From Microbacteriaceae bacterium VKM Ac-2855 (GTDB lineage: Bacteria > Actinomycetota > Actinomycetes > Actinomycetales > Microbacteriaceae): DNA of 64,000 nucleotides. The stretch spans positions 306,574 to 370,573 of the forward strand of contig JABMLG010000001.1 of NCBI GenBank assembly GCA_013204985.1, read 5' to 3'. This document shows positions 1 to 64,000 of the stretch, piece after piece. A program made the translations under genes and the position numbers. Each line of letters begins with the position of its first letter. Positions within the stretch are counted from its first letter, which is position 1. The notes under the pieces were generated by a model. The model was not told the DNA's origin. It did not search any database and worked only from the letters and a program-made list of their open reading frames with translations.

Positions 1-190
1 GCACGGCGATCACGCCGGCGACGGGTACCTGCACCCACACCGGAGCACCGAGGAGGCCGGCGACGAGACCACCTGCGCTACCGATGGCCAGCATGAGGAA
101 CGTGAACTCGAGGGTCAGCATCTCGATGATCCCGAAGATCAGGACGAGGCTCAACCAGATGATCCATACGTACGGGGCCACAGCATCCAT
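1..190 (-). CDS. NfeD-like membrane protein, N-terminal part
   Basis: Only the first 63 codons lie in the window; the gene runs off the left edge. The ATG at 190 follows a purine-rich GGGAGGGA ribosome site about 8 bases upstream. The peptide starts MDAVAPYVWIIWL and forms one hydrophobic helix (about residues 8-25), then FTFLMLAIGSAGG and a second hydrophobic stretch around VWVQVPVAGVIAV. An E-M-L-T-LEFTF segment between helices is typical of the membrane part of NfeD/YbbK proteins, which carry a soluble OB-fold domain after the helices and act with stomatin-like proteins. The OB fold is outside the window, so the family call rests on the membrane part only. Confidence 0.6.
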   Translation of the reverse strand, partial: MDAVAPYVWIIWLSLVLIFGIIEMLTLEFTFLMLAIGSAGGLVAGLLGAPVWVQVPVAGVIAV

Positions 191-346
191 TGCTGTTCCC
201 TCCCCTCAATGAGTGACTTCCAGATTACCAAGGCCATGTGCGCCGCGGCTGATGGCGCGATGGGAGTTGGTATTCTCGGGTGCCGGGCCCACGCCCGGCC
301 GTGCTCGTACTCCCCGGCCGCCGCCGGGCACTCCAGGAGGTCTTCC

Positions 347-1111
347 GTGTCCAATCCCCTCGCAGCCGGCAGCCTCGACGGCAAGCGCATCCTCGTCACC
401 GGATCCTCCCGCGGCATCGGCGCCGACACGGCGAACTACTTCGCCGAAGCGGGCGCCAGCGTCGTGATCAACTACCGGTCGAAGGCCCCGCGGGCCAATA
501 AGCTGGTCGCCGCGATCACCGAGGCGGGTGGTTCGGCCTTCGCCGTCGCCGCCGACCTCACCGATGCCGCGTCGCGCGACGCGATGTTCGCCGAGGTCCA
601 GGAGAAGCTGGGCGGGCTCGACGTGCTGGTCCTGAACGCCTCCGGGGGAATGGAGAGCAACATGGGCGCCGACTACGCCATGGTGCTCAACCGCGACGCC
701 CAGCTCGCCACCCTCGACGCTGCGCTGCCGCTGCTGAGTGCGGGATCGCGGATCGTCTTCGTCACCAGCCACCAAGCCCACTTCATCCGCACCACGCCCA
801 CGATGCCGGAGTACGAGCCCGTCGCGCTGAGCAAGCGTGCCGGAGAGGACGCGCTGCTCGCGCGCATCCCGGAGCTGACGGAGAAGGGCATCGAGTTCGT
901 CGTCGTTTCCGGCGACATGATCGAAGGCACGATCACCGCCACCCTGCTCGAGCGCTCGAACCCCGGCGCGATCAGCTCGCGTCGCGAATCGGCCGGCAAG
1001 CTCTACAACGTGAGCGAGTTCGCTGCCGAGGTCGCCCTCGCCGCGGTCGAGCCGGTGCCCGCCGAGAACACCCGTCTGGTCGGCGACACCTCCGACTTCG
1101 CCGTCGAGTAG
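347..1111 (+). CDS. SDR family oxidoreductase with atypical active site
   Basis: Short-chain dehydrogenase of 254 aa, probably cytosolic and NAD(P)-dependent. The GTG at 347 is chosen because AGGAGG lies at 335-340 with ideal spacing and the protein then begins just before the Rossmann strand; an earlier ATG at 209 would add 46 non-homologous residues. The dinucleotide motif TGSSRGIG is clear, and an NASGG segment stands where NNAG is usual. The catalytic region is odd: a serine is present in VTSHQAH, but the usual Y-x3-K is replaced by a Y-x6-K arrangement (YEPVALSK). Substrate unknown. The Nudix gene starts 4 bases after the stop, so the two are probably cotranscribed. Confidence 0.8.
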   Translation: MSNPLAAGSLDGKRILVTGSSRGIGADTANYFAEAGASVVINYRSKAPRANKLVAAITEAGGSAFAVAADLTDAASRDAMFAEVQEKLGGLDVLVLNASGGMESNMGADYAMVLNRDAQLATLDAALPLLSAGSRIVFVTSHQAHFIRTTPTMPEYEPVALSKRAGEDALLARIPELTEKGIEFVVVSGDMIEGTITATLLERSNPGAISSRRESAGKLYNVSEFAAEVALAAVEPVPAENTRLVGDTSDFAVE

Positions 1112-1115
1112 CCGC

Positions 1116-1577
1116 GTGCCCGACTCCCACCGCCGGGTCTCGCGCATCCTGCTCGTCGACGAGCGCGACCGGATCCTCCTGATGCTCACCGACTTCCCTC
1201 GGCTGCGGGAGCCCGTGATCCGCTGGATCACTCCCGGAGGGGGAGTCGACGACGGCGAGAGCTATCGCGAGGGTGCCCTGCGCGAGCTCTGGGAGGAGAC
1301 GGGGCTCCGGATCGAGGATCCGGGTGAGCCCGTCTGGGCGCTCGACAGCACGGCGGTACTGGCGGACGGTTCGACGCAGTTCAGTCACAGCGAGTTCTAT
1401 CTCGTACGCACCGCTCACTTCGATCCCGTGGACGAGCACTGGATGGCGGACGAGTTCGTCGATATCCGCGAGGTGCGGTGGTGGAGTCTCGACGAGCTCG
1501 CGTCGACCGCGGACGATGTCGCGCCGGTGGGTCTGTCCCAGCGGCTCCAGGAGCTGCTGGGTCGACCCGTCACCTGA
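1116..1577 (+). CDS. Nudix hydrolase
   Basis: Small (153 aa) cytosolic pyrophosphohydrolase that would cleave a nucleoside diphosphate linked to another moiety. The Nudix box is perfect: G-x5-E-x7-REL-W-EE-T-GL, around residues 33-55 of the protein, following a PGGGVDDGE turn; its glutamates bind the catalytic metals. The GTG start at 1116 is 4 bases after the SDR stop, indicating an operon with it. The substrate cannot be predicted from sequence; MutT-like housecleaning and ADP-ribose or NADH hydrolysis are all possible. Confidence 0.88.
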   Translation: MPDSHRRVSRILLVDERDRILLMLTDFPRLREPVIRWITPGGGVDDGESYREGALRELWEETGLRIEDPGEPVWALDSTAVLADGSTQFSHSEFYLVRTAHFDPVDEHWMADEFVDIREVRWWSLDELASTADDVAPVGLSQRLQELLGRPVT

Positions 1578-1590
1578 GTAGGCTGACGCG

Positions 1591-3582
1591 GTGCGCATCC
1601 CGGATCTCGACGACCTGATCACCCTGTCGCGGCCGTCGGTCGCTCCGGATGGTCGGACGGCAGTCGTCGCCGCCTCGAGGCCGGATCTCGCGGGCGATCG
1701 GTACACCGGACAGCTGTGGCTCTTCGCGGTCGACGGTGCCACGCCGGGTCGCCGCCTGACGCGCGGGATCCGCGACAGCGCCCCGGCCTACGCGCCGAAC
1801 GGGCGGGTGATCGCCTTCCTCCGCGAAGACGGCTCCGGCCGCGCGCAGGTGCACATCGTCGACGCGCGAGGCGGAGAGCCGTTGCGGATCACCGACGCGC
1901 CGCTCGGAGTCTCGGAGCTCGCCTGGGCGCCGGATTCCGCTCGCCTCGCCGTCATCGCTCGCGTCCCGGAGGGCGGCCGATACGGCACGGATCCGGCTGT
2001 CGGAGCGGATGCCGAGCCGCCGCGGCGCATCGATAGGCTCCGCTGGTCGAGCAACGGTGTGGGGTACGTGCTCGACCGGCCGGCGCACCTGCACGTGCTG
2101 CGGGTGCCGGACCTCGCCGCGGAGCCGCCGGTTCCGCCCATCGACCCATCATCAGCGCATCCGGTCGGCCCGGAGCTGCGCCGCCTCTCGTCGGGACGGT
2201 TCGACCACTCGTCGCCGCAGTTCTCGCCGGACGGTTCACTGATCAGCGTGATCGCCGCCCGCCACGCGGGTCGCGACGATGACCGACGCACGGGTCTCTA
2301 CGGCTTCGTCAGCGACGGCAGCGTCCGGGAGCCGATCCTGTTGTCGGGAGCTGGGCCCGATCTGGGCATCTCGGCCTCCTGCTGGCTGCCCGATGGTCGG
2401 ATCGCGGTCGTCGCCGTTCATCTCGGTCCGAGCGGGCGCGACTTCGTCGGGCGCGACTGCGCGGTTCATCGCTTCGAACTCGACGGCAGCGTCCGACGGC
2501 TCACCGGTGCCGGATTCGATGCGGCCGAAGGTGCGCCTCTCGGTGAGGTCGATGGCCGCATCCTCGCTCACCGACGCTCCCGCGGCCGGGTCTCGCTCGT
2601 CGCTGTCGACGACGACGGCATCGAATCGTTGATCGACGGTGACGTCGAGGTGCTCGGGCACGGGGTCGGCGGCGGGTGCGTCGTCGCGACGGCAGCGGAT
2701 GCGAGCAGCCCCGGCGAACTGATGACGGTCGGCGGCGCTCGGCTCAGCGCCTTCGCCGCGCCGCTCGCCGACGAGCTCGTTCGCCCGGTGGAGATCACCG
2801 CGGAGGGTCGAGACGGGTATCCGCTGCACGGCTGGGTCGCCGTCCCCGACGGGAACGGGCCGCATCCGACGCTGCTGATGATCCACGGCGGTCCGTTCTC
2901 GCAGTACTCGGTTTCGCTGCTCGACGAGGTCCAGATCCTCGTTTCCGCGGGCTATGCCGTCGTATTCGGCAACCCTCGCGGCTCGGCCGGATACGGCGAG
3001 GCTCACGCTCGGGCGATCCGCGGAGCACTCGGAACCGTCGACGCCGACGACGCCCTCGACCTCCTCGACGCCGCTCTCGCTCACGATCCCCGGCTCGACG
3101 CGGCGCGGGTCGGGATCCTGGGCGGTTCGTACGGCGGCTATCTGACCGCCTGGATCATCGCGCACGAGCATCGCTTCGCCGCGGCGATCGTGGAGCGCGG
3201 GTATCTCGATCCGGAGGCCTTCGTGGGCACCTCCGACATCGGAATGTTCTTCAGCGACGAATACGTGGGTGTGACCCCTTCCGACTACGCCCGCCAGAGC
3301 CCGCAAGCCGTCGTCGCGTCGGTGCGGACTCCGACGTTGGTGATCCACTCCGAGCGCGACCTCCGCTGCCCACTGGGCCAGGCGGAACGGTACTTCACCG
3401 CGCTGCGGCGCAACGGCGTCGATGCCGAGATGCTGATCTTCCCGGGCGAGAATCATGAACTCAGCCGTTCCGGGCGGCCCCGCCATCGAGCGCAACGTTT
3501 CGAAGCGATCCTCGAATGGTGGGAGCGCCACCTCCCCGTTCGGGGCCGCGCCGAAGCGGCGACCAGCCCGCTGGCGCCTTAG
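1591..3582 (+). CDS. S9 family peptidase (acylaminoacyl/dipeptidyl peptidase type)
   Basis: Prolyl-oligopeptidase-family serine peptidase of 663 aa, the usual length. The N-terminal ~380 residues are repeats of WD40-like beta-propeller blades (PDGR, SPDG and AWAPDSARLAV motifs) that filter small peptides into the active site. The C-terminal alpha/beta-hydrolase domain carries the nucleophile in GGSYGG (near 3121-3138), the acid in HSERDLRCP and the histidine in GENHELS. No signal peptide is seen, so it is probably cytosolic. A TAGGCT -10 box at 1579-1584 lies 6 bases before the GTG, suggesting a leaderless transcript separate from the Nudix gene. Confidence 0.9.
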   Translation: MRIPDLDDLITLSRPSVAPDGRTAVVAASRPDLAGDRYTGQLWLFAVDGATPGRRLTRGIRDSAPAYAPNGRVIAFLREDGSGRAQVHIVDARGGEPLRITDAPLGVSELAWAPDSARLAVIARVPEGGRYGTDPAVGADAEPPRRIDRLRWSSNGVGYVLDRPAHLHVLRVPDLAAEPPVPPIDPSSAHPVGPELRRLSSGRFDHSSPQFSPDGSLISVIAARHAGRDDDRRTGLYGFVSDGSVREPILLSGAGPDLGISASCWLPDGRIAVVAVHLGPSGRDFVGRDCAVHRFELDGSVRRLTGAGFDAAEGAPLGEVDGRILAHRRSRGRVSLVAVDDDGIESLIDGDVEVLGHGVGGGCVVATAADASSPGELMTVGGARLSAFAAPLADELVRPVEITAEGRDGYPLHGWVAVPDGNGPHPTLLMIHGGPFSQYSVSLLDEVQILVSAGYAVVFGNPRGSAGYGEAHARAIRGALGTVDADDALDLLDAALAHDPRLDAARVGILGGSYGGYLTAWIIAHEHRFAAAIVERGYLDPEAFVGTSDIGMFFSDEYVGVTPSDYARQSPQAVVASVRTPTLVIHSERDLRCPLGQAERYFTALRRNGVDAEMLIFPGENHELSRSGRPRHRAQRFEAILEWWERHLPVRGRAEAATSPLAP

Positions 3583-3592
3583 GCTTACCTGA
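3580..3592 (+). promoter_or_regulatory. Leaderless -10 box of the mevalonate operon
   Basis: TAGGCT at 3580-3585 overlaps the TAG stop of the S9 peptidase and ends 7 bases before the ATG of mevalonate kinase. In actinobacteria this spacing places the transcription start at or beside the ATG, giving a leaderless mRNA for the whole mevalonate operon. Confidence 0.5.
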
Positions 3593-4575
3593 ATGAGTTC
3601 GGCAGTTGTCTCGAACGGACCCCACGGTTCCGGCGAGCCCCAGATATCCCGACTCGTCGGACACGGCACCGCTCACGCGAAGGTGATCCTGCTCGGCGAG
3701 CACTCCGTCGTCTACGGACTTCCGGCCGTCGCCCTGCCGATCCTGCGGCTGGCCGTACGAGCGCAGGCGACCGAGATCTCCGGCGCGTCGCGCCTCGACA
3801 CCGAAGGGTACGACGGCACCCTCGCGGACGCACCGGCGAGTGTGGCTCCGCTGGTGACTGCGGTGTCCGCCACCCTCGCGGCGCTCGGGCGTCCCGGCGC
3901 GTCCGTCGCGGTGCGGTTGCGCAGCGACTTCCCGATCGGCCGCGGGCTGGGGTCGAGCGCCGCCGCTGCGAACGCGATCGTCGACGCTCTGTGCGTCCTC
4001 TTCGACGCGGACCCGGACGAACAGGAACGCTTCGACCTCGTTCAGGCCGCCGAGCGCGTGGCGCACGGTACGCCGAGCGGTCTGGACGCCCGCACCACGC
4101 GCGCCGCGCATCCGCTTCGCTTCGTGGCCGGCGCGGCCGAGCGGGTGCCGGTCGATTTCGGCACCGACTTCATCGTCGCCGACACCGGTCTGCGCGGTGA
4201 GACGCGCCGAGCGGTCGCCGTCGTGCGCGCAGCCGTCGACAGCGAGCCGGATGCACGCCGACGACTGGACCGCCTCGCGGAGCTGACCGAGACGGCGGCC
4301 GTCTGCTTGGCGAGCGACGATCGAGCGGCACTGGGCGAGGCGATGGACGAAGCGCACGGGATCCTGACCGGATTGGGCGTCGGTCACCCCGCGCTCGACG
4401 CCGTCGTCCTCGCCGCGCGGAACGCCGGTGCGCTCGGCGCGAAACTCACGGGCAGTGGGCAGGGCGGATGCGTGATCGCGCTCGCGCCGAGCCCGGCCGA
4501 ATCGGAACGGATCGCGGACGCGATGCTCGCGGCGGGAGCCGTCTCGAGTTGGGTCGTCCGAGCAGGGGAGTACCA

Positions 4576-4579
<4 letters not shown>
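3593..4579 (+). CDS. mvk: Mevalonate kinase
   Basis: GHMP-family kinase of 328 aa that phosphorylates mevalonate at the 5-hydroxyl using ATP. The N-terminal motif HAKVILLGEHSVVYG is diagnostic of mevalonate kinase, followed by the glycine-rich ATP loop GRGLGSSAAAANA (motif II) and the C-terminal KLTGSGQGG motif III. It is the first gene of a tightly packed operon; its TGA overlaps the GTG start of the next gene (GTGA at 4576-4579). There is no ribosome site directly ahead of the ATG, consistent with leaderless expression. Confidence 0.93.
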
Positions 4580-5579
<1,000 letters not shown>

Positions 5580-5583
<4 letters not shown>

Positions 5584-6764
5584 TCGAGGTCCGTTCGCCG
5601 GGCAAGCTCTTCATCGCGGGGGAGTACGCCGTCGTCGAGCCGGGGCATCCCGCCGTGCTCGTCGCTGTCGACCGCTGCGTCACCGTGCGGCTCGAGCCCT
5701 CCGAGAACGAGGGGCGCGTGTTCTCCGAGCAGTACGGTCGCGCGCCCGTGATCTGGCGCCGCGATCACCGCGGCGTCGTGATCGGCGCGGAGGATCGTCC
5801 GCTCGATCACGTCCTCTCCGCCATCCGCGTGGTCGAGTCGTTGGCTGCCGAGCTCGGCGTCGCGCCACGGTTCTCCACGCTGACCATCACCAGCGAGCTC
5901 GACGACGCCGACGGCCGCAAGTTCGGTCTGGGTTCCAGCGCCGCCGTCACGGTGGCGACGGTCCGCGCGTTGGACGAGTTCTACCGGCTCGACCTCAGCC
6001 GCACGCAGATCCTGAAGCTCGCGATCCTCTCGACGGTGGACGTCAATCCGGCAGCCTCGGGCGGCGACGTCGCGGCGAGCGTTTTCGGCGGCTGGCTGCG
6101 CTACAGCTCGCCGGATCGCCTGCATGTCCGCGACGTCCGGCACGGCTCGGGAGTGCTCGCCGCTCTGCGGGATCCGTGGCGAGGCCTCGAGCTGGATCGT
6201 CTGGCTCCGCCGTCGTCTCTGCGGCTCCTGGTGGGTTGGACGGGGAAGCCGGCGTCGACCGCTCGTCTGGTCGACGAGTTGCAATCGCGTAAATGGGCGG
6301 AGTCGGCTCACTACACGGCCTTCCTCGCCGACTCCCGCCGGGCCGTCGATGCCCTCAGCCGCGGCCTGAACTCCGACGAACCCGAGCAGGTGCTCGCCGC
6401 TATCCACTCAGCGCGTCGGACGCTCGTCGCCCTCGGCAACGATGCCGGCATGGACATCGAGACCGACGCGCTGCGCGCCCTCTGCGACGTCGCCGACGGA
6501 CACGGCGGCGCTGCGAAGTCCTCGGGTGCCGGTGGCGGCGACTGCGGCATCGCGCTCCTCGATCGCGGCACCACGGTGCACGAAGTCGAGAAGGCGTGGG
6601 CCGAGGCCGGAATCGAGCGCCTGCCGCTCACCGTGCACCGCCCGACCGGAATCATCGACGCCGTGTACACCAGTCGCGACGGCTCGCTCGCCGAGCCGCC
6701 TGCGCATCCCACACATCACGAGTCGCACCACACGGGTGGACGCGCCAGCAAGGAGAACAGATGA
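5580..6764 (+). CDS. mvaK2: Phosphomevalonate kinase
   Basis: Adds the second phosphate to 5-phosphomevalonate. The 394-aa protein starts MIEVRSPGKLFIAGEYAV, the signature of the bacterial GHMP-type enzyme; the ATP loop is KFGLGSSAAVTVAT and the C-terminal motif is AKSSGAGGGDCGIAL. The ATG at 5580 overlaps the stop of mvaD (ATGA). A histidine-rich, low-complexity tail of about 20 residues (HPTHHESHHTGG) follows the folded part. In other actinobacterial mevalonate clusters an isopentenyl-diphosphate isomerase gene normally follows here; in this window HMG-CoA reductase follows directly. Confidence 0.93.
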
Positions 6765-7825
6765 GCAGCACCGGACGTCTCGCCGCGGAGGACACCTTCG
6801 CGCCCGTCCCGATGCGCTGGGTCGGGCCGGTCCGACTCAGCGGCAATGTGATGACGGGGGAGCAGGAGATCCCGCTCGCAACGTTCGAGAGCCCCCTGTG
6901 GCCCTCGGTGCGGCGCGGGGCGCGCATCTCGACGCTCGTGCCGGGCGGCATCCGCGCGACTCTCGTCGATGAGCGGATGAGTCGCTCCGTCCTCTTCGAA
7001 GTCGACAACGCCGGCGACGCCCTGCTGGCTCTGCGCGAGATCGAAGCGTCTCTGCCGGACCTGCAGGACGTAGTACGGCAGACGAGCAAGTTCGCGCAGC
7101 TGATCGAGGTGCACTCGCAGATCGTCGGCAACCTGTTCTTCCTACGCCTCGAGTTCCGCACCGGGGACGCCGCGGGCCACAACATGGTCACGCTCGCGTC
7201 GGATGCACTGATGCCCTACCTGATCCAGCGCTGGCCGCAGCTGCGCTACGGCTCGATCTCGGGCAACTACTGCTCCGATAAGAAGGCCACCGCTGTCAAC
7301 GGCATCCTCGGTCGCGGCAAGAACGTGATCACCGAGATGACGATCCCGCGCGCGATCGTCGAGCGTTTCCTGCACACGACGCCCGAGAAGATCGTCGCGC
7401 TGAACGTGCGCAAGAACCTGATCGGCACGATCGTGGCCGGCGGCCTGCGCAGCGCGAACGCCCACTACGCGAACATGCTGCTCGCCTTCTACCTCGCTAC
7501 CGGGCAGGATGCGGCGAACATCGTCGAAGGGTCGCAGGGAGTCACGCACGCCGAGGTGCACGACGGCGACCTCTACTTCTCCTGCACGCTGCCCAACCTG
7601 ATCGTCGGCTCCGTCGGCAACGGCAAGGGGCTCGGCTTCGCCGACGAGAACCTCGCCAGGTTGGGCTGTCGGGACGACCGCGAACCGGGCGCCAACGCTC
7701 GGCGGCTCGCCGTGCTCTGCGCCGCCTCGGTATTCTGCGGCGAACTCTCGCTGCTCGCCGCTCAGACCAATCCCGGTGAGCTCATGGCAGCCCACCTCTC
7801 GTTCGAACGGACCCCTCAGAAGTGA
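6761..7825 (+). CDS. mvaA: Hydroxymethylglutaryl-CoA reductase
   Basis: Reduces HMG-CoA to mevalonate, the committed step. The 354-aa protein shows the catalytic glutamate in TFESPLWPS, the lysine in SGNYCSDKKA and the aspartate region GQDAANIVEGSQ, with the C-terminal GNGKGLGFADENL segment. The ATG at 6761 overlaps the phosphomevalonate kinase stop and is preceded by AAGGAG at 6750-6755. Its stop overlaps the GTG of the synthase gene (GTGA at 7822-7825). There are no membrane helices, so it is a soluble bacterial enzyme. Confidence 0.93.
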   Translation: MSSTGRLAAEDTFAPVPMRWVGPVRLSGNVMTGEQEIPLATFESPLWPSVRRGARISTLVPGGIRATLVDERMSRSVLFEVDNAGDALLALREIEASLPDLQDVVRQTSKFAQLIEVHSQIVGNLFFLRLEFRTGDAAGHNMVTLASDALMPYLIQRWPQLRYGSISGNYCSDKKATAVNGILGRGKNVITEMTIPRAIVERFLHTTPEKIVALNVRKNLIGTIVAGGLRSANAHYANMLLAFYLATGQDAANIVEGSQGVTHAEVHDGDLYFSCTLPNLIVGSVGNGKGLGFADENLARLGCRDDREPGANARRLAVLCAASVFCGELSLLAAQTNPGELMAAHLSFERTPQK

Positions 7826-9006
7826 CCATCGCCTCCGCCTCGCCGTCGATCGGCATCCACGACATCGCATTCGCCACCGCCGGCAACGTCGTCGACCTCG
7901 CCGAACTCGCCACTCGGTTCGGTGTCGACGTCGCCAAGTACCGGGTCGGGCTCGGGCAGGACGAGATGAGTGTGCCGGCCGCCGATGAGGACATCGTCAC
8001 GATGGCCGCTGATGCCGCCAAGCAGATCATCGACCGACACGGTTCGGCGGGCATCCGCACGCTCCTTTTCGCCACGGAGTCGGGCATCGATCAGTCCAAG
8101 GCCGCCGGCGTGTACGTGCACCGGCTGCTGGATCTGCCCGAGAACGTCCGCGTCGTCGAGCTGAAGCAGGCCTGCTACTCGGCCACGGCCGCCCTCCAGT
8201 TCGCGGTCGCGCTGGTCGCTCGTCGTCCGGGCGATCGTGTTCTCGTGATCGCCAGCGATGTGGCGCGCTACGAGCTCGACGGTCCGGCGGAGCCGACGCA
8301 GGGTGCCGGCGCGATCGCGATGCTCGTGTCGGCCGACCCGGCGATCCTCGAGATCGAACCGGCCACCGGGATCTCGACCCGGGATGTGATGGACTTCTGG
8401 CGGCCGAACCATCGCCGCACGGCGATCGTCGACGGCAAGCTCTCGATCGTCGCCTACCAGAACGCCGTCGAGAGCGCGTGGCGGGATTTCGTCGCACAGG
8501 GCGGCGCATCCTTCGACGACGTCGCCTACTTCTGCTATCACCAGCCCTTCACGCGGATGGCGGTCAAGGCGCACAAGCACCTCGCGAAGGTGCTCGGTTC
8601 CGGTCATGACGCCGCAGCACTCGCCGAGCAGATCGAGGCGACCACGGCGTACAACCGCCGGATCGGCAACAGCTACACCGCGTCGGTGTACCTCGCCTTC
8701 CTCGCGCTGCTCGACAGCGACATCGATCTCACCGGCGAGCGGATCGGGTTCCTCAGCTACGGATCCGGCGCGGTCGCGGAATGCTTCACGGGTCTCATCC
8801 GCCCGGGTTATCGGGATGCGTTGCGCTCTGAGGCGAACCGGGCGCGCCTGGATGCACGAACCAGCGTGGCCGACGCGCGGTACCTGGAGCTCGTCCGCGG
8901 GGCCGCATCGGCCGACGTGAGCAATTCCGACAGGGCGCGCGAGACGACAGGCCCGTTCCGGTTCGGCGGCATCAGCGACGACCGGCGGGTGTACGAATCC
9001 GTCTGA
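7822..9006 (+). CDS. mvaS: Hydroxymethylglutaryl-CoA synthase
   Basis: Condenses acetyl-CoA with acetoacetyl-CoA to HMG-CoA. The 394-aa thiolase-fold protein has the nucleophilic cysteine in LKQACYSATAAL, the upstream ATESGIDQSKA motif, the histidine in CYHQPFTRMAVKAH and a C-terminal LSYGSGAVAECF motif. The GTG start overlaps the reductase stop. It ends the mevalonate operon, which encodes every step from acetoacetyl-CoA to IPP except a dedicated acetoacetyl-CoA thiolase. No terminator hairpin is evident before the next gene. Confidence 0.93.
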   Translation: MTIASASPSIGIHDIAFATAGNVVDLAELATRFGVDVAKYRVGLGQDEMSVPAADEDIVTMAADAAKQIIDRHGSAGIRTLLFATESGIDQSKAAGVYVHRLLDLPENVRVVELKQACYSATAALQFAVALVARRPGDRVLVIASDVARYELDGPAEPTQGAGAIAMLVSADPAILEIEPATGISTRDVMDFWRPNHRRTAIVDGKLSIVAYQNAVESAWRDFVAQGGASFDDVAYFCYHQPFTRMAVKAHKHLAKVLGSGHDAAALAEQIEATTAYNRRIGNSYTASVYLAFLALLDSDIDLTGERIGFLSYGSGAVAECFTGLIRPGYRDALRSEANRARLDARTSVADARYLELVRGAASADVSNSDRARETTGPFRFGGISDDRRVYESV

Positions 9007-9033
9007 CGCCGGGAGGCCACCCTCTCGCACGGG

Positions 9034-9046
9034 TACGATCGCGGGT
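9034..9046 (+). promoter_or_regulatory. Leaderless -10 box before the AraC-type gene
   Basis: TACGAT at 9034-9039 ends 7 bases before the GTG at 9047. The spacing matches a leaderless actinobacterial promoter, so this regulator is probably transcribed separately from the mevalonate operon. Confidence 0.45.
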
Positions 9047-9484
9047 GTGAGCAAGACGGACGCGCAGCAGAGATTGCACGATCTCGCGCGCCTGCGCCGC
9101 ATCCGTGATCGGATCGACCGCGAGTACGCTCAGCCGCTCGACGTCGAAGCGCTGGCTCTCGGCGAACACATGTCGTCGGGTCATCTCAGCCGGGAGTTCA
9201 AGGCCGCCTTCGGCGAGTCGCCGTACAGCTACCTGATGACACGACGCATCGAACGCGCGATGACCCTGTTGCGTCGTGGTGATCTGAGTGTCACCGAGGT
9301 CTGCTTCGCCGTCGGCGGTTCGTCGCTGGGGACGTTCAGCACGCGTTTCACCGAGCTGGTCGGGGTGCCGCCGAGCGTCTATCGCGAGCAGGCCGTGCAC
9401 ACCGAGGGCATGCCGTCCTGCGTGGCGAAGCAGGTCACCCGACCGATCAGGAATCGAGAAGCGACCGGCGCGGCCCGACGCTAA
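9047..9484 (+). CDS. AraC-type HTH regulator, DNA-binding domain only
   Basis: 145-aa protein that is almost entirely a double helix-turn-helix AraC/XylS domain: the first HTH is LDVEALALGEHMSSGHLSREF, read as LDVEALALGEHM then SSGHLSREF, and the second is SVTEVCFAVGGSS followed by FSTRFTELVGVPPSVYR. The usual N-terminal sensing or dimerisation domain is missing, so it may act with a partner or respond through abundance (MarA/SoxS style). It sits 10 bases before a VOC gene and a UvrA-like ABC gene, which are its likely targets. Confidence 0.85.
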   Translation: MSKTDAQQRLHDLARLRRIRDRIDREYAQPLDVEALALGEHMSSGHLSREFKAAFGESPYSYLMTRRIERAMTLLRRGDLSVTEVCFAVGGSSLGTFSTRFTELVGVPPSVYREQAVHTEGMPSCVAKQVTRPIRNREATGAARR

Positions 9485-9494
9485 CGTGACAGCC
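9482..9494 (+). promoter_or_regulatory. Leaderless -10 box before the VOC gene
   Basis: TAACGT at 9482-9487 overlaps the TAA stop of the AraC-type gene and ends 7 bases before the ATG at 9495, the spacing of a leaderless promoter. Confidence 0.45.
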
Positions 9495-9905
9495 ATGAAC
9501 ATCAGCATCCACTCCAGCTTCCTTCCGCAGAACGATCCGGATGCGGCGGTCGCGTTCTACCGCGACGCGCTCGGTTTCGAGGTCCGCATGGACGTGGGCT
9601 ACGAAGGCCTGCGGTGGATCACCGTCGGGCCCGTCGATCAGCCCGAGACCTCGATCGTGCTCTACCCGCCGACCGCCACCCCGGGGATCACGGAGGACGA
9701 GCAGCGTGTCATCACCGAGATGATGGCGAAGGGCACCTACGGCAGCCTGCTGCTGGCGACTCCGGATCTCGACGCGACCTTCGAGAAGGTGCAGGCCAGC
9801 GGCGCCGAGGTCGTTCAGGAGCCCACCGACCAACCGTACGGTGTCCGCGACAGCGCCTTCCGCGACCCCGCCGGCAACATGATCCGGATCCAGGAGAAGC
9901 GCTGA
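9495..9905 (+). CDS. VOC-superfamily (glyoxalase/bleomycin-resistance type) protein
   Basis: 136-aa vicinal-oxygen-chelate protein with two beta-alpha-beta-beta-beta modules: FLPQNDPDAAVAFYRDALGF at the start and LLLATPDLDATFEKVQASGAE in the second half, ending with RDSAFRDPAGNMIRIQEK. The terminal D-P-x-GN-x-IRIQE carries a conserved metal-ligand glutamate. Members are metal-dependent isomerases, dioxygenases or drug-sequestering proteins; which applies here is not visible. The ATG at 9495 follows a leaderless box, and the UvrA-like gene starts 3 bases after the stop, so both probably share a transcript. Confidence 0.88.
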   Translation: MNISIHSSFLPQNDPDAAVAFYRDALGFEVRMDVGYEGLRWITVGPVDQPETSIVLYPPTATPGITEDEQRVITEMMAKGTYGSLLLATPDLDATFEKVQASGAEVVQEPTDQPYGVRDSAFRDPAGNMIRIQEKR

Positions 9906-9907
9906 CC

Positions 9908-12253
9908 GTGGCGGTGAGCCCCTTCGGCGTCATCCGCGTGCAGGGTGCTCGCGAGAACAACCTGAAGAACATCAGCGTCGAGATCCCCAAACGGCAGCTG
10001 ACGGTCTTCACGGGCGTGTCGGGCTCGGGTAAGAGTTCCCTGGTTTTCGGCACGATCGCTGCGGAATCGCAGCGAATGATCAACGAGACCTACAGCGCGT
10101 TCGTCCAGGGCTTCATGCCGACCCTCGGGCGCCCTGACGTCGACGTGCTCGAAGGGCTGACCACCGCGATCATCGTCGACCAGGAGCGGATGGGCGCGAA
10201 CGTGCGCTCGACCGTCGGCACGGCCACGGACGCGAATGCGATGCTGCGCCTGCTTTTCAGCCGGTTGGGTTCACCGCATCTGGGCTCGCCGCAGGCGTAC
10301 TCGTTCAATGTGGCGTCCGCGAAGGGAGCCGGAGCGGTGACGGTCGACAGGGCGAACGCCCGCGCGGTGCGTCGCAGCTTCGAGATCGTCGGCGGCATGT
10401 GTCCGCGCTGCGAGGGGATGGGATCGGTCAACGACATCGATTTCACCGCCCTCTACGACGACAGCAGGTCGCTCGATGACGGCGCGCTGACGATCCCGGG
10501 ATACAGCATTGACGGCTGGTACGGCCGGATCTTCCGCGGCTGCGGGTTCTTCGCGACCGACAAGCCGATCCGCGACTTCACGGCCAAGGAATCGCGTGCC
10601 CTGCTCTACATGGAGCCGACGAAGATCATCGTCGACGGCATCAACCTCACCTACTCGGGCCTCATTCCGCAGATCCAGAAGTCGTTCTTGTCGAAGGACG
10701 TCGACACGCTGCAGCCGCACATCCGCGCCTTCGTCGAGCGTGCCGTTACGTTCACGTCGTGCCCCGAATGCCACGGGACGCGCTTGAACGAAGGCGCGCG
10801 GTCGTCGAAAGTCGCCGGAATCAGCATCGCCGAAGCGTGTGCCATGCAGATCACCGATCTCGCGGAGTGGGTGAACCGGCTCGTCGAGCCGTCGGTCGCT
10901 CCGCTGATCGCCGCCGTGCAGCACATCCTCGAGGCGTTCGTGGGGATCGGCCTCGGCTATCTCTCGCTCGATCGGTCGGCGGGAACGCTCTCGGGCGGCG
11001 AAGCGCAGCGCACCAAGCTCATCCGGCATCTCGGATCGTCGCTCACCGATGTCACCTACGTGTTCGACGAGCCGACCATCGGCTTGCATCCACACGACAT
11101 CCAGCGGATGAACGTGCTGCTGCTGCGCTTGCGGGACAAGGGGAACACGGTTCTCGTGGTCGAGCACAAGCCCGAGATGATCGCGATCGCGGATCACGTC
11201 GTGGACCTCGGGCCCGGCGCAGGCTCGAGCGGCGGCGAGGTCTGCTTCGAGGGCACGCTGGACGATCTGCGGAGGAGCGGAACCCTCACGGGCAAGCACC
11301 TCGACGACCGCGCCTCGCTGAAGGAGGCGGTACGCACACCGACTGGTTCGCTCGAGATCCGCGGCGCCGACACCCACAACCTTCGCGATGTCGACGTCGA
11401 TGTACCTCTGGGGGTTCTCGTCGTGCTCACGGGTGTGGCCGGGTCGGGAAAGAGTTCGCTCGTGCACGGCTCGATCCCTGCCGGGCACGGGGTGATCTCG
11501 GTCGACCAGGGTGCGATCCGCGGTTCACGGCGCTCCAATCCGGCGACCTACACGGGGCTGCTCGAACCGATCCGCAAGGCGTTCGCCAAGGCGAACGGGG
11601 TCAAGCCGGCGCTGTTCAGCTCGAACTCCGAGGGCGCGTGTCCGAACTGCAACGGGGCCGGTGTGATATTCATGGATCTCGGCATGATGGCCGGAGTATC
11701 GACGACCTGCGAGGTCTGCGAGGGCCGACGATTCGACGCCTCGGTGCTCGATTTCACCCTCGGTGGTCGCGACATCAGCGAGGTGCTGGCGATGCCTGTC
11801 ACGGAGGCCGCGGAATTCTTCGGTTCGGGGGAGGCGCGCATCCCGGCAGCGGCGGCCATTCTGAGTCGGCTGGTGGACGTGGGGCTCGGCTACCTCAGCC
11901 TGGGTCAACCGTTGACGACCCTTTCGGGCGGTGAGCGGCAGCGCCTGAAGCTGGCCACCCACCTCGCGGAGAAGGGCGGCGTCTACGTTCTCGACGAACC
12001 GACGACGGGCCTGCACCTCGCGGATGTCGAGCAGCTGCTCGGTCTTCTCGATCGTCTCGTCGACTCCGGCGCATCGGTGATCGTGATCGAACAGCACCAA
12101 GCGGTGATGGCTCATGCCGACTGGATCATCGATCTCGGACCGGGCGCGGGCCACGAGGGCGGTCGGGTGGTGTTCGAGGGGACGCCTGCGCAGTTGGTCG
12201 CCGCGCGTTCGACGCTGACGGGTCAGCACCTGGCCGCGTACGTGGGGGAGTAG
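9908..12253 (+). CDS. UvrA-like tandem ABC ATPase (DrrC/UvrA2 type)
   Basis: 781-aa twin-ATPase related to excinuclease subunit A. It has two Walker A motifs (GVSGSGKSS and GVAGSGKSS), two signatures (LSGGEAQR and LSGGERQR), two Walker B motifs ending in DEPT, and zinc-ribbon CxxC pairs (CPRC, CPEC, CPNC, CEVC). At 781 aa it is about 170 residues shorter than housekeeping UvrA (about 940-990), close to DrrC, the daunorubicin-resistance paralogue. The missing length is expected from the UvrB-binding region, which I infer rather than aligned. It may release DNA-bound drugs. The GTG start at 9908 is 3 bases after the VOC stop. Confidence 0.88.
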   Translation: MAVSPFGVIRVQGARENNLKNISVEIPKRQLTVFTGVSGSGKSSLVFGTIAAESQRMINETYSAFVQGFMPTLGRPDVDVLEGLTTAIIVDQERMGANVRSTVGTATDANAMLRLLFSRLGSPHLGSPQAYSFNVASAKGAGAVTVDRANARAVRRSFEIVGGMCPRCEGMGSVNDIDFTALYDDSRSLDDGALTIPGYSIDGWYGRIFRGCGFFATDKPIRDFTAKESRALLYMEPTKIIVDGINLTYSGLIPQIQKSFLSKDVDTLQPHIRAFVERAVTFTSCPECHGTRLNEGARSSKVAGISIAEACAMQITDLAEWVNRLVEPSVAPLIAAVQHILEAFVGIGLGYLSLDRSAGTLSGGEAQRTKLIRHLGSSLTDVTYVFDEPTIGLHPHDIQRMNVLLLRLRDKGNTVLVVEHKPEMIAIADHVVDLGPGAGSSGGEVCFEGTLDDLRRSGTLTGKHLDDRASLKEAVRTPTGSLEIRGADTHNLRDVDVDVPLGVLVVLTGVAGSGKSSLVHGSIPAGHGVISVDQGAIRGSRRSNPATYTGLLEPIRKAFAKANGVKPALFSSNSEGACPNCNGAGVIFMDLGMMAGVSTTCEVCEGRRFDASVLDFTLGGRDISEVLAMPVTEAAEFFGSGEARIPAAAAILSRLVDVGLGYLSLGQPLTTLSGGERQRLKLATHLAEKGGVYVLDEPTTGLHLADVEQLLGLLDRLVDSGASVIVIEQHQAVMAHADWIIDLGPGAGHEGGRVVFEGTPAQLVAARSTLTGQHLAAYVGE

Positions 12254-12380
12254 GGCGGGTTCCCGTTCGTGCGTCGCTGGGTGTTTGGTGCGGAGTGATG
12301 TCCCGTCTCGCGTCACCCACCGACTCGCTGCGCAGAGGTCGGAGATCGATTCGATGCGGGGTGTCGGGCACCGCATTCAG

Positions 12381-12402
12381 TGTCGGAGGTGTCCCCTAAC
12401 GT
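12381..12402 (+). promoter_or_regulatory. PafBC-type DNA-damage promoter
   Basis: TGTCGGAG at 12381-12388, eight bases, then TAACGT at 12397-12402. This matches the RecA-independent mycobacterial DNA-damage promoter consensus (tTGTCRgtg-N8-TAnnnT) recognised with PafBC. The box ends 6 bases before the ATG of the DUF222/HNH gene, so the mRNA should be leaderless. A second copy with the same spacing drives the DUF2461 gene at 22145-22152 on the other strand. Confidence 0.6.
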
Positions 12403-12408
12403 GGGGGT

Positions 12409-13923
12409 ATGACTTGTTCGACGCTCAGCAGCCGCATCACCGCCCTCGCGGCGACCGTGCGCGCCGAGGTGTCGGCCGCGGAGTGGCGGCGCATGACGGA
12501 AACCGAGTTGGTCGAGACCGCTGTCGCGTTCGCCGAACTCGAGCGTGCCGTGTCGGGTGGTGGGGTGCGGTTGGCCGGGCTGGTCGAGGCCGCGTCGGGG
12601 CGTGAGCGGGGGGTGGATGCGCTGGCGCGGAAGTACGGGCAGCGCACCGGGAAGCTGTTCCTGGCCATGCTGACGGGGGCGTCGGAGTCGACGGTCGCGC
12701 GGCGGATCCGGCTCGCGCAGGGCGTGTACGAGCGGCCGGGGTTCGTGGGGCAGGACGTGCCGGCACTGTTCCCGTCGGTGGGGCGGGCGGTGCAGGAGGG
12801 GCGGTTGCATCCGGATGCGGCGGAGGTGATCGTGTCGACCCTCGGGCCGTCCGCCGCGCGGATCCACCCCGACGACCTGGCGGTGGCGGAGGCGTCGATC
12901 CTCGCCGCCGCGACCGATCCCGAGAGCGAATCGGCGACTGTCGGTGGCGTGACCGGGATCGGGATCGCGGCCGATCTGGTGAAGGTGCAGGCGCTCGCCT
13001 GGCGGGCACGGCTGGACCCTGACGGGTTGGAGCCGACCGAGGAGGAGGCCTTCGAGCGGCGCAACGCGGTCTGGCGCAGAGGGAAGAACGGGCTCGAAAC
13101 GTTCGTGCTCACGTTGACGACGGAGCAGGCTGCCGCGGTGAAGGCGTCGCTGTCGCCGCACACGAGCCCGCGCAAGCCGCGGTTCACGGATGCGGACTGC
13201 GAAGCCGCCCAGAACGGTGAAGTCGACACTGCCGCGATCTTCGCGGACACGCGAACGTCGGGGCAGAAGACGGCGGACGCCGCGGTGTCGTTGATCGTCG
13301 CGGGCGGCGCCTCCGAGTCGGCGGTCGGCGCGACTCCGCAGATCACCGCATACGTCAACGCGGCCGATTTAGCCGATGAGGACGCCGTGGGCCCCGCGTA
13401 TCTCGATCATGTCGACGAGCCGATACCCGCGTCGACGGTGCGGCGGATGCGGTGCTTCGGGGAGGTGCGCATCGCGATCACCGGCAACCGCGAGCAGACC
13501 GACGCGCTCGGCCGACCCGTCCGCGATTTCACCGAAAACCAGAAGCGCCTACTGGCCGCGCGCGACGGCGGCTGCGCCTGGCACGGCTGCACAGCACCAC
13601 CCGCGTGGACGGAAGCGCACCACGTCACCTGGTGGAGCCGCGGCGGCGCGACCTCCGTCGAGAACGGGGTCTTGGTATGCAGCTTCCACCATCACGTGAT
13701 CCACGGGAATCTCGGCTGGCGTATCCAGATGCATGCCACGGAGGACGGCATCCGACCCCACTTGATCGCTCCACCGCACATCGACCCGAGACAGACTCCA
13801 CGACGGATGGGCAACCAACGCGCCGCCATCGCCGGCGTTGATCGACCAGCGCACAACCGACATCGAGATCCCGACCCGAATTCACCGTCTCGGTCCACCG
13901 AACCGGGCCCGGCTGTTCGGTAA
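12409..13923 (+). CDS. DUF222 / HNH endonuclease-signature protein (13E12 type)
   Basis: 504-aa protein with the DUF222 domain over roughly residues 30-330 and a C-terminal HNH motif: CAWHGC, then EAHHVTWWSRGG, N in VENGVLVC and CSFHHHVIH, giving the cysteine pair and the catalytic H-N-H set. This family is multicopy in Microbacteriaceae and mycobacteria (13E12 repeats) and is often DNA-damage inducible; its biological role is not established. The PafBC-like promoter directly ahead supports damage induction here. It borders the integrase element that begins about 265 bases downstream. Confidence 0.9.
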   Translation: MTCSTLSSRITALAATVRAEVSAAEWRRMTETELVETAVAFAELERAVSGGGVRLAGLVEAASGRERGVDALARKYGQRTGKLFLAMLTGASESTVARRIRLAQGVYERPGFVGQDVPALFPSVGRAVQEGRLHPDAAEVIVSTLGPSAARIHPDDLAVAEASILAAATDPESESATVGGVTGIGIAADLVKVQALAWRARLDPDGLEPTEEEAFERRNAVWRRGKNGLETFVLTLTTEQAAAVKASLSPHTSPRKPRFTDADCEAAQNGEVDTAAIFADTRTSGQKTADAAVSLIVAGGASESAVGATPQITAYVNAADLADEDAVGPAYLDHVDEPIPASTVRRMRCFGEVRIAITGNREQTDALGRPVRDFTENQKRLLAARDGGCAWHGCTAPPAWTEAHHVTWWSRGGATSVENGVLVCSFHHHVIHGNLGWRIQMHATEDGIRPHLIAPPHIDPRQTPRRMGNQRAAIAGVDRPAHNRHRDPDPNSPSRSTEPGPAVR

Positions 13924-14397
13924 CCCTGCCGTGTGCAGCGAGTGTTCGACCAGCAATTATGTCAAGTAATGATGCGACCAACCGACCTCGTTGACGAGCT
14001 TGAGGGACCCCCGCCGCTCGGCGTGATTCGATGCCATTTCGCAGCCGCAGTGGCGTCCGTGCAGCGACGCGACAGTTTTGTGCTTCGAGGCAGCAGGAAA
14101 TGTCGCCGCGCCTTACCCGCCGTCACGGGCGCGACGGATGCGCACTCAGCCCGCTCCAAACACATCCGATAATGCACATTATGTCAAGTGAACCCTGGCA
14201 CGTTCGCATCTGATGCGAATTGGCCGGTTCCCTCGACCTGCGCGTTAGGACGCGGCGGTCGGGCGTGGAGATGTTGCGCAGACGTGCCGAGTGGGTGGCG
14301 CGGCGTGCGCGTGTCGGGTGGTCAGAACGGCCGTTGACCAGGATTTCTCCGAAGTCGTTGACATCGGTTCGCGGTTAATGCGAATCTTTCGCACATC
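13924..14397. other. Gene-free left flank of the integrase element
   Basis: No supported gene in 474 bases. It holds a 12-bp direct repeat (ATTATGTCAAGT at 13956-13967 and 14178-14189), a small palindrome ATAATGCACATTAT at 14169-14182, the left 86-bp element repeat (14189-14274) and, just before the first integrase, TGCGAA/TTCGCA half-sites at about 14379-14405 that echo the palindrome in the repeat. No N-terminal part of a PfkB kinase, which would be expected if the block had simply inserted into the kinase gene seen on its right, was found here. Confidence 0.6.
14189..14274 (+). repeat. Left 86-bp direct repeat of the element
   Basis: Matches 20787-20872 at 71 of 86 positions with no gap. 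It contains the perfect palindrome TTCGCATCTGATGCGAA at 14203-14219 and a CTCGACC/GGTCGGG stem further on. The differences cluster in the loop and at the centre of the palindrome, so the foldable parts are conserved. Probably a recombinase or HTH-protein binding end. Confidence 0.7.
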
Positions 14398-15528
14398 ATG
14401 CGAAGGGTCGAGGAGGTCGTTCCGGGCGCGGTTCCCGTTCATCTTCAGGGCGCTGTCGCGGTCTTGAACGCTGAGGAGACGGTGTGGGAGGCGATGCTCG
14501 GCGGGTGGCGGGCGCAGCAGCTCGCTCGGAACCTGGCGCCATCGACGGTTGATCGTCGGCGTGAGTTGGTGAGCCGGTTCCGGCGCTTCGTTGATGCCTA
14601 CCCATGGTCGTGGACGGTTGGCGGGGTGGATGAGTTCTTTCTCGAGCTGCGCGCTGTCGGCGGCCTGTCTCAGTCGACGATCCTGGGCTATCAGGGCGCG
14701 CTGCGGATGTTCCTCGAGTACGTCTGCGATCCCCGTTACGGCTGGGTGGAGCAGTGCTGGCAACGCTTCGGCGATCACCCGGCTCAGGTGTTCCACGAAT
14801 GGAACACCGCCCGTCACGCGCAGAACGGGATCGCGCAGCCGGGCAAACGTCCCTACACCCGGGATGAGCTGCAGGACCTGTTCGATTGCGCCGATGAGCG
14901 CGTGCTCCGAATACGGAAGCAGGGCAGCAAGGGCTGGGTCGCCGCGTTTCGGACGGCGACGATGATGAAGGCCGCCTACGCCTGGGGTCTGCGCCGTAAC
15001 GAGGTCCGCTCGCTGGACCTCGTCGACTGCGCTTCGAATCCGGCCGCACGGCAGTTCGGCGATTTCGGGATCATCTACGTCCGTTTCGGGAAAGCGATGC
15101 GCGGGTCTCCGCCGAAGCGACGCAGCGTGTTGAGCCTGCCGGAGATGGATTGGTCGACGGAGATCATGCGGCAGTGGATTGAGGAGGTCCGTCCGCTGAT
15201 TGCCCGCCCGAAGGCGAGCTGTCTTTGGCCGTCGGAGCGCGGTGGCATGATCACCGCTGACGCGGTCAGCCGAGCGTTCAATGAGGTCAAGCGCGAAGCC
15301 GGCCTGGATGATGAGCTCGACTTCCACTCGCTGCGACGCTCCTACGTCACGCACCTGCTCGAGGACGGTTACGACGCGTTCTTCATCCAGCAGCAAGTCG
15401 GCCACGAGCACGCGTCCACGACGTCGATCTACACCGGCGTCTCTCCCGACTACCGCGCCCGCGTCGTCGGCGACGCGATCGCTCGCATGGCTGCGGCTAT
15501 TACCTCCACCACCACAGCGAAGGACTGA
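14398..15528 (+). CDS. Tyrosine recombinase/integrase, triad 1 gene A
   Basis: 376-aa site-specific recombinase. The N-terminal SAM-like DNA-binding domain covers about residues 25-140 (RNLAPSTVDRRRELVSRF, then STILGYQGALRMF). The catalytic domain has R199 in GLRRNE, a lysine at 232 or 240 in the beta-hairpin, H310 and R313 in FHSLRRSY, H336 in VGHEHAST and the nucleophile Y345 in SIYTGV, so all catalytic residues are present. The triad 2 homologue at 17782 shares the same motifs but is clearly diverged. The start at 14398 follows a cluster of TTCGCA-type half-sites that could be operators. Gene B starts 1 base after the stop. Confidence 0.9.
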   Translation: MRRVEEVVPGAVPVHLQGAVAVLNAEETVWEAMLGGWRAQQLARNLAPSTVDRRRELVSRFRRFVDAYPWSWTVGGVDEFFLELRAVGGLSQSTILGYQGALRMFLEYVCDPRYGWVEQCWQRFGDHPAQVFHEWNTARHAQNGIAQPGKRPYTRDELQDLFDCADERVLRIRKQGSKGWVAAFRTATMMKAAYAWGLRRNEVRSLDLVDCASNPAARQFGDFGIIYVRFGKAMRGSPPKRRSVLSLPEMDWSTEIMRQWIEEVRPLIARPKASCLWPSERGGMITADAVSRAFNEVKREAGLDDELDFHSLRRSYVTHLLEDGYDAFFIQQQVGHEHASTTSIYTGVSPDYRARVVGDAIARMAAAITSTTTAKD

Positions 15529-15529
15529 G

Positions 15530-15862
15530 ATGCGACGACGAATCGAATACGGCTGGCGACTGCGTGAACTGATGGCTGCCCGAGGGATGAACACGATCTC
15601 CGACCTGCTCCCCCACCTCGGGGACCGCGGCATCGAGCTCTCCGCGTCACAGATCTATCGCCTCGTCGGCTCCAAACCGGAACGGATGAACCTCACGCTG
15701 CTGGGCGCGCTGCTGGACACCCTCGACTGCAGCTTCGAGGACCTCTGCCCCACCACCGTCGAGGCCGAAAGCTCACGAACTCCGAAGAAGGCCGTCGGAG
15801 ACGGGACGGCCCCGGACGGCGTGGTGCGGCCGGCGCGAGCTCGGATCCGTCGGCCGGAATGA
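15530..15862 (+). CDS. Cro/C1-type HTH protein, triad 1 gene B
   Basis: 110-aa protein with one helix-turn-helix in the first 75 residues (LRELMAARGM, then LSASQIYRLVG as recognition helix, then LTLLGALLDTLDC). The remaining third is charged and low-complexity, ending PARARIRRPE. It resembles small XRE regulators that accompany integrases and could act as a transcriptional switch or as a directionality factor. It starts 1 base after the integrase stop and its own stop overlaps the ATG of gene C (ATGA at 15859). Confidence 0.8.
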   Translation: MRRRIEYGWRLRELMAARGMNTISDLLPHLGDRGIELSASQIYRLVGSKPERMNLTLLGALLDTLDCSFEDLCPTTVEAESSRTPKKAVGDGTAPDGVVRPARARIRRPE

Positions 15863-17316
15863 CCGGCCCGCGAACCCCGGGCGGACGCTACTGCGTCCGC
15901 TGCGCAGCGACCGGGGTGAAATTCGCGACGACCTGGCCGGAAGGGAGCATCTGCCGACGCTGCTACCAGCAGGCCACCCGCCGACACGGCACCTGCCCGC
16001 TCTGCCTCACCCCACGACTGCTGCCCGGGCGCATCGGCGACACCGACGTCTGCACCGACTGCGCCGGCATCCCGAAAGACTTCCACTGCAGCCGATGCGG
16101 CCGCGAAGACGAACCCGCCCGAGTGGGGCTCTGCGCCCACTGCGCCCTGACCGATGACCTCACCGCGCTCCTGGACGACGGCACCGGACACATCGCTCCA
16201 GCCCTGCTCCCCATCCACACGGCACTCACCGGGCAGAGCCATGCCCGCAGCGCAACGATCTGGCTGATCACTAACCCGGACGCCGCCGCGCTGCTGCGGG
16301 ATCTCGCGCAAGGGGTCCGGCCGCTGGAGCACGCCACCTTCACCAGCCACCCGCACCCGCGGAGGGTCGCGTTCCTGCATGAGCTGTTCATCGAGCACCA
16401 ACTGTTGGACCCGATGAACCTCGACATTGAACGCTTCCAGACCTGGCTCATCGCCAAGCTCTCCCCCGCAGCTGAATCGGACGCGAGAATCGTCACGCAA
16501 TATGCCCGCTGGGTCCACCTCAACCGGATGCGCCACCTCGCCGAGACCGGCAGCCTGAGCAAGGGAACGATCCTCTCCGCGAAGCAGTCGACCACCGTTG
16601 CTCTCGACTTCCTCGCTTTCCTCGCCAGCCGCGCCACGACCCTGGACCGATGCGAGCAAGGCGACATCGACCAGTGGCTCGCGGACGGCCCCACCACCCG
16701 CAGCCTGGCCCGCGGATTCGTCCGCTGGGCGATCGAGCACCACCACGCACCCCAGCTCGAGTTCCCCTACCGCGTCGCGAAAACGGAACCCGTCCTGAGC
16801 CAGAAGCAGCGCCTCGCACTCATCCGTCTGGTCGTCGATGAAGACACCGACCTGGCCGACTCCGATCGCGCCGCCGCAGTGCTCTTCCTCGTCTTCGGAC
16901 AACCACTCACCCGAATCTCACGCATGACGCCCGACCAGATCAAAAGCCAAGACCAGACGATCATCCTGCGACTGACCGACGATGAGCTCCTCGTCCCACC
17001 ACCCTTCGACGACATCCTGATCCGACACCTGGAACGGCTCCCCCACCAGACAACGGCGGCCCACCGCGGTGACGCGCGCTGGCTCTTCCCCGGCGCCCGA
17101 CCCGGGCAACCCATCAACCAGAACACCCTCATGACGCGCATCCGCGACGCGGGCATCGATCTCCGCGCCGCCCACAACGCGACCATGCGGGCCCTCGTCC
17201 TCGACATCCCCGCCGCGATCGTCGCCGACTCGCTCGGATACAGCTACCAGATCGCCGACAAGCACCGCCGCAACTCTGGCGCCACCTTCATCGATTACGT
17301 CAACCGCCGCGGCTGA
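15859..17316 (+). CDS. Zinc-ribbon protein with degenerate recombinase-like C-terminus, triad 1 gene C
   Basis: 485-aa protein not assigned to a named family. The first ~90 residues hold six cysteine pairs of CxxC type (CVRC, CRRC, CPLC, CTDC, CSRC, CAHC), enough for three zinc ribbons. The middle reads as an all-alpha region like an integrase SAM domain, and the last ~100 residues follow the tyrosine-recombinase order: WLFPG, then IRDAGIDLRAAHNATMRALV where the H-x-x-R box would be, then DSLGYSYQIA where LGH is usual, then a terminal Y in FIDYVNRRG. The catalytic arginine/histidine boxes are replaced, so it is probably a DNA-binding partner rather than an active recombinase. Confidence 0.65.
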   Translation: MTGPRTPGGRYCVRCAATGVKFATTWPEGSICRRCYQQATRRHGTCPLCLTPRLLPGRIGDTDVCTDCAGIPKDFHCSRCGREDEPARVGLCAHCALTDDLTALLDDGTGHIAPALLPIHTALTGQSHARSATIWLITNPDAAALLRDLAQGVRPLEHATFTSHPHPRRVAFLHELFIEHQLLDPMNLDIERFQTWLIAKLSPAAESDARIVTQYARWVHLNRMRHLAETGSLSKGTILSAKQSTTVALDFLAFLASRATTLDRCEQGDIDQWLADGPTTRSLARGFVRWAIEHHHAPQLEFPYRVAKTEPVLSQKQRLALIRLVVDEDTDLADSDRAAAVLFLVFGQPLTRISRMTPDQIKSQDQTIILRLTDDELLVPPPFDDILIRHLERLPHQTTAAHRGDARWLFPGARPGQPINQNTLMTRIRDAGIDLRAAHNATMRALVLDIPAAIVADSLGYSYQIADKHRRNSGATFIDYVNRRG

Positions 17317-17781
17317 ACGCGATGAGAGCGTTCCCCGCCTACCGGGGCGCGGCCGCCGAGCGTGTCGGCCATTTCAGCGGGGAACGCAGATCGACGATAT
17401 CAAGACGGGGCCACAAACTCGGTGAAGCACGAGTGTCGCCAACCCTCCAACAACATCAGCTCGGTCCAGCTCAAGCCGACATCGGAAGCCGAATACGCCG
17501 GTCACGAATACGCAGGTCCGTCGCTAGTTGTGATCCAAATGCAGAAGCTGCCGGATTGGGCTCCCCTGATACGCGCGGTGTCGTCAGGTGCTGCTGAGCG
17601 TCGAACGGGCTGCTGACCTGGTTTTTGTGTGGAATGGAGTGTTCTGCGTGGACGCTCCTGGTTGTCAGGCAGGCTCGGGCGTTGACTGACTGATTCTGCC
17701 GCGTGTTTCTGCGGATTTCGGTATTGCCGATTGCAGTTTTTGCATTCGAAGCGCATTCTTTGCAGGCGGCGAGGAGGCCTG
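17317..17781. other. Spacer between the two triads
   Basis: 465 bases with no supported gene. It starts with an inverted repeat, GCGTTCCCCGC at 17328-17338 and GCGGGGAACGC at 17377-17387, which could form a long hairpin just after gene C of triad 1 and serve as terminator. Base composition in the rest is lower in GC than the surrounding genes. Short direct echoes of TGCATTC/GCGCATTC lie at about 17740-17756, in the same relative place as the TTCGCA half-sites of triad 1. No copy of the 86-bp end repeat was seen here. Confidence 0.55.
17328..17387 (+). terminator. Hairpin after triad 1
   Basis: Eleven-base arms (GCGTTCCCCGC and GCGGGGAACGC) separated by 38 bases, beginning 12 bases after the gene C stop. 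There is no T-run, so it may be a structural or recombination feature instead of a classical intrinsic terminator. Confidence 0.4.
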
Positions 17782-18897
17782 ATGGACAGCGATTTGGCTC
17801 GGGTGACGCATCTGCCAGCGCCTGCCATTGCGCCGGATCCGGATGCGGTGTTTGCGCAGATGCTGGCTGGGTGGAGGCGTCAGCAGCTCTCGCGGAACTT
17901 CCAGCCGGGCACGATCCGCAAGCATGAGCAGGACGTTCTGCGCTTCGCTGATCTGAGCGGGCACTTCCCGTGGGAGTGGAGCGTCGGCGACGTGGACGAG
18001 GTCTTCGCGCATGCGCGGTCGGTGAAGAACCTGGCCCAGTCCACGGTGCGCTCGTATCAGGGGTCGGTGAAGCTGTTCTGCGACTTCGCGTCCGATCCGA
18101 CCTACGACTGGAACGAGCTCTGCGGCCGCAGCTTCGGCTCGTCCGTGTCCCAGGTCGTGACCGAGTTCAATAGGGCCCGTCATGCTCAACGCAACGAGCA
18201 GCAGCCGGCGAAGCGCCCCTTCACGCGGCGGGAGTTGCAGGATTTCTTTGACCTTGCCGATCTCGAGGTCGAGCGGGTGATCAACTCGCGCCGCAAGGGC
18301 GCGGTGACCGCTTACCGGGATGCGGTCGCCTTCAAGACCGCCTACGCCTGGGGCCTGCGCGCGAACGAGACGGCCCATCTGCAGATCGTCGACTTCTCCC
18401 GCAACCCGCACTCTCCACAATTCGGTGACTTCGGCGTTCTGCAGGTGCGCTACGGGAAATCGCAGCCGGGCTCGCCACCGAAGCGGCGCTCCGTGTTGAC
18501 CGTGTTCGAGTGGTCGGCGCAGCTGATCCACGAGTGGATGCGCAGCGGACTCCCCCGGCTGAACCCGAACCCGTCGGACCTCTTCCCGACCGGCTCGGGG
18601 CTCGTGGTTCCGAAGTCGAACCTGCGCCGACGTTTCCGATCGCTCATCGACGAGCTTGGGTTTCCCGTCGGCCTGGACCTGCATTCGTTGCGCCGCTCCT
18701 ACGCGACGCATCTGGCCGAGTTCTACGGCTTCCAGCAGAGCTTCATCCAACGCCAGCTCGGCCACGAGCACGCGTCGACTACGTCCATTTACACCCTCGT
18801 CTCCGACGACTATCAAGTCCGCGAGCTGAACCGCGTGCTGGAGCAGACCCTCGCTGACGCCACCCGACCGTTGAACCCTTGGGAGAAGCCCGCATGA
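17782..18897 (+). CDS. Tyrosine recombinase/integrase, triad 2 gene A
   Basis: 371-aa homologue of the triad 1 integrase, with the same architecture. Catalytic residues are R193 (GLRANE), K226 (YGKSQPGS), H301 and R304 (LHSLRRSY), H328 (LGHEHAST) and Y337 (SIYTLV), all intact. The ATG at 17782 is chosen for the GAGGAGG ribosome site at 17771-17777; an in-frame upstream start lacks one. The stop overlaps the next ATG (18894). Divergence from triad 1 is throughout the protein, so the two triads are old paralogues or arrived separately, not a recent tandem duplication. Confidence 0.9.
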   Translation: MDSDLARVTHLPAPAIAPDPDAVFAQMLAGWRRQQLSRNFQPGTIRKHEQDVLRFADLSGHFPWEWSVGDVDEVFAHARSVKNLAQSTVRSYQGSVKLFCDFASDPTYDWNELCGRSFGSSVSQVVTEFNRARHAQRNEQQPAKRPFTRRELQDFFDLADLEVERVINSRRKGAVTAYRDAVAFKTAYAWGLRANETAHLQIVDFSRNPHSPQFGDFGVLQVRYGKSQPGSPPKRRSVLTVFEWSAQLIHEWMRSGLPRLNPNPSDLFPTGSGLVVPKSNLRRRFRSLIDELGFPVGLDLHSLRRSYATHLAEFYGFQQSFIQRQLGHEHASTTSIYTLVSDDYQVRELNRVLEQTLADATRPLNPWEKPA

Positions 18898-19232
18898 AAC
18901 GGCAGATCGAATACCAGTGGCGAGTGCGCGAACTGATGGCCCGGCACGGGATGCGCAACAGCCGCGACCTCGTCGGCCCGCTGCGTGAGCGCGACATCAC
19001 CCTCTCTGAGTCGCAGATCTATCGTCTCGTCGGCCAGGACCCGGAACGCATCGCGTTCAAAGTCCTCACCGCGCTCTGCGACGTGTTCGGCGTCGAAGCG
19101 AACGAACTCATCACCTACACCGCGGCGAATGCGCGCACGACAGCCCGCGACCGCGCGGTCGGCGAGGACGCTCCCCCGGCACCGTTGAGCTTCCGGCCTG
19201 TCCGAGCGCGGATCCTCGATGATGACGACTGA
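18894..19232 (+). CDS. Cro/C1-type HTH protein, triad 2 gene B
   Basis: 112-aa counterpart of 15530-15862. The HTH core is the same in outline (VRELMARHGM, SESQIYRLVG, FKVLTALCDVFGV), again with a charged low-complexity tail that ends in a run of aspartates. Both copies share the opening motif R-(R/Q)-IEY-x-WR-(L/V)-RELMA, so they belong to one specific subfamily. The start overlaps the integrase stop and the end overlaps gene C by about 14 bases. Confidence 0.8.
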   Translation: MKRQIEYQWRVRELMARHGMRNSRDLVGPLRERDITLSESQIYRLVGQDPERIAFKVLTALCDVFGVEANELITYTAANARTTARDRAVGEDAPPAPLSFRPVRARILDDDD

Positions 19233-20745
19233 GCGGCCACCGAAGGGAAGACCGCGAGCGGCCGGGACCATCGAGTGCGACCGCTGCAAACGACTCGTTG
19301 CCAAGATCCGAGTCCGCTGGACCGACGGTCGCATCTGCGGCATCTGCTTCACGAACGCCGTCCACACTTTCGGCACCTGCCCCAGCTGTGATCAGGCTCG
19401 GATGCTCCCCGGCCGCAACGCCGCGGGCACACCGATCTGCCGCGACTGCGCCGGGATCACCACCGCGCTCACCTGCGACCGCTGCGGCACGGAAGCGGAA
19501 CGATTCCGCGGCGGAGTTTGCGTGCGCTGCGTGCTCCGCGACGACCTGGGTGAGCTGTTGCAGCCCACCACTCCCCCGGATCTGCGCCTCAAACGCTTGA
19601 TCGAGGTTCTCGCCGCAACCGAACGGCCCGAGAGCATCTACACCTGGATGCGCGGCGCCGACGCCCATCACCTTCTCGCTCTGCTCGGCACCCGCGAACT
19701 CGCGCTCACCCACCACGCCTTCGACGCGCTGCCCGCCTCCCGAGCGCTCACGCACCTGCGGGAGATGCTCGTTCATCACCGGATCCTGCCCGAACGCGAC
19801 GGCGAGCTGGCCATATTCGAGCGCTGGATCGAGGACCGCCTGGCGACCTTCGCCCATCGGCCGCAGATCAGGGATCCGCTGGGCCGGTTCGCTCTCTGGC
19901 ATCACCTCGGCCGGCTTCGCCAGCGATCCGGTCCCGGCGTCGATCTGAACTACGCGATCCGCTCCGCGAAACAGGAGATCACCGAGACGGGTCGCTTCCT
20001 GGCATGGCTCGCCGACGAGCACAGCAGCGCCGCAACGGACATCCGTCAAGCGCAGATCGACACCTGGCTGGCCGACGGACCCTCCACACGGCAACGGATC
20101 CGGACCTTCATCGTCTGGATGATCGACGGCCGTCAGATCCGTCACGTCACCGCCCCGCACCGCATGGCGAAGACCTCACCGATGCTGGACCAACCAGCCA
20201 GGATGCAGCACGTCCGCCGCTGCCTCGAGGACACCGGAATGCCGGTCGGCGACCGACTCGCGACGCTGATCCTGCTCCTCTACGCCCATCCCGTCGGCGA
20301 CATCGCCGCGCTACGCACCCAAGCTATCGAGACGAAACCCGACGGTCTCTACCTCCGGCTCGGCACGACACCGGTGCGAATGCCGGCACCGATGGCCACG
20401 ATCGCTTGGGAGCACCTGCAGGCCCGCCCGAACCAGCAGACCACGAACTCCGGAACGTCCTGGCTATTTCCCGGCTCCCTCGCCGGCCATCACATCAGCC
20501 CGGAATCGATGCTGAAACGCCTGCGCGGCTGGGGAGTAGATCTCGGCGCTGCCCGCAACGCAGCCCTGCGCGAACTCGTGATGCAACTCACACCAGCAGC
20601 GCTGGTGAAGCAACTCGGCTACAGCCCCCAGGTCATCTCGAAACACGCAACCGATTCGGCAGCGCCGCAAGCGAACTACCCATCACTCAAGCAAGACCAG
20701 CTGGAAACCGGACCGTCCAACGTCGTGACGGCTCAGCATCCCTAG
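19219..20745 (+). CDS. Zinc-ribbon protein with degenerate recombinase-like C-terminus, triad 2 gene C
   Basis: 508-aa homologue of 15859-17316. Zinc-binding pairs CDRC, CGIC, CPSC, CRDC, CDRC and CVRC fill residues ~15-115. The C-terminus aligns with the other copy: WLFPGSL, then LRGWGVDLGAARNAALREL, KQLGYSPQVISKHA and a final Y. Again the H-x-x-R and LGH boxes of tyrosine recombinases are substituted, so loss of catalysis is shared by both copies and not a chance decay. Two adjacent ATGs (19219, 19222) are possible starts. A cytosolic DNA-binding role beside gene A is inferred. Confidence 0.65.
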   Translation: MMTTERPPKGRPRAAGTIECDRCKRLVAKIRVRWTDGRICGICFTNAVHTFGTCPSCDQARMLPGRNAAGTPICRDCAGITTALTCDRCGTEAERFRGGVCVRCVLRDDLGELLQPTTPPDLRLKRLIEVLAATERPESIYTWMRGADAHHLLALLGTRELALTHHAFDALPASRALTHLREMLVHHRILPERDGELAIFERWIEDRLATFAHRPQIRDPLGRFALWHHLGRLRQRSGPGVDLNYAIRSAKQEITETGRFLAWLADEHSSAATDIRQAQIDTWLADGPSTRQRIRTFIVWMIDGRQIRHVTAPHRMAKTSPMLDQPARMQHVRRCLEDTGMPVGDRLATLILLLYAHPVGDIAALRTQAIETKPDGLYLRLGTTPVRMPAPMATIAWEHLQARPNQQTTNSGTSWLFPGSLAGHHISPESMLKRLRGWGVDLGAARNAALRELVMQLTPAALVKQLGYSPQVISKHATDSAAPQANYPSLKQDQLETGPSNVVTAQHP

Positions 20746-20786
20746 CCGTCATGCATTGGACGCATTGCGATATGTCCCATCCCCGC

Positions 20787-20872
20787 TGAACCCTGGCACG
20801 TTCGCATCCGATGCGAATCGGCCGGTCCTCTCGACCTCCCGTCTAGGACAGGACGGTCGAGCGTGAAAATGT
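20787..20872 (+). repeat. Right 86-bp direct repeat of the element
   Basis: Partner of 14189-14274 (71 of 86 identical). It carries the palindrome TTCGCATCCGATGCGAA at 20801-20817 and a CTCGACC/GGTCGAG stem that is fully complementary here. It begins 41 bases after the gene C stop and ends where reading frame homologous to PfkB kinases begins. Confidence 0.7.
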
Positions 20873-21270
20873 GTGTGGCCTTCGCCGAGGGGCTGCTTTC
20901 CGTCGCCGACGGAGCAGCACTCATCAAGCTCGGCGCCGAAGACGCCGAGCTGATTTTCGATGAACCTCTCGCCCGGGCTACCGCTCGTGTGCTGGCGGCC
21001 GGTGCTGAAGCCGTTCTGGAGACAGCCGGCTCCGCAGGCGCTGCACTCGTCATCTCTCGTGAGCGTGTCTCTGTGCCCATCGCGGCGGCTGACGGACCGG
21101 TCATAGACACGATGGGAGCCGGCGACGCGACCTTCGCCACAGTGGTCGAGGAGTTGGCAGTATCGAACGATAGCAACATCATCGACCCGCACGCCGTCCT
21201 GAATCGGGCGATGAATGTTGCAGCGGCCACCATCCGCGCCGGCGGCGGGCTCCTGCGACTGCCCGCCTGA
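20863..21270 (+). pseudogene. PfkB-family sugar kinase, C-terminal remnant
   Basis: The last ~125 codons of a ribokinase/fructokinase-type gene. Recognisable parts are LIKLGAEDAELIF (the strand-helix before the ATP site), LETAGSAGAALVI, and the PfkB signature DTMGAGDATFATVV with the catalytic aspartate, ending GLLRLPA at a normal stop. The N-terminal ~170 residues with the substrate-binding GG motif are missing, replaced by the element end. It may still be translated from a start created at the junction, but cannot be an active kinase. Confidence 0.75.
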
Positions 21271-21382
21271 CTGCGAGTCAGTCGTTCCGATCACGACGGC
21301 AGGGCCGGTGGCAACGGCCCCATCACTCCCTCTTTCGACATCGAGCCAGGCCGCAGGATGAGGGCAGCTCTGCTCCGCGGCA

Positions 21383-22057
21383 TCAGACGCGGCCACGCTC
21401 GAGGAAGTCGATGAGGGGCTTCGATCCTTCGAGAAGGTGGGAGATGCGGACCATGCCGGCATCTGACGTGAGTTCGGAGTCGGCGAGCGGTTCGCGAGTG
21501 ATGAAACCCTTGCCGCGCAGAACGTCTCGGGCCGGGTCGTCGGCGTCGAAGCCACGGGGTATCCGTTTCGTCCATGAGCCTGACTGCGAGGTGATTCCGT
21601 GAGGGAAGAGTTCGATGAAGCGGTCGGAGGTGACTATCTCGGAGAACTCGCCGAAGTCGTTCGAGATTCGGCGGCGGAAGCGGAGGAGCTCCTCCCCCGT
21701 GGGATTCGGCGCTCCTCCTCCGACGAAGCAGTTGCCCGGCTCGACGTGGACCGCATAGCTCGCCGCGGGACCCTGGATCCCCTGCGTCCCGATCACGATG
21801 TAGTAGTCGGTCTTGTAGGGCGGCCGGTCCGCCCCGAACCGCCTGTCGCGCACCAGGCGAGTCACGCTCTTCTCAGGTCGGAGTGACGACCGGGCGATCA
21901 CCGGGTCGAAGGCTGAGACCGTCGTGATGAGCTTCTCCGCGAAGGCGATGACGTCCTCTCGCGCGGCCCTGTACTCATCGCGGTGGCTCGCCATCCACTC
22001 CTGGGAATCGTTCTCTCGCAACGTCCGGAGGAAGTCGAAGGTCGTCTCATTCAACAC
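21383..22057 (-). CDS. DUF2461 family protein
   Basis: 224-aa protein of the DUF2461/TIGR02453 family, function unknown. Typical segments are FDFLRTLRENDSQEWMASHRDEY near the N-terminus (written FDFLRTLREND plus WMASHRDEY), RFGADRPPYKTDYYIVI, YAVHVEPGNCFVGGG and LLRFRRRISND. The GTG at 22057 is preferred over a TTG 5 codons upstream because GAGGAG lies about 7 bases before it. A PafBC-type promoter about 75-95 bases upstream suggests induction by DNA damage, which is a new clue for this uncharacterised family. Confidence 0.85.
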   Translation of the reverse strand: MLNETTFDFLRTLRENDSQEWMASHRDEYRAAREDVIAFAEKLITTVSAFDPVIARSSLRPEKSVTRLVRDRRFGADRPPYKTDYYIVIGTQGIQGPAASYAVHVEPGNCFVGGGAPNPTGEELLRFRRRISNDFGEFSEIVTSDRFIELFPHGITSQSGSWTKRIPRGFDADDPARDVLRGKGFITREPLADSELTSDAGMVRISHLLEGSKPLIDFLERGRV

Positions 22058-22130
22058 GGGGGAACTCCTCAAGTCTCATGGGAGGTCGCCGCCGCTATCG
22101 GTGGTGTGGGTCGGCCCTCCTCTGCCCCTG

Positions 22131-22152
22131 ACGTTAGAGGACACCTCCGACA
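22131..22152 (-). promoter_or_regulatory. PafBC-type DNA-damage promoter of DUF2461
   Basis: Read on the minus strand: TGTCGGAG (22152-22145), eight bases, TAACGT (22136-22131). Twenty of the 22 positions equal the promoter of the DUF222/HNH gene at 12381-12402, with identical spacing, and both fit the RecA-independent damage promoter consensus. Confidence 0.6.
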
Positions 22153-22234
22153 TTGATGACCGCGGTCAGTATTTGCTCCTCGCGGCCGGACCGGTCGATG
22201 TGCCACCTTCGACGACGGCGCCGAGTGCAGCGGG

Positions 22235-23269
22235 TCAGAACAACATCGGCGGCAGGTCGGCGATCGGGCGCAGCCCCGTGAGAGTGACCCGAATACTGTC
22301 GAAGCGCGTCCTGGAGTAGGCAGCGGTCGTCATGCCGACGATCCGCAGCCACGTCTCCGCTTCCGCGGTGGGTTCCCCCGTGGCGACCTGCAGCGTGACC
22401 GGTGCGCCGGAGCTGCTCCGCAGAAGGACGGTGATCCCGGACCCGACGAGTCCTGCGCGCCCCGCGCGGGTACAGGCGCGACGCACGCATAGCTCCACGA
22501 GCCCGTCGGTGGTGTGATTGGGTCGCGCATACCCCGCGACCGCGCCCTCGGCCGTCAGCGCTGTACGCGCCTCGACGGGTCGCACCTGATCGTCATCCGT
22601 GCCGTCGCGCATCCGACGGAGCCGTCGCGACATCGTTGTGCCGCACGCCGCCTGCAGCCGCTCATCGATGACCGAGTCGAGATCGCCGAGCCGCCGAACG
22701 CCGAGGCTCTCCAGTCGGCGGAGCGTGGTATCTCCGATGCCCCAGAGTCGATCAACCGTCAAGGATCTTCGCATCTCCGCATCCTGCTCGCCGTCGATCA
22801 CCACGAGTCCGTCGGGCTTCGCGGCTCGAGAGGCGAGCTTGGCCATTAGCTTCGTGCGCCCGACACCGATGCTCACGGGGAGCCCCAGATCGCGAGCCGC
22901 ATCGGTGCGGATCGCAGTGCCGGCCCGCGCCGCCTCCGAGGAGTAATCGGCACCGACATCGAGGAACGCCTCCTCGATCGATCCCGGTTCGACCGCTCTC
23001 GCGTGTCGATGGAAGAGGTCGAAGAGCGCATCGCCCGCCTCCTCCACCTCGTCGCGCGGAACGTCGACGAGCTCGAGCTCAGGGCAGACACGCAGCGCGT
23101 CGGCGATCATCGCACCACCACGGACCCCTCGCGCCCGGGCTGGGTAGTTGGCGCTCGCGATGAAGTGGTGCACCACCACGGCCATCGGACGACTGCGCAG
23201 ACGGGGTTGCGACCGCATCACGACGGAGGCGTAGAAGCAGTCGGCATCGGCGTGCAGTAGCGGCATCAT
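22235..23269 (-). CDS. Y-family DNA polymerase with altered catalytic motif
   Basis: 344-aa lesion-bypass polymerase relative (DinB/ImuB clan). The palm and finger regions are clear: HADADCFYASV at residues 6-16, ANYPARARGVRGGA, SIEEAFLDV at 97-105, SIGVGRTKLMAKLASRAAKPDG and the RLWGIGDTTLRRLESLGV helix-hairpin-helix. Two departures stand out: the usual SIDEAFLD has glutamate in place of the metal-binding aspartate (E99-E100), and the usual E after ASV is V17. D8 is retained. It may be a slow or altered polymerase, or a non-catalytic ImuB-like partner. No C-terminal clamp-binding motif was identified with confidence. Confidence 0.82.
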   Translation of the reverse strand: MMPLLHADADCFYASVVMRSQPRLRSRPMAVVVHHFIASANYPARARGVRGGAMIADALRVCPELELVDVPRDEVEEAGDALFDLFHRHARAVEPGSIEEAFLDVGADYSSEAARAGTAIRTDAARDLGLPVSIGVGRTKLMAKLASRAAKPDGLVVIDGEQDAEMRRSLTVDRLWGIGDTTLRRLESLGVRRLGDLDSVIDERLQAACGTTMSRRLRRMRDGTDDDQVRPVEARTALTAEGAVAGYARPNHTTDGLVELCVRRACTRAGRAGLVGSGITVLLRSSSGAPVTLQVATGEPTAEAETWLRIVGMTTAAYSRTRFDSIRVTLTGLRPIADLPPMLF

Positions 23270-23456
23270 CAGCCCTCTCGACGCGTTCGCCGGAACGAAT
23301 GCCCCGATCGGATGCGTCGATCATGCCAGAGCAAGAGTCGGGTGATCGGAACGGAGCAGTTCGGAGGCAGCGAGTCAGCGGGGCGACGGCGGCCGGCCCG
23401 AAGATCGCCCAGCCGTCATCCGCCGAGGGAAGGGCGCACGCACGTTCACCAGCACG

Positions 23457-25865
23457 TCAAGCGCCGGGTCGCTGATCGGACAGGACCACCGTGGACCGCG
23501 AGAAGTGGACGCGTCGCGAACGGTCGATTTCACGACTCTCGCCTGTCACCGCCACATGCGCGCGGCGGGAGTCGTCCTCTGCGTGCAGGCCGACGATGAC
23601 CTCGACGTCGACCGGATCGACGACGAGCCGCAGATCGGGCAGGGTGTGCGCCAGCTGCGAGGAGTCGACCACGAAGCGCACTCGAGCGCTGCGCCCCGCG
23701 TCGAGAGCGACCTCGTGGAATCCCGCGAGCTGCTGGAAGGGTCGGGTGAGACCGCTCCCCCGGACGCGAAGGTAGAGCTGAACGATCGTCGCTCCGTCCC
23801 GAGGGCCCGCGTTCGTGACGTCGACAGCGACGTGGATCTCCTCCCGTGTACTGACCTGGGCGCTGACCTCCGGTTGACCGATCTGGAACGTCGTGGTGCT
23901 CAGCCCCGACCCGAAGGAGAACGCCGGTGTCGCCGGCATGTCGAGATACGTCGCCGGCGAAAGGTCAGGGGAGGCGGGACGTCCTCCGCTCCCGGTCGCG
24001 CGGTGGTGGTAGATCGGAACCTGGCCACCATGGCGTGGAATCGAGTAGGGCAGCCGGCCGATCGGCGAGACGACGCCGGTGAGGACGTCGACCACTGCGC
24101 GGGCACCGTGGGGTCCGCCGAAACTGGAGACGATCAGCGCCCGAGCCTGTGACGCCGCGGCAGGAAGGGTGTAAGGGCGACCCTGGACCAGGACGATCGC
24201 GAACGGTCGTCCGCTCCCGGCGATCCGGTCGAGGAGTTCGGTCTGAGCGGAGGGAAGGGCGATGTCGGCGGTGTCGCTGGCCTCTCCCTCCGTCCGCTCC
24301 CCGCTAAACCAGAGGCTCGCGCCGCCGAGGGCGAGGATCGTCAGATCCGCCGACCGCGACGCCTCGACCGCCTCTTCGATCGCGGAATCGCCCAGGCGCT
24401 CGGTGATACCGGATCCGGCACGGTGGACGACCTCTGCTCCGGCGGCGGATAGTGCATCCGCGAGCGACGGGGTCCCGAGGCACTTCCGGGCGAGGTGCTG
24501 CGCCTCGCCGGCAGGGAGGAGCGCGTGGTGCCAAGCGTCGGCGCGCTCGTCGACACCGACCATCGTGATCTCACCGCCGAGGTGGATCGCATCGACCGCC
24601 TGGCGCCAGGACGGGTAGCTGTAGGCGGCGAACTGCAGTTCCGGCGCGTCCGCGTGCGGACCGACAACCGCGATGCGCCGGCCGCCTGCCGCGAGCGGCA
24701 AGAGTCCGTCGTTCTCGAGGAGCACGACGCTGCGGCGCGCGAGCTCGAGGGAAAGCGCGTCGCCCTCCGCCGCGACGGCGGCGATGTCGATGACCTCTTG
24801 CGGATACGGCTGCTCGAACAGCCCGACGCGGAACTTCGCGGCCAGGACGCGGGCAACGGCGGTGTCCACGACGTCGGCGGCGAGCCGACCGGACTCGACC
24901 TCCTCGACAAGACGGTCGCCGTAGGCGGACGGACGGGGGAATTCGACGTCGAGTCCGGCCTCGATCGCGAGACGTCCCGCCTCTGACAGGTCTCGCGCCA
25001 CGCCTTTCACGGTCACGAGCTGGTCGATGCTGGCGTAGTCGGCTGACACAAAGCCGTCGAAACCCAGTTCGTCGCGCAGAAGACTAGTGAGGATCTCGCG
25101 GGAGGCGGCGACCGGTGCACCGTCGATGTCGGAGTACGAGTTCATCACCGAGCCCAGCCCGGCCAGTTGAATGGCGGCCTCGAACGGCACCGCGAACAGA
25201 TCCCGTAGGCGCCGAGGGCCGACGGGGACGGTCGCGGCGTTCAGCCCGGCCTCGGGTGCTGCGTAGCCGAGGAAGTGCTTGCCGGTCGCGATCACACCCT
25301 CGCTCAGTTCGTCGCCCTGCATTCCGCGGACGTAGGCGACCGAGTTGGCGGCGACGAGATACGGGTCCTCTCCATAGGTCTCGTGCACCCTGCCCCAGCG
25401 CGGGTCGAGGGCGACGTCCATCACCGGAGAGAGGACGTGGCGCATACCGACCCGTCGCAGCTGTTGCCGCATGAGGCGAGCCATCTGCTCGACGAGGTCG
25501 GGCTTCCACGCGGCAGCCAGCCCGATGGGGGTGGGGAACGTCATGTGGCCCCCCGCGAGCAGGCCGTTCAACGCCTCGGCGTGGAAGAGCGCCGGGATTC
25601 CCAGTCGTGTGCGCTCGACGAAGCGCCGCTGCAGCGCAGTCACGTCATCGGCGAGAAGGCGAGGGTCGTCGCGGATCAGTTGCGCGACATGACCGGGCGG
25701 GTGGGACAGCACATCGTCCGTCGTATCGAGATCCGATCCGTCCGCGCGGATCAGATCGAACGCCATGATGCTGGTCAATTGGTGCGCCTTCTCCGGGAGC
25801 GTCATCACAGCCAGAAGAGCTCCGACCCGCTCGTCGACCGTGCGGGTGATGTCGAGGTGTGACAA
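23457..25865 (-). CDS. GH3 beta-glycosidase (beta-glucosidase/xylosidase type)
   Basis: 802-aa retaining exo-glycosidase. The (alpha/beta)8 domain contains MDVALDPRWGRVHETYGEDPYL, the KHF motif in ATGKHFLGYAAPE, and the nucleophile D276 in GFVSADYAS (variant of the commoner SDW). The alpha/beta sandwich domain starts near LELARRSVVLLENDGLLPL, and the C-terminal fibronectin-III-like domain is present. No signal peptide is seen, so it is probably cytosolic and acts on imported oligosaccharides. The start is TTG at 25865, preceded by GAAGGAG. An IS256-family element sits about 220 bases upstream and separates it from the aldose epimerase on the same strand. Confidence 0.9.
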   Translation of the reverse strand: MSHLDITRTVDERVGALLAVMTLPEKAHQLTSIMAFDLIRADGSDLDTTDDVLSHPPGHVAQLIRDDPRLLADDVTALQRRFVERTRLGIPALFHAEALNGLLAGGHMTFPTPIGLAAAWKPDLVEQMARLMRQQLRRVGMRHVLSPVMDVALDPRWGRVHETYGEDPYLVAANSVAYVRGMQGDELSEGVIATGKHFLGYAAPEAGLNAATVPVGPRRLRDLFAVPFEAAIQLAGLGSVMNSYSDIDGAPVAASREILTSLLRDELGFDGFVSADYASIDQLVTVKGVARDLSEAGRLAIEAGLDVEFPRPSAYGDRLVEEVESGRLAADVVDTAVARVLAAKFRVGLFEQPYPQEVIDIAAVAAEGDALSLELARRSVVLLENDGLLPLAAGGRRIAVVGPHADAPELQFAAYSYPSWRQAVDAIHLGGEITMVGVDERADAWHHALLPAGEAQHLARKCLGTPSLADALSAAGAEVVHRAGSGITERLGDSAIEEAVEASRSADLTILALGGASLWFSGERTEGEASDTADIALPSAQTELLDRIAGSGRPFAIVLVQGRPYTLPAAASQARALIVSSFGGPHGARAVVDVLTGVVSPIGRLPYSIPRHGGQVPIYHHRATGSGGRPASPDLSPATYLDMPATPAFSFGSGLSTTTFQIGQPEVSAQVSTREEIHVAVDVTNAGPRDGATIVQLYLRVRGSGLTRPFQQLAGFHEVALDAGRSARVRFVVDSSQLAHTLPDLRLVVDPVDVEVIVGLHAEDDSRRAHVAVTGESREIDRSRRVHFSRSTVVLSDQRPGA

Positions 25866-25936
25866 GGAAGACTCCTTCGAAGGGTCACGAGCGGTGAATC
25901 AGGGTGGGCGTACCCGCACACATCAGCTCGGCGCCG

Positions 25937-25952
25937 CATTGCTCGAGCAATG
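25937..25952. promoter_or_regulatory. Palindromic operator upstream of the GH3 gene
   Basis: CATTGCTCGAGCAATG, a perfect 16-bp palindrome with a central CG, lies 72 bases upstream of the GH3 start. The TTGC..CG..GCAA shape resembles LacI-family operators; no LacI gene is in the window. Confidence 0.5.
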
Positions 25953-26077
25953 ATCGCCGCCAAGTTTCAAATGGTGCACTTAGCATTCCACATACTGCAA
26001 GGGCACTCTCGATCGCGAACGATCCGCTGTACCCCTCGCCGCGTCGAAACCCGGCTGGGTGGGCGGAGCTCGGCCTC

Positions 26078-26085
26078 CGCAATCG
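26078..26085. repeat. Left target-site duplication (CGCAATCG)
   Basis: Eight bases repeated at 27497-27504 on the far side of the IS256-type element. Joining the two flanks at this octamer restores the pre-insertion intergenic region. Confidence 0.8.
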
Positions 26086-27496
26086 GGTCAAGTCCCGGCG
26101 TGTGGTGTATCGTGTGATCCTTCACTTCAGGCGCTGAGGGCCATGATTGTTTCGGTGCTCACCTCGCTTCCCGAGTCGGCGACGGGGCGTGTGCGAGAGC
26201 GGGCGAGGATGTCGAGGCCGAGGTAGCGGCGCCCTTCGGCCCATTCGTCGGTCTGCTCGGCGAGGACCCCGCCGACGAGGCGGATGATCGCGTCGCGGTT
26301 CGGGAAGATCCCGACGGAGTCGGTGCGGCGGCGGATCTCCCGGTTGAGTCTCTCGTTGGGGTTGTTCGACCAGATCTGCTGCCAGAGATCTTTGGGGAAC
26401 GTGGTGAAGGCGAGGATGTCCGCCCGCGCCGTATCGAGGTGCTCGGCGACCGTGGGGAGCTTCTCGGTGACGTAGTCCAGAGTGCGGTCGAACTGGGCAT
26501 TCACCGCGCTCGCGTCGGGCTGGTCGTAAACGGAGTGGAGCATCGCTTTCACCGCTGGCCACATGCTCTTGGGTGTCGCGCTCATCAGTTTTGCGGCGTA
26601 GTGGGTGCGGCAGCGTTGCCAGGCGGCGCCGGGCAGGTTCGCGGCGATCGCGTCCTTCAGGCCGGCGTGGGCGTCGGAGGTGACCAACTGCACCCCGGTG
26701 AGACCGCGGGCGACCAGGTCGGCGAAGAACGCATTCCAGGCAGGCCCCGTCTCACTGGTGGCGACCTGCAAGCCCAGGACCTCGCGGCGCCCGTCGCCGT
26801 TGACGCCGGTCGCGATGAGGACGACGGTGTTGATGACTCGACCGCCCTCTCGAACCTTCATGGTCAGGGCATCGGCGGCGACGAACGCGAACGGGCCCGC
26901 CTCTGCCAAGCTGCGATGCCGGAACTGATCGACGTGCTCATCCAGATCAGCCGCCATCCGCGACACCTGCGATTTCGAGAGAGAGTGAATGCCGAGCTGC
27001 TTCACCACTTTGTCCATCCGGCGGGTCGAGACGCCGGCGAGGTAGCAGTCCGCGATGACCGTGATCAGAGCCGCCTCGGAACGTTTCCTGCGCTCGAGGA
27101 GCCAATCCGGGAAATACGTCCCCTGCCGCAACTTCGGGACGGCGACATCGATCGTCCCGGCCCGGGTATCGAGGTTTCGGTGCCGGTAACCGTTGCGGTG
27201 CGTGGTCCGCGTGTCGGAGCGTTCGCCCCACTCAGCGCCGACGACAGCGTCCGCGTCAGCAGACAGGAGGGCGTTGATCATGGTCTGTAGCAGGTGCCGC
27301 ATCAGATCCGGAGACGCGTCCGTCAGGGCCTCGCCGAGAACGGTCGCGGGGTCGACAATATGGGGAGCGGTCATCGTGTTGATGCCTTTCGAGTGGGATG
27401 TGAGAGTTTCCTCGAAGGAACCCACGGTGGCCGCGCTCACGTCAGCAACGACGCTCGCGACCACCGATCAGTTACACCACTATGCGGGACTCCACT
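26086..27496 (-). mobile_element. IS256-family insertion sequence
   Basis: About 1.41 kb, bounded by an 8-bp direct repeat CGCAATCG at 26078-26085 and 27497-27504, the expected IS256 target-duplication length. Imperfect terminal inverted repeats share AGTCCCG and GTGGTGTA blocks (left 26091-26109, right complement 27473-27491). It contains one transposase gene and looks complete. Confidence 0.85.
26127..27374 (-). CDS. IS256-family transposase
   Basis: 415-aa DDE transposase. The catalytic triad is visible: D168 in VAADALTMKV, D234 in VTSDAHAGLKDAI and E341 in NNPNERLNREI, at nearly the same positions as in the IS256 enzyme; the CRTHYAAKL segment follows the second D as usual. The ATG at 27374 (MTAPHIVDP) is chosen because it matches family length; the frame is open 30 codons upstream without homology. 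No frameshift or stop, so it should be active. Confidence 0.93.
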   Translation of the reverse strand: MTAPHIVDPATVLGEALTDASPDLMRHLLQTMINALLSADADAVVGAEWGERSDTRTTHRNGYRHRNLDTRAGTIDVAVPKLRQGTYFPDWLLERRKRSEAALITVIADCYLAGVSTRRMDKVVKQLGIHSLSKSQVSRMAADLDEHVDQFRHRSLAEAGPFAFVAADALTMKVREGGRVINTVVLIATGVNGDGRREVLGLQVATSETGPAWNAFFADLVARGLTGVQLVTSDAHAGLKDAIAANLPGAAWQRCRTHYAAKLMSATPKSMWPAVKAMLHSVYDQPDASAVNAQFDRTLDYVTEKLPTVAEHLDTARADILAFTTFPKDLWQQIWSNNPNERLNREIRRRTDSVGIFPNRDAIIRLVGGVLAEQTDEWAEGRRYLGLDILARSRTRPVADSGSEVSTETIMALSA

Positions 27497-27504
27497 CGCA
27501 ATCG
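27497..27504. repeat. Right target-site duplication (CGCAATCG)
   Basis: Matches 26078-26085 exactly and directly follows the right inverted repeat of the IS256-type element. Confidence 0.8.
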
Positions 27505-27603
27505 CCGTCCGCTATCGAAAGCACCGCACGACATCGTCACGATCCGCAACTCGGCGGTGCGCGGCGCGAGGCGATCTCAGCGCAGTCCTGAGTCAGCGGC
27601 CGC

Positions 27604-28419
27604 TCAGGCGAGCGGAACGATTCGCAGCCGAAGCGACGACTCGAGGACGGACGAGCCCGAAAGGATCAGCGGTCCGAGCCCGATCTCCGCAGGACCGGAC
27701 GGATGCGACGCAGGTTCCACAGCGATCGCGTCGACTCGTCCGAACCACGGCGCGCCCTGCACGCTCCTCCGCTCCTGCCAGAGATGAGCGTGCGGCAGCA
27801 CCTCCGGGTCCCACGACAACCGGAGCAGAAGGCGCGGCTGCATGAGGGTCAGCTCGATGCGTCCCGAGCTCACGGCAGCGCTGTCGAAGGCCCCCTCACC
27901 GGGACCCGCCAGCGCGACCGGCACCTCCCCCAGCCTGATCGAGTCGAGCCCGTCGAGCAATGCGCCGGCGAAGGCCGGGTGCTCCACCCAGCCGAAGCGC
28001 TGCGGCACCGGCGACACGTTCTTGATCCGCTGCGTCACGGAAAGACCGTCTCCGTTGATCGTGACGGTGCGTCTCAACTCGAGCGGCAGGGTGCGGAGGC
28101 TGAGGAAGGCCGAGAGATGCGTCGCGGAGATGCGCTCGACTCGCCACACTCGTCGCGCCGCTTCGCCGTGGAACTCGTGCTCCACCCCGTCGATCTGACG
28201 CGCGTCACCCGCGTGCGGGAGGAGCACGTTCCATCCCGAGGCGAACCGCTGCAGCCACTCACCGTCCGTCCGAGGATCGAGCGGGCCGGCATCACTGTCG
28301 GCCGCGAGAAGCTCCAGCGCCGTGGACCTCAGACGTATCGAGCGAATCCGCGCTCCGAGCGCATCGACTCGGACGGAAAGGTCTGCACTCTCCATCGAGT
28401 GGGTCCCGTGACCCGGCAT
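27604..28419 (-). CDS. Aldose 1-epimerase family protein
   Basis: 271-aa galactose-mutarotase-like protein that would interconvert anomers of free sugars released by the neighbouring glycosidases. Supporting segments are GWNVLLPHAGDARQIDG near residue 75 (read GWNVLLPHAGD), a WVEHPAF segment with the conserved catalytic-region histidine, HLWQERRSVQGAPWFGRVDAIAVEP and a final LGPLILSGSS. The ATG at 28419 is chosen for GAAGGAG about 6 bases upstream; frames further upstream lie over the operator. The gene is divergent from a serine hydrolase across a shared palindrome. Confidence 0.82.
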   Translation of the reverse strand: MPGHGTHSMESADLSVRVDALGARIRSIRLRSTALELLAADSDAGPLDPRTDGEWLQRFASGWNVLLPHAGDARQIDGVEHEFHGEAARRVWRVERISATHLSAFLSLRTLPLELRRTVTINGDGLSVTQRIKNVSPVPQRFGWVEHPAFAGALLDGLDSIRLGEVPVALAGPGEGAFDSAAVSSGRIELTLMQPRLLLRLSWDPEVLPHAHLWQERRSVQGAPWFGRVDAIAVEPASHPSGPAEIGLGPLILSGSSVLESSLRLRIVPLA

Positions 28420-28443
28420 CCGAACTCCTTCTTCACGAATTCC

Positions 28444-28460
28444 ATTGGATAGAATCCAAT
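28444..28460. promoter_or_regulatory. Shared operator between epimerase and serine hydrolase genes
   Basis: ATTGGATAGAATCCAAT: two perfect 7-base arms separated by AGA, midway between two divergent genes. This is the shape of a GntR- or LacI-type operator and probably co-regulates both genes. No regulator gene is adjacent. Confidence 0.55.
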
Positions 28461-28486
28461 ACCGATTATTGCAGGATGGAGTCAAC

Positions 28487-29635
28487 GTGGACGATCAGAT
28501 CAGGCGAGCCGACGAAGGGCAGACCGTGGTAGCGCCGGGGATGGAGCCCGTGGCAGCGGCGTTCTTCGCCACCGTCCCGGAGGGTGAGGTCGCCGGCGCG
28601 TCGCTCTCCATCTGGGTGGACGGACACGAAGTGGTAAGCCTCGCCGCCGGGACGGCCGACGCCGATTCGAAGAGAGCGTTCGATCGTGCCTCCCTCGTCC
28701 CGATCGCTTCGGTGACGAAGGGGCTCGCGTCCTTGTTGATCTCAGTGCTCATCGAACGCGGCACCCTGCCCGGGTTCGATGAGCCGATCACCGCGGTGTG
28801 GCCGGAGTTCGCCGCGCACGGCAAGGGCGACATCAGCATCGGTGATGTGCTCGCCCATCGCGCCGGGCTGTCAGCGCCTCCTCGGCCGGTCACCGACGAC
28901 GAGCTCTATGACCCGCTCGCCATGGCACGGATGCTGGCCGCTCAGGAACCGCTCTGGACTCCTGGTGAGGGCCACCAGTACCACACCGTCACGCACGGCG
29001 GGCTCACGGCGAGAATCGTCGCGGCCGCCGGCGGCGACTCGTTCAGCAGCGATTTCCGCTCGGTCATCGCCGACCCGCTGGCAGCCGATGTCTGGGTCGG
29101 ACTGCCGCCGGAGGAGGATCACCGGGTCGTTCGCATGTTCGTCCCTGCGGTCGCCGAGGTATCGGCGTTCGAGACCCAGGTGCACCCCTGGATCACGCGG
29201 GCGAACGATCTCGGCCGGGGACTCGACCTGATCGAGCTCCTGCAATCCGAGCAAGGGCGCAGGTCGGCGATTCCGGGAGCGAACGGGATCGGGTCCGCGT
29301 CCGGTCTGGCGAAGATCTGGTCGGCCGCGGTCGTCGAGACGGCCGGCATCCGGCTCCTCTCGGAGGAGTCAGCGCGCCGGCTCCGCAAGCCGAGAAGCAC
29401 GGGCCCGGCGGTCGTCGCCGGAGACCCCCCGTATCAACACTGGGGCGCCGGCGTGATGATCCCGTCGCACTGGGAGTGGTACCTCGGCCCTGATTCCTTC
29501 GGGCACGACGGCGCTCATGGTCAGGTGGCCTTCGCTGATGCGTATCACCGGGTGGGCTTCGCATACCTGACGAACCGAAGCGGTGACTGGGAGCGCGGGC
29601 GAACGATCATCGAAGCGCTGCGCAAGGCTCTCTGA
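28487..29635 (+). CDS. Serine hydrolase, beta-lactamase/esterase (class C-like) family
   Basis: 382-aa penicillin-binding-like hydrolase. The nucleophile lies in S-V-T-K (IASVTKGL, about residue 70), the family tyrosine in HQYHTVTHGG, and an HDGAHGQ segment stands where the third motif (HTG or KTG) occurs. Such proteins are usually carboxylesterases or D-peptidases; true beta-lactamase activity is unlikely. No signal peptide, so probably cytosolic. The GTG at 28487 is preferred for the GGATGGAGT ribosome site; an upstream TTG would place the operator inside the gene. In this setting it may remove acyl groups from plant glycosides. Confidence 0.82.
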   Translation: MDDQIRRADEGQTVVAPGMEPVAAAFFATVPEGEVAGASLSIWVDGHEVVSLAAGTADADSKRAFDRASLVPIASVTKGLASLLISVLIERGTLPGFDEPITAVWPEFAAHGKGDISIGDVLAHRAGLSAPPRPVTDDELYDPLAMARMLAAQEPLWTPGEGHQYHTVTHGGLTARIVAAAGGDSFSSDFRSVIADPLAADVWVGLPPEEDHRVVRMFVPAVAEVSAFETQVHPWITRANDLGRGLDLIELLQSEQGRRSAIPGANGIGSASGLAKIWSAAVVETAGIRLLSEESARRLRKPRSTGPAVVAGDPPYQHWGAGVMIPSHWEWYLGPDSFGHDGAHGQVAFADAYHRVGFAYLTNRSGDWERGRTIIEALRKAL

Positions 29636-29647
29636 GGCATCCGAGAA

Positions 29648-29695
29648 CACGAAGGAGGGGGCGCGAGCCGCAGCTGGCGCCCCCTCTTCTTCGTG
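29648..29695. terminator. Bidirectional terminator
   Basis: Arms CACGAAGGAGGGGGCGC (29648-29664) and its near-complement at 29677-29695 pair over almost their full length with a 12-base loop. It lies between the convergent serine hydrolase and permease genes and can serve both. Confidence 0.8.
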
Positions 29696-29701
29696 CTGAG
29701 A

Positions 29702-30526
29702 TCAGCCCTTCAGACCGCCTGCGAAACCACGGATGATGTAGCGCTGGAAGAGCAGGTAGACCGCAAGGATCGGGATCATCGAGATGATCAGAGAGGCGAA
29801 GATCAGGGGCCAGTTGTTCACGTACTGCCCGACGAACTGGTAGATCGCCATCGGGATCGTCACCTGCCCGCTCCCGGCGAGGAAGACGAGCGGCGTGAAG
29901 AAGTCGTTCCAGATCCCCACGCTGTTCAGGATGAGGCAGGTGCCGAGAGCGGGCCGCAGAAGTGGGACGACGATGTGCCAGAACGTTCCCCAGGGCGATG
30001 TGCCATCGATCTGAGCCGCCTCCTCGAACTCGAGCGGGACGCTCGAGCGGATGAAGGTCGTCAGCAGGAAGATCGTGAACGGCATCTGCACACCGGCGTA
30101 GACGACGACGAGTGACCAGATCGACCCGAGCAGGCCGAGGTCGCGCATCTGGACGTAGAGCGGGATGAGCGCGAGCTGGAACGGCAGCAGCAATCCGATC
30201 AGGAACACGAAGTACGTCGTCGTCGAGAGCCGGGCTGTGGAGCGCGCCAGCGGGTAGGACGCCATGGTGCCGACGATCAGCACGACGAGACACGACACCG
30301 ATGTGACGATGATGCTCGTGATGATCGATTGGGGCAGCGACGACCCGTTCCACGCGTTGATGAAGTTGTCGAAGGTGGGGTTCGCGCTCGGGATGAGCGC
30401 AGGGGTCAGATCTGCGGTCGGTCTGATCGCGAGATTGATCAAGACGTAGACCGGAATGAGGAAGACGATCGTGATGCCGTACGCGAGCGTGTTCGATCCG
30501 ATGCGGGAGGAGAGGGTTGTCTTCAT
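29702..30526 (-). CDS. Sugar ABC transporter permease, MalG type
   Basis: 274-aa inner-membrane permease of the CUT1 class with six predicted helices. The EAA loop that contacts the ATPase reads EEAAQIDGTSPWGTFWHIVVP, here split as EEAAQIDG and FWHIVVPLLRPAL. It overlaps the upstream permease gene by 4 bases (ATGA), so the two form one operon. A partner binding protein is encoded at 35529-36791 behind a nearly identical promoter block. No ATPase gene is nearby, as is usual where a shared MsiK-type ATPase serves many CUT1 systems. Confidence 0.92.
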   Translation of the reverse strand: MKTTLSSRIGSNTLAYGITIVFLIPVYVLINLAIRPTADLTPALIPSANPTFDNFINAWNGSSLPQSIITSIIVTSVSCLVVLIVGTMASYPLARSTARLSTTTYFVFLIGLLLPFQLALIPLYVQMRDLGLLGSIWSLVVVYAGVQMPFTIFLLTTFIRSSVPLEFEEAAQIDGTSPWGTFWHIVVPLLRPALGTCLILNSVGIWNDFFTPLVFLAGSGQVTIPMAIYQFVGQYVNNWPLIFASLIISMIPILAVYLLFQRYIIRGFAGGLKG

Positions 30527-31476
30527 GATGAGCTGCGCTCCTGTCGTCGCAGAACGGTGAACTGGATGGCGGCGAGGATTCCGATCGCGATCGCGAGGAC
30601 CAGGGCGATCGCCGAAGCCCGGCCGTAATCGCCGTACTGCGAGAAGATCTGGTAGATCTGCGTCGAGATCGTCTGAGTCTGACCGCCGGGGCCACCGCCC
30701 GTCACCGAGAAGATCTGATCGAAGATCTTCAAGCCACCGATCAGCCCGAGCATCAGGTTGATCGTGATCGCCGGGGCGAGCAGCGGCCGGGTGACGAACC
30801 AGAAGCGCTTCCAGTAGCCGGCGCCGTCCAGGGCCGCCGCCTCATCGAGCTCCGGCGGCACTCCTTGCAGTCCGGCGAGGTAAATGACCATGGTCGAGCC
30901 CGTGGACTGCCAGATCACCGTGACGACGATGATCCAGAGGGCGATGGTCGGGTTGCCGAGGAAGTCGACCTGGGGAAGGTTCAGCGCGGCAAGGACCGAG
31001 TTCACGCCACCGTAGCCGGGGGGTCCGAAGATGTACTTGAACAGGTAGCCGACCACCAGCGCCGACACGACCACGGGCGCGAAGATGATCGTGCGCAGGA
31101 TGTTGCGGCCGACGACGCTGCCGTTGAGCAGGAGCGCGATCCCGAGTCCGAGCACGTTCTGTCCGACAACGACCACGAGAGCCAGGAACAGAGTGCGCAG
31201 GGCGGCAGGGCCCGCGTCACCCTCGAAGGCCCTGACGAAGTTGTCGAAGCCGATGAAATCGGCGTCCGGCATCGCGAAGGACCAGTTCGTGAAGGCCGCC
31301 GCCATCCCCTGCACGGTGGGAACGACCAGCACGTAGACGAAGACCGCGAGGGCGGGAAGCGTCATCCACCACAGGCTCCGACCGACGGACGGACTGCGTC
31401 GACGGCGGGGGCGAGATGGCGGGGTACTGAGAGCTGCGTCCGCCAAGGGAGGCATCGCTGAGATCTGTGTCAACAT
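30523..31476 (-). CDS. Sugar ABC transporter permease, MalF type
   Basis: 317-aa CUT1 permease with a cytoplasmic arginine-rich N-terminus (RPRRRR) and six helices. The EAA loop is DEAAALDGAGYWKRFWFV, with the following TRPLLAPAI. The ATG at 31476 follows a TTGACA box about 40 bases upstream; an AACGNCGTT motif lies in the promoter (31498-31506). Transcribed with the MalG-type gene. Predicted to import an oligosaccharide or plant glycoside together with the binding protein at 35529. Confidence 0.92.
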   Translation of the reverse strand: MLTQISAMPPLADAALSTPPSRPRRRRSPSVGRSLWWMTLPALAVFVYVLVVPTVQGMAAAFTNWSFAMPDADFIGFDNFVRAFEGDAGPAALRTLFLALVVVVGQNVLGLGIALLLNGSVVGRNILRTIIFAPVVVSALVVGYLFKYIFGPPGYGGVNSVLAALNLPQVDFLGNPTIALWIIVVTVIWQSTGSTMVIYLAGLQGVPPELDEAAALDGAGYWKRFWFVTRPLLAPAITINLMLGLIGGLKIFDQIFSVTGGGPGGQTQTISTQIYQIFSQYGDYGRASAIALVLAIAIGILAAIQFTVLRRQERSSS

Positions 31477-31497
31477 CGACCCTTTTCTAACAGTTGA

Positions 31498-31506
31498 AAC
31501 GCCGTT
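31498..31506. promoter_or_regulatory. Putative IclR operator, permease promoter
   Basis: AACGCCGTT, palindromic apart from the centre, within an 18-base block (minus strand GATACGCAACGGCGTT then TC) almost identical to one at the binding-protein promoter. It lies between the TTGACA box and the start of the permease gene. Confidence 0.6.
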
Positions 31507-31660
31507 GCGTATCTGTCAATGAGAGTAGTCAGCAGAATCGTCGGACGCAAGTGCTTTGCGGGCCCAGCGCCGCCAACGTCAGCCACGTCGATCTGCGGCT
31601 GGGTCGCGGACTTTCGGGCGCGCCGAAAGTCGCTCGGTCGAGCGATGGCTCGAGCAAGCA

Positions 31661-32437
31661 CTAGGAGGCGGCCGCGTCCCGGTGGCTCTCGAGGACACTC
31701 CGGATCTCGTCCACGCGCGCGGTCAGGCTCTCGAGCGGAGTTCGGAACGCGAGGCCGCTGATGCTGATCGCGCCGATCGGCGGGAGGCCGGGACCGAGAC
31801 GTACGGGTAGCGCGATGCAATTGACGCCCAGCTCGCTCTCCTGATCGTCGACGCCGTAACCGCGTTGGCGCGTCCGCTCCAGCTCGGCCCACAGCTCCTC
31901 GACGGTACTGAGGGTGTGCAGGGTGCGCTTCGGGAACGAGTCACCGAGCAGGCTGCGCAGGTCGCGCTCCGAGGCGACCGTCTCGGCGAGGAGTACCTTG
32001 CCGACGCCGGTGACGTACGCGGGGTTGCGGCCACCGATGACCGAGGTGAGCCGGATCGCCCCGGAAGGAGGATCGACCTTCGCCCGGTAGACCACTTCTT
32101 GCCCCTCGAGCACGGCGAAATGCACCGTCTCGCCGAAGCGCCGCGAGAGCTCATCCAGGGCGGGCTGGATCAGTGCGCCCTCCGGCCGGAGCCCATAGCT
32201 TCGGAAGGCGAGCCGATAGAACTCGTCCCCGAGGAGATAGACGCCTCGACCGAGTTGCGTCGCGAGGCCGGAGCGCCGGAGTGTGGCGAGGGCGCGGTGC
32301 ACGGTCGATTTCGTCGCTCCGACAGTCTGCGCCACATCCTCGAGAGTCGCCCCTGTCGGATGCTCGGCCAGCGCGATCAAGACCGCGAGAACGCGGTCGG
32401 CCCCGACCAGGCGCTCTTCGTCGGATGAGACGGCCAT
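31661..32437 (-). CDS. IclR-family transcriptional regulator
   Basis: 258-aa regulator. The winged HTH is residues ~12-75 (LEDVAQTVGATKSTVHRALATLRRSG, here LEDVAQTVGA and STVHRALATL), followed by the IclR effector domain with VYRAKVDPP, YVTGVGKVLLAE and a C-terminal LGVNCIALPV-x-GAISISG core. The ATG at 32437 has GAGGAGG just upstream. It is divergent from a GH78 rhamnosidase and adjacent to the importer operon, so it likely senses a rhamnoside-derived ligand and controls the AACGNCGTT sites in this region. Confidence 0.92.
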   Translation of the reverse strand: MAVSSDEERLVGADRVLAVLIALAEHPTGATLEDVAQTVGATKSTVHRALATLRRSGLATQLGRGVYLLGDEFYRLAFRSYGLRPEGALIQPALDELSRRFGETVHFAVLEGQEVVYRAKVDPPSGAIRLTSVIGGRNPAYVTGVGKVLLAETVASERDLRSLLGDSFPKRTLHTLSTVEELWAELERTRQRGYGVDDQESELGVNCIALPVRLGPGLPPIGAISISGLAFRTPLESLTARVDEIRSVLESHRDAAAS

Positions 32438-32621
32438 CGATCCTCCTCGAGGGCGAGCACCGCGGTCTTGCGGTCCCGTTCCCATCACGTACTCGCGAAC
32501 CCGTCCACGGTAGCGCTTTCGTCGTTGCGTCATTCCGTCGCAGGTCAGCGCGGACACCTGCCCGAGCAGCGCGGAGGCCGATACCAGCGGACGCGTCGCA
32601 TCACGGATTTCCATTAACCGT

Positions 32622-32641
32622 AACGCCGTTTTAGTTAGAGT
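32622..32641 (+). promoter_or_regulatory. Putative IclR operator and -10 box, first GH78 gene
   Basis: AACGCCGTT at 32622-32630 followed by a TAGAGT -10 box at 32636-32641. The same pairing (AACGACGTT, then GTTAGAGT) occurs before the second GH78 gene, so both rhamnosidases appear to share one control. Confidence 0.6.
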
Positions 32642-32716
32642 GCGAGCAAGAGTTTCCCGCGAACGGTCTCCGCGACCAGTCGACGAACGCACTGCCATCG
32701 AACGAAGGAGACCGAT

Positions 32717-35392
32717 GTGAATCCGACCACCCCCGCTGCTGCGCCCCTCGCCTCCATCGTGCTGGATGATCCGACCGGAGAGAGCGCGGGATCGACGCTC
32801 GAGCACGGGTCTGGATCGGCCTGGATCGCCCTGCCGACCCCGTCCGCCGCTCGCAACCTCCGTGCGACGGCCCGAGATCGCGTCGACTGGGCGGGGGGTG
32901 TACCCCTGGCGCAGGAATTCACCTCTGAGGGTCACTTCTGCGCAGTCCACGCCGACCTCACCGGTCCACTGTTCGAGGAGGTGGCTTTCGTCCTGGAGGT
33001 CGAGTCCGACAAGGGGGAGGTCGTCGGGACTCATGCTGTCGAGGGCCCTCAGCACATCTGGGACCGCTACCTGCACTTCGTCACCCTCGATCCTCCGGCC
33101 CCGCCCGGGCGCTACCGGATTCGGCTGACCCGCTCGCGCGGAGTGGTTGGTTGGTACACGGGCGAACCTGAGCCGGTCGCGCCAGATGACGGGGTCTCCG
33201 CTCAACCGGTGCGCGGTCGCGCCTTCGCGGGTTCCGAACCGGTGAGCGGTGTGCGCTGCATGGCGGTGGAGACGATCCCCGCGGCCAACCCTCGCTTCGC
33301 GAAGGAGTTCCTGGTCGAGAGTGCCCCGTCGAGCGCGCATCTCGCCGCCGTCGTGCTCGGGAACGGCGTCATCACCCTCAACGGGAGCGTCATCGGGGAC
33401 GAACTCCTCGACCCAGCCCCGACCGTGTACTCCCGGCGCGTGCTGTATAGGAGCTGGGACGTGGCGCCTTTGTTGCGAGCGGGTTCGAACGTACTCGAAG
33501 TTCACGCGGGCCGCGGCATGTTCGCTGCACGCGGGGCGAACGTCTGGGGGTGGCATGTCGCCCCGTGGCACGCCGAGCCGATGATGAACGCCGTCCTTCT
33601 CTGGCGCGACGATGCCGGCGCCCACGCGCTGGGCACCGATGCGAGCTGGATGGCCGCCCCCAGTGGCACCGTTCTCGAAACGCTTTACGGGGGAGAAACC
33701 TCGAGATCGACGAACGACGCCCCGGAATGGACGCCGGCTGTCGTCGTCGCGGGCCCATCGGGTGTCCTCGAGCGGGCCGCACTGCCCCCGACCCGCGAAG
33801 CGGGGCGACTGCGCCCCGTCGCTGTCACCGATCATGGAGGAATGACTCTCTACGACTTCGGCCGGGTCGTCACAGGGAAGGTGCTCCTCGACCTCGAGGG
33901 GCGAGCGGGCAGCAGTGTCGCGGTCCGCTACGGCGAATACCTCTCGCCGGACGGTCGAGTGAGAGTCGACAACGCGCTTGTCGCCGGTGTTCCCCAGCTC
34001 GACGTGCACCGGTTCGAGACGACAGCCGTCGTGCCGGAGTGGTCGGCCCGCTTCGGTTACCGCGGGTTCCAGTTCATCGAGGTCGAGATCGAGGGTGGCG
34101 CAGTCGCCTCGATGCCCACCGCAGTGTCGATGCATGCCGATGTCAGCCGGCGCGGCTGGTTCGACTCGGACGAACCGGTTCTCACCTGGGCCGACGAAGC
34201 GTTCCGCTGCACACTCCTGAACAATCTTCAGGGCATCCCGACCGACACCCCTGTCTACGAGAAGAACGGGTGGACCGCTGACGCGATGCTGGCGACGGAG
34301 GCGGCCCTGCATCAGCTCGACGTCGACGGGTTCCTCGCCAAGTGGCTGCAGGATCACGCCGACTCGCAGAACACGGATGGCGAAATCCCGCAGATCGTAC
34401 CGAGCCCCGGCTTCGGCGAACGGGCCGATCCCGCCTGGAGTGGATCGGCCGTGCTCATTCCGTGGCAGCTCTACTGGGAGTCCGGGGACGACGACGTACT
34501 GTGGCAGTGCGCTCCTATGGTCGAGAGGTTCGCCGACTCGCTGATTGCGATCGCGGGTTACGGAATCTGGCCGATCCGCAGCTGGGGCGACTGGCTCGCT
34601 CCCGGGCACTCCATCCCCCCGGAGGGGACGGCCCCAACCGCGACGCTGATGATGGTCACCGTCCTGCAGCACGCGGCACGCACCATGGCCCTGGTGGAGC
34701 GCGCGGACGCTGCGCGACGGTTCGCCGCCGCGGCCGCCCGCACAGCCAAGACCTACCACGAGACGTACTTCGACTCCTCCACGGGTCACTACGCAGTCCC
34801 CGGCGTCTCCTACCGCCAAACGATGAACGCTCTACCGCTCGTCTTCGGGATCGTCCCCGAGGAACACCGCTCGACCGTCTCCCGCAGCCTCGTGCGCGAC
34901 ATCGAGGATCGGACAGACGGGCACCTGGATGCCGGGGCCATCGGCGCCCGCTACCTGCCCGATGCACTGAGCATCGCAGGACGGGACGACCTCGCCCTCA
35001 GCATCCTGACGAGCAGGACGGCACCGGGCTGGGGCGCCTGGTACGCAGCGGGAGAGCAGACCTTGAGGGAGTCGTGGGACGCGGACGCCCGTTCACTCAA
35101 CCACTACTTCCTCGGCGGTGCCTTGAGTTGGGTGCACCAGCGGGTCGGCGGCCTCCGAGCGGCCGCGCCGGGCTGGACGGTGATCGACGTCGATCCCGTC
35201 GATGACCCGCGAGTGCAGCGGGGGTCGCTGCGTCATCTGACGCCGCGTGGGCCCGTCTCACTGACCTGGGCTCGCAGCGCCGCTGGTCTGTCTGGAGAGA
35301 TCGACGTGCCGCCGGGTAGCATCGCTCGTCTTCGGACGGCCGATGACGTTCACGAGTTCCCCCCGGGCCGTCATCTGCTCGTATCGCTGTGA
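32717..35392 (+). CDS. GH78 alpha-L-rhamnosidase (first)
   Basis: 891-aa inverting glycosidase that removes terminal alpha-L-rhamnose. Beta-sandwich domains fill the first ~430 residues ([34 protein letters not shown]), then the (alpha/alpha)6 catalytic barrel. The acid region reads [17 protein letters not shown], a variant of the usual PTDCPQRDERxGWxGD with glutamate in the acid position, so specificity may differ from the other two copies. Barrel and C-terminal landmarks are [10 protein letters not shown] and [15 protein letters not shown]. No signal peptide. The GTG at 32717 has GAAGGAG at 32704-32710. Divergent from IclR. Confidence 0.9.
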
Positions 35393-35439
35393 CGGGGAGG
35401 GCGGCGATCCTCGAGAACGCCGCCCGTCCTGTCCGTGAC

Positions 35440-35485
35440 ACGATGAAAGGCACCGCGAGCTGTGGCTCACGGTGCCTTTCATCGT
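35440..35485. terminator. Bidirectional terminator
   Basis: Perfect 16-base arms ACGATGAAAGGCACCG (35440-35455) and its complement (35470-35485), with an inner GAGC/GCTC pairing in the loop. It lies between the convergent GH78 and binding-protein genes. Confidence 0.9.
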
Positions 35486-35528
35486 GGAAGGGGCCCCGAC
35501 CCTCCAGCGGGGCCCCGGCCCATCCCGG

Positions 35529-36791
35529 CTAGCCCTGCGCTTCCTGCATAGCCTCGGCCACGCCTTCGGGCGTGGTGTCGCCGAGGAACAGGGACTGGAG
35601 TCGCTCGTTGAGCGTGGTCTGCACCTCGGCCCGCACGGTGCCCAGGGGGACGGTCTCACCTGCGGCCACGGCTGCAGCGAAGCTCTCGAGCGCGGCCGGC
35701 GGCGTGTACTGGTCGTTCGGCAGCACGGGCACCGACTGGAAACCGTCGGCGTAGATCGCGGAGATCTCCGGCTTGCCCATGAACTCGAGGAAGGCCTGGG
35801 CAGCCGCCGGGTTCTTCGCCGAGGCGTTGACGGTGGTCACGAAGCCGGGCAGGGCCGTGGAGAGGGTCTCACCGCTGTCATCGGCGGGCATCGGGACGAC
35901 GACGTACTCGTTGTCCGGGCCCTGTGCCTGGAGGGACGGGAGGACGCCTCCGACGTCGACGACGCTGAGCGCGTTGCCGGCGGCGACCTCGGTTGCACCC
36001 TGGTCGCGGCTGCGGCCCAGAGCGCCTTCTCCGAAGCAGCCGTCATCGAACATCTTCTTGTAGATGGTGAACTGGTCGACGAACGCGGAGTCCGTGTAGG
36101 TCGCGTCACCTGCCGCGAGCGCGGCGTCGAACCCCGGGTCGGCGCCCCACACGAGGGTTGCGGACTGCGCATAGGTCAGGAACTGAGGCCCGATGGCGGC
36201 ATCACCGAGACCTTGGCCGTAGGCGTAGACGCCCTTCGCCTGCGCGTCAGCGCAGAACTGGTACACCTCCGTGAGTGTCGTCGGAGGAGTGAGGCCGAGC
36301 TCGTCGAGCTTGGTCTTGTTGTAGATCGACGTGAGGGGCTGGAAGGCTCCCGGGAAGGAGTAGACCTCGCCGTCATAGCTGAAGTTGTTCTCCCAGCCCT
36401 CGGGGATCTGGTCACCCCAGGTGACGTCGAGGGGCGCGACGCGTCCTGCTGCGGCGAGTGAGACGACCGTGTCGCCGCTGTCACCGACCGCTCCACCGGG
36501 GAAGGAGGTCAGTATGTCGGGAGCGGTGTTGCCCTGCAGCTGCGTCATGACGAGCTGACCGATGTCCCCTCCCTGGTAGTCGAACTTCACCTCGACGTCG
36601 GGGTACTCCTTCTCGAACTCCGTCGCGATCTTCGCGTAGGTGTCCTTGAACGCCGAGGCGAAGATGCCGGTGAGCGTCCCGCTCACCTCACCGTCGGCGC
36701 TCGGTTCAGTTCCACCACCGCCCGTGCAGCCGGCGAGCAGGAGTGCAGTAGCGGCGGCGAGCGACGTCGCCGCGAAATATTTGATCCTCAT
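35529..36791 (-). CDS. Sugar ABC transporter substrate-binding lipoprotein
   Basis: 420-aa extracellular solute-binding protein, family 1. The signal peptide ends in the lipobox LLLAGC (cysteine at about residue 22), so it is anchored to the outer face of the membrane. Typical features are the Lys/Asp-rich first lobe (YPDVEVKFDYQGGD), FPGAFQPLTSIYNKTKLDELG and a C-terminal FLEFMGKPEIS region. The ATG at 36791 has AAGGA upstream. It is separated from its presumed permeases by IclR and a GH78 gene, but the two promoters share an 18-base block, so they probably act as one importer. Confidence 0.92.
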   Translation of the reverse strand: MRIKYFAATSLAAATALLLAGCTGGGGTEPSADGEVSGTLTGIFASAFKDTYAKIATEFEKEYPDVEVKFDYQGGDIGQLVMTQLQGNTAPDILTSFPGGAVGDSGDTVVSLAAAGRVAPLDVTWGDQIPEGWENNFSYDGEVYSFPGAFQPLTSIYNKTKLDELGLTPPTTLTEVYQFCADAQAKGVYAYGQGLGDAAIGPQFLTYAQSATLVWGADPGFDAALAAGDATYTDSAFVDQFTIYKKMFDDGCFGEGALGRSRDQGATEVAAGNALSVVDVGGVLPSLQAQGPDNEYVVVPMPADDSGETLSTALPGFVTTVNASAKNPAAAQAFLEFMGKPEISAIYADGFQSVPVLPNDQYTPPAALESFAAAVAAGETVPLGTVRAEVQTTLNERLQSLFLGDTTPEGVAEAMQEAQG

Positions 36792-37229
36792 CGATCTTGT
36801 CCTTCTTCATCTGTGAATGTGCAGGGGTGTTCGAAGCCGTGTTCCTACGCGAGGGCTATCCAAGAATTCCAGCTAATGGAACGACGTTGCGTATCGTTGA
36901 GTTAGAGTATCTACTGAGTCCGCGCCTACGCAACAGCGCGGGGTCGGCGAGTACTGATACCGCCCACCCCGAGGACAGGATCCGAACCTCGAACCACCGA
37001 CAACAACGACGTTGGGAGAAAACCGAATCGTGCAACGACCTCTGGGTACGATGCAGCCGAGGGCAGGCGGGGACCCCGCGAGGTAGCACCCCCACGAGGA
37101 AGCGAGTGAACCGCTGCGGTGCACCAGTCCTCTCCGAATCCGGACTCCCACTGCCCCGATCCGGCGCCAGAACTTCATCCCGTGTGGCCTGACCCAGCTT
37201 CGGCCCCACCCGACTCCACAGGAGATCTC
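36792..37229. promoter_or_regulatory. Divergent control region, binding protein and second GH78
   Basis: 438 bases with no supported gene. It holds AACGACGTT at 36880-36888, inside the block shared with the permease promoter, a TAGAGT -10 box at 36903-36908 directed at the GH78 gene, and a second AACGACGTT at 37005-37013. The roughly 320 bases between that -10 box and the GH78 ATG form a long untranslated leader or contain a second promoter. Both sites are candidates for the IclR regulator at 31661. Confidence 0.55.
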
Positions 37230-40043
37230 ATGGCTCACAGCGCAGCCCCGACCGTCCCCCGCTTCGATCACCGGACCGAGGCGGGCGCCGTCCTCGGGCT
37301 CGCTTCCCCCTGTCCTGCGCTCTCATGGACCGTTCCCTCCGCGGATCCCGGCTACGCGCAGCGTGAGTACGAGATCGAGATCGAGCGCCCTACGGGGCAG
37401 GAGCGGTATCGCGTGAGCTCCGCCGATCAGGTACTCGTGCCATGGCCGGGCGCTCCTCTCGTCTCGCGCGAGCGGGTCTCGGTGCGAGTCCGCGTCGCCG
37501 ATGAGCAGTGGAGCGAGTGGAGCGCGCCCGCCGTCGCAGAGGCCGGGCTGTTCGAGGAGTCGGACTGGACCGCGGGCTTCATCACGCCGGCCACCCTCGG
37601 TCTGCTCCGCCAGCCGGCACCGGAGCTGCGCGGCGTCATCTCCATCCCCGGCGACGTCGTCAGTGCGCGCCTCTACGCGACGGCGCATGGCGTCTACTCG
37701 GCGCAGCTGAACGGCCTTCCCCTCGACGACAGCGTGCTCGCTCCCGGTTGGACCGCCTACCAGCACCGCCTCCGGTACCACGTGTATGACGTGACAGCGC
37801 TGATTCGACCCGGATCGAATCAGCTTGATGTCGTGCTCGGCAACGGCTGGTGGCGCGGCCGCTTCGGCTTCTTGGGCGAGCGGGCGATCTACGGCGATCG
37901 CCTCGCCCTCCTCGCCCAACTCGAGGTCACGACAGCGGACGGCGCCGTCCACGTCCTCGGTACCGACGACACCTGGCGCGCTCGGCCGACGGGCATCGTC
38001 GAGGATGACATCTACGACGGGCAGACCACGGATCTGCGCGTGGACGCCGCCTTCGACGCGCCCGTCGAACGGATCGACGCCGACCTCTCGCTCCTCGTGG
38101 CTCCGGACGGACCTCCGGTGCGCACCACGGAGCGCATCGGCGCCCAGCGCGTCTGGACCACACCTCAGGGGACGACCCTCGTCGACTTCGGGCAGAACGT
38201 CGTCGGCTGGGTGCGGATCACCGCTCGGGCTGCACAGCCGGGCAGCCCGGTCGTCGTCCGGCACGCCGAGGTCCTCGAGGCCGGACTGCTCGGCGTGGAG
38301 CCGCTGCGCAGCGCGAAGGCGACGGACACCTACCTCCTCAGCGGCGTGAAGACGGAGGTCCTCGAGCCCTCCCTCACCTTCCACGGCTTCCAGTACGCCG
38401 AGATCTCCGGGCTATCCGACGTCCGCGCCGAGGACGTCGAGGCCGTCGTGATCGGATCGGACCTCCGCCGCACGGGATGGTTCGACTCGTCCCATCCCCT
38501 GCTGGACCGGCTGCACGAGAACGTCGTCTGGGGGATGCGCGGCAACTTCGTCGACGTGCCCACCGACTGCCCGCAGCGCGACGAGCGCCTCGGCTGGACC
38601 GGCGACATCCAGATCTTCGCGCCGACCGCGAGCTTCCTCTTCGATAGTGCGGGCTTCCTCACCTCCTGGCTCGCCGACTTGGCCGCAGAGCAGGCCGCGG
38701 ACGGGAGCGTTCCGCACGTGATACCGGACATCCTCCGCACGCCCCTCACCTCCGCGCCGGCGGCCGCATGGGGAGACGCAGCCGTCGTGGTGCCCTGGGT
38801 GCTGTGGCAGCGCACCGGTGACTCGGGAGTGCTGCGCCGCCAGTACTCGAGCATGCGGGCCTGGGTCGACCGGCTGGCCGAGGCTGCCGGTGACGACCTG
38901 ATCTGGCGTGGCGGGTTCCAGTACGGCGACTGGCTCGACCCGACGGCACCGCCCGAGGACCCCGCGGACGCGGCGGCGGATTCGGACGTCGTCGCGACGG
39001 CGTGCTTCGCCCGGAGCACGCGACTTCTCGCGGAGAGCGCCCGTCAACTCGGCTACACCGAAGACGCGGAGCACTACTCGAAGCTCGCCGACCGTATCGT
39101 CGCGGCGTTCCGTCGAGAGTTCGTCACGGCCTCGGGTCGGATCCTCTCGGACGCCCAGACCGTCTACGCGATCGCGCTCGAGTGGAACCTCCTCGCCGAG
39201 GACGAGCGCCGGGCCGCGGGCGACCGACTCGCGGATCTCGTGCGGCTGGGCGGGTTCCGCATCGCCACGGGGTTCATCGGGACTCCGGTCATCTGCGATG
39301 CCCTCACGAATGCGGGGCACAGCGACGTCGCGTATCGGCTGCTGTTTCAGACCCACGCACCGTCGTGGCTGTATTCGGTGACGATGGGAGCGACGACCAT
39401 TTGGGAGCGCTGGGACAGTTTGCTCCCGGACGGCACCATCAATCCCAGCGGGATGACGTCGTTCAACCATTACGCGCTCGGCAGCGTCGTCGATTGGGTG
39501 CACCGGAGCATCGTCGGGCTCGCTCCGGCCGCGCCGGGATACCGCGTCATAGACGTAACCCCGCTACCGCCTACGCAGCTCGATCGCGCCCGGGCCCGGC
39601 ACCTCACTCCTTACGGCGAGGTCGACGTCTCATGGGTCAGGAAAGATGGCCTCTTCGTACTCGACGTCACCGTCCCCGTCGGCGCGACGGCACGGGTGAC
39701 GCTGCCGGGAGAGAGCCTGGCGCACACGGTGCGGCACGGTCGTCACCAGTGGAGCGTGCCGGATCCCGTGCAGACCGCGACCGCCTCCGCAACGGTACGC
39801 GAGCTCGTCGACGACGCAGCACGCTGGACGCGGTTCAGCGAAGCCGCCATCGGCTCGGACCTCGTCCCGGATGAGGCCGCCCTCGCCCGCGCGCTCGGAC
39901 CTTGGCTCGACCGTCCAGTGCAGGACCTGCTCGATGGTGTGTGGACGAAGAGGTGGCCCTCGGCCTCCGCGCTCGCCTCGATCACCGAAGCGCTCGACCC
40001 GACCAGACCCCTGACCACGACTCCTGGAGCTGCCCATGCCTGA
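37230..40043 (+). CDS. GH78 alpha-L-rhamnosidase (second)
   Basis: 937-aa rhamnosidase with the canonical architecture: an N-terminal fibronectin-like domain (YEIEIERPTGQERYRV), the Bac_rhamnosid_N sandwich (LYATAHGVYSAQLNG, WTAYQHRLRYHVYDVT), and the catalytic barrel with the exact family motif PTDCPQRDERLGWTGD and GDWLDPTAPP. The C-terminal sandwich holds FNHYALGSVVDWVHR. The last ~100 residues (after VRHGRHQWSV) form an extra alpha-helical tail not needed for the fold. No signal peptide. The ATG at 37230 has GGAG at 37221-37224. Its stop overlaps the GH43 start. Confidence 0.92.
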   Translation: MAHSAAPTVPRFDHRTEAGAVLGLASPCPALSWTVPSADPGYAQREYEIEIERPTGQERYRVSSADQVLVPWPGAPLVSRERVSVRVRVADEQWSEWSAPAVAEAGLFEESDWTAGFITPATLGLLRQPAPELRGVISIPGDVVSARLYATAHGVYSAQLNGLPLDDSVLAPGWTAYQHRLRYHVYDVTALIRPGSNQLDVVLGNGWWRGRFGFLGERAIYGDRLALLAQLEVTTADGAVHVLGTDDTWRARPTGIVEDDIYDGQTTDLRVDAAFDAPVERIDADLSLLVAPDGPPVRTTERIGAQRVWTTPQGTTLVDFGQNVVGWVRITARAAQPGSPVVVRHAEVLEAGLLGVEPLRSAKATDTYLLSGVKTEVLEPSLTFHGFQYAEISGLSDVRAEDVEAVVIGSDLRRTGWFDSSHPLLDRLHENVVWGMRGNFVDVPTDCPQRDERLGWTGDIQIFAPTASFLFDSAGFLTSWLADLAAEQAADGSVPHVIPDILRTPLTSAPAAAWGDAAVVVPWVLWQRTGDSGVLRRQYSSMRAWVDRLAEAAGDDLIWRGGFQYGDWLDPTAPPEDPADAAADSDVVATACFARSTRLLAESARQLGYTEDAEHYSKLADRIVAAFRREFVTASGRILSDAQTVYAIALEWNLLAEDERRAAGDRLADLVRLGGFRIATGFIGTPVICDALTNAGHSDVAYRLLFQTHAPSWLYSVTMGATTIWERWDSLLPDGTINPSGMTSFNHYALGSVVDWVHRSIVGLAPAAPGYRVIDVTPLPPTQLDRARARHLTPYGEVDVSWVRKDGLFVLDVTVPVGATARVTLPGESLAHTVRHGRHQWSVPDPVQTATASATVRELVDDAARWTRFSEAAIGSDLVPDEAALARALGPWLDRPVQDLLDGVWTKRWPSASALASITEALDPTRPLTTTPGAAHA

Positions 40044-41592
40044 CAGGCTCACCGCGCCGACGAACTCTGCGTCCGAGGCGAACGGCGCCGTTCAGCCGAT
40101 CCTCGCGGGGTTCTTTCCGGACCCGACGATCTGCCGAGTGGGCGCGGACTACTACCTCGCGACGTCCAGCTTCGAGTACTTCCCGGGCGCTCCGATCTTC
40201 CACAGTCGTGATCTCGTCGACTGGACGCAGATCGGCAACATCCTGACGACGCGTGACCAGTTCCGGCACACAAGACCCGGCCCATCGACCGGCATCTACG
40301 GGTCGACTCTCCGCCACCACGACGGACGCTTCTGGTTCATCACGACGAACGTCAGCGACTTCGACTCTGGACAGGTCATCGTGCATGCGACCGACCCGGC
40401 AGGGCCCTGGAGCGACCCCGTCTTCGTCCCGGAGGCGGTCGGCATCGACCCCGATCTGTGCTGGGACGACGACGGGCAGTGCTACCTCACGTGGCACCTG
40501 CTCGACTTCACGGTCGGCGGGCAGGGCATCCGCCAAGCGCCCGTTGATCTCGCCACCGGCCGGTTCCTCGAGCCCGCCTACCCGATCTGGCAGGGCAGCG
40601 GGATGCAGGCCGCGGAGGGTCCCCACCTGCACCGCGTGGGCCCCTTTTGGTACCTGCTCCTGGCGGAGGGAGGCACCGAACGGGGCCACTGCGTCACCGT
40701 CGCGCGGGGCGCGTCGCCGCGCGGCCCCTTCGAGGAGCACCCGTCCAACCCCGTCTTCACTCACCGAAGCAGCTCCCACCCTGTACAGAGTGTCGGGCAC
40801 GCCGACCTGGTCGAGACGCCGGACGGGGAGTGGGCGGCCGTGTATCTCGGCGCGCGTACGCGTGGCTCGACGCCTGGCTTCCACGTTCTGGGACGCGAAA
40901 CCTTCCTGGCGGGCATCGAATGGACGGACGACTGGCCCACTTTCGTCGAGGACCGCTTTCGCATCCCTCCCGCCCGCACCGCATTCATCGACGACTTCAA
41001 TGCCGAGCACCTCGATGCGAGGTGGGTCGTCGCCGACGGCGAACCCGAGGCCGTCGCCGAGACGACACCCGACGGCCTCGCCTTTCGGAGGAGCGGTCGG
41101 CCGGCCGATCAGCTCTGCACCCGTGTCCGCGATCTCACCTGGCGGGCCGAGGCTTCCGTCACGACCGATGGCGTATTGGCGCTCCGCCTGGACGATCGGC
41201 ACTGGTGCGGGGTCATCCTCGAGAACGGTCGCGTCCGCGGCGTGGTGCGGATCGGTGATCTTCAGCAGGAGTTCGACAGTGTGAGCGTCGGGGCGGACTC
41301 GGCCGTGCTCGTGCTGGAGTCCGTCGAACCGGGGAGCCCGCCGGTGCCCTTCGGCCACGGTGGCGCGGACGACATCATCCTCGCGGCTGTTGTCGATGGC
41401 GAAACCGTCACGATCGCCCGAATCGATGGCCGCTACTTCTCGACGGAGGTCGCAGCGGGATTCACGGGACGGATGCTCGCACTCGGCGCGGTCACCCCCC
41501 GGGGCAGGGTCCGCTCGTTCTCGTACCGACCGGCATCGTCATCCTTGCTCGTGGAAGAGCACACCGAACGAGAGGACACCCCGTGCCCCTAG
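40036..41592 (+). CDS. GH43 glycosidase (beta-xylosidase/arabinofuranosidase type)
   Basis: 518-aa five-bladed beta-propeller glycosidase with a C-terminal beta-sandwich. The catalytic base lies in GFFPDPTICRVG (blade 1), the pKa-modulating aspartate in VGIDPDLCWDDDG and the acid in GMQAAEGPHLHR. The second domain starts near FIDDFNAEHLDARWV and resembles the GH43 C2 / DUF1349 sandwich. It is probably cytosolic, removing xylose or arabinose from imported glycosides. The start overlaps the GH78 stop by 8 bases and the end overlaps the esterase start, so all three are one transcript. Confidence 0.92.
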   Translation: MPDRLTAPTNSASEANGAVQPILAGFFPDPTICRVGADYYLATSSFEYFPGAPIFHSRDLVDWTQIGNILTTRDQFRHTRPGPSTGIYGSTLRHHDGRFWFITTNVSDFDSGQVIVHATDPAGPWSDPVFVPEAVGIDPDLCWDDDGQCYLTWHLLDFTVGGQGIRQAPVDLATGRFLEPAYPIWQGSGMQAAEGPHLHRVGPFWYLLLAEGGTERGHCVTVARGASPRGPFEEHPSNPVFTHRSSSHPVQSVGHADLVETPDGEWAAVYLGARTRGSTPGFHVLGRETFLAGIEWTDDWPTFVEDRFRIPPARTAFIDDFNAEHLDARWVVADGEPEAVAETTPDGLAFRRSGRPADQLCTRVRDLTWRAEASVTTDGVLALRLDDRHWCGVILENGRVRGVVRIGDLQQEFDSVSVGADSAVLVLESVEPGSPPVPFGHGGADDIILAAVVDGETVTIARIDGRYFSTEVAAGFTGRMLALGAVTPRGRVRSFSYRPASSSLLVEEHTEREDTPCP

Positions 41593-42476
41593 ACCCCCGA
41601 ATCGTCGAACGTCTACCGCTTCTGGAGGGGGTCGGACGCAGCGGTCCGGCGGCGGCGCGGGCGGACGCTGCCTTCACCGAGGATGGGCCGTGGAGCGAGC
41701 CGTCCGGCATCGACATCTCCGACCTCGTCGTTCCCGGACCGCACGGCACGATCCCGATTCGCCGTTACGCCCCCCGCGCGTACGAGTCGGCCCTGCTCTG
41801 GGTGCACGGCGGCGGATTCTCGTACGGCGGGCTCGACATGCCGGAGTCGCATGTGGTCGCCGCCGAGCTAGCTGCACGGGCGAAGGCACTGGTCGTGACG
41901 GTCGACTACCGCCTGGCGCGACCGGAACAGCGATACCCGATCCCGATGGATGACGTCATCGCGGCATGGCAGTGGCTGGGAATCGAGTACCCGAACGCGC
42001 GGCGCGCACTCGGTGGGGCCTCTGCCGGAGCTGCGCTGGCCCTGGCGTGCGCGCGCAGTGAACCCGAGAACGTCGCGACACTGCTACTCGCCTATCCGTT
42101 CGTTCACTTCCCTGTGCCAGCGCTCGACGATGCGACCGCTGCAGTGATGCGCGGGCTGCCGTCGCGGCTGCGATTCACCCCTCCGGTCATCGACGACATG
42201 GTGCTGTCCTACGTCGGCCGATTGCACTCTCTTCCGGAACTCGCCCTGCCGGCAGCCGCGCCGATCGTGGCCACTCATCCAGAGACCTACGTGCTGACCT
42301 CGGAGTACGACGACCTGCGCCCGTCCGGCGATCTGCTTGTACGTCAACTCGCCGACGCCTGCATCCGGGTACACGAGCGTCGAGAGCTGGGAGTGCTTCA
42401 CGGCCACTTGAACCGGCATCCGGGTGCCCCGGGCGTCGACGGCTCGCTCGACTGGTTCGCCTCGGCGTTGCGTTGA
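41583..42476 (+). CDS. Alpha/beta hydrolase, HSL-type esterase
   Basis: 297-aa carboxylesterase of the hormone-sensitive-lipase family. The oxyanion motif is HGGGFSYGG, the nucleophile lies in GGASAGAALAL, the acid in SEYDDLRPSG and the histidine in LHGHLNR. The GTG start overlaps GH43 by 10 bases. Last gene of the GH78-GH43-esterase operon; it likely removes acyl groups (acetyl or aromatic) that block glycosidases on plant glycosides. Confidence 0.88.
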   Translation: MPLDPRIVERLPLLEGVGRSGPAAARADAAFTEDGPWSEPSGIDISDLVVPGPHGTIPIRRYAPRAYESALLWVHGGGFSYGGLDMPESHVVAAELAARAKALVVTVDYRLARPEQRYPIPMDDVIAAWQWLGIEYPNARRALGGASAGAALALACARSEPENVATLLLAYPFVHFPVPALDDATAAVMRGLPSRLRFTPPVIDDMVLSYVGRLHSLPELALPAAAPIVATHPETYVLTSEYDDLRPSGDLLVRQLADACIRVHERRELGVLHGHLNRHPGAPGVDGSLDWFASALR

Positions 42477-42799
42477 CCAGGAGCGCTCGGCCGGAGCGGC
42501 ACGATCCTCTCTCCGATTGATGGAGGTATGTCTGTCGTCGACCGGGCCACCTTCAATGCAGGAGCCGAGGTGTCACCTCTCCCCGTGAAAGCTGACGGAG
42601 CCTTGCCTAGCCTGCGTCGTGGTGGGGAGTCATTCACCGAATCACGAGTGACCCTTGGAGCCATACTCTGCGGATCTGGCCACGTCGGGCATCCTGTCCC
42701 TCGGGTTCGCTGTTCTCTCCCTGGCTACCCAGCACTTCGCCGCCGATTCGCCCGCATTACTGCCGGGATCCCGTGGTCTGGGGCTGTAGAAGCTGCCTC
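42477..42799. other. 323-base gap without a supported gene
   Basis: Both adjacent genes end here (convergent). Short open frames exist but none has a ribosome site, a recognisable motif or typical third-position base use. No clear terminator hairpin was found. It could hold the decayed end of an older gene. Confidence 0.5.
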
Positions 42800-43321
42800 T
42801 TAGAAAGGAGCGTGCATCCCGGGCGACCGGTAGGCCATCTCCATCACCGCTTGTCGCGCGAACCGCCCGAGTAAACGCTGCAGCGCGGCGACGTCGTCCT
42901 GAGGCCACCCTTCGATTACCGCACGGTAGGATCGTTCGGCGGTCTCCAGGATCCTCAAGCCGATCTCGCGCCCTGCCGGTGTGAGAGTGACGAGGACGCT
43001 GCGATCATCGGTTGGCGAGGCGACGCGGGTGACCAGCTCCGCGTCTTCGAGGCGGCGGACGATCTTGCTCATGTTGGCTTTGCCTGTGCCGAGCGTGGAG
43101 GCGAGGTCCGTGGGGCGCAGAGCACCTCGGTATGTGAGCTGGTTGACCACGAGGAACATGGGCATGTCATCGACGGGGAATCCAACTCGGCGTGCGGTTT
43201 CCTCTCGCACCTCTCGGCTGTCGGCCCAGTTGATGATCGAGCCGAAGGTGCGGCGGAGATCGAGCGGATCGAGGTCGATGACAGGCGAGATGTCCGGCGA
43301 GGTCGCGGTAGTCGCTGTCAT
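42800..43321 (-). CDS. MarR-family regulator (first)
   Basis: 173-aa winged-helix repressor. The DNA-binding part reads RPTDLASTLGTGKANMSKIVRRLEDAELV, cited here as RPTDLASTLG and KANMSKIVRRLEDAEL, followed by the wing SPTDDRSVLVTLT. It is a paralogue of the MarR gene at 61617 (both have (F/L)L-VNQL-YRGA and SKIVRRLEDA-LVTR). The ATG at 43321 is the only good start. The truncated glycosidase lies directly upstream on the same strand and may once have been its partner gene. Confidence 0.88.
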   Translation of the reverse strand: MTATTATSPDISPVIDLDPLDLRRTFGSIINWADSREVREETARRVGFPVDDMPMFLVVNQLTYRGALRPTDLASTLGTGKANMSKIVRRLEDAELVTRVASPTDDRSVLVTLTPAGREIGLRILETAERSYRAVIEGWPQDDVAALQRLLGRFARQAVMEMAYRSPGMHAPF

Positions 43322-43394
43322 GGTCGTGTCCTCCCTGTGCGCTGTTACAGACGCTCGTGGTGATGGCCCTCTTCGAGGCCGCCACCACGAGCAT

Positions 43395-43414
43395 ATTCAA
43401 GCGAGATGTTGAAT
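43395..43414. promoter_or_regulatory. Candidate MarR operator
   Basis: ATTCAA and TTGAAT arms with an 8-base spacer, overlapping the 3' end of the glycosidase remnant and 74 bases upstream of the MarR start. TTCAA-type arms are common in MarR operators; binding is inferred. Confidence 0.4.
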
Positions 43415-44440
43415 CGTCACCGGTCCGAGCAGGCCATGGTCCCGCACGCTCGTCTGGTGAGTTCCGTTGCGTCCCGCCAGACTCAGGGTCATGTCGGGGA
43501 TGTCTTCGTAGTAGCCGCGTGCGAGTAGGCGGTTGTTGAGTGAACTCGACACTCGAACGACCACCTCATTCTCTCCCTCGCGAACCTCGGAGGTGATGTC
43601 GATGACTGGCCGCGACGTGTCGAATCCGTGCAGGACGCCCCCGTTGATGCTGACCGACCCCAGTCCGCCGGAGGTCGTACCGAGATCGAGGATGATCGCG
43701 CCCGCCGGCTTCTCGGTCAGCAGGAGTTCGAAGCGGGCGCGGTACTCCCCCACTCCTGACACTTCCGGTCCGACCCCTGCGAGATCCTTCCAGGACCGCA
43801 AGTCGGTGTCCGAGCTCTCCAGACGAGTGACGACAGTCGTGGGCCTGATCTCTCGGGTCTCGTATCCAAGGCCCCTGTCTTCGATGATGATCTCGTCCTC
43901 GCCGGCGTCCCAGCTCTCCACTGCGATACCCCAGCGCGTGAGTTCCGCGAGGGTGGTCACCTCAAAGGGGGCCGATTCGAGTGCCGGCGAGGAGCGATCG
44001 ATCGTGAACAGCGCGGACTCGCCCGGAGCGAGGGTGACGGTGACTACAGTGCGCTGATCACCGGTGCGAACACCGCGGTGAAGTGCGGACGTGCCGGTGT
44101 TCGGGTCGATCCGGTGGACGGTCCCGGATCCGGGCAGCACGATGTCGACCGTAGTTCCCGGGCGGGTTTCGTACAGGAAGTGGTAGGCAAACAGGTGCAG
44201 CAGGTCGCCGTCCTCGCGCAGGTAGGTGAGGATGCTCTGGTTCTCGGCGGTGAATTCGGCGCGCCCCACCAGGCCGAGAGCGCGGAGGGCGCTGATGGTG
44301 CGTGCCGGGTCGTCGATCTCGCTCACCGTCGGCAGCGCCCGCAACCCCGCGAGAGTCGATGCGAGCTCGTCGTCCCGACCATCCAGGCCCGGGGTCCGGG
44401 ACGCGGCAGCGTGGTGGGTGGTGTACTCCCTCGTCTCGAG
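43397..44440 (-). pseudogene. Large glycoside hydrolase, C-terminal remnant (GH106-like)
   Basis: Roughly 345 codons of the C-terminal part of a ~1000-aa glycosidase. Visible landmarks are LREDGDLLHLFAYHFLYE, a galactose-binding-like sandwich with GVGEYRARFEL, ILDLGTTSGGLGSVSINGG and SSLNNRLLARGYYE, then the closing GLLGPVTI. This order occurs in GH106 and some GH2-type rhamnosidases. The catalytic barrel is absent: beyond about 44440 the frame runs into DNA that codes, on the other strand, for an NmrA-like protein. The remnant cannot hydrolyse sugars. Confidence 0.65.
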
Positions 44441-45343
44441 GCGCTTGAGCTCTCGGGCCTTGCGGCGGGTGTCGATGGTTCCTCCATCACCGCGACGGGG
44501 CGGCGGCTGGCCTCGATCGCCGATCTGGGTGATCGAGGAGTCTCACTGCTCCGCGTCGACTGGAACGATCCGGAGACGATCAACGAGGCCATCCACGAGG
44601 GCGATCGCGTCCTCATGGTCTCGGGCAGCGAACTCGACCGCCGCGAGGCGCAGCACGGAACCATCATCCGCCGCGCGCAGGACGTCGGAGTGGAGCTCCT
44701 CGCGTACACGTCGATCATCCGCGCTTCGGACTCGAGGCTGCCGGTCGCTCCGCATCACGCCGCGTGTGAAGAGGAGATCGCCCGGACCGGTCTGCGCTCA
44801 GCGATTCTCCGCAACGGCTGGTACAGCGAGAACTACCTCAGCCAGATCGTCACTGCGGCCACGGTGGGTTCCGTGGTCACCAGTGCCGGCGAAGGTCGTG
44901 TCTCCTCGGCGACGAGAGCCGATTACGCGGCGGCGGCGGCGCGAGTCCTCATCGACCCGCCGGCGACGAGCAGGATCTACGAGCTAGCTCCGGCACCGGG
45001 ATGGACTTTCGAACACCTCGCCGCGGTGGCGAGCCAGATCCTCGGGCGCGACATCAGCTTGCTCGAGCTCACTCCAGAAGAGCACTGGACTGCTCTTGTG
45101 GAGTCCGGAGCGAAGGGGCCTCTCGCAGACATCCACCGCCATGTATTCCGACAGCGCGCGTTCGACGAGGGAGGAATCGAGGGCGTCGCACGCTTCCTCG
45201 TGGGAATCGACGCCGACGTCCGCGACGGATACCTCGCCTCCACCTCGCGCGACCTCCAGGAGCTCATCGGTCGCGAGCCGACGACTCTGGTCGACGCGCT
45301 CCGCGAGCCGGTCCTGGACGCCCTCTCACGCCAGAACCCGTAG
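44440..45343 (+). pseudogene. NmrA-like NAD(P)-binding oxidoreductase, N-terminally truncated
   Basis: Reads as an NmrA/quinone-oxidoreductase-like protein from about residue 15 onward: SSITATGRRLASIADL, VDWNDPETINEAI, RVLMVSGSELDRR, LLAYTSIIRAD, LRNGWYSENYLSQI and a normal C-terminus. The first beta strand and the glycine-rich TGATG nucleotide loop are missing, and no start codon with a ribosome site lies at the break. The truncation point meets that of the glycosidase remnant, so one deletion probably removed both 5' ends and the divergent promoter between them. Confidence 0.7.
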
Positions 45344-45594
45344 AGGCGGCGTTCGGTGAAGATCGTTTTCATCGCGTCTCGACAGCGGCTCGCTCGTTGA
45401 GCCCTCGACGTCTGGCGGCAGCAGTGTCACAGTCGCGGAAGGAATCACTGGCGATCAGTGCTTCGTCCAGCTCACTGCGGCGGCCGTTGTCGACGAGCGA
45501 TGGACTGCCATTACATTTCGGGCACCGCCTCCTCGCAGATGAAGCGCGTGACGCAGGCGAGGCGATGGCAGACAGGAGGGCATGGCGGATCGCG
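45344..45594. other. 251-base gap, nothing recognised
   Basis: Lies between two converging genes. No motif, hairpin or coding signal was recognised. Confidence 0.4.
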
Positions 45595-46161
45595 TCACAA
45601 AGCGTACGGCTCCAGGACCGCGCGCACGTACTGGGTGAGTGCGGCGCGCATCGTCTCGCGGTCGACTCCGTTCAGGGATGGGTCGATTCCGGCGACCATC
45701 AGTCCCCCGCCGGCTGCCGCGAGGGCGACGCGCGCGGCAGCGCTCGGTTCGCGCCCGATCAGGAGAGCGTCCATCTGTGCAGTGTGACGCTGGTACCGCT
45801 CGTCGGAGCGGAGGATGCGGGTCATCTCGGGATCACGAGGCAAGGTCGCCGCGAAATCGCGATGGTCGAGCACGAGTGCGACCAGGCCGGTGACGGTCAT
45901 GTCGAACCGCGTGACCTGCGTCGGCTGCATCGACGCGTCCTCGACGAGCGAACGCAACTGCTCGATCGCGGGCTCCGCAGTGGCCAGCACGATCTCATCC
46001 TTCGACTTGAACTGGTGGTAGACGGCGGCCTTCGTCACCCCGATGTGATCGGCGATCATCTGCAACGACGTGCCGTGCACGCCATGCTGCGCGAACAGAG
46101 TGCGCGCGGCGTCGAGCAATCTCAGTCGGCTGCTGCCCGTACTGCCGGGGGGTCTGCCCAT
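45595..46161 (-). CDS. TetR-family regulator of the P450 operon
   Basis: 188-aa repressor. The N-terminal HTH is MIADHIGVTKAAVYHQFKSKDEI (cited as MIADHIGVTK and AAVYHQFKSK); the rest is the ligand-binding helical domain with a C-terminal TQYVRAVLEP. The ATG at 46161 has AAGGAG upstream; an open frame extends further into the operator but lacks homology. It is divergent from the ferredoxin reductase gene, and a long palindrome lies between them, so it almost certainly represses the P450 operon and itself. Confidence 0.88.
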   Translation of the reverse strand: MGRPPGSTGSSRLRLLDAARTLFAQHGVHGTSLQMIADHIGVTKAAVYHQFKSKDEIVLATAEPAIEQLRSLVEDASMQPTQVTRFDMTVTGLVALVLDHRDFAATLPRDPEMTRILRSDERYQRHTAQMDALLIGREPSAAARVALAAAGGGLMVAGIDPSLNGVDRETMRAALTQYVRAVLEPYAL

Positions 46162-46225
46162 ACGCGCACTCCTTTGTCTGAGCGATTGTACGCGAGCCTG
46201 AGTGTCCGCCGAGTACTCGTGGCCT

Positions 46226-46249
46226 AAAACTAGCCGAGCGGCTAGTTTT
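46226..46249. promoter_or_regulatory. TetR operator, perfect 24-bp palindrome
   Basis: Arms AAAACTAGCCG (46226-46236) and CGGCTAGTTTT (46239-46249) around a 2-base centre. It sits between the TetR gene and the reductase, 38 bases upstream of the reductase ATG. Confidence 0.8.
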
Positions 46250-46286
46250 GATGACATCGAGATCCCGACCAGGAACAGGCCGAACC

Positions 46287-47555
46287 ATGTCGAAACCTGA
46301 AGCCAATGGAACACCGCTCGAGCAGAGCGTGCTGATCGTCGGCGCGAGTGCTGCCGGGCTGGCGACTGCCGAAGCCCTCCGTCGTGGGGGTCACCGCGGC
46401 GCACTGACCCTCCTCGATGCAGAGGCGCACCCGCCGTATGATCGGCCCCCTCTGTCGAAGCAGCTGCTCGCGGGTCAATGGGACCGGGAACGCGTGGAAC
46501 TGCGCCCCGCAGGAATGCTCGCTGACCTCGATGCGAACTTCCTCCTCGGCCACCGCGCGGTACGGCTGGATGTCGACGATCGCTCGGTCACCATCGACGA
46601 CGGCCGCCGGCTGAGCGCCGACGCCGTCGTGATCGCGACCGGGGTGACCCCACGTCGCCTGCCGGGCCAGGACCAGCTCACCGGAACGCACGTGCTGCGC
46701 TCGCTCGACGACGCGCTGCGGCTGAAGGACTGCCTCGATCCCGGCCGCAGGCTCGTGGTCATCGGGAACGGCGTCCTGGGCTCCGAGATCGCCGCGACCG
46801 CTAGCGGCCTCGGCGTCACCGTCACTCTCGTCGGCGCGGATCCCATCCCCATGCAGCGCCAGCTCGGTCGCCTGAGCGCCTGGCAACTCGCCATCCTGCA
46901 CCAGCAGGCGGGCGTGGTGCTCCGCGGTGGGAGCCGAGCCACGCGCTTGCTCGGACAAGGCGGTCACGTGTGCGGTGTCGAGCTCGACACCGGCGAGTTC
47001 CTTCCGGCGGACGACGTGGTCGTCGCGATCGGCTCCGATCCTCAGACGGGCTGGCTCGAGCAGAGCGGACTCCGATTGGACGACGGGGTCGTCTGCGACG
47101 CCGGGTGCTCGGCGGCACCCGGTGTGTGGGCCGTCGGAGACGTCGCTCGCTGGCAACACCCGTTCCTCGGCAGTCAACGGTTCGAGAACCGCACCAACGC
47201 GACCGAGCAAGCACTCACCGTTGCTCAGAACATCCTCGGAGGCGAAACCGACTACGCGCCGATCCCGTACTTCTGGACCGATCAGCACGGCATCAGGGTC
47301 ATGGTGCACGGGGCGATCCCCGCGGATGCACACACGGTCATCACCGATGGCGATCCGGCGGCTGGCCGCTTCGTCGCGATGGCCTTGTCCGCGCAGGACG
47401 CCAGCCCCGTCGGCGTCCTCGGCTGGGGGATGCCCAAGCAGACCCGGCTCCGTCGAGCAGAACTCGTCGAAGCCCGCGATCGCGCGGGCGCGATGCCCGA
47501 CACGCCTCGCATGACGACTCCTGAAGCCTCTCGCCTCAGGTACTCACCCGCCTGA
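46287..47555 (+). CDS. Ferredoxin reductase (FAD-dependent, P450 partner)
   Basis: 422-aa rubredoxin/putidaredoxin-reductase-type flavoprotein that passes electrons from NAD(P)H to the ferredoxin encoded downstream. The FAD-binding motif VLIVGASAAGLATAEAL starts near residue 13, followed by PYDRPPLSKQLL, the second dinucleotide motif VVIGNGVLGSEIAA, and WAVGDVARW for the flavin ribityl region. The C-terminal Reductase_C domain contains PYFWTDQHGIRVMVHG. The ATG at 46287 fits the FAD motif position. First gene of a three-component P450 operon. Confidence 0.92.
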   Translation: MSKPEANGTPLEQSVLIVGASAAGLATAEALRRGGHRGALTLLDAEAHPPYDRPPLSKQLLAGQWDRERVELRPAGMLADLDANFLLGHRAVRLDVDDRSVTIDDGRRLSADAVVIATGVTPRRLPGQDQLTGTHVLRSLDDALRLKDCLDPGRRLVVIGNGVLGSEIAATASGLGVTVTLVGADPIPMQRQLGRLSAWQLAILHQQAGVVLRGGSRATRLLGQGGHVCGVELDTGEFLPADDVVVAIGSDPQTGWLEQSGLRLDDGVVCDAGCSAAPGVWAVGDVARWQHPFLGSQRFENRTNATEQALTVAQNILGGETDYAPIPYFWTDQHGIRVMVHGAIPADAHTVITDGDPAAGRFVAMALSAQDASPVGVLGWGMPKQTRLRRAELVEARDRAGAMPDTPRMTTPEASRLRYSPA

Positions 47556-47601
47556 ACGCGGGCGCAATGCTCCACCGAAACCCCGACACGGAGGAAAACG
47601 A

Positions 47602-48834
47602 ATGCCCATCAGCACCGATCATCCGGCCGACAACGATGCACTCGAAAGCATCGGCTCCTTCCCGCTTCAGCGAGACGCGCAGTGCCCGTTCGACCCTCCT
47701 CCCCGAGGACTCGAGGCCCAAGAAGCCGGCCCTCTCACGAAAGTGACGCTGTGGGACGGCAGCACCCCCTGGTTCGTCACCCGCTACGACGAGCAGCGAC
47801 AGCTTCTTGCCGACCCGCGTGTCAGCGCCGATGTCTCCAAAGCCGGGTATCCCGGACCCTCCGCGACCGAAGGGGACGCGGGACTGAGCTTCATCCTTAT
47901 GGACGACCCCGAGCACGCCCGGTTGCGGCGGATGGTGACCGCACCCTTTATGGTGAAGCGCATCAACGCCATGCGACCGGCTATTCAAGAACTCGTCGAC
48001 AGCTTGATCGACGACCTCCTCGCCGGCCCTCATCCGATCGACCTCGTCGAGGCGTTCGCGCTTCCGATGCCATCGCTGGTGATCAGCCGGCTGCTCGGCG
48101 TTCCCTACAGAGACCACGACTTCTTCCAGCGCAACAGCAAGATCTTCGTCAGCCGCGACAGCACACCCGCCCAGACGCGCGAGGCAATGGGTGCGCTCGA
48201 CTCCTACCTTCGCGCGTTGATCGACGTGAAGCTCGCCGAGCCGACGGACGACGTCTTCTCCGACCTCGCGGGGCGGGTGGATGCCGGGGAGCTCACCCGC
48301 GAAGCAGCTGCGCAGATGGGCGTCCTGCTCCTGATCGCCGGGCACGAGACGACCGCGAACATGATCGCATTGGGCACGCTCGCGCTGCTCGAGCACCCCG
48401 ACCAGCTCGCGCACCTGCGCGACTCGGGCCAGCCCGATCTTGTCGTTTCCGCGGTGGAGGAGCTGCTGCGCTACCTCACGATCACTCATGACGGCCGCAA
48501 GCGCGTCGCGCTCGAGGACATCGAGATCGCCGGCCAGACCATCAAGGCGGGGGACGGGCTGATCATGGCGACCGATCTCGGGAATCGTGATCCCGAGGCG
48601 TTCGAGAACCCCCACGCGCTCGACCTGCGGCGCGATGCCCGCCACCACGTCGCCTTCGGTTTCGGCGTGCACCAGTGCCTCGGCCAGCCTCTGGCCCGAG
48701 TCGAACTGCAAGTCGTCTACAGCACCCTCTTCCGACGCATCCCCACACTCGCTCTCGCGACGACCCTCGACCAGATCCCGTTCAAGCACGACGCTCACAT
48801 CTACGGCGTGCATTCGCTCCCTGTCACCTGGTGA
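47602..48834 (+). CDS. Cytochrome P450
   Basis: 410-aa soluble class I P450. The I-helix oxygen-activation motif is AGHETT (246-251), ExxR is E287-R290, and the heme loop FGFGVHQCLG places the thiolate ligand at C359. Residues before the I-helix (LLIAG) are hydrophobic. Overall it resembles the CYP105 group, which includes steroid- and xenobiotic-hydroxylating enzymes, but the substrate cannot be read from sequence. It is preceded by a GGAGG ribosome site and flanked by its own reductase and ferredoxin. Confidence 0.93.
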   Translation: MPISTDHPADNDALESIGSFPLQRDAQCPFDPPPRGLEAQEAGPLTKVTLWDGSTPWFVTRYDEQRQLLADPRVSADVSKAGYPGPSATEGDAGLSFILMDDPEHARLRRMVTAPFMVKRINAMRPAIQELVDSLIDDLLAGPHPIDLVEAFALPMPSLVISRLLGVPYRDHDFFQRNSKIFVSRDSTPAQTREAMGALDSYLRALIDVKLAEPTDDVFSDLAGRVDAGELTREAAAQMGVLLLIAGHETTANMIALGTLALLEHPDQLAHLRDSGQPDLVVSAVEELLRYLTITHDGRKRVALEDIEIAGQTIKAGDGLIMATDLGNRDPEAFENPHALDLRRDARHHVAFGFGVHQCLGQPLARVELQVVYSTLFRRIPTLALATTLDQIPFKHDAHIYGVHSLPVTW

Positions 48835-48867
48835 AGAAGATCTTCGCCCTCACGAAAGGACTGGACC

Positions 48868-49062
48868 ATGAAGGTGATCCTCGATCAGAGCAAGTGCGTC
48901 GCCTCCGGGCAATGCGTCACTGCAGCCGACACCGTCTTCGACCAGCGGGATGAGGACGGCATCGCGGTCCTTCTCGACGAGAATCCCGGAGAAGACCGCG
49001 AAGCCGAGGTGCGTCAAGCGGCGGCCGTCTGCCCCGCGCTGGCCATCCGCATAGAAGCCTGA
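48868..49062 (+). CDS. [3Fe-4S] ferredoxin
   Basis: 64-aa electron carrier for the P450. The cluster ligands are in C-VASGQ-C near residues 10-16 and the final C in AVCPALAI; the position between them that is a cysteine in 4Fe-4S ferredoxins is not, so a 3Fe-4S cluster is expected. It is 33 bases after the P450, with a GAAAGGA ribosome site. Acidic overall, as usual for this partner role. Confidence 0.93.
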   Translation: MKVILDQSKCVASGQCVTAADTVFDQRDEDGIAVLLDENPGEDREAEVRQAAAVCPALAIRIEA

Positions 49063-49221
49063 GCTTCCGGAGATCTTCTGCTCGGACGTTCGCATCCACT
49101 CGCGGGCATTCCTTTCTTCGGGCCATGCCCTCGTCGAACGATGTCGTGATCGTCGTGTGTTCCATCAGACCCGCAATTCCCCCTCCCACCATGACCATCG
49201 CCGTCCCGCTGAAGGAACTTC

Positions 49222-50712
49222 ATGACAACGTCTGCAGAGACAGCCACCGAGCCGCATCGATCCCCTAGTGCTGCACCGAAGACGCGGGGCCTGGTCACCA
49301 CCCTCGCCTTCGCCGGAATCACGGCCGCTCTTATGCAGACGCTCGTCACACCCCTGATCGCGACCTTGCCCGTCATCTTCGACACGAGCGCATCGAACAC
49401 CGCCTGGATCATCACGGCCACGCTGCTCTCGGCAGGGGTCTTCGTACCCATCGCCGGTCGCCTGGGCGACATCCTCGGCAAGCGGCCGATGCTGATCGCC
49501 TGCACGGTCCCGCTCATCGTCGGCTCCATCGTCTGTGCGCTGGCACCCTCTCTCATGCTGATGATCATCGGCCGAGCACTGCAGGGCATGGGAATGGGAA
49601 TGCTCCCCCTGGGACTCGCGGTCCTCCGCGATGTCCTCCCGCGAGAGAAACTCTCCCCCGCGATCGCGCTCGTCAGCGCCACCATGGGGGTGGGCGGTGC
49701 CATCGGACTCCCCATCGCCGCCGCCGTCGCCGAGTTCGCCAGTTGGCGCGTGCTCTTCTGGGGAGCGGCAGCACTCGCCGTCGTCGTCGCGGCTCTCATC
49801 ATTCTGTTCGTGCCCGCCACTCCCGCAGTCGCTCGAGGGCAGCGTTTCGACGTTCCCGGCGCGATCGGTCTCGGTGCAGGTCTCGTCGCGGTGCTCCTGG
49901 CCGTGTCGAAGGGCGGCGAGTGGGGATGGACTTCGGCACTCACCTGGGGGCTGATCGGAGGCGGTGTCCTCCTCCTCGTGCTCTGGGGCTGGTGGGAGAC
50001 CCGCATCCGCGATCCTCTCGTCGACCTTCGGACAACAGCACGGCCGCGCGTGCTCATGACGAACGTCGCGTCGATCTTCGTCGGCTTCGGGATGTACGCG
50101 AGCATGCTCGTGATCCCTCAACTGCTGCAGTACCCGACCTCCACCGGATACGGGCTGGGCCAGAGCATGCTGCAGGCCGGCCTCTGGATGGCGCCGGCGG
50201 GAATCATGATGATGGTCCTCTCCCCCTTCGCCGGCAGGCTCACCGATCGACGCGGACCGAAGATCACCCTCGTCGTCGGCACGGCGATCATCACCCTCGG
50301 GTACGTCATCAGCCAGCCGCTCCTCGGAACGGCGTGGGGGCTCCTCGTTATGTCACTGGTCGTCAACGCCGGCGTCGCCTTCGCCTACGGCGCCATGCCC
50401 ACGCTCATCATGAGTTCTGTGCCGGTCGGCGAGACCGCCTCCGCGAACGGTTTCAATATGCTGATGAGATCTCTCGGCACCACGATCGGCGCTGCCGTGG
50501 TCGGCGTCGTCCTCGCCGAGAACACCGTCGGCTCGGGCTCCGAAGCGCTCATCTCGGAGGGAGGATTCCGGCTGGCTCTTCTCACCGGTGGCGCCATCGC
50601 CCTGATCGCGGTCATCCTCGCGGCGCTCATCCCAGGGCCCCGGACGAAGGACGACGGTCCCGGCCGTTCGCGGTCGGGGGCCCACGGCCTGCAGAGTGCG
50701 AACAAGGGGTGA
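49222..50712 (+). CDS. MFS transporter, DHA2 (EmrB/QacA) type
   Basis: 496-aa drug/proton antiporter with about 14 helices. The motif GRLGDILGKRPMLI between helices 2 and 3 is the MFS motif A, and helix 5 carries GVGGAIGLPIAAAV (motif C of antiporters). It lies 159 bases downstream of the ferredoxin on the same strand and is followed by a convergent TetR gene, so it may export the P450 product or a toxic aglycone. The start at 49222 has AAGGAA upstream. Confidence 0.9.
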   Translation: MTTSAETATEPHRSPSAAPKTRGLVTTLAFAGITAALMQTLVTPLIATLPVIFDTSASNTAWIITATLLSAGVFVPIAGRLGDILGKRPMLIACTVPLIVGSIVCALAPSLMLMIIGRALQGMGMGMLPLGLAVLRDVLPREKLSPAIALVSATMGVGGAIGLPIAAAVAEFASWRVLFWGAAALAVVVAALIILFVPATPAVARGQRFDVPGAIGLGAGLVAVLLAVSKGGEWGWTSALTWGLIGGGVLLLVLWGWWETRIRDPLVDLRTTARPRVLMTNVASIFVGFGMYASMLVIPQLLQYPTSTGYGLGQSMLQAGLWMAPAGIMMMVLSPFAGRLTDRRGPKITLVVGTAIITLGYVISQPLLGTAWGLLVMSLVVNAGVAFAYGAMPTLIMSSVPVGETASANGFNMLMRSLGTTIGAAVVGVVLAENTVGSGSEALISEGGFRLALLTGGAIALIAVILAALIPGPRTKDDGPGRSRSGAHGLQSANKG

Positions 50713-50743
50713 ACAGCCGGTCACGTCGCAGGTGAACTCCCGC

Positions 50744-51364
50744 TCAGTCCGGATCAACGAGAAGGATCGAGCGGAGGAAGGTCTGCACTCCCTGCTCGAT
50801 CTCGACAGCCCCCGGGTTGTAGGACCACTGCAACTGAAGACCATCCTGGACAGCGATGTAGAGGTTCGCGAGCTGCGCAGGATCGGCGTCGACCTTCAGG
50901 AGGCCCTCGTCCTGCGCGTCCTGGAACGCACCCGTCAGGTACTCGCGGTAGTCGTCAAGGCGCTGAGCGAAGTACTCGTGCGCGGGATGGCTGACGCTGG
51001 ACGCTTCGGCCGAGATGATCGTGTGCAGCCGGATGATCCCCGGTTGCCCGGTATTCTCGCGAAGAACCCGCGCCTGGGCGGCGAACACGTCTTGGCGGGG
51101 CACGGACGTGACCACAGCGGCGGAGTCGTCATACCGACGCCGCAGAACCGAGTCGAGCAGCTCGGTCTTGGTGGGGAAGTGATGCAGGAGACCCGTGAGC
51201 GAGATCTCTGCTTTCGCTGCCACGTCCTTCATGGTCGTGCCGTGAAAGCCTCGTTCGCCGAACTGCGCGAGGCAGGCGTCGAGGATCCGCGTGCGTACCG
51301 CATCGGATTTCGCGTATCGGCCGCGGGGGCCGCGCGGCCGCGCGGCCTCTGTCGTTCGCGTCAC
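50744..51364 (-). CDS. TetR-family regulator (second)
   Basis: 206-aa repressor with HTH residues DVAAKAEISLTGLLHHFPTK (20 residues) and a helical effector domain, HPAHEYFAQRLDDYREYL in part. It resembles the TetR at 62172 in domain pattern (both have an HPA-EYF segment after a short linker). The start is uncertain: the GTG at 51364 gives a normal N-terminus (VTRTTEAARPRG) but no obvious ribosome site; the open frame extends upstream over the GH3 3' end. GTTCGC and GCGAAC arms at 51354-51373 overlap the start and may be an autoregulatory site. Confidence 0.8.
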   Translation of the reverse strand: MTRTTEAARPRGPRGRYAKSDAVRTRILDACLAQFGERGFHGTTMKDVAAKAEISLTGLLHHFPTKTELLDSVLRRRYDDSAAVVTSVPRQDVFAAQARVLRENTGQPGIIRLHTIISAEASSVSHPAHEYFAQRLDDYREYLTGAFQDAQDEGLLKVDADPAQLANLYIAVQDGLQLQWSYNPGAVEIEQGVQTFLRSILLVDPD

Positions 51365-51500
51365 GATGCGAACGCAGGTCGACCGACACGGCGGCACACC
51401 AGCCGCGCCGCATCCCGACGAGGCGCGACCGGTCGCACGTGCGGCGACCGGTCGGCCCACGCTGGACGTGCGGCAGGCAAGGCCGGGCGGGCCCGCGTCG

Positions 51501-53828
51501 TCATCGGCCCTCTGCTGTGACGCCGTCCGACGTCGACTCCCGAAGCTCACCCAGCCGCTTCAGCAGCCGCTCCCCCAGCAGAGGGAACGGCAGCTTGGAG
51601 GCCGCCATCGGCAGGATGGTCCGCAGCGGCATGGGGAGCACCAGAGGGAGCGTCGCATCGTCCCACTCCCCAGAGCCCTGAGTAGCGAACTGCGCCATCA
51701 TCTCCTTCAACGCCACGGAGCCATCGGCGTCGGCGAACCACTCGCCCATAGCCGAATCGAGCGTCAACTGAGGCGCCGGCTCCGTTCCCTCGAGGACGAA
51801 TTCCACCTCCGCGCGAACATCTCGAGAGGAGGCCGCCGCCTGAAGCCGGTACCTGCCGCCGCTGCGCGCCCACGCGCGATGGCGTGAACTCCAGAAGTCG
51901 AGGTCCGCGAGTGGAATCCGGGTCGTCACGACGACGCTGCTTCCTGCTGCGACGTCGACTTTCTCGAAGCCGACGAGCTCGTGTGCGGGACGGTCCTCCC
52001 TGGACGCAGGAGGAACCGAGTAGAACTGGACGATCTCCGCTCCGTCCCGCGCTCCCGTGTTCGTGATCCGCACCTCGACCTCCAGCGTGTCGTCGGCAGC
52101 CGTTACGACCAGGCTGTCGTACACGAACGTCGTGTAGGAGAGCCCGTGACCGAACGGATAGGCGACGTCCCGCTGCACCGAATCGAAGTGGCGGTATCCC
52201 ACGTAGATCCGCTCACCGTAGATCACGTCACGCCCGTCGCCCGGGAAGTTGTGGAATGAGGGACTATCGGCGAGAACGAGCGGAAAGGTCTCCGCGAGCT
52301 TGCCCGAGGGTGTGACGTCGCCGAAGAGGAGAGAGGAGGCGGCCGCACCCGACGCCTGGCCGGCGAGCCACATCTCGAGGATGGCCGCGACGCGCCGACG
52401 CCAGGGCTCGACGGCCACGACGCCGCCGTTCGCCAGGACGACGACAACCCGATCGTTCACTGCGCAGACCCGCTCGAGCATTTCGAGTTGATCGGAGGGG
52501 AGATCGATGGAGGAGCGGTCGAAGCCCTCCGATTCGTCCTCGTCGGGCAGGCCGAGGAACACCACGACGTCCCGCGCAGTGCTCGCTGCTTCCACCGCTC
52601 GATCCCCCATCTCCGGATCGGCCGCTCCATCGAGCGAGAATCCGGGCTCGAAGACGACCTTCCGCTTCGGAGCCCGGGCAGTGATGGCGTCGAGAGCAGT
52701 GTCCAATCGAGTGGGCACGACGTGGCTGCTGCCCGCCCCCTGGTATCGCGGGGTGCGGGCGAACTCGCCTATGACGGCGATCGGCCCCTCATCCTCGTCT
52801 CTCAGCGGGAGCAATCCGTCGTTCTCGAGGAGGACTGCGGACTGCTCGGCCATCTTCTGTGCGAGTGCGTGGTGCGCGTCGTGATCGAAAGCCACGGGAG
52901 CGTCGGCCCCACGCGAGCCGAAGGCCGAAGCCAACGCGGCGACGCGAGCGGCGGCACGGTCGAGAACCGACTCCTCGAGCGTGCCGTTCGTCACCGCTTC
53001 GATCAGGACTGCCGACCCCGCTCCCGTACCAGGCATGTCGAGATCGAGACCCGCCGCTACGGCGGCGATCAGATCGGACGCTGCCCCACCCCAATCGGAG
53101 ACCACGACGCCGTCGAAGCCCCATTCGTCTCGAAGGATCTCGGTGAGCAGCTTTCGATTCGTGATGACGGGCGTTCCGTTCACCGCGTTGTACGATGCCA
53201 TGACCGTCGCCGGCTCGGACGTCTCGACGACGCGCTGGAAGGCTCTGAGGTAGATCTCGCGCAGGGTTCGCTCATCGACCTGAGCACTGATGCTCATCCG
53301 GTCCGTCTCCTGATCGTTCGCCACGTAGTGCTTCACCGATGCCCCGACTCCCTGGGTCGCGAGCCCGCGTACCCAGGCGGCTCCGAGTTCTCCGGAGAGC
53401 AGAGGATCCTCAGAGAAGTACTCGAAGTTGCGGCCGCCGAGCGGACTGCGCTTGATGTTCACCCCTGGGCCGAGGAGGACGTCCACACCGAGTGCTCGAG
53501 CTTCCACACCGAGTGCGGCACCCAGATTCCAGAGCAGATCGCGGTCCCAGGAGCTAGCCGTCGCCGACGCGGTGGGGAAAGCCGTGGACGGTTCAGCGGC
53601 GTTGATCCCCAGGTGGTCGGTGCCCTGCGCCTGCCGCCGGACGCCGTGAGGTCCGTCCGAGAGAACCACCGCGGGGATTCCGGCCGACGGGACTGCCGTG
53701 GTATTCCAGAAGGCGAATCCGGAGACGAGCGAGGCCTTCTCGGCCAGGGTCATTGCGCTCACCGGGGCGTGGACGCCCCCGTGAGCGCTGCTGCTCTTGC
53801 TGCTCTTGCTGCGATCGCTCTCAGACAT
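51501..53828 (-). CDS. GH3 beta-glucosidase (second)
   Basis: 775-aa GH3 enzyme with the nucleophile D245 in GFDGVVVSDWGG, the SDGPHGVR loop, VNIKRSPLGGRNFEYFSEDP and KHYVANDQETDR motifs of beta-glucosidases, and a C-terminal FnIII domain (DGAEIVQFYS). The serine-rich first 20 residues are not a signal peptide. The ATG at 53828 overlaps the end of the SDR gene by 8 bases, so translation is coupled. It is closer to plant-glycoside beta-glucosidases than to the GH3 at 23457, and likely removes glucose from a glycosylated aglycone. Confidence 0.9.
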   Translation of the reverse strand: MSESDRSKSSKSSSAHGGVHAPVSAMTLAEKASLVSGFAFWNTTAVPSAGIPAVVLSDGPHGVRRQAQGTDHLGINAAEPSTAFPTASATASSWDRDLLWNLGAALGVEARALGVDVLLGPGVNIKRSPLGGRNFEYFSEDPLLSGELGAAWVRGLATQGVGASVKHYVANDQETDRMSISAQVDERTLREIYLRAFQRVVETSEPATVMASYNAVNGTPVITNRKLLTEILRDEWGFDGVVVSDWGGAASDLIAAVAAGLDLDMPGTGAGSAVLIEAVTNGTLEESVLDRAAARVAALASAFGSRGADAPVAFDHDAHHALAQKMAEQSAVLLENDGLLPLRDEDEGPIAVIGEFARTPRYQGAGSSHVVPTRLDTALDAITARAPKRKVVFEPGFSLDGAADPEMGDRAVEAASTARDVVVFLGLPDEDESEGFDRSSIDLPSDQLEMLERVCAVNDRVVVVLANGGVVAVEPWRRRVAAILEMWLAGQASGAAASSLLFGDVTPSGKLAETFPLVLADSPSFHNFPGDGRDVIYGERIYVGYRHFDSVQRDVAYPFGHGLSYTTFVYDSLVVTAADDTLEVEVRITNTGARDGAEIVQFYSVPPASREDRPAHELVGFEKVDVAAGSSVVVTTRIPLADLDFWSSRHRAWARSGGRYRLQAAASSRDVRAEVEFVLEGTEPAPQLTLDSAMGEWFADADGSVALKEMMAQFATQGSGEWDDATLPLVLPMPLRTILPMAASKLPFPLLGERLLKRLGELRESTSDGVTAEGR

Positions 53829-54555
53829 GCGCCAGGCCTGCGCTCTCGCCGCCATCCGCGACGAACTCCGCACCCGTCGAGAAGGAGGACTCGTCACTCG
53901 CGAGGAAAACGACCAGCTTCGCGATCTCCGTCATCTCCCCCATACGATGCAGCGCGACGTGATTCTGCGGGAACTCCATTCCCTGCAAGAGGGGCGTGCG
54001 GATGAGACCTGGGTGCACGGTGTTGACGCGGACGTTGTAAGGTCCGAGATCGAGCGCGGCACTCTTCGTCAACCCGCGGAGCCCGAACTTCGATGCGTTG
54101 TACCCGGTGATGCCTCCGTATCCCTGCAGGCCCGCATCCGAGGAGATATTGATGATCGAGCCGCGACCGGACGCCTTCAGGGCCTCGGTGGCGGACCGCA
54201 TCCCGTAGAAGGAACCGGTGAGGTTGACGTCGATCACCAGGTTCCAATCATCGACCGAGTGCTGGTCGAAGGGCGCGTTCCTCACGACCCCGGCGTTGTT
54301 GACGAGCACATCGAGACGCCCGAACTCCTCCAGCGCCACCGCGACCGCTGCGGTCCACTGGTCGTAGCTGCGCACATCGAGCGGGACGAAACGCGCCGAG
54401 GCGCCGATCTCCTCAGCGAGTTGACGACCGTCCTCCTCGAGGACGTCGCCGATCACGACCGATGCTCCCTCCGCAGCGAGTGCACGGGCGAACTCAGCAC
54501 CGAGACCGCGGGCGGCTCCGCTGATGAGGGCGACCTTGTCGTTCAAGCGATTCAT
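53821..54555 (-). CDS. SDR oxidoreductase, hydroxysteroid-dehydrogenase-like
   Basis: 244-aa classical SDR. The NAD motif is SGAARGLGAEFARAL, then NNAGVV, the catalytic serine in INISSDAG and the Y-x3-K in YNASKFG. The opening half (KVALISGAARGLGAE, DVLEEDGRQLA) is reminiscent of bacterial 3-alpha/20-beta-hydroxysteroid dehydrogenases. It overlaps the GH3 gene by 8 bases in one operon, which suggests oxidation of the hydroxyl freed by deglycosylation, though other alcohols remain possible. It is divergent from an MFS gene. Confidence 0.88.
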   Translation of the reverse strand: MNRLNDKVALISGAARGLGAEFARALAAEGASVVIGDVLEEDGRQLAEEIGASARFVPLDVRSYDQWTAAVAVALEEFGRLDVLVNNAGVVRNAPFDQHSVDDWNLVIDVNLTGSFYGMRSATEALKASGRGSIINISSDAGLQGYGGITGYNASKFGLRGLTKSAALDLGPYNVRVNTVHPGLIRTPLLQGMEFPQNHVALHRMGEMTEIAKLVVFLASDESSFSTGAEFVADGGESAGLAHV

Positions 54556-54748
54556 AAGAGGCCTTTCTTCGTGAGGCTGTCGACCAGCCCCCTCACTCGA
54601 TCACAGCCGCCACGAAAGTGCAATCGCGTTTCTGTTTTCAGCATCTCCGGCGGAGTTGCCGCCGACTAGGCTGGAGGCCCCCGTCGCGTTCGCGACGTGC
54701 GCCTCCCGAATCTCGGTGAGGCTCGGGTACGGTCTGGATCCTGCTGAC

Positions 54749-56035
54749 ATGCAGCAACGCCGTCTCTTCTCTTCTGGTCGGTCGGAACATCGATCGCAAC
54801 CCGCTTCGCCGCCCTCCGACCGTCGAGCTGCCGGCTTACCGATCGTCGGGCTCCTCGCATTGGCCGCGGGGATCTTCGTGGCGCACACCGCCGAGTTCCT
54901 CCCGGGGGGCCTCATCCCGCTCATCGCCGACGACCTCGGAATCGACGTCGGGCTGGTCGGCCAGATGGTGTCGGTTTTCGCCTTCACGGTCGTTCTCACG
55001 ACTGCGCCCCTGGCCCTCGTCACTGGCCGGATCGGTCGGAAGACGCTCGTGGTGGCGAGTCTCGCCCTGGTGAGCCTCAGCAACGTCGCAGTCTCGGCTG
55101 CTGCATCGTTCGAGTGGATCCTTGTCGCTCGTGCGAGCGGCGCAATCGCCCACGGACTGTTCTGGGCCGTCGTCGTCACCTATGCGGTGGAGATCGTTCC
55201 GCTAGACAAGTTGGGCCGCGCGATGGCCTACACGGGTGCAGGCAGTTCGCTCGCAGGTGTTCTCGGGATCCCGATCGGGAACGCTCTGGGCGAGTTCCTG
55301 GGCTGGCGGGAGGCATTCCTCGCGGTCGCCCTCGCTGGAGCCGTCACCACCCTCGTGCTCTGGCGATGGCTCCCCCCGATCGACGCCCAGCGGCGTGTGC
55401 CCGCGGCTCCGCACCGCCCGATCGTCCGGGCTCGCTTGCTCGTCCGGGATCGCTCGCTCGCCGTCGTCGTCCTTCTCTGCCTGCTCATCCTCGTGCTGGT
55501 CCTCGGCCAGACCTCGTTCGGTCCCTACACGACCGTGTGGCTCGGAGTCGTCGCGGGGCTCGACGGCGGAGCGATCCCCGCCTACCTCTTCATCATGGGG
55601 ATCGCCGGTGCCATCGGAGCACTCGCCGTCGGCCACCTTTACGACCGCTTTCCGCGAGCGACCTTCGTCCTCGCCGGGTCGATGCTCACTGCGGCGATGT
55701 GCCTGTTCCCGACGCTGGCGGCCGAGGGCTTCTCGCCACAGCTGACCGCGGTGGCGATCTGCGCCAGCGTCTCGTTCGCCGGCATGCCGATGATGCTGCA
55801 GGCGCGGATGATGCAAACAGTGCCTCCCGCGATGCGGCGAGTGGCCGGGGCGGTGCAGACGACTGTCTTCAACCTTGCTATCGGAGGAGGCGCCGTTGTC
55901 GGCGGTCTCGTCCTCTCGGGCGCGGGAGTGCAGGTCCTCCCGTGGGTCGCCGCGGGTACCGCTGCCACTACCGTCGTGATCGCCGTCGTCTGGGAATCGG
56001 TTCGATCGCGCGTGCCGTCTCGTTCTCGTCAGTAA
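54749..56035 (+). CDS. MFS transporter (AraJ/Cml type)
   Basis: 428-aa transporter with 12 helices, beginning GLLALAAGIFVAHTAEFLPGG (here LLALAAGIFVAHTAEFLPG), with ALVTGRIGRKTLVV as loop 2-3. The ATG at 54749 is chosen because it starts close to the first helix; the frame is open further upstream without homology. A TAGGCT box at 54666-54671 could drive it. The last ~80 codons plus the following 70 bases are duplicated at 57135-57468. It could import or export the aglycone; direction is not clear. Confidence 0.87.
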   Translation: MQQRRLFSSGRSEHRSQPASPPSDRRAAGLPIVGLLALAAGIFVAHTAEFLPGGLIPLIADDLGIDVGLVGQMVSVFAFTVVLTTAPLALVTGRIGRKTLVVASLALVSLSNVAVSAAASFEWILVARASGAIAHGLFWAVVVTYAVEIVPLDKLGRAMAYTGAGSSLAGVLGIPIGNALGEFLGWREAFLAVALAGAVTTLVLWRWLPPIDAQRRVPAAPHRPIVRARLLVRDRSLAVVVLLCLLILVLVLGQTSFGPYTTVWLGVVAGLDGGAIPAYLFIMGIAGAIGALAVGHLYDRFPRATFVLAGSMLTAAMCLFPTLAAEGFSPQLTAVAICASVSFAGMPMMLQARMMQTVPPAMRRVAGAVQTTVFNLAIGGGAVVGGLVLSGAGVQVLPWVAAGTAATTVVIAVVWESVRSRVPSRSRQ

Positions 56036-56106
56036 TTGTCAAGGAGACGGTTAGTACTGCCGTGAGGACAGTACTTTGCGGTAGGGTCCGAGCGGAATCC
56101 AGTGAC
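55791..56106 (+). repeat. Segmental duplication, copy 1
   Basis: Covers the 3' end of the MFS gene and the following promoter region. It repeats at 57135-57468 with scattered substitutions, one base lost inside the former reading frame and a few short insertions. Confidence 0.85.
56053..56075. promoter_or_regulatory. Putative operator upstream of the esterase
   Basis: AGTACTG and CAGTACT, perfect 7-base arms with a 9-base spacer. The same structure lies before the MFS-GH78 operon at 57415-57437. A MarR or TetR regulator is a likely ligand; both types are encoded at 61617 and 62172. Confidence 0.55.
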
Positions 56107-56155
56107 CCATCCACCGACTGCACATCGGCTCTGGCATCCGAACCGAGGAGGACTC

Positions 56156-57121
56156 ATGACCGAAGGACAGCCCGTACCGCCGCAGGATCCCGAAGCGGAG
56201 ACGGCGCTCCTCGCACTCATCCCTCCGGGATCGAGCCGCCCCGACCCGGATCTCATCCGGATGCGCGCCCCTGCCATCGAGCACGCCGACATCGAGGCAC
56301 TCGACCCGGACGGCCGGTTCTCGCTCACACAGCAGGTGGTCGCGACGAGCGACGGCGGCGAGATCCGCCTCATCGTCGCTCGACCGACGACGGTGGCACC
56401 GAGGGGATGCGCGTACAACATCCACGGTGGCGGCATGGTCTCCGGCTCCCCCCTCGACGGGATGGCCGAACTGCTCGATCACGCCGCTGCTCTGGGCCTG
56501 GTCGTCGTCTCGGTCGACTACCGACTCGCGCCGGAGCACCCCCACCCCACTCCGCTCGAAGACTGCTACGCCGGTCTCGTGTGGGTCGAGTCGATGCTCG
56601 ACACGTGGAACGTGCCGCCGCACGCGCTGATCATCACCGGCGGAAGCGCAGGCGGAGGGCTGGCGGCGTGCTGCGCCATTGTCGCTCGTGATCGTTCGGG
56701 CCCGGCCCTGGCCGGGCAGCTCCTTCTGGCGCCGATGCTCGACAGCCGCAACGACAGCTACTCGGTGCATCAACTCGCCGGGACCGGCACGTGGGACAGG
56801 GCGTACAACACCTTCGGCTGGGCGGCCCTGCTCGGCCGGAGGAGCGGGTCCGAGGAACTCGATCCGCCGGCGTCCGCCGCGCTGGTCCCCGACCTGTCGT
56901 CGCTGCCGCCGACGTATCTCGACGTCGGCAGCACCGACACCTTCCGCGACGAGACCGTCGCCTACGCCGACCGGCTGTGGAAGGCGGGCTGCTCCGCGGA
57001 GCTGCACGTCTGGCCGGGAGGCTTCCACGGTTTCGAGGTCTTTGCGCCCCGGTCCGCTCTCGCGGTCGCCGCACGTGCTGCTCGCCTCGACTGGTTGCGG
57101 CGGCGACTCCGCACCGCGTGA
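56156..57121 (+). CDS. Alpha/beta hydrolase, HSL-type esterase (second)
   Basis: 321-aa esterase: oxyanion motif HGGGMVSG, VDYRLAPEHPHP, the nucleophile in TGGSAGGGLAA, the acid in DVGSTDTFRDE and the histidine in GGFHGFEVF. The ATG at 56156 has GAGGAG upstream. It sits alone between the two copies of the segmental duplication, with its own operator. Likely deacylates imported plant glycosides; substrate unknown. Confidence 0.9.
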   Translation: MTEGQPVPPQDPEAETALLALIPPGSSRPDPDLIRMRAPAIEHADIEALDPDGRFSLTQQVVATSDGGEIRLIVARPTTVAPRGCAYNIHGGGMVSGSPLDGMAELLDHAAALGLVVVSVDYRLAPEHPHPTPLEDCYAGLVWVESMLDTWNVPPHALIITGGSAGGGLAACCAIVARDRSGPALAGQLLLAPMLDSRNDSYSVHQLAGTGTWDRAYNTFGWAALLGRRSGSEELDPPASAALVPDLSSLPPTYLDVGSTDTFRDETVAYADRLWKAGCSAELHVWPGGFHGFEVFAPRSALAVAARAARLDWLRRRLRTA

Positions 57122-57134
57122 GTACCGGGACCGC

Positions 57135-57360
57135 TGATGCTGCAGGCGCGGATGATGCAGACGGCGCCTCCCGCGATGCGGCGAGTGGCCGGGGCGGTAC
57201 AGACGACTGTCTTCAACCTCGCGATCGGAGGAGGCCCCGTTGTCGCGGTCTCGTCCTTTCGGGCGCGGGAGTTCAGATCCTCCCGTGGGTCGCCGCGGGA
57301 GCCGCTGCCGCCACCGTCCTGATCGCCATCGCCTGGGAAGCGGTTCGACCGCACGGTCTT
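57135..57360 (+). pseudogene. Duplicated 3' end of an MFS gene
   Basis: Corresponds to the last ~80 codons of the MFS gene at 54749 (MLQARMMQTAPPAMRRVAG, cited as MLQARMMQT and PPAMRRVAGA). One base is missing near 57242 so the frame breaks, and there is no start. It is a remnant of the duplication. Confidence 0.85.
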
Positions 57361-57414
57361 GATCGGGCTGGAAGTGACTTCCGGCCCATGCGCTCTACTG
57401 TCGGGAAGACGGTT

Positions 57415-57437
57415 AGTACTGGCGTGAAGACAGTAAT
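57415..57437. promoter_or_regulatory. Putative operator upstream of the MFS-GH78 operon
   Basis: AGTACTG, 9 bases, CAGTAAT: same structure as 56053-56075 with one change in the second arm. It lies 58 bases upstream of the MFS start. Confidence 0.5.
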
Positions 57438-57494
57438 CGACGGTATCCTCGGAGCGGTGTTCAGTGACTCACTCGCCGACTTCAAAGGAGAAGC

Positions 57495-58829
57495 ATGGTT
57501 CAGAATCAGCGGACGGCCGGCCCCTGGTGGGTGGCGGTCGTATCCGGAATGGCGTCCTACATCGACGCAGCCGCCATAATCAGCTTCGGGATCGCGATCG
57601 TCGTCTTCCAACAAGCCCTCGGACTCGACGAACTCCAGGTCGGCCTCACCTCCGGATCCCTGACCTTCGGCATCGCAGTCGGAGCGCTCATCGGGGGTCG
57701 ACTCGGCGATCGATTCGGTCGACGCCCGATCTTCACCATCACGATGGGCGTGATCCTCCTCGCACTCCTCGGGCTGATCCTCGCTCCGAACTTCGTCGTC
57801 CTGCTCGCCGCGGCGGCGCTACTGGGCCTCGGGACCGGAGCTGATCTGCCCGTTTCGCTCTCGACCATCTCCGAGGCGGCCACGGACGCTAACCGCGGGC
57901 GGCTGCTGGGGCTGTCGAACCTCCTCTGGATCGCAGGCATCGTTGTGAGCACCGCCGTCGGATCGCAGTTGGCCGCCGCGGGCATCCCGGGAGTCCAGCT
58001 GATCTTCGCGATCATCGCGGTGGTCGCGTTCCTGACGATGATCGCTAGGCTCACCATCCCGGAGTCGACCGTGTGGCAGGCGGCGCGACGGGCGCAGCGA
58101 ACCAACACGGCGCGCTCCGGAGCGGCTCGCGGAGCGGTTCGCGAGCTCTTCCGAACGCCCTACCGCGCGCCGTTCGTCGCCCTCATCGTCTTCTACGCCC
58201 TGACGAATCTCGTCGCGAACACCACCGGTCAGTACGGCAACTACGTGCTCGTCAACTTCGGCGGCATTCCGATCGAGACGGCGGCTCTGATCGGACTTCC
58301 GCTTCTGCCGCTCTCCATCGCCGGCTTCCTGTGGTTCATGAGGATCGCGGACAAGCCATCGCGATTCAGCTACTTCACGATCGGCGCCGTGTGCATGGTT
58401 GCCGCACCGCTCGTCTACGCCGTCTTCGGCGTGAGCATCCCCTCTTACCTGGCGCAGGCCGTCCTCGCCACTCTCGGAAGCGCGTTCGCCTTCGAAGGCA
58501 TCATGAAGGTGTGGGCCCAGCAGTCCTTCCCCACCCTCCTTCGGACGACTGCGCAGGGCGTCATCATCGCTGTTGCTCGTTTCGCCGCAGCAGGCCTCGC
58601 CTCCGTCACTCCGCTGCTCCTGGTGGTGGGGCCGTCGGTGATGTACGGGGTACTCGCCGCTCTCGCCCTCGTCGGCGTCTCCTGGGCGTGGCTCGTCTTC
58701 CGGCGGCGGGATTCCGCGAGCGAGTTCCTCGCGACGGACGAGGGGAGTCGGTCCATCGAGCCGCCGACCGCACGGGTCGCGGCAGACTTCTCGCCCGTCG
58801 ACCCAATCCACGAAGAGAGAACGACATGA
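57495..58829 (+). CDS. MFS transporter, sugar-porter type (third)
   Basis: 444-aa 12-helix transporter. GGRLGDRFGRRPIFTITMG is the MFS loop 2-3 motif and LTIPESTVW (PESxxW) is close to the PESPR motif of sugar porters at the helix 6 end. The stop overlaps the GH78 start (ATGA at 58826), so it is probably the dedicated importer of a rhamnoside that the GH78 then cleaves in the cytosol. AAAGGAG precedes the ATG. Confidence 0.88.
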   Translation: MVQNQRTAGPWWVAVVSGMASYIDAAAIISFGIAIVVFQQALGLDELQVGLTSGSLTFGIAVGALIGGRLGDRFGRRPIFTITMGVILLALLGLILAPNFVVLLAAAALLGLGTGADLPVSLSTISEAATDANRGRLLGLSNLLWIAGIVVSTAVGSQLAAAGIPGVQLIFAIIAVVAFLTMIARLTIPESTVWQAARRAQRTNTARSGAARGAVRELFRTPYRAPFVALIVFYALTNLVANTTGQYGNYVLVNFGGIPIETAALIGLPLLPLSIAGFLWFMRIADKPSRFSYFTIGAVCMVAAPLVYAVFGVSIPSYLAQAVLATLGSAFAFEGIMKVWAQQSFPTLLRTTAQGVIIAVARFAAAGLASVTPLLLVVGPSVMYGVLAALALVGVSWAWLVFRRRDSASEFLATDEGSRSIEPPTARVAADFSPVDPIHEERTT

Positions 58830-61498
58830 CCTCCTCCGTCTCAGCACTGACCGTCGATGACCGTTCAGAGCCCCTCGGAATCGATTCATCAGCTCCGCGC
58901 TTCGCCTGGAAGGTGTCGACGCGTCAAGACAGGTACGAGATCGAGGTGTCACTCGACGCCGACTTCTCTGAGTCTGCAATCACCTGGCGCTCGGAATGGA
59001 AGGAGGATTCACGGCCCTTCGGCCACGCCTATGAAGGTCCCCCATTGGCATCGACGACGCGGTACTGGTGGCGCGTCCGAACCGACTCGGGCGGCACCCT
59101 GTCCGAATGGAGCCCGCCGTCGTTCTTCGAAACCGGACTCCTCGAGGAGAGCGACTGGTCCGCCCGATGGATCACCGATTCGGATCCGACCTCGCCGAGA
59201 ACGCTGTACTTCCGTTCCGACATCGACGTGCCGGGAGGCATCGTTCGCGCGCGTGCGTACGTGACAGCCCTCGGCTGGTACAAGCTGTGGATCAACGGGC
59301 GGAACGTGACGGGACAGGCTCTCGTTCCGCGCTTCACACCCTTCGATTCGTACGTCGAATATCAGACGTACGACATCAGCGAGTTCCTGGAGCCGGGCAG
59401 GAACGCCGTCGGAATCGTTGTGTCCGAGGGACGCTTCCGCGGCCGCCTGGGAGCGTTCTCCAAGCCCGAGCGCTTCGGCGATCGCCTCGCAGCGATCGCC
59501 CAGATCGCTGTCGACCTGGAGACGGGGGGCCGAGTGATCATCGGCAGCGACACCTCATGGACCGTCGGCGACGGGCGGATCCGCTCCGCCGACCCAAAAT
59601 TCGGAGAACGCGTCGACCTCCGGGTCGAGGCAGAGGACTGGCTGCACCTCGGAAGCGGACCGGAGAACGCCCGGGGAGCGGTCCTTCTGCCTCCGCACCC
59701 CCGGCGAATGATCGCGGAGGAGGTCGAGCGGGTCACCCAAGTCGCCGCTCTCGCGGGAACGGTCTGGGCGGCCCCGAGCGGACACCAGCTCGTCGACTTC
59801 GGCCAGAACATGAACGGGCACGCACGACTCGTTCTCGACGGACCCTCCGGAACCACGGCCGTCGTGAGGTACAGCGAGGTCCTGACCAGTGACGGCGAGT
59901 TGAACACCGATTATCTGCACTTCCCCGGGTCCTCCCAGCGCGATGAGTGGTTCCAGCGTGACGAGGTGATCCTGGACGGAGCCGAGCACGTCTACGAGAC
60001 AACGTTCGCCATCCGCGGTTTCCGGTACCTCTCGGTCGAGGGGAGCACCCGCACCCTGACGGACTCCGACGTCGAAGCCGTCGTCGTCTCGACACGGATG
60101 GAGCGCACCGGCGGCTTCGACTGCTCGGACCCTCGCCTCGTGCAGCTGTGGCAGAACTCCTGGTGGTCGATGAACTCGAACTTCGCCGATACTCCGACGG
60201 ACTGCCCGACTCGCGAGCGGTCCGGTTGGACCGGCGACATCCAGATCTTCGGCCCGACGGCCAGCGTCCTCGCCGATACGAATGCCTACCTTCGACGCTT
60301 TCTCCGAAACCTCGCCGTCGATCAGTTCGAGGACGGAACGATTCCTCCGGTCATCCCTTCCGAAGCGCCTCGGTCTCTCGGCGAGAAGGACAAGCTGCAG
60401 GACATGGCCCGGACCTCCGTGGGATGGGGTGATGTCGCGGTCATGCTTCCGTGGACGTTGTACCGGTACTTCGGAGATGTCGGTGTACTCGAGCGCCAGT
60501 ACTTGAGCGCCAAAGCCTGGGTGACGTTCCTCGAGCATCGCGGACGTCGGCGGGGAGTCGCGCGACGTCTGGGGCGACGTCTCGGAGATCTCGAGAACTT
60601 CATCATCGATACCGGCTTCAATTGGGGCGAATGGCTTCGCCCGGGCGAGAGCGCAGCCTCGCAGATGGCCGGGAATATGCTCACGGGACGACCTGAAGTG
60701 GCGACGGCGTACTACGCGAACTCTGCTCGACTCCTCAGCATGATCGCCGCGGTCCTCGGATACGACGACGATCGTGAGCACTTCGCGGATGTCGCCGCAC
60801 AGGCGCGAGAAGCATACAATCGCGCCTTCGTCCGACGCGGAGGAGCCCGGATCGGTGCCGACCGGCAGGACGACTACGTGCGCGCGCTGGCGTTTGGCCT
60901 GCTCCCGGAGTCCGAGACGACCGCCGCTGCCGATCGTCTCGTCGAGCTCATCGACAGCAACGATGGACACCTCGACACCGGATTCCTCAGCACCGCCCTC
61001 CTCCTGCCCGCACTGTGCGACAACCGCCGGGACGATGTCGCCTGGCAGGTCCTCCTTCATCCGACCTCACCGTCATGGCTGGCGCAGGTGACGCGGGGGG
61101 CCACGACCATCTGGGAGACCTGGGAGGGATACGACAAGAAAGGCGCAGCACTCGACTCGCACAATCATTATGCGTTCGGAAGTGTCAGTCAGTTCCTGCA
61201 TGAGTACGTGGCGGGCGTGCGCCCACTCGACGCGGGCTACCGCAGATTCCTGGTCGCCCCGGTTCTCGGCGACCTCGACTTCGCCGAAACCACTCTCGCC
61301 AGTCCTTACGGCACGATCGCCTCGAAGTGGGAGCGGTCGGGTGATCGGGTGATCCTCCACCTCACGGTCCCTTCGGGGACGGAGGCGGAGGTCGTTCTTC
61401 TCGGCACCCGTCGTCACCTCGGAGCCGGCGAGCACGTCGTCTCGTGCTCCGTCGCCGACGACGATTCCCAGCTGTCACCCTCGGCGACGATGCCGTGA
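58826..61498 (+). CDS. GH78 alpha-L-rhamnosidase (third)
   Basis: 890-aa rhamnosidase. N-terminal fibronectin-like domain (YEIEVSLDADFSES), then the Bac_rhamnosid_N sandwich (AYVTALGWYKLWINGRNV, PFDSYVEYQTYDI), then the barrel with PTDCPTRERSGWTGDIQIF and DTGFNWGEWLRPGES, and the C-terminal HNHYAFGSVSQFLHEYV. The acid motif has R-E-R where the second GH78 has D-E-R. No signal peptide, in line with cytosolic action after uptake by the coupled MFS transporter. An arginine-rich loop (HRGRRRGVARRLGRR) precedes the barrel helix. Confidence 0.92.
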   Translation: MTSSVSALTVDDRSEPLGIDSSAPRFAWKVSTRQDRYEIEVSLDADFSESAITWRSEWKEDSRPFGHAYEGPPLASTTRYWWRVRTDSGGTLSEWSPPSFFETGLLEESDWSARWITDSDPTSPRTLYFRSDIDVPGGIVRARAYVTALGWYKLWINGRNVTGQALVPRFTPFDSYVEYQTYDISEFLEPGRNAVGIVVSEGRFRGRLGAFSKPERFGDRLAAIAQIAVDLETGGRVIIGSDTSWTVGDGRIRSADPKFGERVDLRVEAEDWLHLGSGPENARGAVLLPPHPRRMIAEEVERVTQVAALAGTVWAAPSGHQLVDFGQNMNGHARLVLDGPSGTTAVVRYSEVLTSDGELNTDYLHFPGSSQRDEWFQRDEVILDGAEHVYETTFAIRGFRYLSVEGSTRTLTDSDVEAVVVSTRMERTGGFDCSDPRLVQLWQNSWWSMNSNFADTPTDCPTRERSGWTGDIQIFGPTASVLADTNAYLRRFLRNLAVDQFEDGTIPPVIPSEAPRSLGEKDKLQDMARTSVGWGDVAVMLPWTLYRYFGDVGVLERQYLSAKAWVTFLEHRGRRRGVARRLGRRLGDLENFIIDTGFNWGEWLRPGESAASQMAGNMLTGRPEVATAYYANSARLLSMIAAVLGYDDDREHFADVAAQAREAYNRAFVRRGGARIGADRQDDYVRALAFGLLPESETTAAADRLVELIDSNDGHLDTGFLSTALLLPALCDNRRDDVAWQVLLHPTSPSWLAQVTRGATTIWETWEGYDKKGAALDSHNHYAFGSVSQFLHEYVAGVRPLDAGYRRFLVAPVLGDLDFAETTLASPYGTIASKWERSGDRVILHLTVPSGTEAEVVLLGTRRHLGAGEHVVSCSVADDDSQLSPSATMP

Positions 61499-61561
61499 CG
61501 ATCCCCTGCCGCGGTCGGAGGCAACCCGCCCTCGATCTACACTCGAGGAGTGGCTCGTCGA

Positions 61562-61578
61562 CCTCCGTCCGACGGAGG
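61562..61578. promoter_or_regulatory. Inverted repeat before the second MarR gene
   Basis: CCTCCGTCCGACGGAGG: two 8-base arms with a single central base, 39 bases upstream of the MarR start. It may be an autoregulatory operator or the terminator of the GH78 operon; it has no T-run. Confidence 0.4.
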
Positions 61579-61616
61579 ATCATGACCGACGGGCACATGG
61601 TCGGGAGATCGGATGG

Positions 61617-62183
61617 GTGGACATGGCTAGGGCTCGGCATGCGTCGCGATTGCCGTCATCCGAAGTGATGCAGCCACTCGTCGGAATCGAGGAGGCGCGT
61701 CTCCGGGTGGCCCTGCACGCATTCGTGACCTGGTCGACCGCCAGCAGCTCTCGGGAGCGGCTGATGCGCGAAAGCGAGTTCCCCCTTCACGATGACCTCC
61801 CCGCCTTTCTTCTGGTGAATCAACTCATCTATCGCGGCGCGGTCCGGCCGTCGGACGTCGCCGACGCGATCCAGACCGGGACCTCCAACATCAGCAAGAT
61901 CGTGCGGCGCCTCGAGGACGCCGACCTGGTGACGAGGATGGCTGATCCGAAGGATGACCGCGCCACCGTCATCGTGCTGACCGAGCACGGTCGGAGTGTT
62001 GCCGCACGGATCAGCACAAGCATCGACCGGACCAGCATGCCGGCGGCCGACGGCTGGACCGCTGAGGAGTTCGACAGTCTCGAGCGCCTTATGCTCAAGC
62101 TCGTCCTGTCCCTCGACTCCCTCCCGAATGCCCCCCTGTCGACTGTCTCCGGAGTGGATCTGCGGCGGCTGTCAGGGGCGTGA
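61617..62183 (+). CDS. MarR-family regulator (second)
   Basis: 188-aa winged-helix regulator, paralogue of the one at 42800. DNA-binding part RPSDVADAIQTGTSNISKIV (20 residues), wing PKDDRATVIVLT. Start uncertain among GTG 61617, the ATG two codons later and a further ATG downstream. It lies after the GH78 operon and is convergent with the TetR gene, their 3' ends overlapping by 12 bases. Likely controls the AGTACTG operators or its own promoter. Confidence 0.87.
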   Translation: MDMARARHASRLPSSEVMQPLVGIEEARLRVALHAFVTWSTASSSRERLMRESEFPLHDDLPAFLLVNQLIYRGAVRPSDVADAIQTGTSNISKIVRRLEDADLVTRMADPKDDRATVIVLTEHGRSVAARISTSIDRTSMPAADGWTAEEFDSLERLMLKLVLSLDSLPNAPLSTVSGVDLRRLSGA

Positions 62184-62855
62184 CGGAGTTCCGTCCACCT
62201 GCTCCCACGGCCCGGGATGGACCATCGCTCGCGTCAACAGCTTCTGGATCTCCAGGAGGTTCTGGCCCGTCAGGCGACGCACCGAATCCTCCAGCAGTGC
62301 CGCGACGTCGAACCCGCGGTCCGACTGCCAGAGCTGCCCGAGACCGTCCCAGATCGCGATGACTTGGCGGGCGGTCATGACCGGATCCAGTCCGTCCAGG
62401 ATGAGCCCCGCCTCCTGCGAGTGGCGGATCAACTGGGCGAACAGGGCGACCTGGCGCGCGGCTCGCTCCCTGAAGTACTCGGTGGCGGGATGCCCACTAT
62501 CGCCGGACTGGCCTCTCAGCATGAGGAAGAGCCTGAAGCGAGGGTTCTCGAACTCCATCGACGGCACCCGCGTGATCGCCCCGATGTCGAGCACAGCGTC
62601 GTCCGCGTAGGCGTTGGCGCGCTCGGCCTCCGCGTCGTCGGCGAGAGCGAGGGCCGCGACCAGGAGGTGATCCCGCGAAGGGAAGTGGTAGAGGATCGTC
62701 GTCTCGTTGATGCCGGAGCGCTGAGAAACCAGCGCCGTCGTGACGCCCTCGTGGCCGAGTTCGTCGACGAGTTCCAGCACCACTCGTGCGATCGCCTCGC
62801 GACGTCTTCTCGTGGGGGCGTACGGGCCACGTTTCGTCGGTGACGAGGTGCTCAT
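62172..62855 (-). CDS. TetR-family regulator (third)
   Basis: 227-aa repressor. HTH: LVSQRSGINETTILYHFPSR (20 residues). The effector domain contains GHPATEYFRERAARQVALF in part, similar to the second TetR. The ATG at 62855 (MSTSSPTKRG) is the likely start; an open frame extends 31 codons upstream. Overlaps the MarR gene tail to tail. Proximity to the MFS-GH78 operon suggests regulation of glycoside use. Confidence 0.87.
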   Translation of the reverse strand: MSTSSPTKRGPYAPTRRRREAIARVVLELVDELGHEGVTTALVSQRSGINETTILYHFPSRDHLLVAALALADDAEAERANAYADDAVLDIGAITRVPSMEFENPRFRLFLMLRGQSGDSGHPATEYFRERAARQVALFAQLIRHSQEAGLILDGLDPVMTARQVIAIWDGLGQLWQSDRGFDVAALLEDSVRRLTGQNLLEIQKLLTRAMVHPGPWEQVDGTPSRP

Positions 62856-62977
62856 GATCACAACTCTACTTTCGCGCCCAACCCGCTCGGACCGACTGAC
62901 GTCGATCGGAGGTGCCGACTCCAGCCTCGGCGGTGGTGGCCCGGACATCAGAGCGGCATGATGTCCGGGCTTTCGGT

Positions 62978-64000
62978 TCAGGCGTCGACGATCACACGCG
63001 CGCGAGCGATGTTCTCCACCCGCCCGAAGCGGTCCGATGGGTCGGCGTTGGTCTGTGCGGTCACTCGGACGGCCAGGAAGCGAGTGCCTGGCGCGTCGAA
63101 GGTCAGGGAGTAATCGGTCGCGACGCGGACTCCTGGCTCGAAGTCGATCGCAGCGCCGAGGACCTCCTCTCCTTCTGCGGTCGTCGTCACTTCGCGGAGC
63201 TCGACGACGACACCGCCGTCCGCCGCTGCCGCCTCCACCCGGACCGACACCGGCTCCCCCACCTGCACGTGGGCGCTCTCCGCGTCGTTGACCGAGAGGG
63301 TGACCGTGGGCTGGACGCCGCTACGTTCCTCGACGCTCGCCGGCACGAGGACCTGTCCGTCGGCCACCTCGTAGACCGTCGTCGGTGCCGGCTCGACGCC
63401 TCGCTCGACCCACGCGGCGAGCTGGCGCAGCGCGGTCTCGAGCGCACCCACATACGCGACGCTGCGTGCGGGGAACTCCTGGGGCCCATCATCGCCGTGC
63501 AGGGCATTGTCGATGTACCAGAGGCGGAACTGCTCGGTCTCGTCACCCAGATGCTCGATGACCTTCCGGCGGTACCAATCGGCCTGCCAGGCGAATGCCT
63601 CTCGATCGAGCAGGGTCGATACGACGATCATCTTCCCCGCGATCCGACCCGTCTGCACGGTGCCCGACGCCCCGCGACTGAGCAGCGGCCCCAGAAGCAC
63701 CGGCCGCTGAGGCAGCGCGGGCTCCCCCTTCTCGTCGCGGAACTGGTCCCAGACCGGGAAGTCCGGACCGGGAACCTGGTGGCGGTGATAGGTCTGGACG
63801 GCCAGGAAGTTCGAGGTGTCGACCATCACCTCATCGCCGACGGCGAGACCGGCGAGCACGTCGCCCTGGCCGGGTTCGATCTCGATCACGCCGTCCTCGA
63901 TCGAGTTGATCTGCACCGTCCGTCCCGCCGACCTCCCGGAGAGGATGTCGAGCTGTCCTCCGAGCAGCCACCCGGTCGGATTCTCCGCGATGCGGACGCC
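62978..64000 (-). CDS. Large protein of unknown function, C-terminal part
   Basis: 341 codons are in the window and the frame is open to the right edge, so the N-terminus is missing. The first part (GWLLGGQLDILSGRSAGRTVQ, read GWLLGGQLDI) leads to a region with WQADWYRRKVIEHLGDETEQFRLWYIDNALHGDD; the WYRR and NALHGDD layout recalls the acid/histidine end of tannase-like alpha/beta hydrolases, but no nucleophile elbow is in view. The last ~110 residues form an Ig/PKD-like beta domain (VQPTVTLSVND). I cannot assign a function. Confidence 0.55.
   Translation of the reverse strand, partial: GVRIAENPTGWLLGGQLDILSGRSAGRTVQINSIEDGVIEIEPGQGDVLAGLAVGDEVMVDTSNFLAVQTYHRHQVPGPDFPVWDQFRDEKGEPALPQRPVLLGPLLSRGASGTVQTGRIAGKMIVVSTLLDREAFAWQADWYRRKVIEHLGDETEQFRLWYIDNALHGDDGPQEFPARSVAYVGALETALRQLAAWVERGVEPAPTTVYEVADGQVLVPASVEERSGVQPTVTLSVNDAESAHVQVGEPVSVRVEAAAADGGVVVELREVTTTAEGEEVLGAAIDFEPGVRVATDYSLTFDAPGTRFLAVRVTAQTNADPSDRFGRVENIARARVIVDA

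Follow-up and report, generated by a model that had tools for sequence, protein, structure and literature searches.

A putative family of three-gene site-specific transposons piled up beside a chromosomal dif site in a Microbacteriaceae genome

A stretch of 64,000 nucleotides from Microbacteriaceae bacterium VKM Ac-2855 (contig JABMLG010000001.1; hereafter the window) carries two successive gene triads, A-B-C and A-B-C, between 86-bp direct repeats. The initial annotation, made from the sequence alone, took the block for a distinct self-mobile system in which the triads either depend on each other, for example as one per element end, or one had landed beside the other. Is the block one element or several, and what fixes its position?

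Gene content and element limits

ORF calls, which place all six genes on the + strand, together with Pfam matches (Phage_integrase in A1 and A2, HTH_26 in B1 and B2) confirmed two diverged triads in A-B-C order (Table 1). The tight coupling described within each triad was also found, as A1 and B1 are 1 nt apart and every other intra-triad junction overlaps. The residues R-K-H-R-H-Y are intact in both A proteins, as annotated, and in each row having letters there in an 82-row alignment. The window contains no tRNA gene, which rules out a tRNA as the target.

Table 1 Features of the locus in window coordinates
Feature	Position	Strand	Description
dif site	14162-14189	+	core CCGATAATGCACATTATGTCA at 14166-14186; apparent intact target of E1
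Left end of E1 (86-bp repeat, copy 1)	14189-14274	+	palindrome TTCGCAT-CTG-ATGCGAA at 14203-14219
E1 (triad 1)	14190/14191-17526	+	~3.34 kb; second copy identical over 14191-17526, with other flanks
A1	14398-15528	+	tyrosine recombinase, R-K-H-R-H-Y intact in catalytic columns of alignment; PF00589 2.3e-21
B1	15530-15862	+	Cro/C1-type HTH protein; PF13443 2.6e-13; ATG at 15530 inside ORF ending at 15862
C1	15859-17316	+	six CxxC pairs and possible divergent tyrosine-recombinase-like region
E2 (triad 2), probable	17527-20786	+	left edge from E1 copy comparison; right edge from E3 left-end homology
A2	17782-18897	+	tyrosine recombinase, catalytic residues intact; PF00589 9.7e-14; ORF 17731-18897, ATG at 17782
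B2	18894-19232	+	Cro/C1-type HTH protein; PF13443 4.6e-12
C2	19219-20745	+	CxxC pairs and possible recombinase-like region; PF00589 only at E 0.14, below cut-off
E3 left-end stub, probable (86-bp repeat, copy 2)	20787-20872	+	83% identity to E1 left end

Triad 1 alone is an element, E1. A second copy lies 150 kb away in the same genome (G000 C1:471 kb), without triad 2; the two copies are identical across 3336 bp and their flanks differ. Given this solitary copy, interdependence of the triads is not supported; the other option, that one element landed beside the other, is. At the second copy the E1 left end occurs for the third time in the genome; hence, the 86-bp repeat is not a chance match. 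Triad 2 probably makes up another element, E2. The right-hand repeat, too, is probably a remnant: the stub of the left end of an E1-type element, the third (E3). Its stub nature had escaped the initial annotation. As C2 has no second copy in this genome, the ends of E2 are drawn from its neighbours. After the E3 stub comes a pfkB fragment, whose match covers no more than positions 173-295 of the 302-position profile. Of 74 loci, 21 have a GCATN2-4ATGC palindrome within the 400 nt preceding A, compared with 0 of 74 inside A; a further six loci were excluded because their upstream sequence was too short. E2 has no such palindrome.

The dif site and its relation to the A-B-C family

The site used by bacteria to separate joined chromosomes, dif, lies directly at the left edge of E1. 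Neither this nor the dif adjacency in relatives had been noticed in the initial annotation. The 28-bp extent given for the site follows the actinobacterial consensus. By sequence, the site matches the chromosomal dif of congeners: the core with spacer GCAC is present in 13 of the 14 congeners fetched, and the remaining one has GTAC. Exact CCGATAAT-N4-ATTATG sites occur only twice in the 4.7-Mb genome, each abutting an E1 copy, and CCGATAATNNNNATTATG, abutted by both copies, has exact genome matches only at these two places. The bases between dif and E1 are AGTG in one copy and GTTT in the other, while the right end is constant. Thus, the dif arm belongs to the target and not to the element. 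GC skew is noisy, and its cumulative curve peaks some 40 kb away from dif. A KOPS-like octamer (GGGNAGGG) shows no strand switch at dif, so the terminus is not marked by this strand-bias test.

For A, the comparison covered the best 80 named relatives: B comes next in 78 and C is linked in 75; the order is conserved, and the genes are not mostly found apart. In 27 of these 80 relatives, A is preceded at a distance of 222-399 nt by a dif-like site, forward in 16 and reversed in 11. Chance adjacency was rejected, as the controls (reversed motif; 600 nt downstream of A) gave 0/80 each. In the other 53, the 600 nt preceding A hold no such site, and the relatives without dif include members inside dif-sited groups of the A tree, e.g., L135, L182, and L187. 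Of the 17 foreign A-carrying loci from the bacterial family, just 4 have a dif-like site, in one case at -860. The target labels cluster on a quick tree of A (13 changes vs 37.5 in shuffles), A2 groups with the dif-sited L190 and L051 and the half-sited L115, and at least one clade is located at a T2SSE-type ATPase gene instead of dif (2 of 5 checked). With many relatives lacking dif and at least one clade elsewhere, dif targeting is a trait of clades and not of the whole family. In the 23 genomes searched, by our reading, the site at the element is the unique best dif-like site in 15, tied in 4, and outranked in 4.

Occupation of dif varies. In one congener (G157), the only one with a locus to which the window flanks align by DNA, the genes left of dif are shared with the window and dif is unoccupied; for the window locus, no exact empty site flanked by conserved sequence on both sides was found. 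In plasmids, Paenarthrobacter YJN-5 carries two identical copies at two different dif-like sites, in the same orientation to the site, and a Herbiconiux plasmid copy also adjoins a dif-like site. In a related plasmid, partly matching flanks enclose a dif-like site but no element. C1 has no phage matches. The one 'circular' record, Paenarthrobacter pD (4712 bp), was not counted as proof of a circle: it starts exactly at the element junction and is 2 bp short of the tandem unit, and hence may be an assembler's repeat node.

Alternative explanations and known systems

A single composite element of six genes, with the 86-bp repeats as both ends, would explain the tandem triads and the repeat at each outer edge. 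The repeats are real, but both are left ends in the same orientation and not the ends of one element. Moreover, triad 1 recurs elsewhere in the genome as an identical unit, and the 14 kb read at that copy (L013) hold no triad 2 genes. We rejected this reading because E1 occurs alone, and consider it highly improbable. IMEX, e.g., the CTX phage, occupy dif; they bring a dif-like site with them and rely on the host's XerCD. An element of this type, bringing a dif half-site and integrated by host XerC/XerD, would likewise sit exactly at dif, and the occurrence of dif in either direction among the relatives is in its favor. However, two copies that are otherwise identical have dif arms that differ with the target, the Paenarthrobacter tandem junction contains no dif half, a recombinase with a complete active site is encoded in the element itself, and one clade is found at a non-dif place. 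Since the A-B-C element has no dif half at its ends, an IMEX was rejected as quite unlikely.

That many actinobacterial groups have this conserved gene set next to dif could also suggest a domesticated accessory system for chromosome resolution, tied to dif and not mobile. Against this, the A, B, and C genes are missing from the stretch read at 14 of 14 congener dif loci, for which reason a purely chromosomal function was rejected, and which also speaks against the objection that all close relatives might hold the same genes. A C homologue is present in just 3 of 15 genus genomes, this one included, E1 is duplicated identically within one genome, the family occurs on plasmids (245 of 72,556 records), and one copy (L047) is broken, with C in three pieces. 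We give domestication very little credence. Far more probable, and in our view the likely explanation, is that small, mutually independent site-specific transposons have accumulated at the chromosomal dif, where they now lie as dif, E1, E2, and E3 stub. The best reading of the comparisons is that in several clades insertion takes place next to dif, or next to dif-like sites on plasmids, and does not disrupt the site. As dif would be left whole by insertion, copies can pile up.

The A-B-C family looks like a group of transposons of the Tn554/SE/GInt kind, and the earlier proposal of what looks like a distinct self-mobile system is supported. A published description of such a family was not found in the literature searched. 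Like Tn554 and its actinobacterial relatives, the elements are small and site-specific, with tyrosine recombinase(s), a small extra protein, and no other kind of transposase. Insertion appears site-specific and oriented, with target-derived bases at one end: the two E1 and the two YJN-5 copies have the same orientation relative to the site, their left junction bases vary, and the right end is constant. Tn554 encodes TnpA, TnpB, and TnpC, and both recombinases of the actinobacterial relatives are reported to have a potential catalytic motif (PMC3414803). Here, in contrast, one recombinase has a full active site, the HTH gene is in the middle, and a cysteine-rich divergent C comes last, an order that by description sets the family apart from Tn554.

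SE (strand-biased circularizing integrative elements, reported in Gammaproteobacteria, median 15.7 kb) and GInt share with the A-B-C family target-derived bases beside one end and several recombinase-related proteins, one of which (Tfp, GinC) has an incomplete motif; in GinC the first Arg is missing. SE/GInt circles form with no empty site left behind, and there is a 6-bp footprint. In the sections consulted they have four core genes and two full recombinases, with no mention of zinc modules (PMC10214605, PMC5385486). The three genes with a central HTH do not correspond to the intA-tfp-intB-srap or ginABCD operons and are set apart from them by description. With RIT elements the likeness is in three adjacent overlapping genes, a size of ~3.5 kb, and multiple identical copies; a possible catalytic motif is reported for all three RIT families (PMC3414803), whereas here the middle gene is HTH_26 and C is divergent, unlike the three recombinases RitA-RitB-RitC. 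The known dif-targeting ISAjo2 group of the IS1202 family is different: these 1.5-kb Acinetobacter elements have a DDE transposase, terminal inverted repeats, and a 5-bp target duplication and no tyrosine recombinase, while E1 encodes a tyrosine recombinase, an HTH protein, and C. Judged by its position next to an intact dif, as read from the sequences, E1 would nevertheless be dif-targeting in function, and this without an element-borne dif-like site and with a recombinase of its own.

Protein C and a proposed mechanism

C had been called a zinc ribbon. The CxxC motifs are present, but C1 and C2 have six pairs and therefore probably three zinc modules instead of the single ribbon implied. A possible divergent recombinase in C had been missed. 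Of 42 C proteins, 12 match Phage_integrase with E values of 0.1 or lower (best 4.9e-5), though C1 itself does not. XerD (1a0p) matches C at E 0.0065, but zinc proteins give many hits with comparable E values. These two results are the better hints that C is a divergent relative of recombinases; hhalign of C vs A was weak (E 0.07 and 0.1), and an HMM search of A against C found nothing significant. The first Arg position (n = 42) is R in 29, K in 7, D in 4, H in 1, and N in 1, and both His positions are lost in an alignment by eye; the recombinase-like region is probably non-catalytic. C itself may be catalytic, as Y480 is invariant (42/42) and R439 is present in 40/42.

In the mechanism that we propose, each element would encode A as the catalytic tyrosine recombinase, B as a Cro/C1-type DNA-binding protein, presumably a regulator or end-binding factor, and C. 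The joined element ends, presumably in a circular intermediate, would be recombined by A with the outer edge of one dif arm, C acting as its putative partner or target recognizer. The junction would lie ~15 bp off the dif center, so that dif stays whole. A dif edge would be regenerated on the left of the element, and hence a later element could land there and push the earlier one away. E1 would then have arrived last.

Different clades sit on opposite sides of dif, and one clade grouped with dif-sited ones shows no dif; thus, target choice may be modular and could be swapped. More speculatively, and perhaps somewhat less likely than its opposite, these elements could be actinobacteria-wide 'dif hunters' with a new recombination machinery of three parts, combining a catalytic recombinase, a divergent zinc-binding partner reading the target (possibly dif with Xer bound), and an HTH end-binding protein, and with such swappable targeting. 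Because dif-type sites are common (40 of the 60 genomes searched contain an exact pattern, and plasmids carry such sites too), a transposon that targets dif and spares it would have a safe harbor in many hosts; it could also account for accumulations of genes at the terminus. With clades of three types (forward-dif, reverse-dif, and non-dif), the family provides natural sets for studying target choice by a multi-part tyrosine recombinase, and it could show whether a divergent recombinase with zinc modules serves as a targeting subunit. Public records label C 'recombinase XerD' or 'hypothetical protein', and the family may thus mislead annotation.

The triads and their products

The six genes and the 86-bp repeat described in the initial annotation are present as stated, and its claim of intact R-K-H-R-H-Y residues in both A1 and A2 held in a Pfam search and alignment, which identify both as tyrosine recombinases. 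In an 82-row alignment, these catalytic residues of A are invariant wherever a row has a letter. B1 and B2 each match HTH_26.

C1 and C2 each contain six CxxC pairs, by which C is predicted to bind zinc. Twelve cysteines are invariant among 42 C proteins; in a 14-row alignment of the bacterial family there are only seven, as the first modules are missing from several rows, at least under the chosen starts. The remainder of C weakly resembles a recombinase: Phage_integrase is matched in 12 of the 42 proteins (best 4.9e-5), XerD 1a0p gives an E value of 0.0065 among zinc-protein matches, and many C homologues are labelled 'recombinase XerD' in public annotation. Residues differ at the first Arg position (R 29, K 7, D 4, H 1, N 1; n = 42) and both His positions are gone, as judged by eye from the alignment, yet R439 is kept in 40 of 42 proteins and Y480, about ten residues beyond its expected place, in all 42. 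We therefore describe C as a divergent recombinase that is probably not catalytic, though a catalytic role is conceivable.

Features of the dif-associated elements (dif, elements, repeats, and triad genes on the + strand)
Feature	Position	Remark
dif core	14166-14186	target site
86-bp repeat, left copy	14189-14274	
E1	14191-17526	block identical in both copies
A1	14398-15528	tyrosine recombinase
B1	15530-15862	Cro/C1-type HTH protein
C1	15859-17316	cysteine-rich protein
E2	17527-20786	holds triad 2; putative bounds
A2	17782-18897	tyrosine recombinase
B2	18894-19232	Cro/C1-type HTH protein
C2	19219-20745	cysteine-rich protein
86-bp repeat, right copy	20787-20872	candidate E3 stub
pfkB fragment	20863-21270	first part missing; comes after the 86-bp repeat at 20787

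E1 and its target

Searching the own genome with 14180-17400 returned a second copy 150 kb away. The two copies are identical over 3336 bp and diverge directly outside, and a 14-kb stretch surrounding the second one showed no triad gene other than A1, B1, and C1. Hence, triad 1 forms an element of its own, E1.

CCGATAATGCACATTATGTCA immediately adjoins E1 on the left. The 4.7-Mb genome contains two exact matches of the pattern CCGATAATNNNNATTATG (only exact matches were sought), both at E1 copies. We take the window site to be dif, by which bacteria separate joined chromosomes, from the actinobacterial consensus and from conservation in congeners. The stricter pattern CCGATAATN4ATTATGTCA is present in 40 of 60 genomes searched, including this one. 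In 14 congeners, the main-site spacer is GCAC in 13 and GTAC in one; ten have a single site of this pattern, and four have extras with other spacers. With spacer GCAC and the same core, the window site thus matches the chromosomal dif. Over 400 kb, GC skew shifts noisily from mostly positive to mostly negative near dif, the cumulative maximum lies about 40 kb away, and KOPS-like octamers show no strand switch at dif.

In nine congeners (G150, G151, G152, G155, G158, G159, G116, G160, and G161), a counterpart of the short-chain dehydrogenase gene at 170-1108 lies no more than about 2.9 kb upstream of dif. Another, G157, retains the left-hand genes of the window through the one at 9554-12250, and its dif is unoccupied. 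No A, B, or C homologue was found at the 14 congener dif loci (about 6 kb per side, contig permitting), and a C homologue occurs in 3 of 15 genomes of the genus, this one counted.

The other E1 copy occupies a second dif-like site with spacer TGAT (contig 1, 471398-471418; locus L013). Congener G045 has a TGAT site without the element, so the genus does have secondary sites of this kind. Extra sites with other spacers are seen at congener loci L110, L111, L112, L113, and L114, with no A, B, or C in the stretches read; some are on contigs of 127-150 kb, perhaps plasmids.

The bases that separate the dif core from the shared block are AGTG in one E1 copy and GTTT in the other; the dif spacers of the two copies (GCAC and TGAT, in the same order) are also unlike, while the right end is constant. 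Hence, the dif arm is part of the target. Two plasmids of Paenarthrobacter YJN-5 carry two copies identical over 4720 bp, each by a different dif-like site; for the copy on a Herbiconiux plasmid, a site with 16 of 17 letters lies 238 nt upstream of A. On the related plasmid pACHL01, a dif-like site is present but the element is not; to either side, the outer genes match those of the YJN-5 plasmid (83% and 78%), but the intervening stretch is unaligned, so the locus falls short of a strict empty site. Two tandem copies are present on P. ureafaciens plasmid pA. A circular record of 4712 bp corresponds to one unit less 2 bp; as it begins exactly at the junction, it may be an assembly product. Possible cargo on the Herbiconiux plasmid, about 30 nt after C, is an ArsR/SmtB regulator together with a cation transporter (L198, 9511-10538).

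The right-hand 86 bp are 83% identical to the left end of E1 in equal orientation and are probably a stub left by a third element, E3. With E1 identical to its other copy and E3 only a stub, the arrangement dif-E1-E2-E3 suggests that elements landed repeatedly at the same site, the newest adjoining dif. The pfkB fragment has 70% identity to part of contig C21.

Distribution and dif adjacency in relatives

A C homologue is present in 19 of 150 genomes of the bacterial family (this one counted), and A, B, and C are in order on one strand in 17 of 20 stretches fetched around such homologues. The other three have a C-like match only: L059, where C is at a contig end, L061, and L064, a short match. 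A named-genome search with the A alignment gave at least 574 relatives, of which the best 80 were taken. Among these, A is followed by B in 78 and by C in 75; three of the five without C have less than 600 nt downstream of A, and L153 and L184 have more. All but one are actinobacterial by title, and the A-B-C set outside Actinomycetota, from Nitrospira moscoviensis (L176), is on a long branch of the A tree. C1 matched 245 of 72,556 plasmid records and none of 50,697 phage records.

In the 600 nt upstream of A, a site was counted as dif-like when 14 or more of its 17 letters agreed with dif. Such sites were found in 27 of the best 80 relatives, 16 forward (-246 to -356) and 11 reversed (-222 to -399). 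A reversed-motif control in the same 600 nt gave 0 of 80 scores of 14 or more (maximum 12), and the maximum dif score in the 600 nt downstream of A was also 12; two of the 80 have less than 250 nt available upstream. Among 17 foreign family loci fetched with A, four have a dif-like site (L045, L047, L051, and, at -860, L050) and two a half site (L095 and L115, both of G009); L046 has only 137 nt upstream of A. The half sites of the A2-like L115 and L095 are at -295/-305, and both loci have a full dif-like site about 7.5 kb upstream of A in surroundings that look alike as printed.

On a quick tree of 94 A proteins, with SH-aLRT support only, target labels change 13 times vs. 37.5 in shuffles. 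The tree places A1 with four dif-sited elements; the companions of A2 are two dif-sited elements and one with a half site. Nine elements without dif, mostly from Streptomyces/Streptosporangiaceae, group with forward-dif ones; L135, L182, L147, L163, and, in the reverse group, L187 are also without it, some upstream stretches being short. In the clade of L053, L054, L056, L057, and L058, A-B-C is beside an apparently truncated T2SSE-type (CpaF/TadA-like) ATPase gene rather than dif, the gene being assigned by Pfam in two of the five and by eye in the others. By our own reading of 23 genomes, with loci matched to places by coordinates, the site at the element outranks all other dif-like sites in 15, shares first place in four, and is not the best in four, some of which may be plasmid sites.

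Proposed mechanism and known systems

In the mechanism that we propose, A and C would join the element's ends with the help of B. The joined ends would then recombine at the outer margin of one of the dif arms, and dif itself would be kept whole. B is a possible repressor of A, a possible end-binding protein, or both: at 21 of 74 loci, the 400 nt before A contain palindromes of the form GCAT-N2-4-ATGC, mostly around -250 and around -75 to -25, vs. 0 of 74 inside A.

Functional neighbours are Tn554, RIT, SE, and GInt, none of which, as described in the papers compared, has the A-B-C gene set (PMC10214605, PMC8138268, PMC3414803, PMC5385486, PMC2731543, PMC10132070, PMC11187229). IS1202-family elements target dif too but have a DDE transposase. 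No account of the actinobacterial A-B-C family was found in the literature searched, outside which most subscription journals lie. We regard the family as a variant within a known kind of system, with a striking target. On Pseudarthrobacter defluvii plasmid pB (L223), the A gene of an A-B-C element is apparently split by a Tn554-like set of three recombinases and DUF6262, which inverted recombinase copies adjoin.
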